DNA of 64,000 bases, from the NCBI GenBank assembly GCA_018268255.1, contig JAFDWX010000008.1, positions 91,269 to 155,268 on the forward strand, in the 5' to 3' direction. Numbering within the stretch: position 1 is the first letter of the stretch; the number at the start of each line of letters is the position of its first letter. Positions 1 through 64,000 of the stretch are shown one piece after another. The notes below the pieces were generated by a model. It had not been told where the DNA came from and ran no database searches. It saw nothing but the letters and a program-made list of their open reading frames with translations. The position numbers and the translations under genes were made by a program. Source of the DNA: Armatimonadota bacterium. Its GTDB lineage: Bacteria; Armatimonadota; Fimbriimonadia; Fimbriimonadales; Fimbriimonadaceae.

Positions 1-1652
1 CGGATTTTGTCGAGACAAACACCTTCTCAGCATCAAAAATTCGCCTCAGCCATTCCAACTGGGACGTCTACGAGTTGAATCTCGCGGGCGCGAAGCTCGC
101 TCGGCAGGCTGCTGGGGACGACAAGTATGTGTTGGGTGCTATCGGACCTGCTGGCAAGGCGATGGAGCCTATCGGACCTCTGACTGAAGCTGAAGTATTC
201 GATTCCGTGCAGACCCAAGCTGCAGCTCTTGCCGAAGGTGGTGTCGACGCAGTTCTTTTGGAGACTTTTATCGACCTCCATGAGATCGAGGTAGCTGTGC
301 GAGCAGTCAAGGCAGTTACCGATCTCCCCATCATCGTCAGCAAGGCGTTTATCGAGGACGGCGAGGCTCTGGCCGAAGGTCTGGCGCAGCAGTGCGGTGA
401 GCAACTGGCAGCTATGGGTGTCGTGGCCATTGGCGCAAACTGCGTTGTTGGACCCCAGCGCATGGTGGATATCGTGCGCCAGTTGAGCGAGGCGACAGGT
501 CTTCCGATCCTGGCATTTCCAACTCCAGGGCTACCCCAGTTGGTAAAAGGATCGGTGGTCTACGACACCAAACCCGATTACTTCGGCAAAGCTTGCGGCC
601 GGCTCATCGAAGAGGGCGCAGGGATTGTAGGTGGCTGCTGCGGAACCTCGCCAGACCACATCCGAGCCTTGCGAGCGGTCGTTGATCACGGCGTGGCGAA
701 ACGGGAAGCTGCGCAGGCGAAGGTGAAGAGCAGTACGCCCAAGGCCCCGAAACCGCTTCTGGAGTCACCCAAAACGAATCTCGCCCAGCTACTCGGCAAA
801 GAGTTCGTGGTGACGGTCGAGATGGACCTTCCCCGAGGACTGAATGTGAACAAGGTCGTTGAAGGCTCAAGGTCGCTCAAGGAAAAGGGTGCTCACCTGA
901 TCGATGTTTCGGATGGTGCACGGGCCCGTCTGCGAATGAACCCACTTTCGGTTTCAAAGATCATCCAGGACGAAGTCGGCATCGAGGTCATGATGCACTT
1001 TGCGTGCCGTGATCGGAATTTGCTCGCAGTTCAGGCTGATCTCCTTGGCGCCCACGCACTCGGCGTCAAAAACATCCTGGCAGTTACGGGCGATCCGACC
1101 AACATCGGCGACTACCCGAGCGCCACGAGCGTATACGATGTTGATTCGATTGGGCTCGTGCGCATCATGAGTCGGTTTAATGAAGGCGTGGACCTAGCTG
1201 GCAACACAGTCGGCCAAAAGTGTGCATACACGATTGCGGTTGCCTTCAACCCACTCGCTCCGGATTTAGCATCTGAAGTGGATCGACTTCGGCGAAAACG
1301 GGATGCGGGAGCCCACGTGGTCTACACGCAACCGATCTTTGAAATCGCACACGTGGAATCCGCGGTTAAAACATGCCGAGAACTTGGCCTTCCACTGTTC
1401 ATCGGAGTGCTACCCCTGAGGAGCAGTCGCCACGCAGAGTTCATGCATAACGAGGTTCCTGGGATCGAAATACCTGCAGAGCTTCGCCAGCTGATGGCCA
1501 ATGCGCCAGATGACGATAGTGCTTTAAGAGCTGGAATCGAGCAAGCCCAAAAACTGAGTGAAAAGGTCAAGACGATGGCCCAAGGCCTCTACCTAATGCC
1601 TCCGTTTGGGAACCATCGTATTGCGGAAGAGGTTATGCAGGCTGTGCTTTGA
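1..1652 (+). CDS. Homocysteine S-methyltransferase / methylenetetrahydrofolate reductase fusion (5'-truncated by window edge)
   Basis: The reading frame is open from base 3 and has no start inside the window, so the gene begins upstream; about 549 codons are visible. The first part is a homocysteine S-methyltransferase domain: the Zn-binding cysteines appear as GANC near 438 and GGCCG near 630-645. From about 780 a second domain has MTHFR features (VTVEMDLPRG, LAVTGDPT, YTQPIF). Fusions of this type (YitJ of Bacillus) make methionine from homocysteine and also supply 5-methyl-THF, with FAD in the reductase half. It is followed after 3 nt by a metallophosphoesterase gene, so they may be co-transcribed. 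Family assignment is firm; the methyl donor used cannot be read from sequence. Confidence 0.93.
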   Translation, partial: DFVETNTFSASKIRLSHSNWDVYELNLAGAKLARQAAGDDKYVLGAIGPAGKAMEPIGPLTEAEVFDSVQTQAAALAEGGVDAVLLETFIDLHEIEVAVRAVKAVTDLPIIVSKAFIEDGEALAEGLAQQCGEQLAAMGVVAIGANCVVGPQRMVDIVRQLSEATGLPILAFPTPGLPQLVKGSVVYDTKPDYFGKACGRLIEEGAGIVGGCCGTSPDHIRALRAVVDHGVAKREAAQAKVKSSTPKAPKPLLESPKTNLAQLLGKEFVVTVEMDLPRGLNVNKVVEGSRSLKEKGAHLIDVSDGARARLRMNPLSVSKIIQDEVGIEVMMHFACRDRNLLAVQADLLGAHALGVKNILAVTGDPTNIGDYPSATSVYDVDSIGLVRIMSRFNEGVDLAGNTVGQKCAYTIAVAFNPLAPDLASEVDRLRRKRDAGAHVVYTQPIFEIAHVESAVKTCRELGLPLFIGVLPLRSSRHAEFMHNEVPGIEIPAELRQLMANAPDDDSALRAGIEQAQKLSEKVKTMAQGLYLMPPFGNHRIAEEVMQAVL

Positions 1653-1655
1653 GCC

Positions 1656-2501
1656 ATGGCCCAGCAATCTCACACCTCTGACCACATTTCGCGAAGGCAG
1701 CTTCTAACGGCTTTGGGTGGAACCGTTGTGGTGGGAGCCATTGCGACCCCCTTCGGCTTTGACACCAATCGGATCGAGGTGAACGAGGACACGCTCCATC
1801 TCGATAACTTCGATGCGGATGGGATCAAGATTGCTGTGATTTCGGACCTACACAGCGAGACACAGGATGGGCTCAAGAGGTGTTCTCAAGCCTTCGATTT
1901 GGCAAGTCGAGCCAAACCGGATGTCGTGGTAATGCCCGGCGATTTTGCCACCCGCGGGTACGAGCACACCAAGGAAATTCTCCGACAAACTTTCGAACTT
2001 ATGGGCATGTTCTCATGCCCGGTTTTGGTCACTCACGGAAACCATGACTACGGCATGACGGGCAACAAACGGGATGGGAGAAAGTCGCGAGTCATCGAAG
2101 CTATGCGCCACTCCAACGTGATTCATCTCCCCAACCAGATTCACAAGTTTCAGGGTCTGACCTTTTGGGGCATCGACGATGCGGTAGTGGGAAATGACCG
2201 CTATGATTACTTTGATGGGGCGGTACCCAAAAATACAGTCGTCCTCTTGCACGAACCCGATGTTGTCGATAGGGTGCCGAAGGGTTGCTCGCTCATGATC
2301 TCAGGACACACTCACGGCGGCCAGATTTGTCTGCCGTTCGGCATACCCATCACAGGCCCACCACTCGGTAAGAAGTACTTTTCCGGCTTCTACTCCCATA
2401 CTCCAACGGCGCTGTTTGTCAGCAAGGGAATCGGTGTGACAACGGGCTTTCGATACTGCTGCCCGCCAGAAGTCAACATCTTGACCCTGCGCCGAGCATG
2501 A
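1656..2501 (+). CDS. YkuE-like metallophosphoesterase with Tat-type signal
   Basis: 281 aa. The N-terminus carries SRRQLL (residues 12-17) before a hydrophobic stretch, which looks like a twin-arginine export signal. All calcineurin-like phosphoesterase motifs are present in order: D64/H66 (SDLHS), D96 (PGDF), N129-H130-D131 (GNHD), H200 (LHEP) and H218/H220 (SGHTHGGQ). These ligate a dinuclear metal centre. The closest familiar type is YkuE, a periplasmic or membrane-associated phosphodiesterase; the substrate is not evident. It starts 3 nt after the methyltransferase stop and is followed 21 nt later by a paralogue, so it may be part of a three-gene transcript. Confidence 0.88.
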   Translation: MAQQSHTSDHISRRQLLTALGGTVVVGAIATPFGFDTNRIEVNEDTLHLDNFDADGIKIAVISDLHSETQDGLKRCSQAFDLASRAKPDVVVMPGDFATRGYEHTKEILRQTFELMGMFSCPVLVTHGNHDYGMTGNKRDGRKSRVIEAMRHSNVIHLPNQIHKFQGLTFWGIDDAVVGNDRYDYFDGAVPKNTVVLLHEPDVVDRVPKGCSLMISGHTHGGQICLPFGIPITGPPLGKKYFSGFYSHTPTALFVSKGIGVTTGFRYCCPPEVNILTLRRA

Positions 2502-2522
2502 CCGAATAGGTAAACCCGAAGC

Positions 2523-3332
2523 ATGAGTTGGGGTCGATGGTTGGGAGGTTTTACTGCGGCAAGTGCGGGGCTGCTCCTCTACGGCGCGCTGGTTGAAGTC
2601 GACAAACTGGTCTTGGAGCGTCGACGGTTATGGCTGCCTCACTGGCCCGAACATCTGGATGGCTTCCGGCTTGCATTCCTTACGGACCTCCACCTTCGCG
2701 ACAAACAGACGGTCTCGCTGGCGGAGAGAGCAGTGGCCGCCGTGTTGGGCGAAGCACCCGATATGGTGGCGCTCGGTGGCGATTTCGTGAGTATGTGGAA
2801 GCCGCACTCCGAGGAGATGCTGTACAGGGTGCTCGAGCCTCTCCTTATCATGCAAGGGGGCGTTGTGGCGGTGCCCGGAAATCGCGACTATTACGACGGC
2901 AACCCATCCATGCTCCAGCGCGTGTTCGATGCCTACAACATCACGCTCCTTAGGAATCAGGCTTGGACGCACTTCGGCGTGAGCTGGGTTGGAATTGACT
3001 CCGCCAATATGGGAGAAGCTGATCCGTTGGGAGCATTCGAGCAAGCTGATGAGGACCATCCCAAAATCGTGCTATGGCATGAGCCTGATCTGGTCGGGTA
3101 CGTTCCCGAAGGAGCATCGCTGATGCTCAGCGGGCATAGCCACGGTGGGCAGTTCACAACCCCTTGGGGATGGGCTCCGGTGACCACACGAAACGGCCGA
3201 GAGTATCTGCGGGGGTATTTTCCGAACGCGCCGACGCCGCTTTATGTGAGCCGGGGCCTCGGGACCACAGGTCCGCCATCAAGGCTTTTCTGCCGTCCCG
3301 AAGCCACGATTCTTACCCTTTACTCGATGTGA
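2523..3332 (+). CDS. Second metallophosphoesterase, membrane-anchored, GNRD variant
   Basis: 269 aa. A hydrophobic N-terminal segment (about residues 8-24) is followed by a calcineurin-like phosphoesterase fold: D55/H57 (TDLHL), D87 (GGDF), N120-R121-D122, H186 (WHEP) and H205/H207 (SGHSHGGQ). It parallels the preceding gene along its whole length, suggesting an old tandem duplication. The catalytic histidine of the usual GNHD/E motif is replaced by arginine (GNRD), while every metal ligand is retained. The protein may therefore be slower, altered in specificity, or a binding protein. RBS is weak; the ATG was chosen for the downstream hydrophobic anchor. Confidence 0.85.
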   Translation: MSWGRWLGGFTAASAGLLLYGALVEVDKLVLERRRLWLPHWPEHLDGFRLAFLTDLHLRDKQTVSLAERAVAAVLGEAPDMVALGGDFVSMWKPHSEEMLYRVLEPLLIMQGGVVAVPGNRDYYDGNPSMLQRVFDAYNITLLRNQAWTHFGVSWVGIDSANMGEADPLGAFEQADEDHPKIVLWHEPDLVGYVPEGASLMLSGHSHGGQFTTPWGWAPVTTRNGREYLRGYFPNAPTPLYVSRGLGTTGPPSRLFCRPEATILTLYSM

Positions 3333-3339
3333 CCGAGGG

Positions 3340-4014
3340 TCAAGGCTTGGAGGCGATGAATTCCGTCCACAGTTCGTCCGGGGTCTTGCCGGAAAGCTCC
3401 TTGAACACGGGAATCGGATCTTCAGCCTTTCGCATCTTCCCATCGAGCATCGGTACGATGCGTCGGTCGTACTTTGAAGTCACCCAAGCCAAAAAGTACG
3501 CGGTGGTTCGATACGCGTCGGTGTACTTCGATTTTGTGTAGTCGATTTTCGGTCGGGGGCCTTCTGGCTCGAATCGGAACCAGCGAACATAGTCAGCGAT
3601 GCCCTCCACCAGCCAGCCTGGAGTTTTCTCGCTTCCGGGATAGCTCTGGATGACGTGGGTCAACTCGTGAATCACCATCCCGAAGTCCTCCGGATGCTGA
3701 GTGATCCACTCGCCGCTGCATGTGATGCGGTCTCCGGCTGCCCAGGCGGGCGCGGAGATTTTGGGTTCGATCGCAAGCGTAATCTTCTTGTATCCCTTGT
3801 AGTCCTTGGTATCCAGGAGCTGGCAAATGTTCGGATACCAGGCAACCATTAGGTCGCGCGCCTTCTCAGCCCACGCTTTTCCTTGCGGAAATGTCTTCAC
3901 GTCGATGACAATATCCGGAGAAGGTTTGAGAGGGGAGAACGGGTAGATGTTCTTGGCCATATCGGCCGAGGTGGGCGCAACCATGGATAAGGCTAGCGCA
4001 AGGGTAGTCACCAT
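3340..4014 (-). CDS. Basic secretory protein (BSP)-type metalloprotease
   Basis: 224 aa. A short hydrophobic N-terminus (residues 1-18) looks like a signal peptide. The centre has HELTH at 116-120, an HExxH zinc motif, followed by a glutamate in LVEGIADYVRW (E138), the pattern of the plant/bacterial BSP peptidase family (gluzincin-like). The N-terminal region and the C-terminal segment with TPDEL are also typical. Probably exported; substrate unknown. Convergent with the upstream phosphoesterase (7 nt between stops). Upstream on its strand lies TAAAAC six nt before the ATG, with no Shine-Dalgarno, so a leaderless mRNA is possible. Confidence 0.78.
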   Translation of the reverse strand: MVTTLALALSMVAPTSADMAKNIYPFSPLKPSPDIVIDVKTFPQGKAWAEKARDLMVAWYPNICQLLDTKDYKGYKKITLAIEPKISAPAWAAGDRITCSGEWITQHPEDFGMVIHELTHVIQSYPGSEKTPGWLVEGIADYVRWFRFEPEGPRPKIDYTKSKYTDAYRTTAYFLAWVTSKYDRRIVPMLDGKMRKAEDPIPVFKELSGKTPDELWTEFIASKP

Positions 4015-4138
4015 GGCTTCGTTTTACCTTGTGCGCCCCCGCCCTTCCTGATGCAAATACCGTATCTGCACGGGTTCTAGGCCCATCACTCGGTCAAATG
4101 GGTCAAGTGAGAACCGGGGCGACGTACCATACTGTGTC

Positions 4139-4777
4139 GTGCGGCCCGATTTGCTGATTTTGGATTGCGATGGCGTTTTGGTAGATACCGAGCCTATTTC
4201 GAATCGCGCAGTCTATGGCCTCCTCGTTCAGAAGGGCGTCACGCTGTCGCCCGAAGCCGTCCACGAACTCCTCATCGGTCACACCTCTCGGGCCAGCGTT
4301 GGGATTCTGGCTCCGTACCTTGCACCTGGATCGACCCGAAATCTGGAAGAGGAGATCAATGAGGTGGAAACGGCTGCGATGGCCTCTGGGGTGGAGCCGC
4401 TTCCTGGTGTGGTGGACTTGCTCAAGGCGTGCCCGATCCCATATTGTGTTGCTTCCAACGGAGCACTTTCGAAGATGCGAGCCAGCCTCGCCGCTGCCGG
4501 GTTATTGTCGTTTTTTGAGGGCAAGATTTTCAGCGCGGAATCAGTGGATCACGGCAAGCCGGCTCCGGACCTTTTCTGCCTAGCAGCTCAGACGATGGAC
4601 GTCAAGCCCGAGCGGTGTTGGGTCATCGAAGATTCCATGGCGGGGCTCCGAGCCGCAAAGGCTGCGGAGATGACGGCTTTTGGTGTGATCGGCCATCTGA
4701 GCGAGGAAGAGATCAAAAAAATCGGAGCAGAACCGATCGACCGCGTCGACCAAATTCTGCCCCGGCTTCAAAGCTAG
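4139..4777 (+). CDS. HAD-superfamily phosphatase (beta-phosphoglucomutase/GPH-like)
   Basis: 212 aa, GTG start. Motif I is DCDGVLVDTEP (nucleophile D9, general acid D11), motif II the S/N of ASNG near 108, motif III the lysine in HGKPAPDLF, motif IV the acidic pair in VIEDSMAGLRAA. An alpha-helical cap lies between motifs I and II (subfamily IA). Such proteins hydrolyse or isomerise small sugar phosphates (2-deoxyglucose-6-P, glycerol-P, beta-glucose-1-P). The substrate cannot be fixed by sequence. Preceded by 124 nt of non-coding DNA with TACCAT eight nt before GTG; convergent with the next gene. Confidence 0.85.
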   Translation: MRPDLLILDCDGVLVDTEPISNRAVYGLLVQKGVTLSPEAVHELLIGHTSRASVGILAPYLAPGSTRNLEEEINEVETAAMASGVEPLPGVVDLLKACPIPYCVASNGALSKMRASLAAAGLLSFFEGKIFSAESVDHGKPAPDLFCLAAQTMDVKPERCWVIEDSMAGLRAAKAAEMTAFGVIGHLSEEEIKKIGAEPIDRVDQILPRLQS

Positions 4778-4786
4778 CGCTTCAGC

Positions 4787-5323
4787 CTACTTCTTGGGCT
4801 TCCCGCCACCCGGCGCGAGAGCTCCCATGGGTTTACCGTCGACCGTCACGTCCTGCGAGATATTTTTCACTTCGGAGATTTTCCAGCCGGACTTTTCCCT
4901 CACCAGCGTATCCTGCGACTTGTTTTTCTCAACAATCACGACAAGCTTTTTGGTTTGCGGGTTCATGACCTTAATGGTGGCTGAGCCAGACGTTTTGACC
5001 ACGCATTTGTCTGCTCCGGAAAATGAGTAGCTGACAATGGACGTTTTGAACGTGCGGCTCTTGGCGTTGGCGGCTAGAGCGTCCAATTGCGGCAGAACCT
5101 CTTTCGCCGCATGGGATTTGCCCTCTTTATCGATGAACTTGCAGTTGGCGGTAAGGTATTTCGTAACGGTTTTTGAAGGGTTGGATCCCATCATGGCTTT
5201 GTCGAGGTTTGCCAGAACCCCCTGGATCGCCGCTTTGTCGGCGTTCTGGTCGGCAAGCACGGGTGCGACCAACAACATAGTGGCCGATAAAAGGGTGAGA
5301 GTTCTCTTTAGCATCTTAGTCAT
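4787..5323 (-). CDS. Exported NTF2-like/SnoaL-like protein of unknown function
   Basis: 178 aa. Residues 4-24 form a signal peptide ending at VLADQ. The mature part begins with AIQGVLANLDKAM and continues with alternating strands (CKFIDKEG, GSATIKV, GWKISEV) in the order seen in NTF2-like cone folds, in which a helix precedes a curved sheet. The C-terminus is a proline/glycine/lysine tail. No catalytic residues can be assigned. Convergent with the HAD gene (9 nt apart) and divergent from signal peptidase. I recognise the fold only loosely; it could equally be called a conserved hypothetical secreted protein. Confidence 0.6.
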   Translation of the reverse strand: MTKMLKRTLTLLSATMLLVAPVLADQNADKAAIQGVLANLDKAMMGSNPSKTVTKYLTANCKFIDKEGKSHAAKEVLPQLDALAANAKSRTFKTSIVSYSFSGADKCVVKTSGSATIKVMNPQTKKLVVIVEKNKSQDTLVREKSGWKISEVKNISQDVTVDGKPMGALAPGGGKPKK

Positions 5324-5409
5324 TCCAACGTCTTAACGCTGTAGAGGATACCGAGGTTCTTGGACCTAGGACGTTGCCCGATTGATGCCGACAATCCAGA
5401 TAAGGGACA

Positions 5410-5904
5410 ATGGACACTCAGGCTGGCGTAGGAATGGCCATAGACAGGTCAGTGGAATCGATCCATAGCAAGGCGGCCCCCAAAATTGTGCGGGGTTTCG
5501 GACTGCTATTGATCATCCTGCTCGTTTTTGCCGTCTTTTTTTATAACTCATTTATAACCGTTCAGGTTAGAGGCATATCTATGTACTCAACCTTGCAGGA
5601 TGGGCAGCGGTTGCTGGCAACACGTGCGTTTTGGCTTGCCGGAGACATCAAACATAACGACATTGTTGTCTTTAAGTTAAAGCCCGGCGGTGAGTATCTT
5701 ATAAAAAGAGTTTATCGCCTTGGGGGCGAATCGGTGGATTGGCTCAATGTGCCCAAATCGTGGCGATTGGCCAATGGCGAGTATCGTGTCCCAAAGGATA
5801 TGGTTTATGTTCTAGGAGATAATCGGGCCGAGAGCGAAGATAGTCGTATGTTCGGTCCATTACGCAGAGATCAGATCCTTGGCAAAGTGGTGGTTGTGAA
5901 TTGA
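5410..5904 (+). CDS. lepB: Signal peptidase I (S26)
   Basis: 164 aa, one N-terminal membrane segment (about 29-47). The catalytic Ser57 lies in ISMYSTL and Lys99 in EYLIKRV, the Ser/Lys dyad of type I signal peptidases; box E is YVLGDNRAESEDSR. The enzyme removes signal peptides of exported preproteins on the outer face of the cytoplasmic membrane. It is short, lacking the large second domain of the E. coli enzyme, and resembles Gram-positive SipS. AAGGGA precedes the ATG. Its stop overlaps the TTG start of the NUDIX gene by 4 nt, implying translational coupling. A second in-frame ATG at 5434 is possible. Confidence 0.9.
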   Translation: MDTQAGVGMAIDRSVESIHSKAAPKIVRGFGLLLIILLVFAVFFYNSFITVQVRGISMYSTLQDGQRLLATRAFWLAGDIKHNDIVVFKLKPGGEYLIKRVYRLGGESVDWLNVPKSWRLANGEYRVPKDMVYVLGDNRAESEDSRMFGPLRRDQILGKVVVVN

Positions 5905-6419
5905 AGCGATTTCCCGCAGGACGATATGGAAGGCAGAGGCTGGAATTTTTTCCGGCTCCTTACCATGCGCCGCTGCGGGCTTTTGCCGCATTGGTTTTCC
6001 CCTGGGTGGGCGACCAAGTTCTCCTGTGCGATATCGAAGACCGCGGTTGGTGCATCCCCAGCGGTCGAGTTGAGCCCAACGAGGAGCCCTGTGAAGCTGC
6101 CTACCGCGAGGCGGTCGAGGAAGCGGGCGCAATTCTGCATTCCATGCAGTACATCGGCTGTTACCGGATCAGCGAGCGTGGGGAAGTCCGATGGGCCGAC
6201 GTTTTTGTGGCCGGAGTCAAGGACTTGGTGGAAATCACCTGCCCGAACGAGTCGCGCGGCCGAAAGCTGGTTTCGCCGGACATCTTGCCGTCCATCTATC
6301 ACATGTGGAACCCGCTGATGGAGGAGATGTTCGTGTTCTCCAAAGAAGTGCTGGAGCGCCAGCTACGAATCGGAGACAAAGGGCTTCTCTCCAAACTCCA
6401 GTTCTCCACCGAACTCTAG
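5901..6419 (+). CDS. NUDIX hydrolase
   Basis: 172 aa from a TTG start inside the signal peptidase stop codon. Residues 55-77 fit the Nudix consensus GX5EX7REUXEEXGU exactly: G55, E61, R69-E70, E73-E74, G76. The helix-loop-helix binds Mg2+ and cleaves a nucleoside diphosphate linked to a moiety X. The region before it (ALVFPWVGDQVLLC, WCIPSGRVEPNEEP) is a normal Nudix core. The substrate could be an oxidised nucleotide, a dinucleoside polyphosphate or a sugar nucleotide. The stop overlaps the stop region of the convergent MFS gene by 4 nt. Confidence 0.87.
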   Translation: MKRFPAGRYGRQRLEFFPAPYHAPLRAFAALVFPWVGDQVLLCDIEDRGWCIPSGRVEPNEEPCEAAYREAVEEAGAILHSMQYIGCYRISERGEVRWADVFVAGVKDLVEITCPNESRGRKLVSPDILPSIYHMWNPLMEEMFVFSKEVLERQLRIGDKGLLSKLQFSTEL

Positions 6420-7567
6420 TCGCGCGTGACCCTTCGAGCGCATGCGGCGACGCCGATCAGCAGCAGGGCCAATCCGGTCAGGGATAGGCTGAGGCTGGCT
6501 GCTTTGGCGACATACCCAATCGCCGCAGGACCGACGATAAATCCCGCATAGCCCATCGTGGTGAAGGCAGCGACCGCCAGATTGGTCGGCATGTCCTTTT
6601 GGTTTCCGGCGGCGGTGAACAGAACCGGAACGGTGTTCGACGCTCCTGCTCCCACCAAAGCAAAGCCTGCGACTGATCCGATCCAGTGCGGAGACCACGA
6701 GGCGATAAGGTATCCGGCTGAAGCCAAGAGTCCGCCGAACAAAAGCACCCGAAACCGACCCAACCAAAGAACGATCTTGTCCCCTGCCAGGCGACCGACG
6801 GTCATGGTGATGCTGAAGGCAATGTAGCCCACGCCTGCGGTGTCCTTGGGGACTTTGTGAGCTTCATGGAGCAGAACACCGCCCCAATCCAGCACGGAAC
6901 CTTCGGCCATAAACAGGATGAAGCACAGCGTTCCCAATAGCAGCACCATCCCTTTGGGAAAGGCGAACCCTGTGGATGGTTCTTCGTTTCCGTACGGCAG
7001 GAGACCTCGCTGGAATCCGAAAATCAGCAGGGTGGTTATCACAGAGATGGTGATTGCGCTCGGACCGGCTCCCCACGCCAGATACAGCAATCCGGTGACG
7101 AGCCCTGCTCCAAAAATTCCGGCAATGCTGAACAAGCCGTGGAACCCCGACATCATGGCTCTGCCGCTGGCGCGTTCGACCATGACGGCCTGGATGTTCA
7201 TCACCACATCGAGCGTGCCGATCCCTGCGCCGAAGGCGAACAAGGCTGCGCCGAGGACCCAAGATGAACTGGCGGTGGCGGCGGTGGGTAAAGCGACAGC
7301 TGCAACCGTGGCCGCTGCGATGATCACCTTGCGACATCCGAAATGGCCCGCGAGTCCACCTGAAAACGGCATGGTGGAGACCGACCCGATGCCGACGAAC
7401 AACAGCAACGAGCCCAACTGAGCTTCATCCAGTCCGAGCCGAGCTTTGACGAGAGGAATCATCGGTGCCCAAGCCGCCACAAGCAATCCCGCTACCAAGA
7501 ATGCGATGCGCGTGGCGATCTGCTCTCGTTGGGCCGGTTGGGGATGGCTGGATGCGTCGGGGGGCAT
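6416..7567 (-). CDS. MFS transporter
   Basis: 383 aa, nearly entirely hydrophobic with about 12 predicted membrane helices. The loop 2-3 signature is present as GGLAGHFGCRKV, a version of the GX3-D/R-RXG/R-R-K/R motif. The two halves are joined by a central loop around GFQRGLLPYGNEEPS. The helix pattern resembles the fucose/YbjJ-like branch of MFS permeases (VLDWGGVLL, MTVGRLAGDK), but the substrate is not deducible. Monocistronic; its promoter must lie in the 167 nt before the tRNA-Arg gene. Convergent overlap of 4 nt with the NUDIX gene. Confidence 0.85.
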   Translation of the reverse strand: MPPDASSHPQPAQREQIATRIAFLVAGLLVAAWAPMIPLVKARLGLDEAQLGSLLLFVGIGSVSTMPFSGGLAGHFGCRKVIIAAATVAAVALPTAATASSSWVLGAALFAFGAGIGTLDVVMNIQAVMVERASGRAMMSGFHGLFSIAGIFGAGLVTGLLYLAWGAGPSAITISVITTLLIFGFQRGLLPYGNEEPSTGFAFPKGMVLLLGTLCFILFMAEGSVLDWGGVLLHEAHKVPKDTAGVGYIAFSITMTVGRLAGDKIVLWLGRFRVLLFGGLLASAGYLIASWSPHWIGSVAGFALVGAGASNTVPVLFTAAGNQKDMPTNLAVAAFTTMGYAGFIVGPAAIGYVAKAASLSLSLTGLALLLIGVAACARRVTRD

Positions 7568-7734
7568 AGGGCGAGGTTGCCTTTGGGGTTCCTAGAACCT
7601 GTTGGGATTCTTGCACATCGCCGCCATTCTCCGGCGCCGCAGAACGACGAAAGACGACACCTCGCGGAACTAACCGACTGGCGCGAGCTTGAAATTGTCC
7701 CGCTAACACGATTCCTGGCAAGAGGGGGAAAAAA

Positions 7735-7810
7735 TGGCCCGGACAGAGGGATTCGAACCCCCAACCCTCAGTTCCGAAGACTGATGCTCTATCCGTTGAG
7801 CTATGTCCGG
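7735..7810 (-). tRNA. tRNA-Arg (anticodon TCG), CCA encoded
   Basis: On the minus strand a complete 76-nt cloverleaf reads: acceptor CCGGACA/TGTCCGG, T8-A9, D stem GCTC/GAGC, anticodon stem TCAGT/ACTGA with loop CTTCGGA (anticodon TCG), five-nt variable loop, T stem around TTCGAAT, discriminator G, then CCA. It decodes CGA and, with modified wobble U, other CGN codons. The 3' CCA is genome-encoded. It sits between the MFS gene and a PEP-CTERM gene, all on the minus strand. Confidence 0.96.
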
Positions 7811-7858
7811 GTAGGCCTTAAAGGATACCCGACACAGCCCAAGGTGATCGAGCGCGCG

Positions 7859-8524
7859 CTAACGAGACTTTCGCGACTTTCGCAGGATTGCAGCAAGCCC
7901 CACACCCATCGCCAGCATCGAGGCCGGTTCGGGCACAGGATTGAACTCGAAGTAGGCTCCGACCGGAGTATTGTCCGAGAAGAAGCTACCGTCGTTGCCG
8001 ACCACAAAGTCAAAGGTGTCGCCCGGCTGAATATTCATACTGGTGAACCCGAAATGCTCCCACTGATCGGTCACCCTTTTGTTGTAGAGCACCGTCGAGT
8101 TGTAAAGAACGGTCCCCTGCACGGTCCCACTGTCGCCGGGGCCGAAAAATCCGATGAGGTCGAGCACGCCTTCTCCCCAGGAGGCTGGAACCACAAACCG
8201 GCTCACGGAAAGTTCGGACGGCCCAGGATGCTGCGACACTTGGCCCGGCCCGACTCCGTATTCGGAATGATCCGTCAAGTTCTTCCAAAGCGAAGGCGTG
8301 CCCAGTTGATTGTTGGATTGTGGTGCGAGCCACCCTATCGTGGTGGTTTCCCACCGGATCGTGTAAGGGGTGAACCCCACTCCCAGGGTGGTCGGAAAGT
8401 AGCCATAGGTCCAGTTCCCGTTGGGATTGGTGGCTGCGGTCCCAAAATCAGCTTCCAAGCTCGCGGAGATTGCAAAAACGTTTGTACAAGCGCACGTGAG
8501 CGCCGCAAAAAATAAAGCCCTCAT
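7859..8524 (-). CDS. PEP-CTERM sorting domain protein
   Basis: 221 aa. A signal peptide covers about residues 1-18 (ending NVFA). The C-terminus is a classic PEP-CTERM signal: VPEPASM, a hydrophobic span (LAMGVGLAAIL), then a basic tail (RKSRKSR). Such signals are cut by exosortase and the protein is released to or anchored in the extracellular matrix. The body is rich in Gly, Thr, Ser and aromatic residues with beta-strand character, and no known catalytic motif is seen. Just downstream of it on the same strand is tRNA-Arg, 48 nt away. No exosortase gene is in the window. Confidence 0.88.
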   Translation of the reverse strand: MRALFFAALTCACTNVFAISASLEADFGTAATNPNGNWTYGYFPTTLGVGFTPYTIRWETTTIGWLAPQSNNQLGTPSLWKNLTDHSEYGVGPGQVSQHPGPSELSVSRFVVPASWGEGVLDLIGFFGPGDSGTVQGTVLYNSTVLYNKRVTDQWEHFGFTSMNIQPGDTFDFVVGNDGSFFSDNTPVGAYFEFNPVPEPASMLAMGVGLAAILRKSRKSR

Positions 8525-8632
8525 GCCTTTGGTTTATCACACAAATTTGATGGACTTTGAGATCTATGATCCCGCTGTCGAACAACCCGTAGAAATGGGA
8601 GGGTAATCGACAGATTTGCTGGGTCAGAGCAC

Positions 8633-8671
8633 AAAAAAAGCCGCCCGTTGTTGGGACGAGCGGCTTTTTGC
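8633..8671 (-). terminator. Rho-independent terminator of the pseudopilin operon
   Basis: AAAAGCCGC-C-CGT pairs with ACG-A-GCGGCTTTT around a 7-nt loop. On the minus strand the hairpin is followed by a run of seven Ts. It lies 24 nt after the stop of the 72-aa membrane protein gene, the last gene of that transcript. The T-run on the plus side is shorter, so minus-strand use is preferred. Confidence 0.8.
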
Positions 8672-8694
8672 AAAGAAACGGCAGCGGACTGGAC

Positions 8695-8913
8695 TTAGCC
8701 CTTGCCCTTTCCGCCTTCCATGTCCGCAGGATCGACTTTTGGACCTTCGGTAGGCGTTCCGGTCTCCTGCTCCTTGGAGGCACTGGGGAGGTGGCCGACA
8801 ACCTCGGCCTTTTCCGTTCCGCCACCCATGGTCTTCATCGCACTGAAGACGGCTGCACCCACGGCAACCACTGCCACCACGATGATGATAATTTTCTTCT
8901 TCTGGTCGTCCAT
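8695..8913 (-). CDS. Small single-pass membrane protein linked to pseudopilin
   Basis: 72 aa. A charged start (MDDQKKK) precedes one strongly hydrophobic helix (IIIIVVAVVAVGAAVF, residues 8-23); the remainder is a soluble, low-complexity tail rich in Gly, Glu, Lys and Pro. Orientation by the positive-inside rule puts the tail outside. It is 12 nt downstream of the prepilin-type gene and upstream of a good terminator, so the two form an operon. I do not recognise a family. A partner or anchor of the pseudopilin is a guess from position only. Confidence 0.75.
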   Translation of the reverse strand: MDDQKKKIIIIVVAVVAVGAAVFSAMKTMGGGTEKAEVVGHLPSASKEQETGTPTEGPKVDPADMEGGKGKG

Positions 8914-8925
8914 AACCTTGATTCC

Positions 8926-9777
8926 TTACTGACCGTATAGGCCGCTAAAGTGCAGCAAGTTCTTTGTGGTGGCTGTCTGCGCCATCGTGTAAGTCCAGCC
9001 ACGGGTCATGATCGCGCTTCGATCCATGGCCTTGGCGTGTCCGTCAGCAAAACCGTAGACGTGCTTGCCGTTGTGGGCACCCATTGCGAGCAGTCCGTCG
9101 GCGCTGCTGCACCATCCGATCGTCAGCGCCTTCGGCCAGCTTGGGATCGACGGGTTGGCATTGGCTGCGAGAATATCGTGGCCGATCTGCTTGTTGTCCC
9201 ATCGCCAGTGGCCCGTGTAGCGGCCGTAGTTTCTGGTCGACCAGAGTTCATAGAGCGTGATCGTTCCCGCCGGTGAACCGAGAGATCCCGCGGAGACCGA
9301 ATTTTCAGCGTCGTAGTACGCTGCCACTCCGAACGTATCGGTTGATTCGTACTGCCCACCTTGGTGGTGAGTCCAGCTGTAGCTGATCTTGTACCAAGTC
9401 TGCTGCTCGGTTGAGTAGCCGCTCAAACAGTCATTGCGAGGAATGCCGTCATCCGGAGATGCCATGATTCCAGGGCTCTTGACATAGGGCTTGAGCATGT
9501 CTTCCCAACCGTAGACCTGATCGCACGATGGGTCTTTGGAGCAGGCAGAAAAGGCGGTTGCGGGTGCTCTCAAGCGATGGTACATGTCGTCGTTGTCGTT
9601 TTGATACATCAACGATGCGAGCGAAAGCTGCTTGGTGTTGCTGATAACTTGAGTTACCTTCGCCGCCATCTTCGCCTGGGCAAAGACTGGGAAGAGGATC
9701 GCCGCAAGGATGGCGATAATGGCAATAACCACCAAAAGCTCAATGAGTGTAAATGCGCTACGTTGCGATTTCTTCAT
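8926..9777 (-). CDS. Prepilin-type cleavage/methylation protein with H-X9-DG C-terminus
   Basis: 283 aa from the ATG at 9777, chosen because it is preceded by AGGGGA and starts directly on the class III signal; a longer frame upstream adds 39 unlikely residues. The signal is MKKSQRSA then FTLIELLVVIAIIAIL, so the prepilin peptidase would cut A8/F9 with the +5 glutamate at E13; position -1 is Ala rather than the usual Gly. The C-terminal part has H-N-G-K-H-V-Y-G-F-A-D-G, an H-X9-DG motif typical of the large pseudopilin families of Planctomycetota, Lentisphaerota and Armatimonadota. Probably an exported or surface pseudopilin; no secretion ATPase is nearby. Confidence 0.88.
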   Translation of the reverse strand: MKKSQRSAFTLIELLVVIAIIAILAAILFPVFAQAKMAAKVTQVISNTKQLSLASLMYQNDNDDMYHRLRAPATAFSACSKDPSCDQVYGWEDMLKPYVKSPGIMASPDDGIPRNDCLSGYSTEQQTWYKISYSWTHHQGGQYESTDTFGVAAYYDAENSVSAGSLGSPAGTITLYELWSTRNYGRYTGHWRWDNKQIGHDILAANANPSIPSWPKALTIGWCSSADGLLAMGAHNGKHVYGFADGHAKAMDRSAIMTRGWTYTMAQTATTKNLLHFSGLYGQ

Positions 9778-9912
9778 ATTTTCCCCTACATCCACCCCGC
9801 CCGTAACCAAAATGATTGCTTGAAAATTGGCGCGGAGTAGTTTGTTTAGACATTTTACAACAGGTTTGCTGTTCGTCCCACTGGAGACTCGCACCGGTAA
9901 ACTTGAATCGGT

Positions 9913-11094
9913 ATGAGCCTCAACAAACAGACGATTCGAGATATTGATCCGATGGGCAAACGCGTCTTAGTGCGCTGCGATTTTAACGTCCCGCTGGAGA
10001 ACGGCACGATTACAGATGACCGGCGAATCGTCGAGGCTTTGCCGACCATCAAAGACCTGATGAGTCGAGGCGGCCGCGTGGTTTTGGCAAGCCACTTGGG
10101 AAGACCGAAAGGAGTAACTCCGGAGTTCTCGTTGGCCCCCGTTGCGGCAAAACTCACCCAATTGCTCGGGGTGCCCGTCCCATTGCTAGCCGACTGCGTG
10201 GGACCAGCCATCGAAGAGTTTGTTTCGGCGATGGAGGATGGCCAGGTTTGTCTTTTAGAAAACGTGCGCTTCCACCCGGAAGAAGAAAAGAACGACCCGG
10301 CATTTGTCGAGCAACTGGCGAAACTTGCGGAGTTGTACGTCAATGACGCGTTCGGTACTGCTCACCGAGCCCACGCCAGCACCGAGGGAGTCGCCCACCA
10401 TCTTCCCGCCGTCGCTGGTTTGCTGATCGAGAAAGAAATCAACTACCTGGGGATGGCTCTCGACAACCCGAAGCGACCGTTTGTCGCTATTTTGGGAGGA
10501 GCCAAAGTCAAAGACAAAATCACTGTGATCGACAACCTGTTACCCAATGTGGATCGGCTGATTATCGGCGGAGGCATGGCCTTTACTTTCCTGAAGGCTC
10601 AAGGAAACGAGATTGGCAAGTCGCTCCTAGACGAATCGAACTTGGAGTACGCAGGGAACTTGCTTAAGGAGCACGGCGACAAAATCGCTCTTCCCAGCGA
10701 CACCGTGATCACCGACGAACTGAGCGAATCAGCCTCAACGGCCGTAGTTTCCTCGACCGCCATTCCGGCTGACAAAATGGGTGCCGACATCGGACCAGCC
10801 ACTCGCGACACGTTCTCCAAGATCATCGCAGAAGCGGGGACGGTCGTTTGGAACGGTCCGATGGGAGTTTTCGAAATGACCCCGTTTGCAGCGGGCACCA
10901 TCGCCGTTGCCAAGGCCATGGCGGAATCCCACGCAGTGACGATCGTCGGAGGCGGAGACAGCGCAGCTGCAGTGGAGAAGTTTGACTTCGCCGACAAGAT
11001 GGACCACGTTTCGACGGGTGGTGGAGCATCGCTCGAGTTCTTGGAAGGAAAGGTTTTGCCTGGCATCGCCGCCTTGCTGGATAAGCAGGGCTGA
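9913..11094 (+). CDS. pgk: Phosphoglycerate kinase
   Basis: 393 aa, full length. Signature pieces are RCDFNVPLENG near residue 19, SHLGRPKG near 60, the ADP/Mg-binding GGAKVKDKI near 197, GGGMAFTF, NGPMGVFE near 316 and GGGDSAAA near 348. It transfers phosphate from 1,3-bisphosphoglycerate to ADP in glycolysis. Gap is not adjacent. No Shine-Dalgarno is visible; TAAACT lies nine nt before the ATG, so the mRNA may be nearly leaderless. Its stop overlaps the ATG of the next gene by 1 nt. Confidence 0.97.
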   Translation: MSLNKQTIRDIDPMGKRVLVRCDFNVPLENGTITDDRRIVEALPTIKDLMSRGGRVVLASHLGRPKGVTPEFSLAPVAAKLTQLLGVPVPLLADCVGPAIEEFVSAMEDGQVCLLENVRFHPEEEKNDPAFVEQLAKLAELYVNDAFGTAHRAHASTEGVAHHLPAVAGLLIEKEINYLGMALDNPKRPFVAILGGAKVKDKITVIDNLLPNVDRLIIGGGMAFTFLKAQGNEIGKSLLDESNLEYAGNLLKEHGDKIALPSDTVITDELSESASTAVVSSTAIPADKMGADIGPATRDTFSKIIAEAGTVVWNGPMGVFEMTPFAAGTIAVAKAMAESHAVTIVGGGDSAAAVEKFDFADKMDHVSTGGGASLEFLEGKVLPGIAALLDKQG

Positions 11095-11654
11095 TGGCCA
11101 AGGACCTTGTAATTCGGGTCGACCTGGATTACGTCCCTTGGAATCAGGCAAGCTCGGGCTCGGCGGAGCAACACGCTGGGCCCGCAGTCCTTTTGCGGCT
11201 GCTGGAATTTGCCCGAAATCGCGGGTTGCGAATGCACTTCTTTGTCTCCACGGCGTGTTTGGCGCAGTTTCCCATGGCGGGAGAAGTGATTCTCAATGAG
11301 GGCCACGATTTGGACTTGTTGGGAGGCTCAGGTGACTCGGCGGCTTTTGCCCGAATCGGGCACGAGGTGAGATTTGTCGCACAAGGCGAAAAGGATCCTT
11401 TGACAGTAGTTTCTGTTCCTGAGAACCTTTCGCTTGCGGCGAGTGTTGGCGACCGGTTTTCCATGAGAGCGTGGTGGGATCGGGCGGTGGAGCAGTTGCG
11501 ACGGTCAGCCTCCTCCGATGAGGTGAAATGCGTGGCCCTTTCGGTGGATCAACTGGCGGTGTATGATGCCGAACTCAAACATCTCGCTGGAGCGTTGGAT
11601 CGGTTGCTCGCGATGGGCTACACCGTGACGACCTTTCGGCAGGCGAGAGCGTAG
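11094..11654 (+). CDS. Divergent polysaccharide-deacetylase-like protein
   Basis: 186 aa. The start VIRVDLDYVPW and the strand-loop HFFVSTACLAQFP resemble the first strands of the NodB barrel, and GHDLDLLGG occupies the place of the GHEIGxH motif. The second histidine of the metal triad is missing and an Asp pair (VDLDY) stands where the catalytic DD usually is. The C-terminus ends YTVTTFRQARA, as in deacetylases (LxxxGY-F-T). If correct it would act on N-acetylated sugar polymers; if not, it is a conserved hypothetical. The 1-nt overlap with pgk suggests coupled translation. Confidence 0.55.
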   Translation: MAKDLVIRVDLDYVPWNQASSGSAEQHAGPAVLLRLLEFARNRGLRMHFFVSTACLAQFPMAGEVILNEGHDLDLLGGSGDSAAFARIGHEVRFVAQGEKDPLTVVSVPENLSLAASVGDRFSMRAWWDRAVEQLRRSASSDEVKCVALSVDQLAVYDAELKHLAGALDRLLAMGYTVTTFRQARA

Positions 11655-11668
11655 TTTCCGGTCGCAGG

Positions 11669-11745
11669 CTTGGCCCGGAGCCACGCCCGATGCTGGGACC
11701 CCGACGCTTCTCGTCCGCCCAGCATCTCGCCCCGAAGCAGGCGAC
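11669..11745. repeat. GC-rich intergenic repeat copy 1
   Basis: A 77-nt intergenic element after the deacetylase-like gene. It contains a perfect 9-bp inverted repeat, GATGCTGGG (11689-11697) and CCCAGCATC (11718-11726). The inner block TGGGACCCCGACGCTTC (11694-11710) recurs exactly, in reverse orientation, at 40582-40598, and the flanks also align. No ORF or T-run fits a terminator. It is probably a dispersed REP-like intergenic element. Confidence 0.6.
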
Positions 11746-11796
11746 AAGAGACGGTGCACAACAAAAGGTCAGGTCGATCCTCAGCGGGACAATTGC

Positions 11797-12312
11797 CTAA
11801 CCTTGCGCCTCGACTTTGCTCGCCAATTCATCGATAGCGTGGCTGAGGCGCGACGCCCGTTCGGGTTCCATAAGGCCCATCAGCTGAGCTGTTTTCTCGG
11901 TTTCCATCACCGAAAGCACGCGCGCCAAGTCTTCGTCTCTCCAAGCTTTGGTGATTTTGAGCAACTGGTCTGCGGGAACGGTGTTCCAAATCTCTGCGAG
12001 GGCTTCGGCACCTTTTTCCTTATTCAGTTCGGGTTCGGGCTCTGGCACCGGCGGAAGTTCCTTCTTGGGCTGTGGGGCCGGTTTCGCCTGAGGCTTGTCT
12101 TTCTTCGCGAGGGCTGCGTCTTTCTTCTCACCGTACAAACCGTTCGCCTGTTCACCATAGAGCAGCGCACCCTTCTTTTTGGGAGTCAATCCTGGAATTT
12201 TGATGATGCCTTTGATGCCCAAGAAGGCAACGACGCCTAAGATCGCCACCAACGCGACGGGAAGGATGACAAAAATCAGTTTCTTCTTTGGTTTGGGTTT
12301 ATCGTCCGCCAT
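11797..12312 (-). CDS. MotE/FlbB-like flagellar protein (MgtE N-domain type)
   Basis: 171 aa. A lysine-rich start precedes one membrane helix (about 13-35). A Pro/Lys-rich linker (about 65-100) leads to a C-terminal helical domain with EIWNTVPADQL, DEDLARVLSVM and KTAQLMGLM, which resembles the MgtE intracellular N-domain found in MotE, YlxF and FlbB. Those proteins sit next to fliJ and help the motor or hook-length components. Here it is the last gene of the flagellar operon, 3 nt after the transglycosylase. Family assignment rests on architecture and position. Confidence 0.72.
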   Translation of the reverse strand: MADDKPKPKKKLIFVILPVALVAILGVVAFLGIKGIIKIPGLTPKKKGALLYGEQANGLYGEKKDAALAKKDKPQAKPAPQPKKELPPVPEPEPELNKEKGAEALAEIWNTVPADQLLKITKAWRDEDLARVLSVMETEKTAQLMGLMEPERASRLSHAIDELASKVEAQG

Positions 12313-12315
12313 GGA

Positions 12316-12936
12316 TTATCCCCACTTGCCCGCATTAAATCGGGCCATCACCTTTCGCACGTAGTTCCTGGTTTCGGCGAACGGTGGAATACCGTTGTAG
12401 CGAGTCACTGCGCCCGGGCCAGCGTTGTAGGCCGCCAGCGCGAGCTCAGGATTGTTGTTGAACTGCCGCATCATTTGGGCCAGGTATTTAGCGCCTCCAT
12501 CCAAATTCTGGTCTGGGTTGAAAGGATCGCGAACCCCCAGAGAACGAGCCGTTTCTGGCATGAGCTGGGCAAGGCCCTGCGCACCCTTATTGGACACAAG
12601 GTCAGGACGAAAGTCGCTTTCAGTACCGATGAGAGCCTCGAACAGTGCGGGATCTAGACCGTAGCGCGCAGCGGCCTCCTGAATCTTTAGCTTTATTGCT
12701 GCAGGTGCCGCCTCGGCTTCCACTTTCACGAAAGATCCGAAGGGGTTCATGGGCGAGAGCGAAGCGACAACTCCGTTGAGATCTCCGCCTATTTGACCGA
12801 CAGGTGTGTCTCCGCTTGGAGGTGCGGCAGGTGCTCCCATGGAGAATCGCTTGCGACCGAACATGGCATCCATCCGAGACTGGAGTTGGGCCATTCGAGC
12901 TTGAATTGCCTCTGGACCTTGCGTTTCGAGTCTCAT
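12316..12936 (-). CDS. Lytic transglycosylase (SLT domain) of the flagellar operon
   Basis: 206 aa from the ATG at 12936, which overlaps the fliJ stop (ATGA); a longer frame reaches into fliJ and is not credible. Residues 80-206 are an SLT domain: catalytic E106 in ALIGTESDFRP, then SNKGAQGLAQLMP and AAYNAGPGAV. Such enzymes cleave the MurNAc-GlcNAc bond with 1,6-anhydro product. No signal peptide is present, so export may be through the flagellar apparatus, as for FlgJ-like muramidases. Its role is likely local opening of peptidoglycan for the rod. Confidence 0.88.
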   Translation of the reverse strand: MRLETQGPEAIQARMAQLQSRMDAMFGRKRFSMGAPAAPPSGDTPVGQIGGDLNGVVASLSPMNPFGSFVKVEAEAAPAAIKLKIQEAAARYGLDPALFEALIGTESDFRPDLVSNKGAQGLAQLMPETARSLGVRDPFNPDQNLDGGAKYLAQMMRQFNNNPELALAAYNAGPGAVTRYNGIPPFAETRNYVRKVMARFNAGKWG

Positions 12937-13352
12937 GCTGCCCTCCGATAATTGGCGAATTCGTCCAGAGCCTTTTGCTCCTCGCGGAGGACTTCGGTCT
13001 GATAGTCCTCCCACTCTCGGTCGTGCAACTTCTGGATTGCTTCGGCATCTTGCCGGGCGGATACCCAGTCCTGTCGCGCGCTTTCGACTTCTTGTTCCAA
13101 GATCGAATTGACCGCTTCTTGGGCTCTTTGATCGTCGTCCAGCTTGACTAAATACTGTTCGAGGCTCACCATACCGTTCACCGAATGTGGGGTGTGGGCA
13201 ATCGCCTTTTCCCGACGATGAGCGATGGTGCGCACTTCGTCTTGGCCGTCGAGCAGTCGAGCTTGGGACTCGATATAGGCCTGTTTGGCCCAATCTTCAC
13301 AAAGCCGGCGGTAATCCAGAACCTTTTGGAGCCTGAATTCAAACTTCCTCAT
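12933..13352 (-). CDS. fliJ: Flagellar export protein FliJ
   Basis: 139 aa, almost wholly helical and charged (coiled coil), starting MRKFEFRLQKVLDYR, which is the characteristic FliJ N-terminus. FliJ is a stalk-like chaperone escort that couples FliI ATPase to the FlhA export gate. It overlaps fliI by 14 nt upstream and the transglycosylase by 4 nt downstream, so it is translationally coupled within the operon. Confidence 0.9.
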   Translation of the reverse strand: MRKFEFRLQKVLDYRRLCEDWAKQAYIESQARLLDGQDEVRTIAHRREKAIAHTPHSVNGMVSLEQYLVKLDDDQRAQEAVNSILEQEVESARQDWVSARQDAEAIQKLHDREWEDYQTEVLREEQKALDEFANYRRAA

Positions 13353-14673
13353 GGGTGACCTCGCGCAATAAGTTCATGGATGCAGCCATGTCCGACGGCT
13401 CCGACTTGTCCTGCCGCAAGAACCGATTAATGGCATCGTGCTTTCTCAGGGCCTCGTCAGCAAGCGGCTTGGTGCCCTCTTTGTACGCTCCGATGCTCAC
13501 CAGGTCCTCGACGTCAGCGTAGGCGGCCATCAGTTCTCGAAGCCGGTTGGCGTCCTGGATGTGATCCACGCTGGTGACAAATGGCATCACCCTGCTCAAA
13601 CTGTTTTGGATATCGATGGGCGGATAGTGGCCGCGGCTGGTCAGCTTCCGGTTGAGCACGATGTGGCCATCCAAAATGGACCGAGCTGCGTCAGCAATAG
13701 GCTCATTGGTGTCGTCGCCATCCACCAACACGGTGTAAATGGCGGTAATGGCTCCTCTTGGGCCGCAGCCTGCTCGTTCCATCAGACGGGGAAGCAGGGC
13801 AAAAACACTGGGTGTGTAACCCTTGGTGCTGGGCGGCTCACCCACAGCGAGCCCTACCTCGCGCTGAGCCATCGCAAATCGCGTGACCGAGTCCATCATC
13901 AGCAGGACGTTCTTTCCCAAATCGCGGAAATACTCGCTGAGCGCCGTGGCAGCGAGAGCTGCCTTGATCCGGACCAGAGCGGGTTCATCGCTTGTTGCGC
14001 ACACGATGATGCTCTTGGCCATACCCTCTGGGCCAAGGTCATTTTCAATGAATTCGCGAACCTCACGGCCCCGCTCGCCGATGAGCGCGATGACGTTAAC
14101 ATCTGCTCCGCCGTTTCGAGCGATCATGCCCAACAGAGTGGACTTTCCAACGCCTGAGCCAGCAAAAATACCTACCCGCTGTCCGATCCCCATCGTGAGA
14201 ACTCCATCGATGGCCCGAACACCAGTTGGGAATGCGTGCTGGATCATCTGTCGCTCCAACGCATTGGGGGGAGTTGCCACAACTGGATAATGCGTGTGCG
14301 CGTTGATGGGGCCCAACCCGTCGATGGGATTGCCCAGACCATCAATGGCTCGACCCAAAACGGACTCTCCCGTCGGAATCTGAAGACATTCGCCACGAGT
14401 TCGGACGAGATCACCCGCGCGAACTCCATGCATCTCGCCGAGCGGCATCAGGAGTACGCGGTCTCCCCTGAATCCCACGACCTCTGATTGAACGGAGCCG
14501 CCTCCATCGGATTCGATGGTGCATACATCTCCGACGCGAGCGTTGGGTCCATTGCTTTCCACGACCAGCCCGACCACCTGGGAGACGCGACCGAAGATTT
14601 GAAGCAGTTTGGTGTCTTGTACTGCTTCCAGATATCGGTCGTATCGAGTCTCGGGTGGGCGAATGGAAATCAA
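13339..14673 (-). CDS. fliI: Flagellum-specific ATPase FliI
   Basis: 444 aa. Walker A is AGSGVGKST (171-179), Walker B is in NVLLMMDSVTRFA, and GERGREVREF marks the RecA-like F1-beta family. The N-terminal beta-barrel and C-terminal helical region are complete. FliI hydrolyses ATP at the base of the export apparatus together with FliH and FliJ. Gap to fliH is 3 nt. A 14-nt overlap joins it to fliJ. Confidence 0.96.
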   Translation of the reverse strand: MISIRPPETRYDRYLEAVQDTKLLQIFGRVSQVVGLVVESNGPNARVGDVCTIESDGGGSVQSEVVGFRGDRVLLMPLGEMHGVRAGDLVRTRGECLQIPTGESVLGRAIDGLGNPIDGLGPINAHTHYPVVATPPNALERQMIQHAFPTGVRAIDGVLTMGIGQRVGIFAGSGVGKSTLLGMIARNGGADVNVIALIGERGREVREFIENDLGPEGMAKSIIVCATSDEPALVRIKAALAATALSEYFRDLGKNVLLMMDSVTRFAMAQREVGLAVGEPPSTKGYTPSVFALLPRLMERAGCGPRGAITAIYTVLVDGDDTNEPIADAARSILDGHIVLNRKLTSRGHYPPIDIQNSLSRVMPFVTSVDHIQDANRLRELMAAYADVEDLVSIGAYKEGTKPLADEALRKHDAINRFLRQDKSEPSDMAASMNLLREVTHEEV

Positions 14674-14676
14674 GGC

Positions 14677-15369
14677 TTAAGCAGCCTCCTCAAAAGTGGT
14701 TTCTACGGTCTCAAGCTTCACTGAGACCCGCGCATCGACTCGACCGCCGTCGGTGTCAACGATGACGCCTGGTCCCATGTGTGGGTCGGCGATGAGTTCC
14801 AAGGTTCGGAGAGACGGTGCGTGGGAGAGAAGGGCGTCTTGGTGCTTAACCAAGATGTCGTACCCAGCCGTCCCCACGAGAATCCGGGCCGAACTTGCAT
14901 GGGTTACATCGAGGAGCGCTTCCTTCGCCATCTCCACGATCGAGTCGGGGTCCGACTCGACTTCCTTGGCGATGACCTTTTCAGCGATTGCGATCGAAAG
15001 CCCCGCGAGAGCCTCGCTCGTTTGTGTAAACCAAGAATTCAGGCCGGTTTCGACCTCGTTTCCCAGAGATTGCAGCTGGCTCCCGAGGCGAGAGAGTTCT
15101 TCCTCCAAGCGATCACGGAGCTCCATTTGCACGGCTGCGACTCCATCGAGTCGACCCTGTTTGGTTCCTTCCTCATATCCCACTTGATATCCCTCCTTGT
15201 ATCCACGGACCTTTGCTTCTTCTTGTAACTGCTTGAGCTTTTCGATTTGCCTGGAGTAGCCGCTCCGTTCCGCGGTTCGGATGGACGGAAAATTGTCCGG
15301 GATGGTTTCCAAGGCTGCGAATACATTGCCAGACTCCGGAAGATCCCGGAGAATCCTCTTCTTAGACAA
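14677..15369 (-). CDS. fliH: Flagellar assembly protein FliH
   Basis: 230 aa. The N-terminal half has the tight Gly repeats of FliH (GYKEGYQVGYEEG, about 56-68) followed by a long coiled coil, and the C-terminus shows the V-ATPase E-subunit-like module (VDTDGGRVDARVSVKLE). FliH forms a 2:1 complex with FliI and restrains it. The 8-nt overlap with fliG and the 3-nt gap to fliI place it firmly in the operon. Confidence 0.9.
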   Translation of the reverse strand: MSKKRILRDLPESGNVFAALETIPDNFPSIRTAERSGYSRQIEKLKQLQEEAKVRGYKEGYQVGYEEGTKQGRLDGVAAVQMELRDRLEEELSRLGSQLQSLGNEVETGLNSWFTQTSEALAGLSIAIAEKVIAKEVESDPDSIVEMAKEALLDVTHASSARILVGTAGYDILVKHQDALLSHAPSLRTLELIADPHMGPGVIVDTDGGRVDARVSVKLETVETTFEEAA

Positions 15370-16369
15370 GCACGTCCTCCTCGCCCCGACCGATGGTGAT
15401 TTCGCCAGCTTCTTCCAATCGGCGGATCACAGCAACGATCTTGGATTGAGCCTCTTCAACGACCTTCATCTTTACGGGGCCCATGAACTCCATGTCTTCC
15501 TTCAACATGCCAACCGCACGGTCAGACATATTGGCGAAGATCTTCTTGGCGACTTCGTTGCTGACTCCCTTAAGGGCGGTGGCAAGATCCTTAACGTCGA
15601 CCTCCTTGAGAATCTGCTGGATGGCGCGGTCGTCGAGCTGGATGATGTCTTCGAACACAAACATCATCGCCTTGACCTGATCGGCCAGTTCCGGATTGCT
15701 TTCGCTGAGCGAGTCGATGATGAGCCGCTCAGTCGATCGATCGACGCGATTGAGCAGTTCCACGAGAGCCTTGGGTCCACCAGCCTTTTGCATCTCGGTG
15801 CTCAAGAGTGTCGCGACCTTTCGCTCCAAAACTTGCTCGACGCGGCGGATGACCTCAGGCGGAGTTTGCTCCATGCTTGCGACGCGTCCGGCAACATCGG
15901 CCCGTAAATCGGAGGGAAGTTTCGACAAAACTGTCGCAGCTTGGTTGACCGGCATATATGCCAGGATCAAAGCGATGGTTTGTGGGTGCTCGTCTTGGAT
16001 GTAGCTCAGAAGCTGGCTTGGGTCCGCGCGCTTGAGGAATTCAAACGGAACAACCTGCATCGCCGCGAGAATGCGCTTGATCATGGCTTCCGCCTTTTCG
16101 CTTCCAAAGGCCATTTCCAGAACTCGGCGTGCCTGGTTGATACCGCCTTCAGCGATATAGTCCTGGGCCATTGCCATCTCGTGGAATTCCACAATGACCT
16201 GCTCCCGCTGTTCAGCGGTGACCTTCTCAAGTCGAGCCAGTTCCACGCTGAGCATCTCGATCTGGTCCTCGTCGAGGTGCTTGAATACTTCGGGTGCGGC
16301 TTCGCCTAACAGCGTCACCATGACCGCAGCTTTCTTGCGGGTTGTTAAGATCTCGCCTGTCTTTCTCAT
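15362..16369 (-). CDS. fliG: Flagellar motor switch protein FliG
   Basis: 335 aa, normal length. The middle domain has the EHPQT motif (about 132-136, DEHPQTIALILAYM), and the C-terminal torque domain ends with charged residues facing MotA. FliG links the FliF ring to the rotor and sets rotation direction with FliM/FliN, which are not in the window. The ATG overlaps the fliF stop by 4 nt. Confidence 0.95.
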   Translation of the reverse strand: MRKTGEILTTRKKAAVMVTLLGEAAPEVFKHLDEDQIEMLSVELARLEKVTAEQREQVIVEFHEMAMAQDYIAEGGINQARRVLEMAFGSEKAEAMIKRILAAMQVVPFEFLKRADPSQLLSYIQDEHPQTIALILAYMPVNQAATVLSKLPSDLRADVAGRVASMEQTPPEVIRRVEQVLERKVATLLSTEMQKAGGPKALVELLNRVDRSTERLIIDSLSESNPELADQVKAMMFVFEDIIQLDDRAIQQILKEVDVKDLATALKGVSNEVAKKIFANMSDRAVGMLKEDMEFMGPVKMKVVEEAQSKIVAVIRRLEEAGEITIGRGEEDVLV

Positions 16370-18120
16370 TTCGGATCACTCAGAAGCCAAGTTTTGAGGA
16401 GCATGGCGACGTTGTCGGGGCGGTCAAGCGCCATCCGTCGAATCTGTTCGAGCGGAATGTTCACTTGGTCGGGAATCTTTGCGATTCGGAGCGCGGATTC
16501 AGGACCGACGAACTCAACCAAATCGCCCTGATGCTCTTTGCCGTGATGACTCTCTCCGACGAGGCCCATCTCTGGATGTCGGGCAATCGGTGTCTGCACG
16601 GTTCCCAGCACCTTGCCTTGCTGAACGGCTTCGATCGCCTTTTCGCTGTCGAGCGCGACGGTGGTTGGAACTCCGCCCTCGTCAACAAGGAGTTTGGTTT
16701 CCATCTCCCCTGGGCCTAAGGGCATCATGCCGCCTCCGGGTAGAGCAGCAACGAGCGTGTTGCCTTCTTTGCTGACCTTTCCAATGGCCTTAACCACCAG
16801 AAAACCAACAAGGATGAGAGCGGCGATGGGCAAGATCGAGAGAATCTGCTGCATTCTCGCGCTGGAAGCAGCTTCCTTGTCGGCCTTGTCAGCAGCCGCA
16901 GTTGCGGTGGTATCGAATTCGATCGGGGTGACGGCGTAGCTAAAATTTGTGGAGTCGGTCGCGAGTGGACCGAGCTCACCTTTGATCACCTGTTCCACTG
17001 CGGTCGGGTCGGTCACCTTGGCCTTGTTCACCAGCACATTGATGGCCATTCGCTTGATCGTGCCTGGTGCAAACACCGTATTTGATTGGACTTGGGTGGT
17101 TCCGTAGGTTTTGGACTCCGACGTGCCGGTGTACGTGCCATCGCTTCCACTGCCGGTGGTCGTTGCAGGCGCACCACCTGGCAAATTGCTTGCCGCACCA
17201 GCAGGACCTCCTGCGCCAGCCCCACCGCCGTTGGCCATGGTTTCAGTTGTTTTTTCGATGGCGAGCGGTTTGTTCGGAGATTCATCATCTCGACGTTCTT
17301 CTTTTTGGTCGAACATCATTTCGAAAATTGGAATTCGGACAACGGTGTTGCCTTTTCCGAATGCGGTGTCCAAGCTCGCTTGGAGCATTGCTTCGCGTCG
17401 CCGGGATTCAGAGATTTCGGTGCCTAACCTTTCGGCAACCACACCACTTCCTCCGCCTGCATCACTGGAGTCGATCAACGTTTTTCCCGTGCTGCTGACA
17501 ACCGTGATGTTTTTTTCTGTCAGGCCGGAAACTGCGTATTGAACCAAATGCTGGATGGCTCGAGCTTCCTCTCCGCCTAAGGCACCATCTCCAGATTCTG
17601 TGACGATGACGCTGGCTGTTGCTGAATCTTCCTCACGGGCAAAGGGCGAGTCGTTCTTAAGGGTCAAGTGGACCCGAGCCGACTTCACTCCATCAATTCC
17701 CTCGATCGACATCGAGAGCTCGTCTTCTAGAGCCTTCTTGAGTCTTTCTCGCTCCACAGACGGCGTGTTCATGATCCCAAAATCTTTGAGGTCGGCATAT
17801 CCGGGATGTCCGGAAGAGGGCATTTTTTGAGAAACGGCAAGCTTGCCTTGGACCTCGGCAACTTTGTCGGTAGGCACCATGACGTTGCCAGCTCGATCCT
17901 CGTCGAAGGGAACTCCCATCTTCGTGAGCTCGTTGGCGACCATCCCTTGGTCTTGAGGGGACAGGCCTCGGAACAAGACCTCCATCTTCGGCTTACTCGT
18001 GAAATAGAACGTGCCGAAGAGCAAAAGTAGGAAGAAAGCTCCGCCGAAGATCGTCACCGTTTTCTGGGTGCGATCGGCGGTCTCCCACCATGTCCGTATT
18101 CGCAAAAAGATTGCTTGCAT
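16366..18120 (-). CDS. fliF: MS-ring protein FliF
   Basis: 584 aa with two membrane helices (about 22-42 and 425-450) enclosing a large periplasmic part with ring-building modules (SQKMPSSGHPGYADL, RVHLTLKNDSPFARE). A Gly/Ala/Pro-rich low-complexity stretch around 295-330 is a flexible segment of the periplasmic region. The cytoplasmic C-tail, which binds FliG, ends in DRPDNVAMLLKTWL. It forms the base of the basal body. The 4-nt overlap with fliG downstream implies coupling; fliE lies 36 nt upstream. Confidence 0.95.
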   Translation of the reverse strand: MQAIFLRIRTWWETADRTQKTVTIFGGAFFLLLLFGTFYFTSKPKMEVLFRGLSPQDQGMVANELTKMGVPFDEDRAGNVMVPTDKVAEVQGKLAVSQKMPSSGHPGYADLKDFGIMNTPSVERERLKKALEDELSMSIEGIDGVKSARVHLTLKNDSPFAREEDSATASVIVTESGDGALGGEEARAIQHLVQYAVSGLTEKNITVVSSTGKTLIDSSDAGGGSGVVAERLGTEISESRRREAMLQASLDTAFGKGNTVVRIPIFEMMFDQKEERRDDESPNKPLAIEKTTETMANGGGAGAGGPAGAASNLPGGAPATTTGSGSDGTYTGTSESKTYGTTQVQSNTVFAPGTIKRMAINVLVNKAKVTDPTAVEQVIKGELGPLATDSTNFSYAVTPIEFDTTATAAADKADKEAASSARMQQILSILPIAALILVGFLVVKAIGKVSKEGNTLVAALPGGGMMPLGPGEMETKLLVDEGGVPTTVALDSEKAIEAVQQGKVLGTVQTPIARHPEMGLVGESHHGKEHQGDLVEFVGPESALRIAKIPDQVNIPLEQIRRMALDRPDNVAMLLKTWLLSDPK

Positions 18121-18156
18121 TGCCGCTCGGAAAGCTACCGGCGGAAGTTAGCGGTT

Positions 18157-18450
18157 TTAGACCTGCATTCGGTTGATCTCTTGATAGGCTTCCAGCATCT
18201 TGTTCCGCACTTGCAGCGTGAGCTGCATTGCAGTGCTGGCTTTCTCCATCGCGATCATCAGATCGTGGACCTCAACTCCCGGTTGACCCGCCAAAAAGGC
18301 GCTCTGTGCAGCCTGGGATTGATCCTGGGTCTGCTGAACTTCTTTGAGGGCGTCCATCAACATGTTTCCGAAGTCGCCATCTTTCTTAGGGGCGGCTTTC
18401 GCTGGGCTGGCCTTATCGAGGCCAAGGTTGAGGGCGTTGTCGATTCTCAT
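18157..18450 (-). CDS. fliE: Flagellar hook-basal body protein FliE
   Basis: 97 aa, the usual FliE size. Residues 25-97 show the conserved pattern FGNMLMDALKEV, VEVHDLMIAMEKAS, then LQVRNKMLEAYQEINRMQV. FliE joins the MS ring to the rod and is exported early. It lies 14 nt after flgC. Confidence 0.93.
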   Translation of the reverse strand: MRIDNALNLGLDKASPAKAAPKKDGDFGNMLMDALKEVQQTQDQSQAAQSAFLAGQPGVEVHDLMIAMEKASTAMQLTLQVRNKMLEAYQEINRMQV

Positions 18451-18464
18451 GGTGCGCTTCCGAG

Positions 18465-18854
18465 TTAGACCTTGCCGATATTGAGCGCGGACCGGATCAT
18501 CCCCCGGGCCGAGTTGAAGGCGTTGATATTGGCTTCGTAAGCTCGACTGGCGCCGATCATATCCACCATCTCTTGCACGGGCTTCACGTTGCTGTAGTAC
18601 ACAAATCCGTCTTTGTCAGCAGATGGGTTGCCTGGCTCATAAACCGGTCGCAAGGGCGACATGTCCTTCTGGACTCCCGAGATCTTGACTCCTTCGCCAT
18701 CCGAGATAAAGATCACGTTTTGGCGTCGATAGGCGTCTTGTTGAGGAGTGCGGACTGTGTTCGCGCCAGCAATGTTGGTCGAGATGATGTCCATCCGAAA
18801 TCGCTCGGCGGACATTCCCGTACTGCTGATTCGCATGCCTTGACTTAAACTCAT
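18465..18854 (-). CDS. flgC: Flagellar rod protein FlgC
   Basis: 129 aa. The N-terminal rod motif GMRISSTGMSAERFRMDIISTNIAGANT and the C-terminal MVDMIGASRAYEANINAF are the matching halves of the axial-protein coiled coil. FlgC is a proximal rod component. Two nt separate it from flgB and 14 nt from fliE. Confidence 0.94.
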   Translation of the reverse strand: MSLSQGMRISSTGMSAERFRMDIISTNIAGANTVRTPQQDAYRRQNVIFISDGEGVKISGVQKDMSPLRPVYEPGNPSADKDGFVYYSNVKPVQEMVDMIGASRAYEANINAFNSARGMIRSALNIGKV

Positions 18855-18856
18855 CG

Positions 18857-19234
18857 TTACTTACCTTCTCGAATCACGTTCTTGAGATTGCTGAAGTACC
18901 GAGCGGCCATATCCGAAAGGATGTTGTAGCGAAGCTCAGTTTCAGAGATGTCGTAAACCTCTCGCTCGAGGTCCACGCTGTTTCCATCGGTGCGGATGCT
19001 TGCATTGGTTCCAGATCGCTTGGCGCGCGCTGCCTGAAAGGCATGGAGCTTCTCGGTGGTCGACGACTTGGCGTCTTCTAGAGCCACTGTAAAGTCCATA
19101 TCCTTCCGCTTGTAGCCGGGAGTGTTTATGTTGGCGAGGTTGTTCACCAACAACTCCTGCCTCTGCGATGCGAGACCCATCGATCGCTGAATTCGATCGA
19201 TGTGCCCCGCGTAAAGGTCATCCAAAATCTGCAC
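18857..19234 (-). CDS. flgB: Flagellar rod protein FlgB
   Basis: 125 aa from a GTG at 19234. This start was preferred because the protein then opens VQILDDLYAGHI and runs into SQRQELLVNNLANINTPGYK, which aligns with FlgB; a longer frame adds 30 residues with no family likeness (ATGs at 19324 and 19285). AGGA lies 12 nt upstream. FlgB is the first rod protein and first gene of the operon. No convincing promoter is visible in the 134 nt before it. Confidence 0.9.
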   Translation of the reverse strand: MQILDDLYAGHIDRIQRSMGLASQRQELLVNNLANINTPGYKRKDMDFTVALEDAKSSTTEKLHAFQAARAKRSGTNASIRTDGNSVDLEREVYDISETELRYNILSDMAARYFSNLKNVIREGK

Positions 19235-19368
19235 TGTTGTTCTCGTTCCTACCTGCGAGGCACATTGGGCCTCATCAGTTAGCATCGGCGTCAGCCAAGT
19301 GTTTCTGCAGGGACTGGGCTTCAAAAAGCTGACAAGCCGGTTTAGGGGCTCCGGAAATGGGGAAACAT

Positions 19369-20478
19369 CTACGCCTTCTTCCGGGCGCGAGTCATGAATG
19401 GACGCTCAAAGATCCAGAAGAACGCATAGCACAAGCCTAAGATGATGGGAAGGCCGATCAGTCCCAAGTAAATAAAGGACGCTCCGGGAGTTTGTACCGC
19501 CCGAGGTCGGTGAACAAAGATCACCTGAAGAATTGGATGGTGCATCAGATAGAGCGAGTAGCTGAATAGTCCGAGCCAAGCAAGGGGCTTCGATCCGATC
19601 ACGCGCGAGGTGAAGGAGTTTGGTGCAACGAGCACGTATGCGAGTGCAATCGCTGTGGATAGGCCAACCACCACATCTCCTGAAACGAGGGCCGTTTCAT
19701 ACTGGCCGGTCTTCACCCAGGCCAATCTCCATCCCCCATACATCAAGGCGAGCGCAATCCACGGCCACCCGCGATGGACCCACTCCGGTTTTCGAATGGC
19801 GAGTCGAGCCGATGCCATTCCCAAAACAAAGAGGCCCGCAAACCAGAAATACAGCTTGGTTCCGCCTGGAATCCACAAGGTTAAGGCTGCGCTCGCCAAG
19901 GCAGATGCGATGAAAATCGTTCCAAATCCAACCTTCCTCATTCCGAGAGAAAGGACCGGGAAGGCGAAGTAAAGCTGGAACTCGATCGCGATGCTCCAGA
20001 GCACTCCGTTGATCTTGTACATCCAATCTGGCCGGAAGTTGTGGACCATGAACAGGTGGGCCAACACGTTGTCCTGAGTTACCGGTACGTATTGCACAAA
20101 TGGCATGCGCGGATAGTGCCGAGTTACCAGCAGAGCCACGGCCAGTGATATTGCCAGGCACGCGTAATAAGGGGGAAGGATCCTCCTGCAGCGGCGAACA
20201 AAATAGTCCTTCCAATCCACATTTCCAGCGCGATCCATCCGGGCTTCCACAGCCATCTGCAGGCAAAAACCTGAGATCACGATGAAGGCGGCGACCGCAA
20301 GATGGCCATACCACAGGGGCCGAGTAATCCAAGCCAGCCACCCTGGATGTTTTGAGAGATCCCAAAGTGAACGATTGGGATCAACCATGGTGGCGAAGTG
20401 GCCGATCACGACATACAACGCGGCAAGTCCGCGCATGCCCTCGATTGCGAGCACCCTCCCTTGGCGTAGTTCACTCAC
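19369..20478 (-). CDS. Acyltransferase-3 family membrane protein (OafA-like)
   Basis: 369 aa from a GTG at 20478; the longer frame overlaps the neighbouring gene. It opens RVLAIEGMRGLAALYVVIGHF, with the catalytic-type histidine in the first helix, and has FVRRCRRILPPYY, the RxxRI-P motif of acyltransferase-3 proteins, and about ten membrane helices. Such proteins transfer acetyl or other acyl groups to lipopolysaccharide, O-antigen, exopolysaccharide or peptidoglycan. It begins 22 nt after the nucleotidyltransferase, so they probably act in one surface-sugar pathway. Confidence 0.87.
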   Translation of the reverse strand: MSELRQGRVLAIEGMRGLAALYVVIGHFATMVDPNRSLWDLSKHPGWLAWITRPLWYGHLAVAAFIVISGFCLQMAVEARMDRAGNVDWKDYFVRRCRRILPPYYACLAISLAVALLVTRHYPRMPFVQYVPVTQDNVLAHLFMVHNFRPDWMYKINGVLWSIAIEFQLYFAFPVLSLGMRKVGFGTIFIASALASAALTLWIPGGTKLYFWFAGLFVLGMASARLAIRKPEWVHRGWPWIALALMYGGWRLAWVKTGQYETALVSGDVVVGLSTAIALAYVLVAPNSFTSRVIGSKPLAWLGLFSYSLYLMHHPILQVIFVHRPRAVQTPGASFIYLGLIGLPIILGLCYAFFWIFERPFMTRARKKA

Positions 20479-20500
20479 TGTACGATCATGCCTTATAGGT

Positions 20501-23002
20501 CTAAATCGCAGTTTCTTGAAGTTCTTTGATGCGGCCTGAAAGCTCGGAAACAAGACTTGAACTGCCTTGGTCGGTCTCGGTTTCCGCATACACGTGGAAA
20601 ACAGGCTCAAAGGAATCGGGCAGCACCAAGACCCACCCACCATCTCGATAGACCTTGATTCCATCAATCAATTCGACCTGGCTGCTTCCTGGTGGCTCTT
20701 CCGTGAGGACCCGCATTACAGCACCTTTGGCCTCCCACGGACACCGCACCTGCTCGTAGGACATGTGGAATTTCGGCAGCTCATCGATGATCTCCGCTAG
20801 TGTCGTGCCCACCTGGTCCAGCATGCCCAGCAGTCTCGCGAAGGCGAACATCGCGTCGAAGCCAGTGTGGAGTTGTGGAAATACGAATCCGCCTGTTCCA
20901 TCCCCACCAAAGCTGACTCCCTCTTGCATACAGCCTTCCATGAGCGATCGCACATCGGCCTTGGTGCGCAAGACCTCGCCGCCATTATCTCTGACCAATT
21001 CTTCCAGGACACTGCTCGCCGTGACGCTCAGTGCAATCTTGGGATGGGCAGAAGTCCGCACGGTCAGCAGGGCAAGTGCAGCAAGAAGCTGAGTACCGGA
21101 GACGATCCGACCTCGGTCGTCCACCACGCTGAGCCTTTCGCCCTCGTTCGTAAACAAGGCTCCGAGGTCATAGCCTAGGGTCCCGACTATCTGCTTGATA
21201 CTGTCGAGGTGCCTTCCGATCTCGGCCTCGGTCCTTGGGGATCGCTTGGCATCGTTGTATGAGTTAAGATTGATGGTCTCAATGCCTAGGCGACCCGCCA
21301 TTTGGGGGAAGAACGCGCTGATTGCACTGAAGCCTAAGTCGGATACCACTTTGCGATTCTTTTGAGTCGCCTCGGAAAGGTGGGTGAAGTCGTTCATGTA
21401 GTTCTCGATGGCTCGAGTGGCGTACTCGATCATTCCGAGATCTTCGGGGTCCGTCCGGTGGAAATCTTCGCGGAAAAAGGCCGTTTCGACCTTCCTCTCC
21501 ATCCCCTTGGAAAGGTAGTTGCCTCGAGCATCGAAGAGTTCGATGAGTGTGACACGGGCGTTACCGGGAAGTTTGCGAACGTTAACTGCGCCTGCCGCAC
21601 CGATTGAGGTGATGAAGTGGCGAGCCACAGGCACAGGTGCAGACTGCATGTCCAGCACCTCGCATCCCACACTGAGGAGGCTCGCCATGATCGCGCGCTT
21701 GATCATTCGCGAGCTGCGGGAGCTGTCTCGGGAGGTGACGACGGTCGCCCGATCAGGAAGGATCGAACCAAAAGCTGACCCCAGGCGAGTGGCAAACTCT
21801 GGGGTGATTTCGATGTTGCTGAGACCAGCCACGCCGAGCTCACGAAAGAGGTTTCCGCGCCACTTGTTGCCCCAAACCAGGGACATGGTCACTGTGGCAC
21901 CTCTCTCGATGACCTTATCCGGCCACAGTTTGACGCGAGGCCGTACGGTGGTGTTGGTATCCAGCAGGCACCGGTCTCCCACCACGGCGTCCTCACCGAT
22001 CACGGAGTCGCGCTTGATAGTGCAACGGTTACCGATGATCGCCGAGTGGACTCCCACATTTGCCCCTATGTACGATCCGTCCCAAACCACACTTCGCTCA
22101 ATGGTCGCTCCACCTTCAACCAGAACATTGTCTCCCAGGGCGCAGTGGGGACCGATTCTCGCTCCAGCTTTGATTTTGCAGTTCCGGCCGACGCAGACAG
22201 GAGGAATGACGAGGGCGGAAGGGTCGATCTGCGAATTGGCTCCGAGCCAAACTCCTGGTTCTGCTTCGGTTCCCGGAATGCCCAACCGTACGCGCCCGCT
22301 CAGAAGGTGTTCTTGGGCTTCCCGATATTGGAGGAGATTTCCAACGTCGCACCAATAGTCCTCCATAACATAACCGTAAAGGGGAAGACCCTCGCGGAGG
22401 AGTTCGGGGAAGATGTCTTGGCTCCAGTCGTAGCTCTTTCCGGATTCCATTCGTTCCAGGATCTCCGGCTCCAGAATGTAGATTCCGGTATTGACTGTGT
22501 CAGAAAAAACCTCAGACCAGCTCGGCTTTTCCATAAACCGGAGGATGCGGCCGCTGTCGTCCGTGATGACTACACCAAACTCAAGGGGAGAAGCCACACG
22601 ATAAAGAACGATCGTGGCGAGGCTCTTTTTTTCTTTGTGGAATGCGATCGCTTTGGTGAGGTCGCAATCGGTGAGCGCGTCTCCGGAAATGATCACAAAG
22701 GAGTCGTCTCGAAGCAGATGCTCGGCCTTCTTGACGCTACCGGCCGTCCCGAGTGGAGTGTCCTCAATGCTGTAGGACAGGTTGACGCCGTAGTCCTCGC
22801 CCGAATCAAAATATGCCGAGATCTCATCGGCAAGGTAGTGGAGAGTCGCCACGACTTCGGTGATTCCATGTCGCGCCAAGAGCCGAATGATGTGCTCCAT
22901 GATGGGCATGTTGCCCACGGGGACGAGTGGCTTGGGCCTGTTTGCCGTGATTGGCCTCAGTCGCGATCCTTCTCCACCGGCCATCACCACAGCTTTCATC
23001 AT
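20501..23002 (-). CDS. Sugar-1-phosphate nucleotidyltransferase with degenerate phosphomannomutase-like domain
   Basis: 833 aa. Residues 1-235 are a nucleotidyltransferase: MAGGEGSRLRP, RPKPLVPV, and the metal-binding D108/D113 region. Residues 250-375 are left-handed beta-helix hexapeptide repeats (VGRNCKIKAG, IIGNRCTIK). From about 400 the chain has the four-domain alpha-phosphohexomutase shape (VTSRDSSRSSRMIKRA), but the phosphoserine loop reads GAVNVRKLPG (471-480) instead of TASHNP, and the metal loop reads FTNEGERL (617-624) instead of DGDGDR. The mutase is therefore likely inactive and structural or regulatory. It probably makes GDP-mannose or another NDP-sugar for surface glycans. Similar fusions are known in cyanobacteria. 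Confidence 0.88.
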   Translation of the reverse strand: MMKAVVMAGGEGSRLRPITANRPKPLVPVGNMPIMEHIIRLLARHGITEVVATLHYLADEISAYFDSGEDYGVNLSYSIEDTPLGTAGSVKKAEHLLRDDSFVIISGDALTDCDLTKAIAFHKEKKSLATIVLYRVASPLEFGVVITDDSGRILRFMEKPSWSEVFSDTVNTGIYILEPEILERMESGKSYDWSQDIFPELLREGLPLYGYVMEDYWCDVGNLLQYREAQEHLLSGRVRLGIPGTEAEPGVWLGANSQIDPSALVIPPVCVGRNCKIKAGARIGPHCALGDNVLVEGGATIERSVVWDGSYIGANVGVHSAIIGNRCTIKRDSVIGEDAVVGDRCLLDTNTTVRPRVKLWPDKVIERGATVTMSLVWGNKWRGNLFRELGVAGLSNIEITPEFATRLGSAFGSILPDRATVVTSRDSSRSSRMIKRAIMASLLSVGCEVLDMQSAPVPVARHFITSIGAAGAVNVRKLPGNARVTLIELFDARGNYLSKGMERKVETAFFREDFHRTDPEDLGMIEYATRAIENYMNDFTHLSEATQKNRKVVSDLGFSAISAFFPQMAGRLGIETINLNSYNDAKRSPRTEAEIGRHLDSIKQIVGTLGYDLGALFTNEGERLSVVDDRGRIVSGTQLLAALALLTVRTSAHPKIALSVTASSVLEELVRDNGGEVLRTKADVRSLMEGCMQEGVSFGGDGTGGFVFPQLHTGFDAMFAFARLLGMLDQVGTTLAEIIDELPKFHMSYEQVRCPWEAKGAVMRVLTEEPPGSSQVELIDGIKVYRDGGWVLVLPDSFEPVFHVYAETETDQGSSSLVSELSGRIKELQETAI

Positions 23003-23018
23003 CGTTGATCCTCAATTC

Positions 23019-23048
23019 ATTGTAGCGGCTTGGGAGGAAGGGAAGCCA
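23019..23048 (-). promoter_or_regulatory. Candidate sigma70 promoter for the nucleotidyltransferase operon
   Basis: On the minus strand TGGCTT (-35, plus coordinates 23043-23048) and TACAAT (-10, 23019-23024) are 18 nt apart. The -35 box is poor. The -10 is 16 nt before the ATG at 23002, so the leader would be about 10 nt. Offered as tentative. Confidence 0.35.
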
Positions 23049-23181
23049 TGACCCGCAGTACATTCGGCCCGAATGTAACGATTTCCATGACAATTCGAAT
23101 GTCATCGGCTATTTAGGTCGCGGTCGCCTGGAAAATGTGACAGTAAATGCCAAATATTTTTGGAAAAGGTCCTATCAGGCC

Positions 23182-23210
23182 TTGTAGAACACATCAGTTA
23201 GTGATACACT
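23182..23210 (+). promoter_or_regulatory. Candidate sigma70 promoter for the PEP-CTERM pair
   Basis: TTGTAG (23182-23187) and TACACT (23205-23210) are separated by exactly 17 nt. A start near 23217 gives an 80-nt leader before the GTG of the first PEP-CTERM gene. The leader carries three hairpins annotated separately. Confidence 0.55.
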
Positions 23211-23229
23211 CAACTCAAGTTTGCGGACG

Positions 23230-23286
23230 CTCATTTGCATGAGTATTTGTTGGGGCTTTGCCCCAGTTTGAGTTGGGATTTCCCAA
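23230..23286 (+). promoter_or_regulatory. Hairpin-rich 5' leader of PEP-CTERM gene pair
   Basis: Three perfect small stems follow each other: CTCAT-TTGC-ATGAG (23230-23243), GGGGC-TTT-GCCCC (23252-23264) and TTGGGA-TT-TCCCAA (23273-23286). The last abuts the Shine-Dalgarno GGGAGG (23287 onward). No known riboswitch core is recognised. They may stabilise the message or control translation; a terminator is unlikely because no T-run follows. Confidence 0.45.
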
Positions 23287-23298
23287 GGGAGGACAATA

Positions 23299-23907
23299 GT
23301 GAATAAAGCTTTTAGCAAAGCACTGCTTGCCGTAGCAGTCATTGGAGCTGTCTCAGGCGCCCAAGCCATCACGTTTTCGAACGTGACGGTTACCGGTCCT
23401 GCGCAGTTAATCGGCGCACTTAACACGGATTACTTCATTAGTACCGGAGCCACGGATATTGACTTCAAGTTCAACAAGGCAATTGTTGGCGACAATATGC
23501 CGTTGCGATTCGGCACGATCAACATCACTTTCGAAGCGACCGACGCTCAAGCACTGGCGCTGGACAAGCTCAACCTGAGCTTCAGCAGCTTGCTCACGGG
23601 TAGCGGTCATCTGCGGTTCACCGAAGTTGTCGAAGACATGGTGAATCCTGGAATCATCGCCAGCTTCTCGAAGGACTACTATGCTGGTTCGGTTGGAGAC
23701 GCTTCAACCCTCGTGTTCTCGCGAGTTACACCCCATATCAAGGTCAAGAAGAGCATCTTCTTGGATGCATTCAACACCAACGCGGTTGACCTCGCTGGCA
23801 TCGGCATCGTCGAGCAGAAGCTTGAAACCGTTCCGGAGCCTGCAACTCTTGCAGTCATCGGTCTGGGTCTCGCTGCCGTCGCACGACGACGTAAGGAGAG
23901 CCGCTAA
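23299..23907 (+). CDS. PEP-CTERM protein, first of tandem pair
   Basis: 202 aa from GTG with a strong GGGAGG eight nt upstream. Signal peptide about residues 1-23 (GAQA cleavage). The C-terminus is TVPEPATLAVIG, a hydrophobic span, then ARRRKESR, a standard exosortase substrate. The body resembles the next gene throughout: ITFSNVTVTGP, IVGDNMPLRFGT, ITFEATDAQ, HIKVKKSIFLDA, AGIGIVEQ. The beta-rich, cysteine-free sequence suggests a secreted sandwich fold. Function unknown; probably extracellular matrix. Confidence 0.85.
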   Translation: MNKAFSKALLAVAVIGAVSGAQAITFSNVTVTGPAQLIGALNTDYFISTGATDIDFKFNKAIVGDNMPLRFGTINITFEATDAQALALDKLNLSFSSLLTGSGHLRFTEVVEDMVNPGIIASFSKDYYAGSVGDASTLVFSRVTPHIKVKKSIFLDAFNTNAVDLAGIGIVEQKLETVPEPATLAVIGLGLAAVARRRKESR

Positions 23908-23964
23908 CCATTTCGCCTGATGAATCAGGGGAATTTGATTAAAGGGATCTACCCAAGGGAGAAC

Positions 23965-24570
23965 ATGATGAAGAAATTTTCGGTACGAGGACTGGCGCTC
24001 GGGGCTCTGCTTATGGCAGTTGGTGCAGCAAACGCTATCACCTTCTCAAATATTCAGATCACCGGTCCGTCAGAACTAATTGACGGCTCATATCACGTCT
24101 ACAACACAAATTGCGACATCGATTTCACTTTCGATTCGGCATGGGTTGGCGACAATCTCCCGTTGCGAACGGGAACCATCGTCATCACTTTTGAAGCCAT
24201 CGGCGCACAGGGTGAGATGATGACTGGCGTGAACCTTTCTGGTAACGCACTTGCTCTCGGTTCGGGCATCGTTCAGGTGACCGAGATCGTGGAGGACTTC
24301 CAGAACGGCGGAACTCCGAAGGTTGACGGCGTGACCATCACCGCGGGCGACTCGGGCGCTTTCGGCAAGTTGATCACTCTCGACAAGCCGAGCAACCACC
24401 TTAAGGTGAAAAAGACGATCTTCTTGAATGCGGTTGAGACGCAGGCAATGGATCTCGCAGCGATCGGTCTGGTCGAGCAGAATTTCGTCAAGACCGTTCC
24501 TGAGCCAGCTTCAATGGGCGCTCTTGCTCTCGGCATCGCTGGTATCGTTGCGCGACGCCGCAAGAAATAA
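23965..24570 (+). CDS. PEP-CTERM protein, second of tandem pair
   Basis: 201 aa. The ATG at 23965 was chosen over an upstream one because it follows AAGGGAG and begins the signal peptide MMKKFSVRGLALGALL, cleaved near NANA. It shares with its neighbour ITFSNIQITGP, WVGDNLPLRTGT, VITFEAIGAQ, HLKVKKTIFLNA and AAIGLVEQ, so the two are a tandem duplication. The C-terminal sorting signal is TVPEPASMGAL, hydrophobic span, ARRRKK. Terminator follows at 24615. Function unknown. Confidence 0.85.
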   Translation: MMKKFSVRGLALGALLMAVGAANAITFSNIQITGPSELIDGSYHVYNTNCDIDFTFDSAWVGDNLPLRTGTIVITFEAIGAQGEMMTGVNLSGNALALGSGIVQVTEIVEDFQNGGTPKVDGVTITAGDSGAFGKLITLDKPSNHLKVKKTIFLNAVETQAMDLAAIGLVEQNFVKTVPEPASMGALALGIAGIVARRRKK

Positions 24571-24614
24571 CAAGAAGACATCGCATGCTCAAAGCTGAGC
24601 ACTAATGTCGAGGT

Positions 24615-24654
24615 GGGTGGAAGCAACCGCAAACGCTTCCACCCTTCTTCTTTT
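24615..24654 (+). terminator. Rho-independent terminator after PEP-CTERM pair
   Basis: GGGTGGAAGC (24615-24624) pairs perfectly with GCTTCCACCC (24635-24644) around a 10-nt loop, followed by TTCTTCTTTT. It lies 45 nt after the second PEP-CTERM gene and just before the tyrS stop, separating the convergent units. Confidence 0.88.
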
Positions 24655-24660
24655 CTGGAA

Positions 24661-25863
24661 CTACGAAAGCTTGCGGAACTGGTGCTTACCGACTTTGAGC
24701 ACCTTGCCCTTGAGGTCGGCCACTGGCACCATCAGGCCTGTTGCCTTTTCGCCGTCGAGCGATACTGCCCCAGCCTCGATGAGCTTCTTGGCGTCTCCGT
24801 TGGACTTTGCCAAACCGAGCCGACCGATCAGCACGTGGAGGGCAACCTGGCCCTCACTAACCATATCTTCGGGAATGGAGGCTTCCTCAGCTTCAACGGG
24901 TTGATTCCGCTTGCTGAAGGTCTCAATGAAGTAGTTGTCTTCTTCCTCGGCCGCTTGTGCGGAATGATATAGCGTTACGATCTCCTTGGCGAGCCGGCGT
25001 TTGGCATCGCGAGGGTTGAGCGTTCCGGCTTGGGAAGCTCCGACTAACTCCTTGATCTCCTCAAGTGGAACATCGGTACACAGGACGAACCAATTCTCGA
25101 GGAGATGGTCGGGAATCGACATGGTCTTGCCGTACATGTCGCGCGGAGTATCGACCACGGAGATATAGTTGCCGAGTGATTGCGACATTTTCTCCTTGCC
25201 GTCGGTGCCTACGAGGAGCGGCATCAGAAGGACAACTTGTGGATCTTGCCCGTATTGGCTCATCAATGTTCGCCCAACCAGGTTATTAAACTTCTGGTCG
25301 TTCCCCCCGAGTTCGACATCCGCTCTCAATTCCACGGAGTCGAAGCCCTGGCACAAGGGATACAGAATCTCGTGCATGGCGATCGGTCGTTCTTCTTTGA
25401 GTCTCTTGGTGAAGTCATCACGCTCCAAAATTCTGGCCACTGTGTATCGAGAAGCCAAGCGAATCACATCCTCGAACGACATGGCACCCAACCAATCCCG
25501 GTTGTAGGAGATTTCTGTAAGTTCGGGATCCAGAATCTTGTAGACCTGTTTGCTGACTGCGGCGACGTTCTCCTGCACCTGCTCTCGAGTAAGTTGCGGG
25601 CGGGTTTTGCTTTTGCCGCTGGGGTCACCGATCTGAGCCGTAAAGTCGCCGATGACCAGGCAAGCGGTGTGGCCGAATTTCTGGAAGTCGCGGAGCTTTC
25701 GCAATACGACAGCCCAACCCAGCGTTACATGGGCAATCGTTGGATCGACACCCAGCTTTATCCTGAGAGGGCGCCCTTCTTGGAGTTTCTTACGGAGATC
25801 CTCCTCGCTGATAATTTCTGCGGCGCCTCGGCGCAAGGCAGCAAGCTGGTTGTCTATGGTCAT
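24661..25863 (-). CDS. tyrS: Tyrosyl-tRNA synthetase
   Basis: 400 aa. Class I signatures are HVTLG (the HIGH box, in PTIAHVTLG) and KMSQS (KMSKS). The C-terminal S4-like RNA-binding region is RLGLAKSNGDAKKLIEAGAV. The layout is that of the TyrZ/type 2 bacterial TyrRS. It charges tRNA-Tyr. The DUF1800 gene lies 26 nt upstream on the same strand, so they may be co-transcribed. Confidence 0.95.
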   Translation of the reverse strand: MTIDNQLAALRRGAAEIISEEDLRKKLQEGRPLRIKLGVDPTIAHVTLGWAVVLRKLRDFQKFGHTACLVIGDFTAQIGDPSGKSKTRPQLTREQVQENVAAVSKQVYKILDPELTEISYNRDWLGAMSFEDVIRLASRYTVARILERDDFTKRLKEERPIAMHEILYPLCQGFDSVELRADVELGGNDQKFNNLVGRTLMSQYGQDPQVVLLMPLLVGTDGKEKMSQSLGNYISVVDTPRDMYGKTMSIPDHLLENWFVLCTDVPLEEIKELVGASQAGTLNPRDAKRRLAKEIVTLYHSAQAAEEEDNYFIETFSKRNQPVEAEEASIPEDMVSEGQVALHVLIGRLGLAKSNGDAKKLIEAGAVSLDGEKATGLMVPVADLKGKVLKVGKHQFRKLS

Positions 25864-25889
25864 TCTGCCAAAAGTGTACCGAAGCTAGT

Positions 25890-27287
25890 TCAGCAGAATT
25901 GGAATTCTGGCGAGGCGAACATCAGCCGGCACATCGCACTAGCAGCCTTGGCTGCGTTTTGGGCGGTAAGTCGTCCCCCAGTCGCCCTTTCACACGCATC
26001 GGCGAGCTGAGAGAGCTTTTCCGGACGCAGTCCGCTATCGAATACGCTTGCGATGAGTTTGGCGGCATCCTCGGAGGGAGTTCCCGGCGGCACAATGCCC
26101 AGGGCCGGATACCGCATCGTTGTGAAGATCGCATCTGCCATCTTGATGCGCTCCACCATAGTTGCGGAACTGATCCAGTCTGGCCCTGGCTTCCAGCCAG
26201 AAACATCGGGTGGATTGAGAATTTCCATACCCATAGCCTTGAGGGATCTGGTCAACAGCACTACCGGGCGCCCCACCAGCGCCTTTGCATCCGCGTTGCT
26301 GGCCTGAAATCGCTCCAAGAGCATCTGTCCGTAGCCGAGCTGCCTAAACAGCGCCACACAGAAGTCGATGGGGTTCTTGTAGGCTCGCCGCACACATTTC
26401 TCAGAGTAGAACTCGGGAGACTCCGCGATAGCTCTGACCAGCGCTTTAATCTCCAGACCACTGTCTCGAAATGCCTTACCGATGCGCTCAACAACGGCTT
26501 TCTCAGGGTTGAGATAGGCAAACCACTCCCAGGCTTTTTTGGCGATGAACAGCGAAGTCTGGGGTTGGCCGCAGAGGATATCGCAGACGTCGTCTCCGTT
26601 GAAGTTGCCCTTGTTGTCCAAAACGACTTTGGATCCGTCGTCGTGGTCTTCCGCTAGGAATCGGAATTGAGAAAACGGGCCCGGCTTGTCGCCCTTCTTT
26701 CGGGGTCCAGTGTTGTAGCTCCAGCCTGTAAAGGCTCGGGCGGCCTCTTGGATGTCCTTCTCTGTGTAGTGCCCGATTCCCAATGTGAATAGCTCCATCA
26801 CCTCACGGGCGAAATTCTCGTTCGGTTTTCCTTTCTGGTTGAACTGATTATCGAGCCAGTAAAGCATCGCGGGGTCTTTGGCGACCTCGTTGAGCATTGT
26901 GCGAAAATTGCCCAGTGCATTCCGGCGCAGCAACAGATTCTGATTGAACATCACCAGTGGCACGTCGACCTTCATGGAGGCTGTGGCAAAGTGGTTGTGC
27001 CAAAACAGGGTGAGCTTCTCCTCAAGAGGGCGGGCGGTAAGCATCATTCGAAGAAGCCACCATGCCTGCACGTGCTCGATTTTGGGCGGACGGACTTTCC
27101 CATCCTTGGTCTGGGGCACGAGATCGCGTGGCTCTAGGCTGAAGTCCAGCGGCACACTCTCGTAGTCCAAGAGGGCGGCGATCGCTCCGTTGATACCCTT
27201 GCCGGCGAAGTAATCCAGCTCGGTTTCACTTGCGCCAAGCCCAAATCGACGCAGCAGATGGGCGATCTTTTCCCGTTCAGTGATCAT
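25890..27287 (-). CDS. DUF1800 family protein
   Basis: 465 aa. Typical DUF1800 blocks are HLLRRFGLGAS at the start, WWLLRMMLT, LFWHNHFATAS (about 103-113), PNENFAREVMELFTLG and AARAFTGW. The molecular role of the family is unknown; it is usually found beside DUF1501 proteins and linked to secreted or surface material in Planctomycetota and relatives. Here there is no DUF1501 gene in the window. No signal peptide. It precedes tyrS by 26 nt. Confidence 0.87.
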   Translation of the reverse strand: MITEREKIAHLLRRFGLGASETELDYFAGKGINGAIAALLDYESVPLDFSLEPRDLVPQTKDGKVRPPKIEHVQAWWLLRMMLTARPLEEKLTLFWHNHFATASMKVDVPLVMFNQNLLLRRNALGNFRTMLNEVAKDPAMLYWLDNQFNQKGKPNENFAREVMELFTLGIGHYTEKDIQEAARAFTGWSYNTGPRKKGDKPGPFSQFRFLAEDHDDGSKVVLDNKGNFNGDDVCDILCGQPQTSLFIAKKAWEWFAYLNPEKAVVERIGKAFRDSGLEIKALVRAIAESPEFYSEKCVRRAYKNPIDFCVALFRQLGYGQMLLERFQASNADAKALVGRPVVLLTRSLKAMGMEILNPPDVSGWKPGPDWISSATMVERIKMADAIFTTMRYPALGIVPPGTPSEDAAKLIASVFDSGLRPEKLSQLADACERATGGRLTAQNAAKAASAMCRLMFASPEFQFC

Positions 27288-27339
27288 TGGTTCGCTCCGA
27301 CGCGAAATTTGGATACAAGTTCAAATTCCTGCTGGGCCA

Positions 27340-27383
27340 AATAAAAACAGAGCCGGCGGATCGGGTTAGTACGATCAACCGGC
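27340..27383 (-). terminator. Rho-independent terminator after the 65-aa gene
   Basis: On the minus strand GCCGG-TT-GATCG pairs with CGATC-CG-CCGGC around an 8-nt loop, then TCTGTTTTTATTTG. It is 32 nt after the small gene's stop and before the DUF1800 gene, so it ends that single-gene transcript. Confidence 0.72.
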
Positions 27384-27414
27384 CATTACAACCGAAGCGA
27401 TTGCGTCGGGCGTC

Positions 27415-27612
27415 TCAGGAGACTTCTTTGACGTTCGCAGCTTTGTAATCTTTCTCGTTGACGAATTTGTAGAGAACTCGTCCGTCGTAGTTACCCATCA
27501 ATGCATAGCGGGTCTGCTCGCCGGTTTTCGTCTTGCGCACCATTTTCTTTTTGGTGATGTCGCCTTCTGCTACTTTTACTTTCGTTCGAGACTTAAGATC
27601 GTAGAACTCCAT
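27415..27612 (-). CDS. Conserved small basic protein, unknown
   Basis: 65 aa, preceded by GGAGGGAAGA immediately before the ATG, one of the best ribosome sites in the window, so it is almost certainly translated. The sequence is lysine-rich with short strands (MEFYDLKSRTKVKVAEG, RYALMGNYDGRVLYKFV), compatible with a small beta-barrel or zinc-less ribbon. No cysteines and no membrane segment. I cannot name a family. It has its own terminator, which suggests a highly expressed monocistronic gene. Confidence 0.72.
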   Translation of the reverse strand: MEFYDLKSRTKVKVAEGDITKKKMVRKTKTGEQTRYALMGNYDGRVLYKFVNEKDYKAANVKEVS

Positions 27613-27825
27613 TCTTCCCTCCTAGTCCAGCACGGGCTTCGTGCTTCCAGTTTGAATCTCGGTTAATATATCACACGAAGGGCCTCCCGTTGGAGAGTTC
27701 CACGCAGATTCACCGTAATTCAAATTGAAGTTTGGCTTGCACAGTGCCACTGCTTCAAGGCATTGGACGAAAAATTGATGAGAATCGCTTCAAAACGACT
27801 GAAAAGTGCCAATGTTGGGGGCAAA

Positions 27826-28281
27826 ATGTTAGTGGTGCGCGACAATTTCGAGACAAAGGCAATCGATACGCTCAAGCGAAGCGGCTTGAGAATGACCGGT
27901 CCGAGGGTCCTGGTAATCCGAACGCTTGCATCTGCGGAGAAGGCGCTCACGCCCCAAGACGTGTACCAAAAGGTCAAACAAAGTGGCGGGCAAGTCGATT
28001 TGGTCAGTGTCTATCGAACGCTCGAAACGCTTCGTGAGCTGGACCTGATCCACTACATCGGGGTTGCCGAAGGCTACGCTCCATGCCATATCGAGCACGG
28101 CGATTCCGGAGTCGAGCATTTTGTGTGCCGAACCTGTGGGACGGTGCAGGAGTTTGAGGCGAACCATGAAGCCCTCACCGCAGCGGTCAAGGAACTTGAG
28201 GAGAACGGAATCAAGGTGGATTCGGTTCGCATCGAGATCCAGGGAAGTTGCGAAAGCTGTCAGACCAAGGAAGCCAAGTAA
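27826..28281 (+). CDS. Fur-family metal/peroxide-responsive repressor
   Basis: 151 aa from the ATG at 27826, chosen because it follows GGGGG and gives the usual Fur length; a TTG at 27763 would add 21 residues. The winged helix covers about 10-80 (RMTGPRVLVIRTL, TPQDVYQKV, VSVYRTLETL). Structural zinc cysteines are C101-x2-C104 and C142-x2-C145. Regulatory site histidines are at H88, H91 and H98. Whether it senses Fe, Zn or peroxide cannot be told. Convergent with rpsR. Confidence 0.88.
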   Translation: MLVVRDNFETKAIDTLKRSGLRMTGPRVLVIRTLASAEKALTPQDVYQKVKQSGGQVDLVSVYRTLETLRELDLIHYIGVAEGYAPCHIEHGDSGVEHFVCRTCGTVQEFEANHEALTAAVKELEENGIKVDSVRIEIQGSCESCQTKEAK

Positions 28282-28322
28282 AAGAAAATCGCCACAATCC
28301 TACTTGGGGATTGCGGCGATTT
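28280..28322 (-). terminator. Rho-independent terminator of rpsR
   Basis: AAATCGCC-A-CAATCC pairs with GGATTG-C-GGCGATTT (one A/C mismatch, 7-nt loop). Reading the minus strand, the stem is followed by TTTTCTTTT. It lies 14 nt after the rpsR stop and may also weakly stop the convergent Fur transcript. Confidence 0.8.
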
Positions 28323-28336
28323 GGTTCCTAATCTCG

Positions 28337-28813
28337 TTAGGCTTGTTCTTGCGTTTCAGCCTTCGGAGTTCGCTCTTCATTGTTCTCGCGCGGTTGGCGA
28401 GGACCACCATCGTAATCCTGATGTCGCGAACGACCTCTTCCTCCTGGTCGCTGCTCGAATCCCATCTCGGTCACGACGAACGGCAACAGGGCCATTTCTC
28501 GTGCTCGTCGGATCGCGTGTGCCACCATTCGCTGCTGTTTGGCGGTGTTGCCCGTGACCTTTGAACTCAGGATCTTGCCCCTATCGTTGATAAATCGTCG
28601 GAGCAGATTGACGTCCTTGTAGTCAACGGTGTTGATCTTGTTGATCGTGAGGTAGCTGACTCGCTTGCGGCGTCGGCTTCTGAACTTCGGTTCGCCGGCC
28701 AATGCACCGATTGCAGCGTCGTCCTTTTTAAAGGAATTTCGTCCCCTATTTTCACCAGCGGTGTTTGACGCGGCTTCGGGGGTTGCCTGCGTCTGCGTGG
28801 TTTCTTCGCTCAT
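28337..28813 (-). CDS. rpsR: Ribosomal protein bS18 with long tails
   Basis: 158 aa, twice the usual bS18. The core (about 43-113) is standard: [53 protein letters not shown]. The first 42 residues are low-complexity (Thr, Gln, Ala, Glu) and the last 45 are rich in Gly, Arg, Asn and Glu. The tails are not repeated elsewhere in the window. bS18 sits in the 30S platform next to bS6. The usual rpsF/ssb/rplI neighbours are missing. A clear extended -10 lies upstream. Confidence 0.93.
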
Positions 28814-28850
28814 AGTCTTTTGGCCGCATCACATCGGATGCAGAAACAAC

Positions 28851-28859
28851 ATTATAGCA
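28851..28859 (-). promoter_or_regulatory. Extended -10 promoter of rpsR
   Basis: On the minus strand TGCTATAAT is a consensus extended -10 element, 38 nt before the rpsR ATG (start site near 28844, leader about 31 nt). No good -35 is present at 17 nt, which is normal for extended -10 promoters. Confidence 0.62.
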
Positions 28860-28993
28860 CCGTGCTGCCCTGCGCACTGTTACGGTTCCCCGTAATCGTT
28901 GCAGAATGTTGCCTTCTGATGGCAAATCTACTGGGCTGGTTCCAAGCCTTTGTCGAATAGAATAGAGTCATAGTTTCGGAGGCTGAACATTCG

Positions 28994-30130
28994 ATGAAAA
29001 CTCTCTGCACATTGGCTTTAAGTTCTGTGATCGCTGCGACTGCATATTGCCAGGAAACGGTGGTGCACTCCGACAACTTCGATGGATTCGCCAGCGCGAC
29101 CCTCACCAACCAGAGTGGTTGGAGCACAGATCTACCTACTGGGGGAACCTTCACCGTCAGTTCAACGGCTGCTCTTGGCACGGGAAAGGGCGTGCTCTAC
29201 AACACTGCGCTTGTTTCGGCCGGCACAGGATATGCGTGGAAAGACATCTCCCAGATTCTTAGTAGCCAGACTTACGTCACTTCGTTCTGGATGAAGTTCA
29301 ACCCGTTGCAGACCAATACTTCGCGTGCGGGGCTCCAAAGCTATGTCGTGGATGAGACCTCTACGTTAACCATTGACCAGGAAGCCTATCTCTATGCTGA
29401 CGGACGGTTGGAAATGTGGGTTCAAACGGGCGTTGCAGGCGGCTACGCGTTTGTCACCGACACCAATGCTCCGGCAGGGGTATGGCATCGGGTGGAGATG
29501 GTTCTGGACTACTCCAAAAAGAAATCGACCTGGAGTGTGAACGGGGTCGTCATCGGCCAGCAGAGCGACATCGGTACGGGGCAGGTGACACTTTCGGATA
29601 TGGATCTTGCCGTGAGTAGTTTCGGCGACAATGTTGTCAACTTCGACGACTACAAGGTGACGAGATACGACACCGGACAGCAATGGGTGACCGGCCGAGT
29701 GCTTCCATCAGAGTATATGGGTACGCCTTTTGCCAATGCTACGATGACGTTTGTGCCTGTCGCAGGAGGGAACCCGGTGGTCCAAACGGTTGCATTGGAT
29801 AGCGACGGATACTTCAAAACCCAGGCACCAACGCAAGGTACGTTCGACGTATTCGCCAAGATCGATGGATATCTGTCCAAGAAACTCGGACAGGTCACAG
29901 GAGATGCATACTCGCGGCTGTCGGTGGCGAGCCTCTTGGGAGGAGACATCGACAACGATGATATGGTCACCGTGTTCGATTACGTGATTCTCTCCGATGC
30001 CTTTGACACATCCGTTGGCGATGCAGGCTATCTTCCAGCAGCTGATTTGGACGGCGACGGATCCGTCACGGTGTTCGATTATCTCATTCTCTCCAATAAC
30101 TTCGACTTGTTCGGAGACCTGCAGAGCTAA
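28994..30130 (+). CDS. Secreted LamG-like protein with dockerin-like EF-hand tail
   Basis: 378 aa. Signal peptide about 1-19 (AYCQ). Residues 24-228 form a beta-sandwich module with VVHSDNFDGF, AWKDISQ and VNFDDYKV, also found in two PEP-CTERM proteins of this window. Next comes a carboxypeptidase-regulatory-like segment (GYFKTQAPTQGTFDVFAKIDGY). The C-terminus has two Ca-binding repeats, GDIDNDDMVTVFDY and ADLDGDGSVTVFDY, in dockerin type I order. It is probably an extracellular or surface-complex protein. GGAGG is 10 nt before the ATG. No cohesin is in the window. Confidence 0.8.
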   Translation: MKTLCTLALSSVIAATAYCQETVVHSDNFDGFASATLTNQSGWSTDLPTGGTFTVSSTAALGTGKGVLYNTALVSAGTGYAWKDISQILSSQTYVTSFWMKFNPLQTNTSRAGLQSYVVDETSTLTIDQEAYLYADGRLEMWVQTGVAGGYAFVTDTNAPAGVWHRVEMVLDYSKKKSTWSVNGVVIGQQSDIGTGQVTLSDMDLAVSSFGDNVVNFDDYKVTRYDTGQQWVTGRVLPSEYMGTPFANATMTFVPVAGGNPVVQTVALDSDGYFKTQAPTQGTFDVFAKIDGYLSKKLGQVTGDAYSRLSVASLLGGDIDNDDMVTVFDYVILSDAFDTSVGDAGYLPAADLDGDGSVTVFDYLILSNNFDLFGDLQS

Positions 30131-30205
30131 GCTTCCGCACTCAAAACCGACGAAATCCGCGCGATTTCTCGCGTGGCTTTCGTCGTAGGTGCTGCCTTGG
30201 CTCGA

Positions 30206-30715
30206 TCAGGATTTTGGAAACCCAGTGGAGTGCTGGATCAGGTAGGCCTGCCCATGATGATATGCCGGGTGGAACGCGAACCTGGCTAACGCTCCGGCTC
30301 CTGTGATAACTGGGCCAAGGGCGCTCTTAATCTCCCGATTCAAAACCTCCTCGGTCGGCGACAGGATGATCGACATCACCATTTCTCTGCCCTTAGCAAG
30401 CGCGGTTCTCACCAAATCCACGGTGATCTCCGCTTCTGAAAATGGGAATGGATGATCGTTAACGACCCCTTCGGTTGCGGCTGAGGCTAGTTGTTGTTCC
30501 TCCGCACCAAGCTCTCGACCCAGCAACTGGCTGACAAACCAGATTTCCACGCCAGACAGATGGAGCGCCATCTCTCCAACTGTGAGCGTATCGGGGCCAA
30601 GCCGGTAATTCAACTGAGGAGTCGAAAATTCGGCCACGCAGTCGTCGAAACGCTTTCGGGCAAGCTCGTAGGTTTGGGAGAAGTCGCTCATGGTGCCGTG
30701 GATTTTACTTGACAT
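30206..30715 (-). CDS. DinB-family putative metal-dependent protein
   Basis: 169 aa from ATG 30715; an ATG at 30760 would add 15 residues. It is a four-helix bundle by pattern, with the DinB metal triad H52 (ALHLSG), H149 (FAFHPAY) and H153 (AYHHGQ). Members include YfiT-like and bacillithiol S-transferases as well as DNA-damage-induced proteins of unknown activity. The substrate cannot be assigned. It faces away from the PEP-CTERM gene at 30836. Confidence 0.8.
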   Translation of the reverse strand: MSSKIHGTMSDFSQTYELARKRFDDCVAEFSTPQLNYRLGPDTLTVGEMALHLSGVEIWFVSQLLGRELGAEEQQLASAATEGVVNDHPFPFSEAEITVDLVRTALAKGREMVMSIILSPTEEVLNREIKSALGPVITGAGALARFAFHPAYHHGQAYLIQHSTGFPKS

Positions 30716-30835
30716 TAAAATTTCTTGGTTCTTTTGAGACAATATCCTTGGTCTCGTCACATATCGTCTGCTTGCAGACAGATGTACATTGTTTATTTTT
30801 CTCTTATAGAGATTGAGTGAAAGGAAAGAAACTAC

Positions 30836-31687
30836 ATGAAGACAATTACAGCTCTTGCATTTTTGGTGGCTGCGGCTAGTTCACAAGCCGTGATTTTGTA
30901 CAGTACCGGCTTCGAATCGCCGTGGGCTGCGGGCACGAACGGATCCTCGGTCATCTCGGCCGCAAATACAGCGCAAGGCTGGGCTTCTGGTTCAACTGGC
31001 GCCACCGTAGTAGCAAACGGCCAGACCAACGCTGGTGGAGTGACCGCCTACGCCGGAACCCAGATGATGCGAATGACCACTTCCACAGCAGCTGGCAATG
31101 CGAACTGGGCCTGGAAGGACCTCAGCGGCGGTTGGGCTTCCCGGCCGAGTGGCGACAATACGCTCCACGCCCAGACGAAGGCGTTTATCCCAACAGGGAA
31201 CAACAGAACCACGACGTACGGCATTCAGGCGTACACAACTGCGGTCGACGTCGTGGGAGAGATTCTTTTTGTTCCCAATTACGATGCCAGCAACTCGTTT
31301 ATTTACCTGGCTAGCGGTACCTGGAACGACACCACAACTTTCAACTATATTGGGTACACGATTCCGAAGGCTACACTCCGCGGAGCTTGGTTCGGTCTTG
31401 ACCTTTACACCAATATGGCTACGAGCACAGCTTCAGGCTTCTTGACGCTTGGCTCAACGACGTACTATCTTGGCAGTGTTGCACTCGATCCTACCCAGAC
31501 CAATGTTGGGATCGGCGACCTTGATTTCTTTGCTGGCAACCCAAGCAGCGGAAGTCAGACCGGGACGACGGCTGCGGCGAACAGCGTGTATTTCGACAAC
31601 TATGGTGTCGAGACGGTGCCTGAGCCAGCCACCATGGCCGCCCTCGGCTTGGGATTGGCTGCTGTTATCCGACGCCGAAAGAAGTAA
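30836..31687 (+). CDS. PEP-CTERM protein with LamG-like module
   Basis: 283 aa, AAAGGAAAG before the ATG. Signal peptide 1-18 (SSQA). The body has VILYSTGFESP, WAWKDLSGGW and VYFDNYGVETVPEP, paralleling the protein at 32570 and the dockerin-like protein at 28994. The sorting signal is VPEPATMAAL, hydrophobic span, RRRKK. Expected export by Sec and processing by exosortase. A hairpin lies just after the stop. No enzyme motif seen. Confidence 0.87.
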   Translation: MKTITALAFLVAAASSQAVILYSTGFESPWAAGTNGSSVISAANTAQGWASGSTGATVVANGQTNAGGVTAYAGTQMMRMTTSTAAGNANWAWKDLSGGWASRPSGDNTLHAQTKAFIPTGNNRTTTYGIQAYTTAVDVVGEILFVPNYDASNSFIYLASGTWNDTTTFNYIGYTIPKATLRGAWFGLDLYTNMATSTASGFLTLGSTTYYLGSVALDPTQTNVGIGDLDFFAGNPSSGSQTGTTAAANSVYFDNYGVETVPEPATMAALGLGLAAVIRRRKK

Positions 31688-31697
31688 ATGAGTAAAG

Positions 31698-31725
31698 GGG
31701 AGCACCTTTCGCCTGGTGCTCCCTT
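31698..31725 (+). terminator. Hairpin after PEP-CTERM gene 30836
   Basis: GGGAGCACC (31698-31706) pairs perfectly with GGTGCTCCC (31715-31723), 8-nt loop. Only TTG follows, so termination may be partial. It starts 10 nt after the stop codon. Confidence 0.6.
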
Positions 31726-31876
31726 GCGTGTGTAACAAAGCACAGCAAGAAATCGCAGGTGAAATCAAGACCCTTTCGAGTACGATAAAGATACGCGTGT
31801 AAGAAAAACATAAGAAGAAACGGAAAGCGCAAGTTAACGCGACGCACTATTCCGTCCTCCCTTTCAACAAACTAGT

Positions 31877-31913
31877 TTGGGCCAGAAACCTTTCGGAATC
31901 TGGCCCAATTTTT
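31877..31913 (+). terminator. Second, stronger terminator before the atpC 3' end
   Basis: TTGGGCCAGA (31877-31886) pairs perfectly with TCTGGCCCAA (31899-31908), 12-nt loop, followed by TTTTT. It is oriented for plus-strand transcription, 190 nt after the PEP-CTERM stop, and protects the minus-strand atpC end from read-through. On the minus strand no T-run follows. Confidence 0.8.
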
Positions 31914-31929
31914 GTCTCTAAGGTGGAAA

Positions 31930-32337
31930 TTACCGAGTGGTTCGGGCTGTTCGAATTCGGACGAGCGCTTCTTCCAACTCGTAGGTCGCTTCTTCCGGGT
32001 TCACAGTGCTTTCTTCACCGCGAAGAGCCTTCCGAGCCTGTTCCAGAGCCATTTCTTCCTCACGGACATCGATTTCGTGAGCAAGCTTGGCGTCATCCGC
32101 AAGGACAATCGCTCCGGTACCGCTTACCTCAAGAAATCCTCCGCTGATTGCGATGTGGTGCTTGTTGTCTCGCTCGTCGCGATAGGCCAAAACTCCTGGG
32201 CGGAGTGCCACAATCATCGGCTCGTGGTGGCTCCACACGCCCATGTAGCCATCGTGCGCTGGAACTTCCAGGCCGATAGCATCTACTTCGGCGACGGTTC
32301 GGTCTGGTGCCACGACCGACAGATTGAACGTTGTCAT
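31930..32337 (-). CDS. atpC: ATP synthase epsilon subunit
   Basis: 135 aa from ATG 32337; a longer frame (to 32415) has no family support. It opens FNLSVVAPDRTVAEVDAIGLEVPAHDGYMGVW, read here in parts: VVAPDRTV and VPAHDGYMG match the epsilon beta-sandwich, and EEMALEQARKALRG the C-terminal helices. It forms part of the F1 central stalk and can inhibit hydrolysis. GGGGA touches the ATG directly and TACAAA lies 7 nt upstream, so a leaderless start is possible. It is separated from atpD by an opposite-strand PEP-CTERM gene. Confidence 0.9.
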   Translation of the reverse strand: MTTFNLSVVAPDRTVAEVDAIGLEVPAHDGYMGVWSHHEPMIVALRPGVLAYRDERDNKHHIAISGGFLEVSGTGAIVLADDAKLAHEIDVREEEMALEQARKALRGEESTVNPEEATYELEEALVRIRTARTTR

Positions 32338-32569
32338 TCCCCTATTTGTACCCCGAAAGGCACCCCGTAGGCGATATTGACGATGGCCACCAGCGATCTT
32401 TGATGATTGTATCAAGCACGAATGAGACAGAGGTTTGCGAAAATCTTGTCATTTATTGATTTTATTGGTAAAGTTACCGGGGCAAGCTCTATGTTTTTCG
32501 TTAAGCCTGGTGTATGATAACTGAATCTGAGTCACTAGGCTCTGATGTTTCTTTGAAAGGGAAGAAAAA

Positions 32570-33271
32570 ATGAATATCAAAACTATCGCGGTTCTTGCCG
32601 CTGGGCTTGCTGCCATGTCAGCAAACGCCGTTGTTCTGGTCAATGAGGGATTCGAGTCACCAACGTGGACGCTTGGCCAAGATATTGCTGGCCTGAACGG
32701 CTTCGACGCAGCTTCGGACACGGGTTACACTATCGACAACACCCACGCTAAGTCGGGTACGCAGTCGGCTATGTTCGACACTGCACCAGCTGCTGGTAGC
32801 AATTGGGCTTGGAAGAACACTCTTGTCACGAGTGGAATCGTGTCAGCGAAGGCGAGCGTTTACATCGAGTCGATCTCCGGCGCAACCATCTTCAGCTACT
32901 TCGGTTTGGATCTTTACAGCTCGAGCGTTTCTCGACTTGCACTCTTGCAGGTCAAGGCAGACGGAACAGTTTGGTTCGGCAACGCGACCCTGACCCAAGT
33001 CGGTACCGCTGGATTGAACCAATGGAACGACCTTGAAGTGCGGGCAAACCTCACCACGAAGGTCGCCACTGCATACGTCAACGGATCTGCAGTTGGCAGC
33101 GGAGTTTCGTTCACCGCAACGAACTTCAACGATGCCGACATGGTATCGCGAGCAACTGGCTTCGAGCGAGGCTGGTACGACGACTACAAGATTGAGACCG
33201 TTCCTGAGCCAATGACCATTTCCGCAATGGCTCTTGGTTTGGCTGCGATCGCACGAAAGCGACGCAAGTAA
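32570..33271 (+). CDS. PEP-CTERM protein inserted between atpD and atpC
   Basis: 233 aa, GAAAGGGAAG before the ATG. Signal peptide 1-19 (SANA). The body has VVLVNEGFESP, NWAWKNTLV, FYSYF-like strands and GWYDDYKIETVPEP, matching the LamG-like module of the genes at 28994 and 30836. Sorting signal: VPEPMTISAM, hydrophobic span, ARKRRK. It is on the plus strand inside the atpD-atpC pair, which is on the minus strand. TATGAT at 32514-32519 could be its -10. It ends before the bidirectional terminator at 33318. Confidence 0.86.
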   Translation: MNIKTIAVLAAGLAAMSANAVVLVNEGFESPTWTLGQDIAGLNGFDAASDTGYTIDNTHAKSGTQSAMFDTAPAAGSNWAWKNTLVTSGIVSAKASVYIESISGATIFSYFGLDLYSSSVSRLALLQVKADGTVWFGNATLTQVGTAGLNQWNDLEVRANLTTKVATAYVNGSAVGSGVSFTATNFNDADMVSRATGFERGWYDDYKIETVPEPMTISAMALGLAAIARKRRK

Positions 33272-33317
33272 ATCTGCTTCGGTCCCAAGCGCAAAGCTTG
33301 GGACCAGCGTTCAAAAG

Positions 33318-33355
33318 AAAATCCCCGCGCTCCCTTGGGAAGGCGGGGATTTTTC
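33318..33355. terminator. Bidirectional terminator between PEP-CTERM gene and atpD
   Basis: AAAATCCCCGC pairs with GCGGGGATTTT around a 14-nt loop. A-run on the left and T-run (TTTTT) on the right allow use in both directions: it can end the plus-strand PEP-CTERM message (47 nt after its stop) and the minus-strand atpD message (20 nt after its stop). If efficient it would stop atpD transcripts before atpC. Confidence 0.85.
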
Positions 33356-33374
33356 GTGCGGATTCGGATCGGTC

Positions 33375-34898
<1,524 letters not shown>

Positions 34899-34965
34899 CT
34901 AGCTGGACCCAATCGAAGGCAGATTATACCTTTTGGCGCCACTTTTCGTCGGGAATTTTAGTTTG

Positions 34966-35064
34966 CTCGCTGCTCTGGCCCAAGGCCGCGCCCTCGTCCC
35001 GTGGACAATTTTTCCACCCAAAGTGGGAGCGACGAGGCACGGGACTCTGCCCCAGAGCAGCGAG
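34966..35064. repeat. Long imperfect inverted repeat (dispersed GC-rich element, related copy)
   Basis: CTCGCTGCTCTGG (34966-34978) pairs perfectly with CCAGAGCAGCGAG (35052-35064). Inside, GTCCCGTG and CACGGGAC can pair, and CTCGTC/GACGAG offer an alternative fold. The block GGCCCAAGGCCGCGCCCTCG is close to the left arm of the element at 40478. It could fold as a long cruciform or an RNA hairpin. Confidence 0.65.
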
Positions 35065-35305
35065 TTTAGAATCTCTCGTAGGTCTGCTGGCTGGACTTGG
35101 GAAGTCCGATTGTGGTTCAATAAGGGTGTGGTTGTCACCAAGGACTAGGTGGTAACGGAGGACGGAGCAGGGATGCTCCCGCCACACTTTCTTCTTCATC
35201 CTCCTCTCTTTTCAAATTTGTTGCATGCGTCTGCTTGCTGGGGATTTCGAGTCGCCTTGCTCGAGTTGGATCCCATATCGGTGGAGCGCTATCGGGTGCC
35301 AGCGG

Positions 35306-35311
35306 TATACT
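35306..35311 (+). promoter_or_regulatory. -10 box of tRNA-Pro
   Basis: TATACT ends 10 nt before the mature tRNA 5' end, giving a start at about 35318. No good -35 is visible at 17 nt. Confidence 0.42.
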
Positions 35312-35321
35312 GCTGTGCAGT

Positions 35322-35398
35322 CGGGGCGTAGCGCAGTTTGGCAGCGCGCTTCTCTGGGGGGGAAGAGGCCGTGGGTTCGAATCCCACCGCTCCGACCA
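35322..35398 (+). tRNA. tRNA-Pro (anticodon GGG), CCA encoded
   Basis: 77 nt. Acceptor CGGGGCG/CGCTCCG (one G-U), T8-A9, D stem GCGC/GCGC, anticodon stem CTTCT/GGAAG with loop CTGGGGG (anticodon GGG), variable AGGCC, T arm GTGGG-TTCGAAT-CCCAC, discriminator A, CCA. It decodes CCC and CCU. It marks the left edge of the AT-richer block, so it is a plausible integration target, though I found no duplicated tRNA 3' end at the far side. Confidence 0.96.
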
Positions 35399-35528
35399 AT
35401 TCATTCCTCTTCCGAACAAAGCGTGATTCTCGCCTGTTTCTCTATCGGGTCACCTCATCCTGAATTGCGCGAGCTTCTGATCGGTGAGCTACCATGAAGG
35501 TGGGAGCATAACTCCCTAGGGATACCGC

Positions 35529-35960
35529 ATGCCTGATTACAATCTTCACATGATCCTTAACTGGGTTGGCATCTTGCGATGGCTTTGTTACCAAAGTGAG
35601 GTGTATGCAACTCATTTATGGGAGGTTCGTGTTTGCGATGAGCCACTGTTCATTGTCACCCCAGTCAATAGCATATTGAGCAAATATGCGGAAAAATACC
35701 TGGTTACAAAAACGTTCGAGAGTATTGAGTTGATCGCAGGTAGTGTGTTATTACAAGAACTCTCACTACTTACATTTGAAGATGAAATGTACCTGGCCTT
35801 TGTACAAACTGGTCCAGAGAAGGAGTACAACGTCATTTTATCGGGGCATGGAGGAATTTCAAGAGCACTTTGTCAAAGTCAAGAGCTGGCCACCTCACTT
35901 GCAAGGTTCTGTGAAACGAACTCACTCGACATCAACGTGTCGCAGGGGGAAGTCCACTAG
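35529..35960 (+). CDS. Unknown protein, AT-richer block
   Basis: 143 aa with TAGGGA six nt before the ATG. Codon use is clearly more AT-rich than flanking genes. The sequence has alternating strands and helices (LWEVRVCDEPLFIVTP, FEDEMYLAFVQTG, EYNVILSGHGG, ATSLARFCETNSLDINV), no signal peptide and no membrane span. Four cysteines do not form an evident zinc site. I do not recognise a family. An immunity- or adaptor-like role is possible but unsupported. Confidence 0.6.
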   Translation: MPDYNLHMILNWVGILRWLCYQSEVYATHLWEVRVCDEPLFIVTPVNSILSKYAEKYLVTKTFESIELIAGSVLLQELSLLTFEDEMYLAFVQTGPEKEYNVILSGHGGISRALCQSQELATSLARFCETNSLDINVSQGEVH

Positions 35961-36087
35961 ATAGGTCATTTGTGACTTGTAGCACAATTTTCGAATCTCC
36001 TCGTATCATCTTCTATTTCTGTTCGCAGAAGGAGGAATATCGGAACTCTACCCAAAGGAGTTAAGTTATTCACCCTAGGATATTGTC

Positions 36088-36456
36088 ATGCGAGAATCAC
36101 TCCTTGATGCGGTACTCCAGAGTATTCACGATATTCCAAAGGGTGCAGATTCAACCACTTTGTTCTTCCGGCTCGTGTGGGTGCAGTTCCTACTTGGACC
36201 ATTTTACAGTCTGGGTTTCACATTTCTGACTTTCGGGCTAGCACCACCAAAGAACAGGATAAACTTAGCCAAGTCAATTGAGTTCTGGGTGATTACCGGT
36301 ATTTGTTGTTTGTACATACTGCCCATATCACTAACTCCTCGATCTGAAGAGGACCTAGAGGCACTCTTTATGACACTTATCACATGCAGTCTATTGACAA
36401 TTGGACTCATGACTCTATTCTGTTATAGGCAGGTGAAGCGGGTATGGAATTGCTGA
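36088..36456 (+). CDS. Small membrane protein, AT-richer block
   Basis: 122 aa, AGGA eight nt before the ATG. Three hydrophobic helices are visible (about 26-48, 65-82 and 92-112) with charged loops, including RSEEDLEAL between the second and third. No family recognised. The 127 nt before it contain two strong purine-rich ribosome-site-like sequences (AAGGAGG, AAAGGAG) without usable starts. Its end overlaps the next gene by 13 nt, so the two are probably translated together. Confidence 0.62.
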   Translation: MRESLLDAVLQSIHDIPKGADSTTLFFRLVWVQFLLGPFYSLGFTFLTFGLAPPKNRINLAKSIEFWVITGICCLYILPISLTPRSEEDLEALFMTLITCSLLTIGLMTLFCYRQVKRVWNC

Positions 36457-36875
36457 ATCCTCCAAGCCTTATAGTGAACTGGATTTTCATTGGTCTTATC
36501 ACGTCTCTTGCACTGGTTGACGCGGTGTTTCGAGTTCGATACATTGTAAAGGGTCTGGTGCTGGGACTGGCAACTGTTCTGATGGAATTGTCAGCCGTGG
36601 ATATTTGCTACACTGCAATGCTAAGTTTCTTCATGCAAGATCGGCCACAGCACGACAATGATGTGGCGATGATGCTCTCGATCATTGGGGCCGTGCTGCT
36701 AGTTGCAAGGTTAATCTTACTTTGGCAGTTATTCAGGCACCTCACAACAAATCCTAAGGCACAGCATACTAGCATAGCAGCACGCTTTACAGTGTATTGT
36801 CTCGCTTCTGCCGGGTTTGGATGCCTGCTCTGGGCAACCTGGGAAGTCATTGCGGGAGTGTATCAAAATGTTTGA
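36444..36875 (+). CDS. Small four-helix membrane protein, AT-richer block
   Basis: 143 aa, overlapping the preceding gene by 13 nt, AGGTGA nine nt before the ATG. Hydrophobic segments lie at about 8-27, 34-62, 74-97 and 115-138; loops contain QDRPQHDND and TTNPKAQHTS. No recognised domain. Together with the upstream gene it could be a two-subunit membrane complex, but this is inferred from overlap only. Confidence 0.62.
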   Translation: MELLNPPSLIVNWIFIGLITSLALVDAVFRVRYIVKGLVLGLATVLMELSAVDICYTAMLSFFMQDRPQHDNDVAMMLSIIGAVLLVARLILLWQLFRHLTTNPKAQHTSIAARFTVYCLASAGFGCLLWATWEVIAGVYQNV

Positions 36876-36932
36876 TGCCGTAAAGCCTTTCATCTTGTAA
36901 GAGAATATACTTCGAAAATCTTGGAGACTTCA

Positions 36933-37094
36933 GTGACTGTTCAGGCTGTGACCAAAATGGCTCTCATGACCTCTAGTGCAATGTATACTGCCATGTACAT
37001 CGTTGCGTTTGTGCGATCGATATGGCATGAGGGCCATTCGGAGCCGACGTCAGTCGTGCAGGTGTCTTTCCAGCAATACATCCAAGGAATTTGA
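36933..37094 (+). CDS. Putative 53-aa membrane microprotein
   Basis: GTG start with TTGGAGA ideally placed. The translation starts TVQAVTKMALMTSS and has one moderately hydrophobic stretch (about 9-30, AMYTAMYIVAFVRSIW) followed by a polar tail ending QQYIQGI. The length is short, but the ribosome site is among the best in the block and the ORF falls in an otherwise empty gap between similar genes. Antisense ORF is a shadow. Unknown function. Confidence 0.45.
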   Translation: MTVQAVTKMALMTSSAMYTAMYIVAFVRSIWHEGHSEPTSVVQVSFQQYIQGI

Positions 37095-37123
37095 CTGACC
37101 ACTAAGTCCCACCAGGCACCGCG

Positions 37124-37228
37124 ATGAAACAAACGCTCGCAAAATTGCTGCTCACATACATCTTGCTCTCTGTGGTCTCTGCAGTGACAGTCCTTTTCGC
37201 CGTATGGGTACTTGCAGGTGAAGGTTGA
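37124..37228 (+). CDS. Putative 34-aa single-pass membrane microprotein
   Basis: MKQTLAKLLLTYILL then a long hydrophobic run to AVWVLAGEG: nearly the whole chain is one membrane helix with a Lys at the N-side. The stop overlaps the TTG start of the next ORF (TTGA), the same coupling used by confirmed genes in this window, which supports translation. Ribosome site weak. Resembles holin-like or toxin-like peptides only in shape. Confidence 0.42.
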   Translation: MKQTLAKLLLTYILLSVVSAVTVLFAVWVLAGEG

Positions 37229-37608
37229 TTAACAAGTGTGGGCTAGCCTGCATTGTCATCGTTGTTGCGGTTTCGGATTTGCTTAAGACGGAATGGCTGT
37301 TGTATTCCGTCCCATATGCCCTACAATGTTTGGCTATCTGTTTCTGGTTACTTGGGTTTAGCGTATTTGCAGACTCTAGGTTAAAAGGTGGGCGAGGTAG
37401 TTTGGTGCGATTTTGTACTTTTCATCTTTCGCTAGCAATCAGCTATGCGATTTTGGTGCCCTTTGGAATCGAGGGCACCATCTACCTAGCTCGTGAGCAA
37501 GTGAGCAGCCTTGGGCTCGATTCTTTTGTTGCCATTGAACTCCTTCGAGTAGGCCTATCCATTCATGCAATACGCTCGATAAGCGTTTGCAAGAAAGTGA
37601 GCGCGTAG
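37225..37608 (+). CDS. Small membrane protein, AT-richer block
   Basis: 127 aa from a TTG that overlaps the stop of the 34-aa ORF. Three to four hydrophobic segments (about 5-20, 30-52, 66-90 and possibly 100-120). Loops are short and basic (FADSRLKGGRGSLVRF), suggesting a cytoplasmic side. No family recognised. Part of the run of small membrane ORFs between 36.0 and 38.4 kb. Confidence 0.52.
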   Translation: MINKCGLACIVIVVAVSDLLKTEWLLYSVPYALQCLAICFWLLGFSVFADSRLKGGRGSLVRFCTFHLSLAISYAILVPFGIEGTIYLAREQVSSLGLDSFVAIELLRVGLSIHAIRSISVCKKVSA

Positions 37609-37878
37609 AGTGTGACAAGGTGCTGAGGAAGATGCGATGAGGTGAGACGGGACGCACGGAGTGATGGGTAGATAAAACGGTTGTGTGGTGCCATAACGAG
37701 TCATGAGATAGCGTTGAATGAGGCTCAGTGGTAAGCCGAGTCGAGTAGAGTAATATGTCGGTTGGTGAAACGAGGTCCAGTCATCCGAGCGCGGAATATC
37801 TGGCAGATTTCGCTATCACGGTTCCTGAAGGCCGAAGGTTTACTAATTTGTCAACAGGTTTTTCTTAAACAACCCGCC
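37609..37878. other. Purine-rich gene-free segment inside the AT-richer block
   Basis: 270 nt without a convincing ORF. The plus strand is rich in GAT/GAG/GTG words (GATGAGGTGAGACGGGACG), unlike the neighbouring genes. An ORF from 37762 exists but its first 39 codons lack a ribosome site. It could be decayed coding sequence, a structured RNA or a control region. Confidence 0.35.
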
Positions 37879-38046
37879 ATGGCAGAAAGACACACCGTAA
37901 AGAAGGGAGGTAAGGCGACCAGATATATCGTGAGGGTCTTCGTTCTAATTGTGTGCTCGTTGCTTTGGATGAGTTTAGTACTCGCGACATCCGCGCAAAT
38001 TCATAACCTTATCTATAGATGGAACCTCGACCATTGGTTCGAATAG
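37879..38046 (+). CDS. Single-pass membrane protein, 55 aa
   Basis: ATG at 37879 chosen over an earlier frame start at 37762 because the upstream 39 residues look non-coding. Lys/Arg-rich start (MAERHTVKKGGKATRY) precedes one strong helix (IVRVFVLIVCSLLWMSLVLAT, split here: VFVLIVCSLLW and MSLVLA), then a polar tail ending LDHWFE. No family. Overlaps the next gene by 28 nt, which suggests the two are expressed together. Confidence 0.5.
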   Translation: MAERHTVKKGGKATRYIVRVFVLIVCSLLWMSLVLATSAQIHNLIYRWNLDHWFE

Positions 38047-38417
38047 GAAATTGCGGAAAGGTGGTTACGATTGTCGTTCTGACAATATCCACAGTCTTTT
38101 CGCTGCCTGAAATTCCTTTTCTGGTTACCACCTCTGCAGCGCTTCTGGGCGTGGTGCATTTGGCCTTCGCTGTTATTCCGTGGCAGTGGCAATGGCCCAA
38201 CGTACGGTACTTGGTGGGCTTGTGGCTCTCGGTGAACCTCGATTTTGCGAATTACATGTGGGCCTGTATTCGTTCGGAGTACGTTCCGATTCGGCCAGGA
38301 CACTTTGTGCTGTTCTTTGCCACTCTTATCCTTGGGTTCTGCGGATTTGGATTGATATCCACGTGCAATCCCGGCGATTGGAGAATGTGGAGAAGAGACA
38401 ACCGCAAAAACCCATAG
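38019..38417 (+). CDS. Small membrane protein at the end of the AT-richer block
   Basis: 132 aa. Hydrophobic segments at about 15-30, 35-58 and 93-116, with tryptophan-rich loops (IPWQWQWPN, ANYMWACIRSEY). The chain ends in a basic tail (MWRRDNRKNP). The ATG lacks a ribosome site; a GTG at 38061 is an alternative. No family recognised. The sequence returns to normal GC after its stop. Confidence 0.52.
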   Translation: MEPRPLVRIGNCGKVVTIVVLTISTVFSLPEIPFLVTTSAALLGVVHLAFAVIPWQWQWPNVRYLVGLWLSVNLDFANYMWACIRSEYVPIRPGHFVLFFATLILGFCGFGLISTCNPGDWRMWRRDNRKNP

Positions 38418-38460
38418 CGCCGGCATCCATTTGACGTTCCCTCGGGGGATACTGGAATCC

Positions 38461-38973
38461 ATGGTTATTTCGCTCGTAGCAACTCTCCTGGTCGCGCACG
38501 CGGCACCGACTGCCGATGCTGTCATCACGTCGGCGATGAAGCAGGCTGCCAAGGGTGATAAGGGAATCGTGGTCATATTTCATGCATCGTGGTGCGGATG
38601 GTGCCACCGGCTGGATGATGTGCTCAACCAACCAAAGGTCAAGGCGTCCCTCGACAAGAAGTTCGTCATCACCCACCTCGATGGCGGTGAACAAGCGGAC
38701 AAAAAGGACCTGGAAAACGCAGGATGGGCAACCTATGCCGACAAGTGGGAAGCCAATAACCAGGGCTGGCCGTTCATGGTGTTTCTGAATAGCAAAGGCA
38801 AAAAGGTGGGCGACTCGCGAGTGGGCGAGAAGAAGCAGAATTTCGGATTTCCGACCGAGCCAGCGGAGTACGATTTTCTGAAAGCAGGAATGAAGGCAGC
38901 CAATCCCAAGTTCACCGACAAGGAATTTGGGCCTCTGCTCGATGCGCTCAAGGCCGCTAAGCCCAAGCAGTAG
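38461..38973 (+). CDS. Exported thioredoxin-fold protein
   Basis: 170 aa from ATG 38461; a TTG 30 nt upstream would break the signal peptide. Signal peptide 1-17 (LLVAHA). The redox motif is WCGWC (C45 and C48) in HASWCGWCHRLD, followed by NQPKVKASLDKKFVITHLD and WPFMVFLNSKGKKVG, the order of the thioredoxin_7/DsbD-gamma group. It probably reduces or isomerises disulfides in the periplasm. Substrate unknown. Confidence 0.85.
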   Translation: MVISLVATLLVAHAAPTADAVITSAMKQAAKGDKGIVVIFHASWCGWCHRLDDVLNQPKVKASLDKKFVITHLDGGEQADKKDLENAGWATYADKWEANNQGWPFMVFLNSKGKKVGDSRVGEKKQNFGFPTEPAEYDFLKAGMKAANPKFTDKEFGPLLDALKAAKPKQ

Positions 38974-39014
38974 CCCATTTTAGCGTAGGTCGGAAAGTAC
39001 ACTCGCACCCATCT

Positions 39015-39341
39015 ATGCCCATTTACGAATACCGATGTCAGCAGTGCGGAAAGAAGGTCGCGCTGCTGCTCGGCATGACCGCTCAACCCGACGAAGAAGT
39101 CTGTCCCCATTGCGGCTCTCGAGACTTGCGGAAACTGGTGAGTCGGTTCGTGCGCGGGCGGGATGAAGATGCCCGCTTGGACGAACTTAGCGACAGGCTG
39201 GATATTATGGGAGAACCCGACACCGAGCGCGGCGCAAGGGAGCTGGTTCGGGAAGCAGGAAAGGCGATGGATGAAGACCTTTCCGATGAGATGGAAGAGA
39301 TGTACGAGTTGGATGAATCTGGCGAAGGGGATCTGGATTGA
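39015..39341 (+). CDS. FmdB-family zinc-ribbon protein
   Basis: 108 aa. [13 protein letters not shown] is the family's hallmark start; the four zinc cysteines are C8, C11, C30 and C33. After residue 45 a long acidic helix-rich tail follows ([24 protein letters not shown]). FmdB-like proteins are thought to regulate transcription or act as small zinc carriers. The stop overlaps the TTG start of tdk by 4 nt, so they are coupled. Confidence 0.88.
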
Positions 39342-39958
39342 GGCCCCTTGGGAGCATTGTCGTCATTTGCGGAAGCATGTACGCGGGCAAATCGGAAGAG
39401 CTGATCCGACGGGCTCGCCGAGCCTTGTACGCCAAGCGAAAGGTGCAAGTGTTTAAGCCCAGCATCGATAAGCGCTACGACGAATCGATGGTGGTAACGC
39501 ATATGGGTGCGCGACACGAGGCGGTTCCGGTGACTGGCGTTAAACAGCTGTTGGAAAAGCTCGATCCCTGCGTGCAAACCCTTTTGATTGAAGAATGCCA
39601 GTTTTTTGACGATTCGTTAGTGGACGTCGCCGTGCAACTTGCCGATCGCGGGGTGGAGGTCATCTTGGCGGGCCTAGACCAGGATTTTCGGCGACGCCCG
39701 TTTGGTCCCATGCCCCAGTTGCTCGCCTTGGCGGATGAGGTCGTAAAGCTCAAAGCCATATGTATGCACTGCGGGGCACCCGCCAGCCACACCTATCGAA
39801 TGATCGATGGCAAACCGGCTAACTTCCACGATCCGATCGTGTTGATCGGTGCAACGGAAGCGTACGAGGCTCGGTGCCGCAATTGTTTTAAGCTCCGTGG
39901 CGAGCCGAAGTCCAGAGTTACTTTGCCGAAACCTCGACCACGTCGCCCGAAATCGTGA
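39338..39958 (+). CDS. tdk: Thymidine kinase
   Basis: 206 aa from a TTG overlapping the fmdB stop (TTGA). P-loop [11 protein letters not shown] near 12-22, catalytic E in [10 protein letters not shown], substrate loop with RRRPFGPM, and two CxxC pairs (CMHCG, CRNCF) that bind structural zinc, as in type II TK1-like kinases. It phosphorylates thymidine in the salvage pathway. The last 41 bp overlap the 3' end of the convergent pseudopilin-like gene. Confidence 0.95.
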
Positions 39959-40433
39959 TCCCCTTGCCTTTTTTGAGACCAGCAGTGTGGGGATCGCCGT
40001 GCGCATCGCGCTTTGCCTCGGTGGATTCAAAAATGAGGATAGTCTTGTCCTTTTGTGGGAGATCGTCGGTGTATTTGCCCGCGCACTGGGTGTTGTAGGC
40101 GTAGCCGTAGCTGCCGGAATTTGGTTCGAAATCCGGGCGGATCATCTTTTTGGCTGCTTCGCCTTCCTTCAGGTCGGCGGTTTTCAGGCGAGGTTCTATG
40201 GCCTCCATCCACAGATCGGCAGGGGGAAACGCGCCCTCGCTATCCAGGTAGAGCAGCATTGCGGTTTGCATAGCCTCAAGATTCCCGAGTCGCGAAGCCT
40301 GGTATTCGCGCTTCTCGATTTTGTCGAGGAACCCGGCTTTGTACACCGCAACCAGGTCTGGCCCAAAGCGGAACCCCGCGTAGAGGATGCTCACTGTAAG
40401 GACCACTATCAGGAACTTGCCGACCTTCTTCAC
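39918..40433 (-). CDS. Pseudopilin-like membrane protein, unknown
   Basis: 171 aa. One N-terminal helix (about 7-22, [17 protein letters not shown]). Next comes [29 protein letters not shown], whose [14 protein letters not shown] part resembles the helix-turn after the transmembrane segment of pseudopilins, and further on [14 protein letters not shown] and TILIFEST, as in the H-X9-DG type proteins. It lacks a prepilin cleavage site. Function unknown. Convergent overlap of 41 bp with tdk. Confidence 0.6.
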
Positions 40434-40477
40434 TCTGTAGAGAATATCGTTTTGGAGTTAGGAAAAGTTGCGGCGCG

Positions 40478-40625
40478 GCCCGGCCCGAGGCCACGCCCTC
40501 GCCCGTCGCTTCGCTCCGGCCTCCGCCCTCGGGGCGCGCAGGAAGCTTTCGCCGCGTTGGGGCGGAGTGATGGGCGACGCGGAAGCGTCGGGGTCCCATC
40601 ATGGGGTTTGGCTTTGGGCCAAAGC
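40478..40625. repeat. GC-rich intergenic repeat copy 2
   Basis: About 150 nt of very GC-rich intergenic DNA. Its left arm (GGCCCGAGGCCACGCCCTCG) is close to the element at 34966. Its right arm, in reverse, matches the element at 11669, including the exact 17-mer GAAGCGTCGGGGTCCCA (40582-40598). Nested inverted repeats (GATGGG/CCCATC and CGACGC/GCGTCG) are present. No coding function. Confidence 0.62.
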
Positions 40626-40635
40626 GGCGAAAGTC

Positions 40636-40674
40636 AAAAAGTCAGGCTCCGAGAATTCCCTAATTTCCGGAGCC
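40636..40674 (-). terminator. Rho-independent terminator of sdhA
   Basis: GGCTCCG (40645-40651) pairs with CGGAGCC (40668-40674) with a further AATT/AATT pairing inside. On the minus strand TGACTTTTTG follows. It begins 7 nt after the sdhA stop, so sdhA ends its transcript here and no sdhB follows. Confidence 0.75.
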
Positions 40675-40681
40675 CGTGTCT

Positions 40682-42613
40682 TTATTCGCCAGAAGATGCA
40701 GCGGCGGCGGTCGTTCCCACTCCTGCCAGAGCATCCTCACCCATGATCTCCTTGACGATCATGTTCTGGTTGATTCTGTACTTTCGAGCTCGAGGAGCGA
40801 TGTAGGTGCACTCGATTTTCTCGGAAAGGTCGTAGGACGGACCTGAGGTGGACCAAGTTGCCTTAGTGGTACACAACCATTTCTCATCGTCGCGGTTAGG
40901 GGTGTCCATCTTAAAGTGGGCGCCGCGGCTCTCGTCCCGAATGATCGCTCCACCAACAATCGCCTTGCTTTGCTCGATCATGTTGATCAAAGCGCGCGTA
41001 AATGGTACAGCCTGGTTGGTCCATCCGCTGGCATCAAGCAACGAACACTGGTGCGCACGAGTGCCAAGTTCGGTGAGCTTGTCTCGGGCAGCGAGGAGAT
41101 CGTTCTGCTTTCTCCAAATGCCGCAGTTGTTCCACATCACATCGGCAAGTTCCGCATGCAATCCGTAAGGATTTTCGGAACCGTTGGAGGACTTGAGCGA
41201 GACGTATTGTGCTTGCTTGGCCGCGCGAGCATCGTTAATGACTTGGGCGGACAAATCCTCGCTCGGCGCGGGCAAAGTCTTGAGGTAGGCCATAACGCCT
41301 TGTGCGGTCAACTCGCCTCCGGTCAAACAGCTCAGCAGAGCGTTAGCTCCCAAACGGTTTGCGCCGTGGTATTGGTAGTCGGCTTCGCCCGCGGCGTACA
41401 GGCCGGGGATGTTGGTCATCTGGTTGCGGTGCGAATCCAAGTCCAGAGTGCTGTCGGTGCCCTTGGCGTAATCCACCCAAAGACCACCCATGGTGTAGTG
41501 CACAGCCGGGTAAATCCTCATCGGGTTGTCGATCGGATCCTCCCGCATGAATTTCTCGTATATCTCCAACACGCCTTCCAACTTGTCGTTAATTTGATCG
41601 CGCGTGTACGGACCCCCACGACTGTTGTGCAGGTGCGTGATGTCCAGATAGACCTGCTGCTTGCCTTGGATGCCTTTTCCGATTCGGCACACGCAGTAGA
41701 TGGCGAAGCTGACGATATCTCGGCTGAGCAGGTTGCCGTAAACGGGGTCGAGTTCCTCGCAGAAATACCACCGATCTTTGTCGGGAATCTCCAAGGGATG
41801 CCGTTTGTCGTACGGATCGCGCGGAGTCCAAAGTCGTCCGCCTTCTCCTCGGACCGATTCAGACATCAGCCGACACTTGTCTTCGCCCGGGATTGCGGTC
41901 GGGTGGATCTGGACCATCTCCGGGTTGCCGTACATGGCGCCCTCCTGATAGCAGATGGAGACGGCGGCCCCGGTGTTGATGATTGAGTTGGTCGACCGAC
42001 CGAAAATGACGCCGTTTCCTCCGGTTGCGATGACGACTGCATCGGCAGGGAAGGCCTCGATCTCCATGGTCTGCAGGTTTTGGGCGGTGATTCCGCGACA
42101 AATCCCTTCACCGTCCTTGATCAGGCCGACGAACTCCCAGCTTTCATATTTGGAGACGGCATTGGATGTTTCGTACCGCCGAACCTGTTCATCCAAAGCG
42201 TAGAGTAGCTGTTGGCCAGTGGTGGCCCCTGCGTGGGCTGTGCGGTGCTTCAGCGTTCCACCGAATCGTCTAAAAGAAAGCAGTCCTTCGGAAGTTCGAT
42301 TGAATGGCACTCCCATACGATCGAGCAAGAAGATCATGGCGGGTGCTCGTTCTGCCATGCGCATTACGGGTGGCTGGTGATTCAAAAAGTCCCCGCCCGT
42401 AATCGTGTCCTCAAAATGGAGATAGGGCGAATCACCCTCACCGCGAAGATTCACGGCTCCATTGATGCCGCCTTGGGCGCAGACGCTGTGGCTGCGTTTG
42501 ACGGGCACCACACTGAAAAGCTTGACGTGGATGCCTGCTTCGGCCAGCTTGAGGGTGGTCATCAAACCTGCGAGACCCCCTCCGACGACGATGACATTGC
42601 GTGGAGTTGCCAT
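40682..42613 (-). CDS. sdhA: Succinate dehydrogenase/fumarate reductase flavoprotein subunit
   Basis: 643 aa from ATG 42613, with GGGAG seven nt upstream; a longer frame (to 42700) has no ribosome site. The FAD dinucleotide fold is VVGGGLAGLMT, and H42 in KRSHSVCAQGG is the covalent FAD histidine. AQGGINGAVN and a complete C-terminus follow. It matches the type B SdhA of Bacillus and Bdellovibrio. Subunits SdhB and SdhC are not adjacent. A terminator directly follows. Confidence 0.93.
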   Translation of the reverse strand: MATPRNVIVVGGGLAGLMTTLKLAEAGIHVKLFSVVPVKRSHSVCAQGGINGAVNLRGEGDSPYLHFEDTITGGDFLNHQPPVMRMAERAPAMIFLLDRMGVPFNRTSEGLLSFRRFGGTLKHRTAHAGATTGQQLLYALDEQVRRYETSNAVSKYESWEFVGLIKDGEGICRGITAQNLQTMEIEAFPADAVVIATGGNGVIFGRSTNSIINTGAAVSICYQEGAMYGNPEMVQIHPTAIPGEDKCRLMSESVRGEGGRLWTPRDPYDKRHPLEIPDKDRWYFCEELDPVYGNLLSRDIVSFAIYCVCRIGKGIQGKQQVYLDITHLHNSRGGPYTRDQINDKLEGVLEIYEKFMREDPIDNPMRIYPAVHYTMGGLWVDYAKGTDSTLDLDSHRNQMTNIPGLYAAGEADYQYHGANRLGANALLSCLTGGELTAQGVMAYLKTLPAPSEDLSAQVINDARAAKQAQYVSLKSSNGSENPYGLHAELADVMWNNCGIWRKQNDLLAARDKLTELGTRAHQCSLLDASGWTNQAVPFTRALINMIEQSKAIVGGAIIRDESRGAHFKMDTPNRDDEKWLCTTKATWSTSGPSYDLSEKIECTYIAPRARKYRINQNMIVKEIMGEDALAGVGTTAAAASSGE

Positions 42614-42714
42614 GCTGTTGCTCCCTAGTTTACGCAACTTGGAGGATTTCCTCCCAGCCACCTCTGTTCGCAACGCTATCCCGGAACTTGAAATCGGCAA
42701 TACTCATCGGTAAC

Positions 42715-43320
42715 GTGTCGACCAATCAACAACGTGTATGGTCCACCTCTCGGCGTTGGATGGGGAATCTCGTTCCCCTAATCTTGGCTGCGCCGATAGA
42801 GATATTGGCGATTCTTGAATTCAGAAAATACGAGTACATTTCGACAAAATGCTGGGTGCTTGCGATCGCCTTTCCGATCGTGCTCTGGCTTTTGGTGAAC
42901 TTTTTGGGTCTGTTCCAGAACCAAAAGATGCGCCGAGTCCTGATCCGCCGACTCTATAATGGCCGGCTACCCGATGACAAAGAAGCGTTTTTTGTGGGCG
43001 TGGCGACGCCTGGTTTTATCAGCACCATCGATCCTCATGAGGACATCGGATTCTTGCTCTTGGACGCCAAAACGGTTGAGTTTTGCGGCGAGGAGATTCA
43101 ACGCAGCTATGCTCAGAGCGATGTTGGCAAGATCAAGAAGGGCATTAACCCTCACGCCCTGATCGGCCTTGGCGGTTGGATTGTGTTGGCCGACAAGAAT
43201 GGTAAGCCGCTCCTCAAAATCGAACCCCGCGAGCGACGCACGCTGCTTGGAAACAAGTTATTCGCACGGCACTTCCGTCATAGGTTGGAACGTTGGCTGC
43301 AAGGAGCCGGTCCGACATAA
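42715..43320 (+). CDS. Unknown membrane-anchored protein
   Basis: 201 aa from GTG 42715, divergent from sdhA. Two hydrophobic helices at about 16-31 and 44-63 are followed by a soluble domain with alternating strands (EAFFVGVATPGFIST, DIGFLLLDAKTVEFCGEE, LGGWIVLADKNGKPLLKIEP) that could be a small beta-rich PH-like domain. Basic C-terminus. I do not recognise a family. Start is uncertain (GTG 42739 or ATG 42760 also fit). Confidence 0.6.
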   Translation: MSTNQQRVWSTSRRWMGNLVPLILAAPIEILAILEFRKYEYISTKCWVLAIAFPIVLWLLVNFLGLFQNQKMRRVLIRRLYNGRLPDDKEAFFVGVATPGFISTIDPHEDIGFLLLDAKTVEFCGEEIQRSYAQSDVGKIKKGINPHALIGLGGWIVLADKNGKPLLKIEPRERRTLLGNKLFARHFRHRLERWLQGAGPT

Positions 43321-43325
43321 AACAA

Positions 43326-43349
43326 GCCCTGGGCATCGTTGCCCAGGGC
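43326..43349. terminator. Hairpin between convergent genes
   Basis: GCCCTGGGCA pairs perfectly with TGCCCAGGGC around TCGT, a 10-bp stem. Only GTTTC follows on the plus strand, so it is a moderate terminator; it can act in both directions between the unknown membrane protein and flagellin (fliC). Confidence 0.7.
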
Positions 43350-43385
43350 GTTTCACTTTGCCTAAGCGGCTAACTTGTCTCGCTC

Positions 43386-44810
43386 TTATCCTCTGAGAAG
43401 AGAGAGGACCGACTGGCTGGCGCTGTTCGCCTGGGCCAAGATCGACATACCGCTCTGCTGCAGGATCTGGAGCTTGGTGTACTGGGTCATTTCCTCGGCG
43501 ACGTCCACGTCTCGGATCGAGGAATCAGCCGCTGTCAGGTTCTCTTTCGCAATGCTCAAGCTTCGCGAGTTGGTTTCGAGAACGTTCTTTTGGAAGTTGC
43601 CGATCGTACCTCTCTGAGATGCGACGGTCTGGATAGCCGTGTCGAGGTTGCTCAACGAAGTGGTGATACCAGAACTCGACGTGATATCGAGACCGGAGAT
43701 ACCCAGCGAAGAAGAGCTCATATTTCCGAGCGAGAGAGCAACGTTCTGACCGGAGTTAGCACCGATCTGGAACGAAGCCGATCCAGCGGAAACAGCGGCG
43801 ATACCGTTGGTTGTCGCGGCAGCTGCTGCGGTTGATGCACTCAACTTGAACACGTTACCGTAGGTATCCGAGAACGTTCGACCATCCGTTGCGCTGGCAG
43901 TCAGCGATCCGGTTGTGTAACCTGCTGTAGCTAACGAGAACGTTGCTGCGGCGTTAACACCAGCCGTACCAGAACCTAACGTTCGTGTACCTGCGGTGGT
44001 GAAACCGATTGTTGCCGTGTCGTTCGTGATCTGGATCGAGTTAGAGCCCGTTCCATAGTTGGTCGCTGTGTAAACAAATGCCGTACCGTTGTGGCTCATG
44101 ATGACGCCGGTGTCGGCCGATTTGGCGTTAACCGTGTTCATCAAGTCTTGGTTGGTCATGGACGACGAAACGTTGAAGGTTACGCCGTTGACTGTAAGTT
44201 TGCCGTCTGCGCCAACAGCGTTGGCCAGAGTTACGGTTGCACCTGTGACGGTTGCCTTAACAGCTGCCGTACCAACAACCACGTTGACTGTATCGTTGGC
44301 CGTCACTGAGCTTCCGCCGACTGTACCGGACATGCTCACACTCTCCAGAGCGCCCTTATTGACCACTGCTGCACCGACGCCAGCGCTACCATTCAGGAGC
44401 TTTTTGGTTCCGAACGAAGTCTGGGATGCAATTCGGTCGATGGACTGGAGAATCGAGTTGAGCTGGTTCTGATTCGCCTGCTTTTGGCTGGAACTCAGCG
44501 TAGCATCATTGCTATTGGCGACGGCAAGTGAACGAGCGTCGTTCAACAGGCTGCTTACCTCAGCGAGGGCGCCTTCAGCCGTCTTCGAGAAGTTGATAGC
44601 GTCCTGGTTGTTGCGGATGGCTTGAGTCAAACCACCGATCTGAGCACGGAAGCCTTCAGAGATCTGAAGACCCGCAGGATCATCCGCACCGCTGTTGATG
44701 CGAAGACCGGAAGACAGTCGGGTCATCGACTTGGAGGCCGACTCCGAAACTGAATCCAAATTGCGCAAAGCGCTCATTGCCTGGACGTTTGTGTTGATTC
44801 TAAATGACAT
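43386..44810 (-). CDS. fliC: Flagellin
   Basis: 474 aa from ATG 44810 (GGAGG upstream); the longer frame adds an unsupported 35 residues. N-terminal D0/D1 is canonical (NTNVQAMSALRNL, SSGLRINSGADDPAGL) and the C-terminus ends QILQQSGMSILAQAN...LLRG. The central part (about 140-390) is rich in Thr, Ser, Ala and Gly beta-strand segments, a surface-exposed variable region. It is the filament subunit, exported by the flagellar apparatus. A sigma54-like promoter lies about 100 nt upstream. Confidence 0.95.
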   Translation of the reverse strand: MSFRINTNVQAMSALRNLDSVSESASKSMTRLSSGLRINSGADDPAGLQISEGFRAQIGGLTQAIRNNQDAINFSKTAEGALAEVSSLLNDARSLAVANSNDATLSSSQKQANQNQLNSILQSIDRIASQTSFGTKKLLNGSAGVGAAVVNKGALESVSMSGTVGGSSVTANDTVNVVVGTAAVKATVTGATVTLANAVGADGKLTVNGVTFNVSSSMTNQDLMNTVNAKSADTGVIMSHNGTAFVYTATNYGTGSNSIQITNDTATIGFTTAGTRTLGSGTAGVNAAATFSLATAGYTTGSLTASATDGRTFSDTYGNVFKLSASTAAAAATTNGIAAVSAGSASFQIGANSGQNVALSLGNMSSSSLGISGLDITSSSGITTSLSNLDTAIQTVASQRGTIGNFQKNVLETNSRSLSIAKENLTAADSSIRDVDVAEEMTQYTKLQILQQSGMSILAQANSASQSVLSLLRG

Positions 44811-44907
44811 GATCTGGTTTTCCTCCCTGATTCCGAACCCGACCCGTGAGTCGAATTCCTGTTGTCGCGGGGATCGCCTCATCCTGAGACCCGCACTGAG
44901 TTGTCTA

Positions 44908-44924
44908 TTCAACATTCATGCCAA
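44908..44924 (-). promoter_or_regulatory. Candidate sigma54 promoter of flagellin
   Basis: On the minus strand TTGGCATGAATGTTGAA fits the -24 box (TGGCA) and roughly the -12 box (TTGAA for TTGCA); the usual GC at -12 is GA. About 100 nt before the start codon. Sigma54 control of flagellar genes is common in other bacteria, but no sigma54 activator is in the window. Confidence 0.3.
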
Positions 44925-45025
44925 CTGAGGCCCTGGTAACAATGTCAGGAAGGATCAAATTACGCAATCTTGCCGGTTTTTCCTGAACACAAGGCGCGGA
45001 GGCGATAGCCCAGTAAACTTGCCTA

Positions 45026-45442
45026 ATGAATCTCAATGAATACGTGGCAAAAACAAAGCGCGAAATTTTCGAGGCGCTTTCGGCTGGATTGGAACCGAGT
45101 CTGGGAACCTATGATGCGGCAATTCTCAAGGAGGTGCGGTCCAAAGGGTCACCCAGAATGGGAGTCACCGTATATTCCCCTGATTCTCTGACTCACGAGT
45201 TTATCTACACGGATGGACCGGGCTCATCCGTGATTTTGCCGGTGACCATACCTGCTCCAGAGCGAATCGTATTTCTTCCGGTGCCTCGATGGGTGGTAGA
45301 GAACATCTGGCAAGGAAACGTCGATGGAAGCTTCCAATTTGAGTCGGATGCAATTAAGCTGTTGAAGGAGTTCGAGCGGGAACTGGAGCCCCAAAACAAT
45401 CCCAAGTGGTTTGGACCTCGGGCTTCGACTCGACGGGAATAG
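45026..45442 (+). CDS. Hypothetical protein
   Basis: 138 aa. TAAACT lies exactly six nt before the ATG and no Shine-Dalgarno is present, a leaderless pattern. The chain mixes charged helices (NEYVAKTKREIFEAL, KLLKEFERELEPQ) and strands (ITIPAPERIVFLPVPRWVV). No signal peptide and no recognised motif. It precedes the asparaginase-like gene by 27 nt but has its own candidate promoter. Confidence 0.6.
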   Translation: MNLNEYVAKTKREIFEALSAGLEPSLGTYDAAILKEVRSKGSPRMGVTVYSPDSLTHEFIYTDGPGSSVILPVTIPAPERIVFLPVPRWVVENIWQGNVDGSFQFESDAIKLLKEFERELEPQNNPKWFGPRASTRRE

Positions 45443-45469
45443 GGACTCACGGAATACACTTTGGGATAT

Positions 45470-46354
45470 ATGACCACGCTCTTGGCCACGTGGGATCGTC
45501 CCGGCGAGGTGGCGATCCAATCTGCCTGGAAAGCTCGCTCACAAGGAGCTGACCTTATCTCAACGCTGGAACAGGGTCTTGCCACCGCCGAGCTAGACGA
45601 AAACCTGATCGCGATCGGAGCTGGCTCTGTTCCGAATTCAAAAGGGATCATCGAACTCGACGCGAGCATTATGGAGGGCCGCGAGTTTCGATCGGGTGCC
45701 GTGTGTGCAGTGACCGACATCGTTCCGGTTATCTCGGTCGCGCGAGCGGTGATGGAGAAGACGCCACACGTGATGCTTGCCGGCGATCGCGCCCGAGACT
45801 TTGCGCTTTCGCTCGGGATGAAGCCTCGCGACCTTTCCACGGAGAATTCGCGCGAGCGATATGCCGAATGGCTGAAAACTCAACCCGACGTGGCCGCCTA
45901 CGTCCATGCCAGCACAGACAAGATGGGAGACACTATCACCATGATCGGGCTGGAGGAAGGCCCACACGTGGTTGCCGCGAGTTCAACGAGCGGGCTACCC
46001 TTCAAGCTTCCGGGCCGAGTGGGGGACTCACCGATCATCGGCGCAGGAATCTATGCGGACGACGAGGTCGGAGCCGCTGGCGCGACAGGAAACGGCGAAG
46101 CACTTTGGCGCGAGGTGGCGAGTCTGCGAGCCGTCGAAGCCATGGCCCATGGCATGACTCCTCAACAGGCTTGTGAACACGTGATCCGGCACCTGATCCG
46201 GCGACAACCGGAGAGTCTGGCCTTGCCAAGCGTAGTTTTCGCGATGAACGTCAAGGGCGAGTTTGGCGCAGCCACCTGCATATCGCCGTTCCAACTCTGG
46301 GTCTGCCGCGATGGTGAGTTCGAAATGGTGGTTTTCGAGCCGATATCCCTATGA
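45470..46354 (+). CDS. Glycosylasparaginase / isoaspartyl peptidase-type Ntn hydrolase
   Basis: 294 aa from ATG 45470. The Ntn motif GDTITMIG places the nucleophile at T155, exposed after autocleavage before it, and AATGNGE near 204 contributes the substrate site. Earlier motifs match the alpha chain (GSVPNSKGIIELDASIM). The enzyme would remove N-acetylglucosamine-asparagine links or isoaspartyl bonds. It ends overlapping the SelB-like gene by 4 nt. TACACT lies nine nt before the ATG. Confidence 0.86.
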   Translation: MTTLLATWDRPGEVAIQSAWKARSQGADLISTLEQGLATAELDENLIAIGAGSVPNSKGIIELDASIMEGREFRSGAVCAVTDIVPVISVARAVMEKTPHVMLAGDRARDFALSLGMKPRDLSTENSRERYAEWLKTQPDVAAYVHASTDKMGDTITMIGLEEGPHVVAASSTSGLPFKLPGRVGDSPIIGAGIYADDEVGAAGATGNGEALWREVASLRAVEAMAHGMTPQQACEHVIRHLIRRQPESLALPSVVFAMNVKGEFGAATCISPFQLWVCRDGEFEMVVFEPISL

Positions 46355-46728
46355 CCCCTAACGCCAAGCAACGCAAGCTCCTAGACCGGGTGATTGAAAC
46401 ACTCGTTGGTTTCGGGTTCGAATACCCAGGCGAGCGCAAGTTGGCGGAAACCATGGGGATGCCACCTCAGGCGGTCAAGGAAATGCTGAGGATTGGCCTA
46501 CAGCTAGGCGAACTGCATCAAACCAGTGGCGACTTGGTGTATTCACAAACCTTTATTGATCGCGTGGCCTTGGAAATGCGCGCCGGGAAGGTGCCCGCCA
46601 GATTCACGGTCGGTGATTTCAAAGACGCCTATGATACGTCCCGAAAATACGTTGTTCCGTTTTTGGAACTCCTGGATCGGCTGGAGATCACGGATCGGGA
46701 TGACGACTTTCGGCGCATGAACGGGTAG
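46351..46728 (+). CDS. Standalone SelB-type C-terminal winged-helix protein
   Basis: 125 aa, ATG overlapping the preceding stop. Two winged-helix units can be drawn (about 1-62 and 66-125). The second reads FTVGDFKDAYDTSRKY then VPFLELLDRLEITDR, a close likeness of the last domain of elongation factor SelB, where TSRKY is a signature. The GTPase and EF-Tu-like part is absent. The xer gene starts directly after its stop. It may be a remnant or a dedicated RNA/DNA-binding protein. No selenoprotein gene or SECIS hairpin is evident in this window. Confidence 0.7.
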   Translation: MTPNAKQRKLLDRVIETLVGFGFEYPGERKLAETMGMPPQAVKEMLRIGLQLGELHQTSGDLVYSQTFIDRVALEMRAGKVPARFTVGDFKDAYDTSRKYVVPFLELLDRLEITDRDDDFRRMNG

Positions 46729-47589
46729 ATGCTAAACGACTGGATCGAGGAGTTTCTGGGCTACGTGCGGGCGACCAAATCTGCTCACACGGTGCGGAAC
46801 TATGGCATCGACCTCCGCCAACTTTCTTCAACATTGGAAGGGCTGGCGGATTTCAGCGAGGAGAACATTGTCCGATATCTGCGAGCCCATGCGACGAATC
46901 CGGCCACTCGCAGCCGCAAGCTATCAGCGCTCAACACCTTCTTCAAGTATCTGAAGGCAGCAGGCCATATCAATGCAATCCCCACGACCTCGATTCCGGC
47001 CCCGATCAAACGACGCAAGTTGCCCAAGGCGATCTCGCAGACTCAGGCTTCGGAGCTTTTGGACCAGGAGAATCAAGCGAGCAGGACTCCATTGCGCGAT
47101 GCCGCGATGCTGGAACTGCTGTATTCGGCTGGGTTGCGAGCGAGCGAGTTGGTGCAGATCAACGCCGGGGAGATTGATCTGGCAAACCGGATGCTGCGGG
47201 TCCGGGGAAAGGGCAACAAAGACCGGATCTGTCTGTTTACGGACTCGTGCGAGGCTGCGATCCAGAGATATCTGCTGGGCGAGAGAGTCCGCCCACGTTC
47301 GGGCGATCCGCTGTTCACCAACGCCTCGGGCGGGCGAATCACGACTCGAACCGTGCAGAACGTGATCAAGCGCTGGGCGGCTCAGGCCGGATTGCCTCCG
47401 GAGGTGAGTCCCCACACCCTGCGCCATTCCTTTGCCACCCATCTTTTGGATGGCGGAGCCGATCTCAAGACCGTGCAGCAGCTCTTGGGCCACGAAAACC
47501 TCGCCACAACCCAGATCTACACCCACATCAGCATCGACCGTCTACGCGAGACGGTGGCCAAAGCCCACCCCAAGGCAAAGACAAGCTGA
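46729..47589 (+). CDS. Tyrosine site-specific recombinase, XerC/XerD type
   Basis: 286 aa. Complete catalytic set: R137 (AGLRASE), K161 (RGKGNKDR), H229-R232 (PHTLRHSFA), H255 (GHENLATTQ) and Y264 (IYTHIS). The N-terminal SAM-like core-binding domain is complete. Two such proteins resolve chromosome dimers at dif; XerC or XerD cannot be chosen. It starts at the base after the SelB-like stop and may be translationally coupled. It is a housekeeping resolvase, not an integrase of a mobile element. Confidence 0.9.
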   Translation: MLNDWIEEFLGYVRATKSAHTVRNYGIDLRQLSSTLEGLADFSEENIVRYLRAHATNPATRSRKLSALNTFFKYLKAAGHINAIPTTSIPAPIKRRKLPKAISQTQASELLDQENQASRTPLRDAAMLELLYSAGLRASELVQINAGEIDLANRMLRVRGKGNKDRICLFTDSCEAAIQRYLLGERVRPRSGDPLFTNASGGRITTRTVQNVIKRWAAQAGLPPEVSPHTLRHSFATHLLDGGADLKTVQQLLGHENLATTQIYTHISIDRLRETVAKAHPKAKTS

Positions 47590-47590
47590 C

Positions 47591-48385
47591 TCACTCGGTC
47601 TTCGAAACCCGGAAGCCCTCAGCTAAGGCCACTCCGGCTTGTTTGCCGTCGCGTTCTGAATTCGAGCGGATGAGACGATCAATCCGATAGGCGTGTTTGA
47701 ATTGGCTTTCGTGGATATAGACGAGGCGCATACGTTCGTCCCAAAGCCCGGAGGTGTCGACATAGCAGTTCGCGGCTCGGGTGGAGAACCGCATGAGCCA
47801 CATCGGCAAATGGCTGCGGGTAGCTGCTTCCAAAGCTGCGTCTCCGGCGCGGCGATGGTCCGCGTGGCTCAGCCGAGGTGGGTATTCGCTATCGAACAGG
47901 AGCAGATGAGTGGGGCGAACGCGCTCGATTTCACGCTGAACGGCGCGAATCACCGGCTCGTCATCTCTCAGTCGACCATCGAAGAAGCCGAGAAAGGTCA
48001 CCTTTTGCCCACCCCACGCGTTCATGGCCCGAGTTTGCTCGGCTTTGCGGACCCGTCGGTTTCCTTCCGGGTCGCTCCACCAATAGTAGCTCTTGTCGCC
48101 ATCGGTGCAAACCACGAGCTCAACTTTCGCGCCAGCCGATTTAAGCCGTAAAAGGGTCCCAGCCAGATAGAACTCCGCGTCGTCGGGATGCCCGGTGATC
48201 AGGAGCACCCGAGCACTTGACGATAGCAGTCCCACCTCATCCAGTGAGACACGCGTCTGGGATGGGACCGGCTTCTGGATGAAATCGAATTCCCAGGGTT
48301 GCCACCACCAAAACAAAGCCAGCGTCAAGCACAGAGAAAGGATGCTCTTTCCAATCCAGCGGCGGCTTCCTTTCCTGCGCTCCAT
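47591..48385 (-). CDS. PIG-L/LmbE-type N-acetylglucosamine deacetylase
   Basis: 264 aa. An N-terminal membrane segment (about 12-28) precedes the zinc fold: LLITGHPDDAEF supplies H and D, and LSHADHRRAG supplies the third ligand. Members deacetylate GlcNAc in GPI, mycothiol or bacillithiol precursors. Here the substrate is unknown. It starts 13 nt downstream of acs on the same strand, and its stop is 1 nt from the convergent xer stop. Confidence 0.86.
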   Translation of the reverse strand: MERRKGSRRWIGKSILSLCLTLALFWWWQPWEFDFIQKPVPSQTRVSLDEVGLLSSSARVLLITGHPDDAEFYLAGTLLRLKSAGAKVELVVCTDGDKSYYWWSDPEGNRRVRKAEQTRAMNAWGGQKVTFLGFFDGRLRDDEPVIRAVQREIERVRPTHLLLFDSEYPPRLSHADHRRAGDAALEAATRSHLPMWLMRFSTRAANCYVDTSGLWDERMRLVYIHESQFKHAYRIDRLIRSNSERDGKQAGVALAEGFRVSKTE

Positions 48386-48398
48386 CGAGTTGTTCTAC

Positions 48399-50432
48399 TT
48401 ATCCTTCTTGGCTTTCGTAGCGATCCTTGAGAGAAGCGACCACCGCGGGATCTGCAAGAGTGGTCGTATCGCCTAGAGCGCGACCTTCCGCGACGTCTCG
48501 CAACAACCGCCGCATGATTTTGCCGGACCGAGTTTTGGGCAAGTCCCCTGATAGAATCACGTCATCCGGGCGAGCGATCGGACCGATTTTGCTTGCGACG
48601 TGATCTTTGAGTTCGTTCACCAGCTTCTCTGCGGAAACTCCGGTTGACTCCAGATAGCCACCACGAATAATCACAAATGCCGAAATGGCTTGGCCCTTGA
48701 GTTCGTGGGTTTTGCCGATTACGGCTGCCTCAGCTACCGCAGGGTGATCCACCAGCGCCGATTCGACCTCCATTGTGGAGATATTGTGCCCCGCAACAAG
48801 CATGATGTCGTCCACCCGACCCAAGAGCCAAAAGTATCCGTCTTCATCGAGCTTGGTGCCATCACCCGGGAAGTAATAACCGGGGAAGCGAGACCAGTAG
48901 GTGTTCTTGTACCGCTCGGGATCGCCGTAGATGCCGCGCAGCATGCTTGGCCAAGTGCCTTTGATGGCCAAGTATCCGCCCTTGGCTTCGCCGTATGTGG
49001 TTCCTGGAACGTAGTCTGGCGTGATTTCCTGACCGGCGTCGTTCAGAACCACTGCTTGGATTCCTGGGAACGGGTGGGTGGCTGAGCCCGGCTTGGTCTT
49101 GGTGATGCCCGGCAGCGGCGTGATCATCATTGCGCCTGTTTCCGTCTGCCACCAGGTGTCGACAATCGGACACTTTTCGTGGCCGATGTGCTCGTGGTAC
49201 CACATCCAAGCCTCTGGGTTAATCGGTTCACCCACTGACCCCAAGAGCCGCAAACTGGTGAGGTTGCACCGCTCTGGATACTCCGTCCCCCATTTCATAA
49301 AGGCACGAATGGCAGTGGGAGCCGTGTAGAGGATTGTGACCTGGTGCTTCTCGATGATTCTCCAGAAACGATCTTTGTCAGGCGTGTCCGGTGCACCTTC
49401 GTACATCAGCACCGTGGCATGATTGGCCAGCGGTCCGTACACCACATAGCTGTGGCCAGTGACCCATCCGCAGTCGGCCGTGCACCAGTAGAGGTCGTCT
49501 TCTTTAAGGTCGAAGACCCATTTGCTCGTGGCATAGCAACCGGTCAAATATCCACCGGTGGTGTGCATGATGCCTTTGGGTTTTCCGGTGGAGCCGCTGG
49601 TGTAAAGGATGTAAAGAAGGTCTTCGCTGTCCATCGGTTCACAGGGACAATCTTTTGATTGAGCTGAAACCAACTCGTGCCACCACACATCCCTGCCCGC
49701 TTTCCAAGTACCGCGGTTATAGTCTCGGACAGTGCTGTTCTCCTGCATTCGGCCTGGGTCACCCGCTCGTTCCAAAACCAGAACATTCGTAATCGTAGGC
49801 GTTCCCATTTCCAGAGCGTCATCCACTGCTTTTTTGAGCGCGACGATGCTTCCTCGGCGCCACCCGCCGTCTGCTGTGATGACTATCTTGCATCCGGCGT
49901 CATTGATTCGCTCGTGGAGGGACTCCGAACTGAATCCGCCAAACACCACCGAGTGGACCGCGCCAATTCGCGCGCACGCCAACATGGAAATAGCAAGTTC
50001 CGGCACCATGGGCAGATAGATGCACACCGTATCGCCTTTGCCGACTCCAAGCGACTTGAGCGCGTTGGCGGCTTGGGCTACTCGGTCCTGGAGCTCTGAA
50101 TACGTAAGGCTGAGGGTATCTCCCGGTTCGCCTTCCCACACGATGGCGATCTTCGCGCCATTGCCCTTTTCCACGTGACGATCCACGCAGTTATAACAGG
50201 CGTTGAGCTTTCCGCCCACGAACCACTTGGCATCCGGCAAATTCCATTCACAAACAGTGTGCCAGGGTTCAAACCAGTCCAGTTCCTTCGCCCAATTTTC
50301 CCAGTATCCGTTGACATCGGCGAGCGCGTGCGCATAGATGCTGGGGTCCTTTAGGTTGGCGTGGGCCGTGAACTGCGATGTGGGAGCAAAAGTTCGAGAT
50401 TCGCTGAGTAGGGTCTGGATCGTTTCGGACAA
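48399..50432 (-). CDS. acs: Acetyl-CoA synthetase
   Basis: 677 aa from a TTG with AGGTGAG six nt upstream. Adenylation motifs are TSGSTGKPKGIMH and VDTWWQTETG; the C-terminal lysine that is normally acetylated lies in PKTRSGKIMRRLL. It activates acetate with ATP and CoA. It is divergent from the unknown gene at 50494 with 61 nt between. The PIG-L gene follows in the same direction. Confidence 0.96.
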   Translation of the reverse strand: MSETIQTLLSESRTFAPTSQFTAHANLKDPSIYAHALADVNGYWENWAKELDWFEPWHTVCEWNLPDAKWFVGGKLNACYNCVDRHVEKGNGAKIAIVWEGEPGDTLSLTYSELQDRVAQAANALKSLGVGKGDTVCIYLPMVPELAISMLACARIGAVHSVVFGGFSSESLHERINDAGCKIVITADGGWRRGSIVALKKAVDDALEMGTPTITNVLVLERAGDPGRMQENSTVRDYNRGTWKAGRDVWWHELVSAQSKDCPCEPMDSEDLLYILYTSGSTGKPKGIMHTTGGYLTGCYATSKWVFDLKEDDLYWCTADCGWVTGHSYVVYGPLANHATVLMYEGAPDTPDKDRFWRIIEKHQVTILYTAPTAIRAFMKWGTEYPERCNLTSLRLLGSVGEPINPEAWMWYHEHIGHEKCPIVDTWWQTETGAMMITPLPGITKTKPGSATHPFPGIQAVVLNDAGQEITPDYVPGTTYGEAKGGYLAIKGTWPSMLRGIYGDPERYKNTYWSRFPGYYFPGDGTKLDEDGYFWLLGRVDDIMLVAGHNISTMEVESALVDHPAVAEAAVIGKTHELKGQAISAFVIIRGGYLESTGVSAEKLVNELKDHVASKIGPIARPDDVILSGDLPKTRSGKIMRRLLRDVAEGRALGDTTTLADPAVVASLKDRYESQEG

Positions 50433-50493
50433 AGGAACTCACCTCATTGTGTTGAGAAGTGCTAGGATTTTAGCCTGGAGAAGGAAAATTCGG

Positions 50494-50988
50494 ATGATGA
50501 CCCTTTCGGTGAGCTACGAACTTTTTAAAGACGAAGTATTGAAGCGGCTGCCGGGGGAGCGTGTTTACATCTCCCGGGAGCATGGCGAATCCGTCCTCAC
50601 CGCGGGTGGTCCGAGCACCGCGATGATTGTGCGGACATCCGTAAACAAATTGGTGGAGGAAATCCGAAAGGATCTCCAGCCCGAAATCGAAACTCACCTT
50701 GGCAGATGGAGCGAAGGCAGCCAAACAGGTGATGAGCCTCCCTTGGACCTGTTTATCGGTGGAGTCTCCTACCAGAGCAACGAGAACAGGCCAGGCTTGT
50801 GGCTGGACGCATATCGAACCGAACCGAGCGTTCAAGAAGTTCTCAAAAATTTCCACCATGAGTTTGTACAGAGCGGAGACGCTGGCGATTTGAGTTTCGA
50901 GGACTTTCTGGCATTTGCTCATCCCAACGTCGTGGTATACGGTCCCAACGAGATACGATATCACTTGGGCCAGAAAGAACCGGTGTAG
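50494..50988 (+). CDS. Unknown protein leading the pxp operon
   Basis: 164 aa; the ATG at 50494 has AAGGA eight nt upstream, while an earlier frame (from 50338) overlaps acs. The chain is charged with helical stretches (ELFKDEVLKRLPGERVYIS, VNKLVEEIRKDLQPEIETHL) and ends NEIRYHLGQKEPV. No known domain is recognised. It lies 3 nt before pxpB, so it belongs to that transcript, but its role is unknown. Confidence 0.6.
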   Translation: MMTLSVSYELFKDEVLKRLPGERVYISREHGESVLTAGGPSTAMIVRTSVNKLVEEIRKDLQPEIETHLGRWSEGSQTGDEPPLDLFIGGVSYQSNENRPGLWLDAYRTEPSVQEVLKNFHHEFVQSGDAGDLSFEDFLAFAHPNVVVYGPNEIRYHLGQKEPV

Positions 50989-50991
50989 CCC

Positions 50992-51642
50992 ATGACTTTG
51001 GAGAAATCAGGAGGATCTCTTTGGATCGTCCGTGAGATTGCTGGTTCGCCCTCCGATTTCGCCGAATGGATGGAAAGTCAAAACGTCCTTGGGGTCGAGG
51101 CTGCCGTTCCTTGCTATGAATCCGTTGGGCTGTGGGTCGAGGACTCGCTCTTTCCTGAACATGAAGTTCGCCAATTGCTGAAGACCTATTCCGGGCAAGC
51201 GGTAAATGAACGAGCCCAAAAGACCCACGAAATCCCCTGCTGCTATGAAGAGGGTCTCGATCTCGACGCGGTGTGTGGGATCTTGGAACTCTCACGCGAT
51301 ACTCTCATCGAGATTCACGCTTCCACGCTCTACCGAGTCGCAGCGGTCGGCTTTATGCCAGGGTTCCCCTATCTCCAATCCAACGCACCAGAATTGTCGG
51401 GTGTGCCTCGGCTCGAGTCTCCGCGGATCCAGGTGCCCGCTGGGAGCGTCGCCATCACCGGCACCCAGTGCGGCATCTATCCCAACATTTCGCCAGGCGG
51501 GTGGAGGCTTATCGGCAGAACCCCGTTGGCTATCGCAGACGTTCAGACGAGGAGCTTTCCGATCTCACCGGGTGACAATGTACGCTTTGTTCCCATCTCC
51601 CGCGAGGAATTTGCGAGTCAATCGGGGAAACTCTTAACATGA
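50992..51642 (+). CDS. pxpB: 5-oxoprolinase subunit PxpB (KipI-like)
   Basis: 216 aa. The core is FMPGFPYLQ, RVPAGSVAITG-like RIQVPAGSVAITGTQCGIYP, and GGWRLIGRTP, the AHS1/KipI signature. PxpB acts with PxpA and PxpC to hydrolyse 5-oxoproline to glutamate. It overlaps pxpA by 4 nt and the unknown gene precedes it by 3 nt. Confidence 0.9.
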   Translation: MTLEKSGGSLWIVREIAGSPSDFAEWMESQNVLGVEAAVPCYESVGLWVEDSLFPEHEVRQLLKTYSGQAVNERAQKTHEIPCCYEEGLDLDAVCGILELSRDTLIEIHASTLYRVAAVGFMPGFPYLQSNAPELSGVPRLESPRIQVPAGSVAITGTQCGIYPNISPGGWRLIGRTPLAIADVQTRSFPISPGDNVRFVPISREEFASQSGKLLT

Positions 51643-52325
51643 AAGCGGTTGGTCTCAATGCAGACCTGGCAGAGGGTTTTGAACATGACCTCGACCTGAT
51701 GGAGGTCGTCACGGAAGTGAACCTGTGCCTCGGGTGCCATGCCGGTAACTTGGCTCTCACTCGAGATCGGTTTCATCTAGCTTGCGATCGAGGGCTCAAA
51801 GTCGGTTTGCACCCCGGATATCCAGATCGAGCTCGAATGGGCCGCGCGGTGTTGGATCTGCAAATGGAGCTGAATTGGCACGATGCCCACGAATCATTGC
51901 GTGCTCAGTGCCTCGCTGGATTGGAGATTGGTGCCTTCGAGTATCTCAAACCTCACGGCGCATTCTACAGTCAGTCCGCAGATGAACCGTCGGCTGCCGA
52001 ATTGCTGGAGCGGTTGCTGGTCGAAACCAAGCTCCCCTTGGTCGGACTTTCCGGGACACTTCATTCCCAAACTGCAAGCGCGGCTGGCGTTCCGTTTCAT
52101 GCCGAAGGATTTGCGGATAGGCGATTGGGCGAGAAAGGGAGGCTGCTTCCTCGGAGCAACAGTGGGGCGATCATCGAAGAGCCGGAAAGCGCCGCGGAAC
52201 AGGCTCTGTTCCTCGCCCCAACGGTTTCGACCATCTGTGTACACGGCGATACCAAAGACTGCGTTGACATTGCGCGTGCGGTGAGAGCCGCGCTTAGCGT
52301 CCACGGTTATCACGTCGGGCGATGA
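51639..52325 (+). CDS. pxpA: 5-oxoprolinase subunit PxpA (LamB/YcsF-like)
   Basis: 228 aa. Begins LNADLAEGFEHDLDLM, with EVNLCLGCHAGN, VGLHPGYPDRARMGR and YLKPHGAFY following; these are the family's metal and substrate residues. Some positions differ from the usual ANIACGFHAGD, so it is a divergent member. It overlaps both neighbours by 4 nt, so B, A and C are coupled. Confidence 0.88.
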   Translation: MKAVGLNADLAEGFEHDLDLMEVVTEVNLCLGCHAGNLALTRDRFHLACDRGLKVGLHPGYPDRARMGRAVLDLQMELNWHDAHESLRAQCLAGLEIGAFEYLKPHGAFYSQSADEPSAAELLERLLVETKLPLVGLSGTLHSQTASAAGVPFHAEGFADRRLGEKGRLLPRSNSGAIIEEPESAAEQALFLAPTVSTICVHGDTKDCVDIARAVRAALSVHGYHVGR

Positions 52326-53113
52326 GTCTATTCGTGACTCGAGTAGTCGGTCTTGCCAGCGTCCAAGGCTTGCCTTCCCTTAAGCTCGTTCGGTATGGCG
52401 TTCCTCCGGGTGGTGCGGTACTTCAGACTGTCCTCCAACGGCTCAACCGGTGCTTGGGGAATTCGAACTCGGCGGCAGCGATCGAAGTTGCGCAAGGATG
52501 GATCGAACTCATAGCGGAATCCAGCTTGCTCATCGCGGTTTCCGGCTCCCCGGCCACTCTGAAAGTTAACGGAGCCGAAGTTCCTGGAGACCGGCTCGTG
52601 GAAGTTGAGGTTGGCTCGCGGATCGAGTTTGGTATGGTGCGAGGTGGCAACTTTGCGTTGCTCGGAATCCGAGGCGGACTCGCAACTCCACCAATTACGA
52701 CTCCGATTGGCTCGGGTGAGCGGCTGTTCGTCGCGGGCCTCATCGATACGGAGCCCTCTCCGATTGGGGAACACTTGCCACAGGTCGAAGAGGCCCTCAT
52801 GGCCCAAATTGCGGGATATTGGGATCATTATCGCAATATCTTCGTCGAACAGCCTGTGACTTTTGTTATCGAGTCCATGAGCCGCAAAGGCATCCGGCTT
52901 TCGGGACCTTTGGTCGAGGTGGATATGTTGATGACCAGCGAGCCGATCTCACCCGGCACTATCCAAGCCGCTGGCCCTGGGAATTATCTGGTGATCGGCC
53001 CGGACGGACCCACAATGGGTGGATATTTCAAATTTGGTTATTTGCACAAGAAATCAATTGAAGCTCTATTCAACTATCCATTGAATTCGCCAATTCGCGT
53101 ACTTTTCAGCTAA
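52322..53113 (+). CDS. pxpC: 5-oxoprolinase subunit PxpC (AHS2)
   Basis: 263 aa, shorter than usual. It retains SVQGLPSLKLVRYGVPPGG, here VRYGVPPGG as the family motif, SRKGIRLSGP and ISPGTIQAAGPG, GPDGPTMGGY. Biotin-dependent carboxyltransferase-like fold. With PxpA/PxpB it completes ATP-dependent 5-oxoprolinase. The order B-A-C is common. Confidence 0.87.
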   Translation: MSLFVTRVVGLASVQGLPSLKLVRYGVPPGGAVLQTVLQRLNRCLGNSNSAAAIEVAQGWIELIAESSLLIAVSGSPATLKVNGAEVPGDRLVEVEVGSRIEFGMVRGGNFALLGIRGGLATPPITTPIGSGERLFVAGLIDTEPSPIGEHLPQVEEALMAQIAGYWDHYRNIFVEQPVTFVIESMSRKGIRLSGPLVEVDMLMTSEPISPGTIQAAGPGNYLVIGPDGPTMGGYFKFGYLHKKSIEALFNYPLNSPIRVLFS

Positions 53114-53159
53114 TTTCTGCACAATCCGGGGGAATACCCTTCTCCCTCGTCGAAGTGCA

Positions 53160-53189
53160 TTGTATTGATTTCATGACATCGAGTACAAT
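53160..53189 (+). promoter_or_regulatory. Candidate sigma70 promoter for the AfsR-like gene
   Basis: TTGTAT (53160-53165) and TACAAT (53184-53189) are 18 nt apart. The start codon GTG is at 53235, so the leader is about 40 nt. Confidence 0.5.
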
Positions 53190-53234
53190 AATCTCAAAAT
53201 TGCCGCTAAAATACTTCGTGAGGATGGCCCACCT

Positions 53235-56200
53235 GTGATCTCGGTCCCGACTCGCATCGAACTATTTGGCGGACTTCAGGTTCGCCAAGATGATCGTGTC
53301 ATCTCGCGGTTCCAAACCGTGAAGACTGGTGCGCTACTTGCCTATCTGGCGATGCACCCACAACGAACCTTCTCCCGAGAAGCCGTTGCAGAGATGCTTT
53401 GGCCCGACGGAGATTCAACAGCGGTGAGAAATCGCCTCAACCAAGCTGTTTCATCTCTTCGGCGCCAACTCCATCCCCCTGGAAGCAGTCAACGGGCGGT
53501 CATCATGGCCGATCACCACGGTGTCAGCATCAATGCCGATGCGGTGACCACCGACGTCGCTGAGTTCGAAACGGCGGTTCGGACGGCTACCTCGAGTCGA
53601 GATCACACAGTGATCGCAGAGAATTACACGGTAGCAACGGAGTTGTACAAGGGTGATCTACTTGAAGGAATCAATGAGCCTTGGGCCGCTCTGGACAGGG
53701 TTCGCTTTCGAGATAGTTACCTGGAAGCGCTTACGTGGTTGATTAAGCATCATGTGGAGCGGCACGAATATGCCGACGCGATTCGTTTCGCTCAGCAAAG
53801 AGTTCTTGCGGAGCCCCTGCTGGAGCGGAATCACCGCACACTGATGCGCCTCTACCTGAAGTTGGGGAGACCAAGCTCTGCTCTCGCCCATTACGACGAA
53901 TTCTCGCGACAGGCCAAGATCCATGATCGTCCCATCTCGGCAAAGGTGAGCATGCTGAGGGAACAGGCCGAGTTGCTCAGCAACGCCCCCGGTTCCGCCT
54001 CGCAAGATGTGCTTGCGCCCAAAGCAGCGAAGCCTCGACTCTCTGCAATAGTCGATGCTCCACTTCCACTTCCCACGGTAGCACCCGCTCGCGAAACCCC
54101 GAGCTATCCTGCCCTTCCGGTCTACCTTTCGAAGTGGGTGGGCAGGGAGCGTGAACTGGAACTAGTCACGACCTATCTGGGACAGTCGGGCGTTCGGTTC
54201 GTGACTCTGGTCGGAGTTTCTGGCATGGGCAAGACTCGGCTTGCGGCGGAAGCGGCTCATCAGCTGAGCGATTTCTTTGGCAAGCGGATAGCTTTCGCCA
54301 ACCTCCTGGATTTGGACCCTACTCGGAAGATAGCAGATCTGATTTCGCACACCCTTCTTCCGGAACTTGCTTCGGGAATGCGGAGCGCCCACGACTTGGC
54401 CAATATTCCCGCTAATGAGCCCCGGCTGGTAATTCTCGACAATGCCGAGACCATGTCACCCGGACAGCAACTGGAGCTTCAAGAAGTGCTTCAAAGGGCT
54501 CCAGGCGTGCGAATCATCGCCACGTCATTCTTTCCTCTTTCCTTGGAAGGAGAGCACGTTATCACAATCGAACCACTGCCGCTGCCTCATTACGGCCCGA
54601 CAGCCACCTTAGCCGACTTGGCGTCCAATCCGTGTGTAGCGCTTTTTGTTTCCAGGGCGCAGGCGGCGAAACATGATTTTCAACTCACCGAGCGAATTGC
54701 TGAGGCAGTCGTTCGGATTTGCCGCCGACTTGGGGGCTATCCGCTTGCCCTTGAACTTGCCGCATCGTGGACGCGCAACCTGACCCCTGCAAAAATCGCT
54801 GAGGAAGTCTCGGCAAACCTCAGCAACTTGAACCGGAAAGGGCAGGATGAAGACGATCGGCGCCATTCGGTCAGTGCGGCGATCCAATCGACGATCGCTG
54901 GTCTCTCGAAAGACAGCCTGGACGCTCTGACTTCTTTAGCCTCCATTCGTGGCGAATTCACGTTGGAGATTGCTCGGAGGATGATCGATGGAGACTGCTT
55001 GGCATCGCTCCGAGACCTTCAAGATCGAACCCTAGTATTGGTCAGGGAAGACGACGAAGAAACCCGTTACTATCTGCTCCCAGTTGTGCGTCGCTATCTG
55101 GCAGAAAGTGAGAACACGGCGCTGAACGAATTTGGTCACCGGCACGCCCGGGTCTACAGCGAGCTGGCGCGAGACGTCATCCGGCGTTCGACGACAGAAA
55201 TATCTGACTTTTATTGGCATAGCCGAATGGATCTCCAGGCTGCCTTCAGATTCTGGGAGAAGAACCACAGATATGCGGAGGCCATGACTGTTGGCGTGCT
55301 CCTTCAGGCCATGTCAGCAATTCTCCACGACTACGGCTTCGGCATCGAATTTTCGAACTCACTTGAGGCCCTTGCTGGGAAGGAGTTTATTCCTCCACAG
55401 CTCATCGCCCGATACCTCGGCACATTGGGATATCTACACCAATTGGCTGGCGATGTGGCGGAGGCAGACGCGCTCCTTAGGCAGAGCGTGGAGCTGTTCG
55501 ATCGCGAGAAAATCGACGACTTTTGGTCGGTCGTGATGCGGATCAACCGTGCTGTGGTGCGCCATCGACAGGGCCATCCCGATCAAGCTTTGGAGTGCTT
55601 TACGGAGAGCATCCCGGCAGTGGAACGGCTTCGGGATTGGCGCCTTTCTGCTCGGCTGCACCTCGTCCGCGGTCACTCTCTGTGCGAACTGGAGCAATGG
55701 GACGAGGCAGAGAAAAGCTATGCGAACGCTTTGCGAATTTCGCGGGACCACAAAGATCCCGTTACGATGAACGCAGTCGTGAGCAGTCTCGCAAACCTTT
55801 ATTCCCTGCAAGGGCGGTTTGAGGCGGCCTATCAAACGTTGGTTGGGGACCAGAGCAGTCCGCTCATTCAAACGCTATCCAGGGCGTTTCGGACAACGCT
55901 TGCGCGGATCCTGCTCCGCTTGGGTCACTACAAAGAGGCTCTTGAGCATTTGCAGCAATCGTGGGATCCGATCGGGCCTGTGGTTTACCAAGATTGGAGC
56001 CTCGGGATGGACGTTGCTAAACTCTTTTCTGATCTCGGAAAATGGCCCCAAGCGGCGTCGATGCTTGGCTTTGTCCTAGAGGGGATCGAACACGAAGGCC
56101 TGACTGTTCATGGCCAAGAAGGTCGGTACTTCGAAGAAATTAGAGCAAGATTGTACAGAGAACTGGGCAAGCCAGAAACGGATGATGCGATAGCACTAGG

Positions 56201-56288
56201 TCGATTCCTAGGGAAAGCCCAAGTTGGAGAGATGCTGCGGGCTCTTCAATCAGATGAAACTGTCTCAACGAGCTCGATGTTGTCCTAG
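53235..56288 (+). CDS. SARP/AfsR-like transcriptional regulator (winged helix-BTAD-STAND NTPase-TPR)
   Basis: 1017 aa, GTG start. N-terminal winged helix and BTAD region (about 1-250: FSREAVAEMLWP, RNRLNQAVSSLRRQL, ALAHYDEFSRQA). The NTPase has Walker A GVSGMGKT (327-334) and Walker B RLVILDNAE (about 397-405), with a later GGYPLALELAASW (the NB-ARC GLPLA motif). From about 720 helical repeats follow (TPR-like: AGDVAEADALLRQSVELFD, QWDEAEKSYANALRISRDH). AfsR-like regulators sense a ligand or partner through the NTPase. The target is unknown; the 111-nt gap to sufC gives no clear link. Confidence 0.88.
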   Translation: MISVPTRIELFGGLQVRQDDRVISRFQTVKTGALLAYLAMHPQRTFSREAVAEMLWPDGDSTAVRNRLNQAVSSLRRQLHPPGSSQRAVIMADHHGVSINADAVTTDVAEFETAVRTATSSRDHTVIAENYTVATELYKGDLLEGINEPWAALDRVRFRDSYLEALTWLIKHHVERHEYADAIRFAQQRVLAEPLLERNHRTLMRLYLKLGRPSSALAHYDEFSRQAKIHDRPISAKVSMLREQAELLSNAPGSASQDVLAPKAAKPRLSAIVDAPLPLPTVAPARETPSYPALPVYLSKWVGRERELELVTTYLGQSGVRFVTLVGVSGMGKTRLAAEAAHQLSDFFGKRIAFANLLDLDPTRKIADLISHTLLPELASGMRSAHDLANIPANEPRLVILDNAETMSPGQQLELQEVLQRAPGVRIIATSFFPLSLEGEHVITIEPLPLPHYGPTATLADLASNPCVALFVSRAQAAKHDFQLTERIAEAVVRICRRLGGYPLALELAASWTRNLTPAKIAEEVSANLSNLNRKGQDEDDRRHSVSAAIQSTIAGLSKDSLDALTSLASIRGEFTLEIARRMIDGDCLASLRDLQDRTLVLVREDDEETRYYLLPVVRRYLAESENTALNEFGHRHARVYSELARDVIRRSTTEISDFYWHSRMDLQAAFRFWEKNHRYAEAMTVGVLLQAMSAILHDYGFGIEFSNSLEALAGKEFIPPQLIARYLGTLGYLHQLAGDVAEADALLRQSVELFDREKIDDFWSVVMRINRAVVRHRQGHPDQALECFTESIPAVERLRDWRLSARLHLVRGHSLCELEQWDEAEKSYANALRISRDHKDPVTMNAVVSSLANLYSLQGRFEAAYQTLVGDQSSPLIQTLSRAFRTTLARILLRLGHYKEALEHLQQSWDPIGPVVYQDWSLGMDVAKLFSDLGKWPQAASMLGFVLEGIEHEGLTVHGQEGRYFEEIRARLYRELGKPETDDAIALGRFLGKAQVGEMLRALQSDETVSTSSMLS

Positions 56289-56317
56289 GAGCCGCAAGAA
56301 ACACCGCTTGCGAAAGA

Positions 56318-56326
56318 TGCTAAAAT
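56318..56326 (+). promoter_or_regulatory. Candidate extended -10 promoter of the suf cluster
   Basis: TGCTAAAAT is an extended -10 type element about 72 nt before the sufC ATG. An alternative, TAAAGA at 56329, overlaps it. No IscR-type half-site was recognised. Tentative. Confidence 0.35.
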
Positions 56327-56397
56327 TGTAAAGATTCTCCGCGGAAGGACAAGTCATCTCTGAAAATTCTGCGTAGAATTCAACCGGAACTCCAATC

Positions 56398-57156
56398 ATG
56401 CTTCACATCAAGAACCTGCACGCAAGAGTTGAGGAAAAGCCCATTTTGAAGGGTGTCGATTTGACGGTCAATCCTGGCGAGGTCCACGCAATCATGGGAC
56501 CCAATGGATCAGGCAAGAGTACGCTGGCCAATATCATCGCGGGTCGCTCGGATTATGAGGTTACCGCAGGTTCGATTGATTTCCAGGGCGAGGACATTGT
56601 TGAGATGTCACCGGAAGAGCGCGCCCAAGCAGGGATTTTTCTCGCTTTTCAGTATCCGGTTGAAATCCCCGGAGTCAGCAACACCTACTTTCTGCGCGCT
56701 GCATTGAACGCAATCCGAAAGTCAAGAGGGGAAGAGGAGTTGGACTCCCTCAAGTTTTTGGGGCTCATCAAGGAGAAAATCAAATCCTTGGAATTCGACG
56801 CGGCGATGCTCAATCGCAGCGTGAACGAGGGCTTTTCCGGAGGAGAAAAAAAACGTAACGAAATCCTCCAAATGGCTGTTCTGGAACCGAAGCTCTGCGT
56901 GATGGATGAGACTGATTCGGGTCTTGATATCGATGCACTGCGGGTTGTCGCAGATGGCGTCAACGCGCTTCGAAGTTCCGAAAGAGGCTTCCTTGTTATC
57001 ACCCACTACCAGCGCCTTCTCAACTACATCGTGCCGGATTATGTCCATGTCCTCATGGGAGGCCAAATCGTCAAATCCGGAGGAAAGGAACTAGCTCTTG
57101 AGATGGAAGAGCGGGGGTACGGCTGGTTGGAAGAAGCCATCGGAGCGGGTCGTTAG
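56398..57156 (+). CDS. sufC: Fe-S assembly ATPase SufC
   Basis: 252 aa. ABC ATPase with Walker [12 protein letters not shown] (about 32-42), the family's Q-loop ([12 protein letters not shown]), the signature [13 protein letters not shown], and Walker B ([14 protein letters not shown], with the D after E). SufC powers transfer in the SufBCD complex. It is first of the operon and followed after 12 nt by sufD. sufB is not in the window. Confidence 0.96.
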
Positions 57157-57168
57157 GACTGGGCAGCC

Positions 57169-58458
57169 ATGATGGATACGATCGCCCAAATTCAATCCGA
57201 TCTTGCAGGCATTACGTTTGATCCGTCTGCTTGGCCGAGCTTGCGGGAATCCCGCGAGCGAGCATTCCAGTCTCACAAGACTCTGGGGATCCCCACTCTC
57301 AAAGATGAAGAGTGGAAGTACACCAATCTTCGGGAAATCCGAGAGGACTCGTATAAAATCGGCCAATACGTAGCACTACAACGGGATGAGGTGAGTTCCT
57401 ACCTACTTGAGGACCTCGACCCAATCCGATTGGTCTTTGTGAACGGGCATTTCCATCTCGAATTGTCGTCAAGCCCATCGGTTCCGGGTCTCACCTTCTC
57501 AACCCTTGCCAACGGGGTTCCCAGCGAGCTTGGCCTGTTGCAGAAGATCGAAGAGAACACCTTTGCGGCGTTGAATCATGCCACGTTTGCGGACGGAGCG
57601 GTGGTCCGCATCGCGAAGAACACCAAAATCGAGCGTCCGATTATGGTCCTCAATATGGCGGTCGCCGATGTGGACCGCACGGTCTATTGCGCTCCACGAA
57701 CGATGATCATCGCCGAGACAGGCGCAGAAGCGACGATCATCGAAAGTTATGCCTCGGTCGGGAGTCGAACAACCTTCACCAACGCAGCAACAGAAATTTT
57801 TGCCGGGCCAAATACGCGACTCGAAGTCGTTAAGATCCAGGGCGAAGGTCTACAGGCGCGCCATATCGCCAACGTCGAGATCAAACAACAGGCTGATTCG
57901 TACTTGGACCACTTCAATATTGCCTTCGGAGGAGCTTTCACACGCAACGACATCAACGCCTTTTTGGACGGTTCGAATATCTCGTCTCGGATCGATGGAG
58001 TCGTTGTCGTGGGTGCCGAGCAGCATTGCGATAACCATACGCGGCTGGACCACGCATTTCCGAACTGCAATTCCTTTGAAGTGTACAAGCACGTACTTTC
58101 GGGCAGAAGCACAACAGTTTTCAACGGCAAGATCTACGTCCATCAAGACGCCCAGAAGACGGACGCCAAGCAGACCAACCAGGCAATTTTGCTCTCTCCC
58201 GAGGCCACGATGAACAGCAAGCCTCAACTAGAGATTTTTGCCGATGATGTCAAGTGCACCCACGGTGCCACCGTTGGCCAGTTGGACAGCATGCCGCAGT
58301 TCTATCTTCAAAGCCGCGGAATCCCCAAAGACGAGGCGGAATCTCTCCTGATCTACGCGTTCGCGGCAGAAGTGCTGGAGAAGATTTCTCATCCCGGTTT
58401 GCGTGATTTGCTCGAAGCGAAGCTTTTTGCTAAACTCGCGGCCGATCGGGAGGCATAA
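57169..58458 (+). CDS. sufD: Fe-S assembly protein SufD
   Basis: 429 aa. The N-terminal helical region (PTLKDEEWKYTNLREI) and right-handed beta-helix (HCDNHTRLDHAFPN, VFNGKIYVHQDAQKTDAKQTNQ read here as VHQDAQKTDAKQ, CTHGATVG) match SufD, including the C-terminal SRGIPKDEAESLLIYAF shared with SufB. SufB's iron-sulfur cysteines are absent, so it is SufD. It pairs with SufC and usually SufB. 25 nt to sufS. Confidence 0.92.
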   Translation: MMDTIAQIQSDLAGITFDPSAWPSLRESRERAFQSHKTLGIPTLKDEEWKYTNLREIREDSYKIGQYVALQRDEVSSYLLEDLDPIRLVFVNGHFHLELSSSPSVPGLTFSTLANGVPSELGLLQKIEENTFAALNHATFADGAVVRIAKNTKIERPIMVLNMAVADVDRTVYCAPRTMIIAETGAEATIIESYASVGSRTTFTNAATEIFAGPNTRLEVVKIQGEGLQARHIANVEIKQQADSYLDHFNIAFGGAFTRNDINAFLDGSNISSRIDGVVVVGAEQHCDNHTRLDHAFPNCNSFEVYKHVLSGRSTTVFNGKIYVHQDAQKTDAKQTNQAILLSPEATMNSKPQLEIFADDVKCTHGATVGQLDSMPQFYLQSRGIPKDEAESLLIYAFAAEVLEKISHPGLRDLLEAKLFAKLAADREA

Positions 58459-58483
58459 TCGCCCATACTGAAGGGCGACTCCG

Positions 58484-59716
58484 ATGAGTGGATTTTCGGA
58501 AAGCTATTTGCACGATCTCCGAGAGCAGTTCCCCGTACTGAACCAAACGGTCCGTGGACGCGAACTGGTCTATCTGGACAACGCGGCGACTACCCAGAAA
58601 TCGTGGGCGGTTCTGCGAGAGATGCAGCGGTATTACCAACACGATAATGCCAACGTCAACCGGAGTGCCCACACCCTCAGCCACCGCACCACCGAAGCCT
58701 TTGAGCTAACACGAAGCAAGCTCGCGAAGTGGATCGGGGCGAATCGTCCAGAAGAGGTCGTATTTACCAAGGGCTGCACCGAGGCCATCAACCTGGTGGC
58801 ATCTTCGTGGGGAGCAGCGAATCTGGGGCCGGGTGACGAGATTCTGCTCACCACGATGGAGCACCACGCCAACATCGTGCCTTGGCAGTTGATTGCTTGC
58901 AACACCGGGGCGATTGTGAGACCCATCCCGATTAACCCCAGCGGCGAAGTAGACCTGGAAGCATTCAGTTCAATGCTCTCCACCAAGGTGAAAATGGTTG
59001 GGGTCGTGCATATCAGCAACTCTCTGGGGACAAGAAATCCGGTCGAATTCATGATCTCCGAAGCCCATCGGGTGGGTGCGAGAGTGCTTGTTGATGGTGC
59101 CCAAGGATTAGCTCACGAGCGACCGGATGTCCAAGCGTGGGACGTGGATTTCTACACCATGAGCGCGCACAAAGCCTACGGTCCCACAGGGGTCGGCGCA
59201 CTCTACGGAAAATACGATCTCCTATCTCAGATGCCTCCCTATCAGGGAGGCGGAGACATGATTCGCAAAGTGAGCTTCGAGGGCTCGACCTATCAAGAGC
59301 CACCTCATAGATTCGAAGCGGGAACACCGAACATGGCTGGAGTGATCGGGTGGGGAAGTGCGCTCGATTTTCTTTCCGGTCTGGAATGGGACCTGGTGCA
59401 TGCCCACGAAGACGACCTGGTTGAGTATGCGATCGAACAGCTGGATCGTGTTCCCGGAGTACGAGTCGTCGGAAGGGCGGCCCAGCGCAAGGCCGTGGTG
59501 AGCTTTGTGATCGATCGGGTGCATCCGCATGATATCGGCACGATTTTGGATCAGCAGGGAATTGCCATTCGAACGGGTCATCACTGCTGCATGCCGCTTA
59601 TGAAGCACCTCGGGTTGCCCGGCACCGCAAGGGCATCTTTTGCCATTTACAATGTACGAGCCGAAGTGGATCGGCTCGTACAGGGATTGGATCGGGTCCT
59701 AGAGCTGTTTGGCTAA
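58484..59716 (+). CDS. sufS: Cysteine desulfurase SufS
   Basis: 410 aa. PLP lysine is in MSAHKAYGPTG; the catalytic cysteine is in RTGHHCCMPLM (the SufS-type RxGHHC). N-terminal YLDNAATTQKSW is standard. It releases sulfur from cysteine, passed to SufU. The 3' neighbour is an M1 peptidase on the other strand (stops 2 nt apart). Confidence 0.95.
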   Translation: MSGFSESYLHDLREQFPVLNQTVRGRELVYLDNAATTQKSWAVLREMQRYYQHDNANVNRSAHTLSHRTTEAFELTRSKLAKWIGANRPEEVVFTKGCTEAINLVASSWGAANLGPGDEILLTTMEHHANIVPWQLIACNTGAIVRPIPINPSGEVDLEAFSSMLSTKVKMVGVVHISNSLGTRNPVEFMISEAHRVGARVLVDGAQGLAHERPDVQAWDVDFYTMSAHKAYGPTGVGALYGKYDLLSQMPPYQGGGDMIRKVSFEGSTYQEPPHRFEAGTPNMAGVIGWGSALDFLSGLEWDLVHAHEDDLVEYAIEQLDRVPGVRVVGRAAQRKAVVSFVIDRVHPHDIGTILDQQGIAIRTGHHCCMPLMKHLGLPGTARASFAIYNVRAEVDRLVQGLDRVLELFG

Positions 59717-59718
59717 GC

Positions 59719-62133
59719 CTAAGAGAACTTATCAACGACAAGTTGAATTCTTCGTTTGCTCCGATCTGGGATCCCGGGCGTTTCCAGCAGCTTCTTGAGA
59801 GTTGGCAGGTACTGCTTCAAGTCTTTGCTGGAGATGGCATCGACGGCGCCGCCGATTGTCCCCCAATCTCCGCTCGATAGAGCAATGTCAATCATCTTGA
59901 TGAGGAATTCGCTTGGTTCGAGCTGGTCGAGGTAGGAGGCCGCAACTTGCCGCTGGTCGGCGTCCTTGCCGCTCATCGCTTTTTCCAAAACAGTGATGCC
60001 GGCGTTCTTATTGCCTGTCATCAGCCGCTCCAGCGCGGTCCTCATCACTTGGTTGCTTCGGGACGAAATTCCACTCGCTCGGACGAAAGTACGCTCATCC
60101 TTGACGGGATCCAGTGCTCGAAGGATGGCGATATCCACCGCGTACGCTTGCTTTTCGTCCAGCATCTGGTCGAACTGCGTGCGAATCGAATCGCTCAGCC
60201 CGATTTTCGCCAGCGCAGCGACAGCAACAGCTCGACGCGAAATACTGGCGTGCTTCAGTTCGCCTTGGAAAAACTCAGCGTGCTCGGGACGGACCCCTGC
60301 CAGGATATAACCTGGACTCTCAAAAACTGGCTCGATTCCTGGATCATTCTTAAGCATTCGAACCGCAAAATCGACGTTCTCTGCGGATCCGTCGGCCTGT
60401 ACGAGGTTCTGGAGGGCGGAAGCACGATCCACTGCGTTGGGGGCAAATTCGGCGATCGCCCGCAATTCACCCGGCCCAGGTTTGGTCACCATCTCGCGGA
60501 GAAACTTCCAATTGGGGTCGACCAAGATTGCATCGGGTTTTCCACCCCGTACCTTGAACGTGTTCTCCTTTTCCGTCATCTCAAAAGTCTGGATGTCCAG
60601 CTTTCCATTCGCGATCACTCCAATTTCAACAGGGTATCGATAGGTGGGAGTGCCTTCCGAAGTGTCTTGCGTCTGCTTCAGAACGACTATCGTTGAATCG
60701 GTCGCAGGATCGAAGCTCCAGGCGTATTCCAGGCGAGGATGCCCAGGTTTGAGGATCCACTGTTCGAAGAAAGGCTCGCAATTAATGCCGCTCGCATCCG
60801 AGAAAGCCCGGCAAAGTTGAGACGTTTGAACCGGATTGTGGCGATTGCGATCGAGATACAGCTTGATGCCGTTGAAAAATGCTTCATCGCCTAACTTGCG
60901 CCTCAGGGTGTGGAGCACGGCTCCGCCCTTTGGGTATGCGTGGGCATCGAACATGATGTCGTCGTTCGGGCGCACGTTCGTAGCGATGGCTCGGACATAC
61001 CGCCGTGAGGCCTGAATGTAGCTCGACATGTTGCCCGCAATCTCGCGCTCATAGCTCGATTTGCCACGCGCGTGCTCAAAGTACAGAGCCTGGAAAAAGG
61101 TCGCAAAGCTCTCGTTGAGCCAAGTGTGACCCCAGTCGTAGCAGGAGACCAGGTCGCCAAACCACTGGTGCGCCAGTTCGTGGGCGTTGAGGCTGGACAT
61201 GTTGAAATAGCCTTCGCGGGTGTCAGTCAAACTTCCAGCGCCCAGAGTGGTCGAGGAAACATTTTCCATCCCGCCGCCAAAGTCATACATGGCGTTCTGA
61301 GCGTACTTCGGCCATGGGTATTCGACACCAGTCACTTTTGAGAAGAAATCCAGCATGTCCTTCGTGTCGCCAAAAGAGCCGGGGATCAGGTTTCCGAAAC
61401 CCTTCGGCACCACGTACCAAAGGTCTTTCCCACGCCACTTGTCTTTTTGGATATCGAAGGGACCACCCACCAAGGAAATGAGATACGTTGCGTGGGGCTG
61501 CGACATCTTCCAGTGGAAAGTTCTCCGGTTGTTGGCCACCGTATTGCCCACAAGAATTCCGTTTCCCACCACAGTCCAGTCCTTATCGACTGTGACGATG
61601 GTTTCGCTGGTGGCGAAGTCGTTCGGGTAGTCCCACATCGGCGCCCAGCGACGATTGTAGGTGGATTCGCCTTGAGTCCAGAACCCAACGTGACCGTCCT
61701 CACCGTTGTCGTTGATCCAGTGGAAGCCGCCATCGGCGCCAAACCCACCACCGCGAAGATTCTCGCCCGAGTAGTTCACGTCCACGACCATCGTCTTGCC
61801 AGCGACGGTCGGGGCAACGGAAATTTCCAAATTCTCACCCTTCCGCTCGAAGCGAGCTTCTGAACCGTCTACCTTGATGGATCTGATGTTAAGGCTGGCT
61901 CCACAATGGAGGACAATCGTCTGAAGTCCGGTTCGCAAAGGAGCGAGGGTGGACTGCGTGACTCCATCGATCCTTCTCTTGGGATAATCGACGCCCAGAG
62001 TGATCTTGGTATGGATCAAATCGAACGTTCGATCTGGCGCATACATGGGTTGTGCGTTGGGAGGATCAAACGGCCCAGCAAGTAAGCTGGAAATCAGGGT
62101 TGACGAAATTGCGATACCCAAACCGGATGGCAT
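59719..62133 (-). CDS. M1-family aminopeptidase (exported)
   Basis: 804 aa. Signal peptide about 1-19. Substrate loop GGGMEN, then HELAHQWFGDLV near 317 with the second zinc glutamate in HTWLNESFA, the M1 pattern HExxH-x18-E. The C-terminal half has helical HEAT-like segments. It likely trims peptides outside the cytoplasm. It lies on the minus strand between sufS and sufU, and has TATGGT six nt before the ATG and no ribosome site, a leaderless start. Confidence 0.92.
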   Translation of the reverse strand: MPSGLGIAISSTLISSLLAGPFDPPNAQPMYAPDRTFDLIHTKITLGVDYPKRRIDGVTQSTLAPLRTGLQTIVLHCGASLNIRSIKVDGSEARFERKGENLEISVAPTVAGKTMVVDVNYSGENLRGGGFGADGGFHWINDNGEDGHVGFWTQGESTYNRRWAPMWDYPNDFATSETIVTVDKDWTVVGNGILVGNTVANNRRTFHWKMSQPHATYLISLVGGPFDIQKDKWRGKDLWYVVPKGFGNLIPGSFGDTKDMLDFFSKVTGVEYPWPKYAQNAMYDFGGGMENVSSTTLGAGSLTDTREGYFNMSSLNAHELAHQWFGDLVSCYDWGHTWLNESFATFFQALYFEHARGKSSYEREIAGNMSSYIQASRRYVRAIATNVRPNDDIMFDAHAYPKGGAVLHTLRRKLGDEAFFNGIKLYLDRNRHNPVQTSQLCRAFSDASGINCEPFFEQWILKPGHPRLEYAWSFDPATDSTIVVLKQTQDTSEGTPTYRYPVEIGVIANGKLDIQTFEMTEKENTFKVRGGKPDAILVDPNWKFLREMVTKPGPGELRAIAEFAPNAVDRASALQNLVQADGSAENVDFAVRMLKNDPGIEPVFESPGYILAGVRPEHAEFFQGELKHASISRRAVAVAALAKIGLSDSIRTQFDQMLDEKQAYAVDIAILRALDPVKDERTFVRASGISSRSNQVMRTALERLMTGNKNAGITVLEKAMSGKDADQRQVAASYLDQLEPSEFLIKMIDIALSSGDWGTIGGAVDAISSKDLKQYLPTLKKLLETPGIPDRSKRRIQLVVDKFS

Positions 62134-62178
62134 TGCGCTACCATACCCTTACGTAAAGTAAGTTGAAACAGCAATCTC

Positions 62179-62628
62179 ATGGGCGATCTGCAAGAACTTT
62201 ATCAAGACCTGATCATCGAGCACGGGAAGGCACCCAGAAATATGGGGCCGCTTCCGCAATCGACGCATGAAGCTGAAGGCTTCAACCCCTTGTGCGGTGA
62301 CGAGGTAACTGTTCGACTCTTCGTTGCGGATGGCGTGATCCGCGAGGCGAAATTCGAGGGTGTCGGATGCGCAATCTCAACCGCATCTGCGTCGCTCCTG
62401 ACCGAGATGGTGAAAGGGAAGTCGCCTGCTGAAGCGCTCGCCCTATCGAAGAGTTTCCGAGAGCGAATCACTTCCGAGCAAGCATCCGATGCTGTGGACA
62501 TCGGTCCGTTGGAAGCCTTGGTAGGGGTACGCGAATATCCCATGCGAGTCAAATGTGCAACTTTGGCGTGGCATGCCTTACGTGAGGCTCTGGAAAACGC
62601 TGTTGAGCGGGCGGGGAACGACGGATGA
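62179..62628 (+). CDS. sufU: Fe-S scaffold/sulfur transfer protein SufU
   Basis: 149 aa. IscU/SufU fold with C39-D41 (PLCGDEV), C64 (GVGCAIS) and C126 (VKCATLAW). The extra ~20-residue insert of SufU relative to IscU is present. It accepts sulfur from SufS. Its stop overlaps sufT by 4 nt. No close ribosome site; the start is 45 nt from the divergent M1 gene. Confidence 0.92.
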   Translation: MGDLQELYQDLIIEHGKAPRNMGPLPQSTHEAEGFNPLCGDEVTVRLFVADGVIREAKFEGVGCAISTASASLLTEMVKGKSPAEALALSKSFRERITSEQASDAVDIGPLEALVGVREYPMRVKCATLAWHALREALENAVERAGNDG

Positions 62629-62993
62629 CCCCTCAGCCTCTCGACCCCCAGGCCCATGCGACACAAGCAACTCTAAATGCGATCCAAAAAACGATCATCG
62701 AGAATGACGTCATCGAAGCGATTCGCACCGTCTATGACCCAGAGATCCCTGTCAACATCTACGACTTAGGTCTCATTTACAATATCGAGGTATCCGACGA
62801 CCGCAGTGTGAAAGTCCTTATGACTTTGACTTCCCCAGCTTGTCCCGTTGCCGAAATTTTGCCTGGCGAGGTGGAGGCGGCGGTGCGTGCTACCCCAGGT
62901 ATTACTGGTGCAAATGTGGAGCTAACATGGGATCCTCCCTTCTCCATCGACATGATTCCCGAGCATATTCGCCTTGATTTAGGTTTGTTGTAA
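62625..62993 (+). CDS. sufT: SufT (MIP18/DUF59-type Fe-S maturation protein)
   Basis: 122 aa. DUF59 core: VYDPEIPVNIYDLGLIY, TLTSPACPVAEIL (the conserved Cys) and VELTWDPPFS. SufT helps mature particular Fe-S proteins. It overlaps sufU by 4 nt and is followed 47 nt later by the Rrf2 gene. Confidence 0.9.
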   Translation: MTPQPLDPQAHATQATLNAIQKTIIENDVIEAIRTVYDPEIPVNIYDLGLIYNIEVSDDRSVKVLMTLTSPACPVAEILPGEVEAAVRATPGITGANVELTWDPPFSIDMIPEHIRLDLGLL

Positions 62994-63040
62994 TAAGAAA
63001 TCTATAAATACACGGTCGTTATGCGTACAATAAAGTAAAG

Positions 63041-63559
63041 ATGAAGCTCAGCGCGCAAGAAGAATACGGACTCCGGTGTATGGTGGCGATCGGGAAGCTC
63101 GGTCCCGGTGCAGCGCTGACGATCCCCGAAATAGCTGCGGGTGAGGGGATTTCGGAGCCTCATGCAGCAAAACTTATGACCATCTTGCGAAAAGAGGGTT
63201 TCGTCCTGAGTACCCGTGGGCAGGTAGGCGGCTATCGCTTGTCACGTCCGATTGACCAAATCAAGATCGGCGAGTTGCTCGCGGCCCTAGGTGGACGCTT
63301 GTTTGAAGATGATTTCTGCGACCGCCACAGCGGAGTTGAGGAGCAGTGCCCGCACAATGGCCACTGCTCGCTCAATGATTTATGGACTCGAGTCCAGTCA
63401 GCCGTCGACCAGGTTGTTTACCAAATTACATTGCGGGATGTGGTTTCCGGTTCCATCGGTGATGCGCTTTACGCACGCACGGGGGCGCATGCCAACGGTG
63501 TGCCGGTTCACCCGATCCAACTCCAGCCAAGTGATGCAGAAGCCGTCCGATCATTGTGA
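63041..63559 (+). CDS. Rrf2-family Fe-S sensing regulator
   Basis: 172 aa. Winged helix with EYGLRCMVAIGKL start and LSTRGQVGGYRLSR wing. Cluster cysteines are C93, C103 and C109, spaced like those of IscR. It is likely the sensor that represses or activates the suf genes. TACAAT lies nine nt before the ATG and the area TTATGCGTACAATAA is a loose inverted repeat that could be an operator. It overlaps the A-type carrier gene by 4 nt. Confidence 0.9.
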   Translation: MKLSAQEEYGLRCMVAIGKLGPGAALTIPEIAAGEGISEPHAAKLMTILRKEGFVLSTRGQVGGYRLSRPIDQIKIGELLAALGGRLFEDDFCDRHSGVEEQCPHNGHCSLNDLWTRVQSAVDQVVYQITLRDVVSGSIGDALYARTGAHANGVPVHPIQLQPSDAEAVRSL

Positions 63560-63909
63560 GGCTTCAGTTGGCTGAGACATTCCCGATCGCCATACCTGCG
63601 GACGCGCTCGCTCAGTTGAAATTGCTTCACAAACGCAAGGCCCAACCCGGCGAATTCGTGCGCGTCGGGGTCAAAGGGGGCGGCTGTTCGGGTTTCGAAT
63701 ACGTGATACGGTTTGACTCCGTGAGACGAGAAACCGATTTGGCGATAGAACTGGACGAGCTTCTGATCGTCTGTGATCCGAAGAGCGCAGAGTTTCTCGA
63801 GAACTCCACGCTGGTGTATACCGGCAATTTGCTGGGGGGCGGATTCAAATTCGAAAACCCAAACGCCGCGCGAAGCTGTGGATGCGGAACCAGCTTTATG
63901 CCCAAGTAA
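63556..63909 (+). CDS. A-type Fe-S carrier (SufA/ErpA-like)
   Basis: 117 aa from a GTG overlapping the Rrf2 stop. The three conserved cysteines are C44 (GGGCSGFEY), C108 and C110 (RSCGCGTSF). A-type carriers deliver Fe-S clusters to target proteins. SufA, IscA and ErpA cannot be separated by sequence alone. Confidence 0.92.
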   Translation: MRLQLAETFPIAIPADALAQLKLLHKRKAQPGEFVRVGVKGGGCSGFEYVIRFDSVRRETDLAIELDELLIVCDPKSAEFLENSTLVYTGNLLGGGFKFENPNAARSCGCGTSFMPK

Positions 63910-64000
63910 GGCTGCTTAAGCGTCTTCCTTGTTAATGAGCCGCCGGTTCTTCGGTATGCTCCGTGGGATGAACGGAAACGCCGGGGCGGCACGGTAAACA
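63910..64000 (+). other. Right-edge intergenic tail
   Basis: 91 nt after the A-type carrier stop. An ATG at 63968 opens only a ten-codon frame. No hairpin with a T-run is visible. Probably the start of the next intergenic or leader region. Confidence 0.4.

Follow-up and report, generated by a model that had tools for sequence, protein, structure and literature searches.

A type II X-dockerin tail in the place of PEP-CTERM on related exported proteins of an Armatimonadota bacterium in which no cohesin is found

Three genes of one body family carry two kinds of tail

Three genes in a 64,000-nucleotide stretch of an Armatimonadota genome (GCA_018268255.1, contig JAFDWX010000008.1, positions 91,269 to 155,268; the window) raise the question of why one type of protein body should end in two different tails, and of what the less familiar of the two tails does. 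The preliminary description of this DNA reported three open reading frames with three motifs in common, two of them ending in PEP-CTERM and the third in a regulatory-like segment followed by two EF-hands. All three frames were recovered at the coordinates below, each with all three motifs in identical order, and the tail assignments are supported by Pfam and NCBIfam profiles.

28994..30130, + strand: P0001, exported protein of 378 aa with an X-dockerin tail (ORF; signal-like start by eye)
29063..29665, + strand: P0001 body, ~aa 24-224, of the P0002/P0003 body family, with weak LamG likeness (profiles; Laminin_G_3 E 1e-5, below cut-off)
29678..29935, + strand: P0001 X-module, ~aa 229-314, Ig-like and CarboxypepD_reg-like (domain profile, model, structure and sequence comparison)
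29936..30127, + strand: P0001 dockerin, ~aa 315-378, at the absolute C-terminus (domain profile, model, structure and sequence comparison)
29945..29980, + strand: first calcium loop of P0001, D318-D329, with VF at recognition positions 10-11 (tail comparison; sequence)
30044..30079, + strand: second calcium loop of P0001, D351-D362, again with VF at positions 10-11 (tail comparison; sequence)
30836..31687, + strand: P0002, 283 aa, of the body family of P0001 and P0003, with a PEP-CTERM tail (ORF, profiles)
31613..31684, + strand: P0002 PEP-CTERM tail (32.4 bits against a Pfam cut-off of 20.7)
32570..33271, + strand: P0003, 233 aa, of the body family of P0001 and P0002, with a PEP-CTERM tail (ORF, profiles)
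33197..33268, + strand: P0003 PEP-CTERM tail (above the TIGR02595 cut-off, slightly below that of Pfam)

The C-termini of P0002 and P0003 consist of the PEP motif, a hydrophobic helix and a basic end, with P0003 recognised by TIGR02595 only (NCBIfam, 21.7 against a cut-off of 16; Pfam, 19.7 against 20.7). The tail of P0001 was matched by Dockerin_1 above its cut-off. The trio is not contiguous, which corrects the earlier picture: DinB-like and ATP synthase epsilon genes (named by eye) lie between its members on the opposite strand, so that the three genes form a loose cluster and no operon. By eye, the P0003 gene (32570-33271, +) sits between the genes for ATP synthase beta (33375-34862, -) and epsilon (31930-32415, -), which are usually adjacent within one operon. 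Two more PEP-CTERM genes with related bodies were observed in tandem at 23700-24570, beside a tyrosyl-tRNA synthetase-like gene, and the body family of this pair has three further members in tandem on another contig.

The three bodies are related

Bodies were compared after removal of the signal peptide and tail, using 100 shuffles as control. P0001 and P0003 aligned at 24% over 176 aa (E 3e-4) and P0002 and P0003 matched at E 4e-5, with 0 of 100 shuffles equal in each case. No significant similarity was found in the direct pairwise comparison of P0001 and P0002, for which 17 of 100 shuffles were equally good. The whole-protein match between P0002 and P0003 (4e-18) was due in part to the signal peptide and PEP tail. 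Linking relatives were obtained by searching 85 family genomes. A profile built from these relatives only, with the window proteins left out, matched P0001 at 3e-20, P0002 at 4e-14 and P0003 at 2e-39, compared to a best E of 0.36 for shuffled copies, and a profile built from PEP-tailed relatives only matched the dockerin-tailed P0001 at 3e-13. Among the single relatives, a dockerin-tailed one from the same genus (G071:C6) gave E values of 3e-17 with P0003 and 3e-26 with the P0001 body, and a PEP-tailed one gave 6e-37 and 5e-10, respectively. The body that had been proposed as common to the three genes is therefore upheld by the leave-out profiles, and the sequence relationship suggests that the three bodies have a common fold.

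Direct modelling gave low-confidence structures, with a pLDDT of 30 for the single-sequence model of P0003 and mostly <50 for the P0001 body. The Laminin_G_3 score of P0001 was 26.1 bits against a cut-off of 27.6, P0002 and P0003 had no Laminin_G_3 match, and none of the NCBIfam choice-of-anchor models matched the window bodies. A fourth member of the body family in the genome (C5:360734, E 1e-7) has a dockerin tail as well. The body tree of the family contains at least three tail changes, although the AU test falls short of firmly rejecting one common origin for the dockerin-tailed rows (p-AU 0.057). One relative of the window bodies (L185, genome G005) has a C-terminus with neither a PEP nor a dockerin motif, and may have a third kind of tail or come from a broken gene.

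The P0001 tail resembles a complete type II X-dockerin

Type II X-dockerins are cellulosome modules that attach the scaffold to cohesins on the cell surface, and in solved X-dockerins the X-module packs against the dockerin and stabilises it (PMC5141474). The P0001 model made with an alignment of tails had a pLDDT of 88-98 over residues 231-378. Comparison of this region to solved structures gave Z scores of 14.4-15.6 to eight type II X-dockerin entries, compared to 7.1 for the next unrelated fold. The tail-family profile matched the same entries with E values down to 3e-11, covering both the X-module and the dockerin. In both the model and the sequence, the Ig-like X-module of P0001 immediately precedes the dockerin. 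In both EF-hand-like loops, the acidic positions 1, 3, 5 and 12 were D or N in 97-100% of 76 tails. Collectively, model and sequence identify the P0001 tail as a complete type II X-dockerin. A structure search of a viral structure library returned weak generic matches only. The metagenome-assembled genomes Chthonomonas sp. UBA2391 and UBA2362 were named sources of relatives of the tail, in keeping with the assignment of the organism to the Armatimonadota.

The two tails are exchanged on the same bodies across the genome

In the genome (3.19 Mb in 9 contigs, 98.5% complete), a profile search gave 60 PEP-CTERM and 76 dockerin matches, and tails were examined in stretches around every match. The dockerin forms the C-terminal end of ~77 exported proteins (counted at ≥150 aa), and 76 of 77 such tails stop 13-18 residues past the last calcium aspartate. 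When the two tail sets of the genome were compared, no protein was found to have both. A same-strand dockerin gene lies within 2.5 kb of 12 of the 60 PEP genes, compared to 3.6 expected and a maximum of 10 in simulation (n=1000). Among the 25 of 99 families listed, the commonest dockerin-tailed bodies were propellers, cadherin/Ig-like proteins, subtilases, LamG and PQQ-dehydrogenase-like proteins.

We searched for swaps by comparing all bodies, stripped of signal and tail, against all others. The top PEP-dockerin pair (C3:313055 and C3:330306) was 53% identical over 273 aa, with the likeness stopping at the tail boundary. The adjoining genes C5:286199 and 287030, one with a dockerin and one with a PEP tail, were 38% identical over 226 aa, and both matched choice_anch_M (96 and 107 bits, cut-off 55). 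A third pair was 29% identical (E 1e-15). The pair D_C8_15191 and P_C3_30866 was set aside, as its likeness consisted of beta-propeller repeats alone. Since clearer swap pairs exist elsewhere in the genome, the swap inferred in the preliminary description is better backed outside the window than within it.

One exosortase was found and no cohesin

The preliminary description had assigned the two tails to exosortase sorting and calcium-dependent assembly, and had named exosortase and cohesin genes as those to look for in the genome. The exosortase half of this proposal stood, as did the swap, given the 53% identical bodies and the adjoining choice_anch_M genes. The genome has one exosortase gene (PF09721, E 5e-49), followed by an EpsI-like DUF3485 gene. 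Its translation contains PCSGF, NGLR and FHDYSG, corresponding to the Cys, Arg and His residues whose roles are described in PMC1569441. Within the family, 76 of 85 genomes have an exosortase. Genome G070, of the same genus, has PEP-tailed proteins and no exosortase match (L172), perhaps due to an assembly gap. A dockerin-tailed gene lies ~2 kb from the exosortase gene (L168, C8:277895, and L039, C8:275541), with a spermidine-synthase-like gene between them.

A cohesin counterpart was not found. There was no match to cohesin PF00963 at E ≤1 in the genome, and none by Pfam in any of the 85 family genomes, including 14 that are dockerin-rich. Those 14 genomes (five genera) have at least 12 dockerins each, and the remainder of the 85 have 0-5. 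Cohesins were found in 36 of 291 genomes across the phylum, in other families, so the search works. A profile built from these phylum cohesins found nothing in the host genus, and the best cohesin hit among ORFs in 645 kb (E 0.11) was a frame antisense to an aminopeptidase-like gene. A cellulosome was rejected on this ground, and there is no support for assembly on a cohesin scaffold of a known type, while calcium-dependent assembly as such stays plausible. In 12 genomes from other parts of the phylum that do have cohesins, few strong dockerin matches were present, an observation of little weight for or against. In five genomes of one other phylum genus (L219, L221, L225, L227, L229), very short single-cohesin frames of 157-190 aa were seen, and two of the five have a dockerin match within ~500 bases on the same strand.

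These searches bear on the reading in which a cohesin scaffold exists and was missed, either because it is too diverged for sequence profiles or because its gene falls in the 1.5% of the genome absent from the assembly. The tail would then belong to an ordinary non-cellulosomal complex like the planctosome proposed, with cohesins and dockerins, in PMC6461901. Every feature of a cohesin-binding X-dockerin is retained by the tail, and other families of the phylum do have cohesins. Set against this is the count of 0 in 85 family genomes, 14 of them dockerin-rich, for which a gap in one assembly is insufficient as a cause. We therefore consider a missed cohesin quite unlikely.

The dockerin carries a genus-specific code around known recognition positions

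Cohesin specificity has been assigned to dockerin positions 10 and 11, and Phe27, renumbered here as position 20, has been described as essential (PMC8063739). Tails from eight genomes were compared. The X-module half was 0.24 identical within a genome and 0.23 between genomes, while the dockerin half was 0.61 identical within and 0.42 between. The largest gaps between the two measures were at EF-hand positions 9, 11, 13, 14, 17 and 21 in both repeats, and at position 10 in the second. Within a genome the residues at these positions are nearly fixed and agree between the two repeats, and they differ from genus to genus. The host genus has the code TIFDYL..S...D, and those of other genera are NIADFL..R...G, IGDYA..S...G, DLTDYT......N and GPGDFS......G. 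Position 20 is F or Y in the tails studied here.

Recent duplication or gene conversion was considered as the source of the uniform code and rejected. Among the 76 tails of the genome, codons at conserved residues were near random (0.45 identical against 0.41 expected), both codon families were in use at serine 17, and the X-module is equally diverged within and between genomes. With synonymous codons saturated, the sameness reflects selection on the protein rather than recent copying. The code on the EF-hand face looks lineage-specific and looks to be read by one common partner per genome. In Acetivibrio, X-dockerins bind in two orientations via near-identical repeats (PMC5141474). The plainest reading of the tail sequences is that one shared partner per genome is bound with two-fold symmetry by tails that co-evolve.

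The code also bears on whether the tail has a partner at all. It might instead be a calcium-dependent cap for folding or stability that was spread by duplication. The failure to find a receptor fits such a cap, as does the stabilising packing of the X-module in solved X-dockerins. A cap would not predict a genus-specific code, the same in both repeats, at cohesin-facing positions while other parts of the tail drift, and we regard this explanation as highly improbable.

A proposed non-covalent alternative to exosortase anchoring

We think it reasonably probable that proteins with the X-dockerin tail are anchored non-covalently and in dependence on calcium, as an alternative to the exosortase route, giving this bacterium two interchangeable routes of which one leads to a common surface receptor. 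The dockerin-tailed proteins would be exported by Sec, whereas PEP-CTERM tails would be processed by the single exosortase. Once folded with calcium, the X-dockerin would bind the receptor non-covalently, as the X-dockerin of scaffoldins binds type II cohesin, and duplication and recombination would place one body before either tail. Surface location, calcium binding and the single receptor are what we infer for these tails, and the putative receptor would be unlike cohesins in its sequence. A dockerin clip on ~77 proteins, together with the failure to find a cohesin, suggests that a second surface-attachment system besides the exosortase probably exists.

The main rival is that the tail acts as a signal for secretion or sorting: an envelope machine would read the EF-hand code for outer-membrane crossing, and the tail would perhaps be removed afterwards. 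It is modelled on the type IX system, which reads its C-terminal domains. The strict C-terminal place of the tail, its presence as one copy per protein on a wide variety of exported bodies and the code common to the whole genome would all suit such a signal, as would the lack of a detected cohesin in genome, family or genus and the position of the tail where choice-of-anchor families have their anchor. The fold of the tail, however, matches a known module for surface binding and no known secretion signal, and the code sits at positions of cohesin-binding specificity, making a secretion signal unlikely in our view.

If the tail is indeed bound by a common receptor, one would expect to find that receptor in the 14 dockerin-rich genomes, to miss it in most of the 71 poor ones, and to see its binding face vary along with the code. 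Such a receptor, if new, would offer surface display another orthogonal protein clip. In a broader and more tentative form of the proposal, which we regard as possible rather than probable, the X-dockerin may be a general tag for sorting or anchoring that several Armatimonadota genera use alongside, and interchangeably with, exosortase sorting, with a non-cohesin receptor and a genus-diverged code.

Comparison with known systems

A dockerin that serves as an anchor alternating with PEP-CTERM/exosortase, has a code specific to the genus and lacks a cohesin partner was not found in the literature library that we searched, though parts may stand in Peer et al. 2009 on non-cellulosomal dockerins. 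No paper in that library mentions dockerin together with PEP-CTERM, and the only one to mention it together with exosortase draws no connection between the two. The role of dockerins outside cellulosomes is an open question (PMC5244752), and it becomes testable with an X-dockerin that takes the place of an anchor on dozens of exported proteins of unrelated kinds, alternates with a known sorting tag and has a genus-specific code with no cohesin detected. As in this bacterium, dockerins occur in ANME archaea (PMC5244752) and in the proposed planctosome of Planctomycetes (PMC6461901) on proteins unrelated to cellulose breakdown. In contrast to the host family, with none found in 85 genomes, ANME and planctosome genomes encode cohesins.

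The closest known modules are the type II X-dockerins of A. cellulolyticus ScaA and C. thermocellum CipA/ScaA and CipB (PDB 4wi0, 4u3s, 2b59, 5m0y, 5k39), which share the two-domain build and the C-terminal place of the P0001 tail. The P0001 tail is homologous to them in fold and sequence along its entire length. Scaffoldins have a single X-dockerin copy in genomes that encode cohesins, whereas 77 copies with another code are found here on unrelated proteins, with no cohesin found. The PEP-CTERM/exosortase (EpsH) system is represented by the tag on two of the three window genes, 60 matches in the genome and one exosortase; the dockerin tail differs from PEP-CTERM in having no PEP motif, membrane helix or basic end.

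One body with several anchors is an already known pattern, represented in NCBIfam by the choice-of-anchor families, in which one body has varying C-terminal anchors. The known anchors behind their name are processed tags, for example PEP-CTERM and LPXTG. The window trio follows this pattern without a match to any named model. In this genome choice_anch_M occurs with both tails, and the X-dockerin would serve as one of the anchors.
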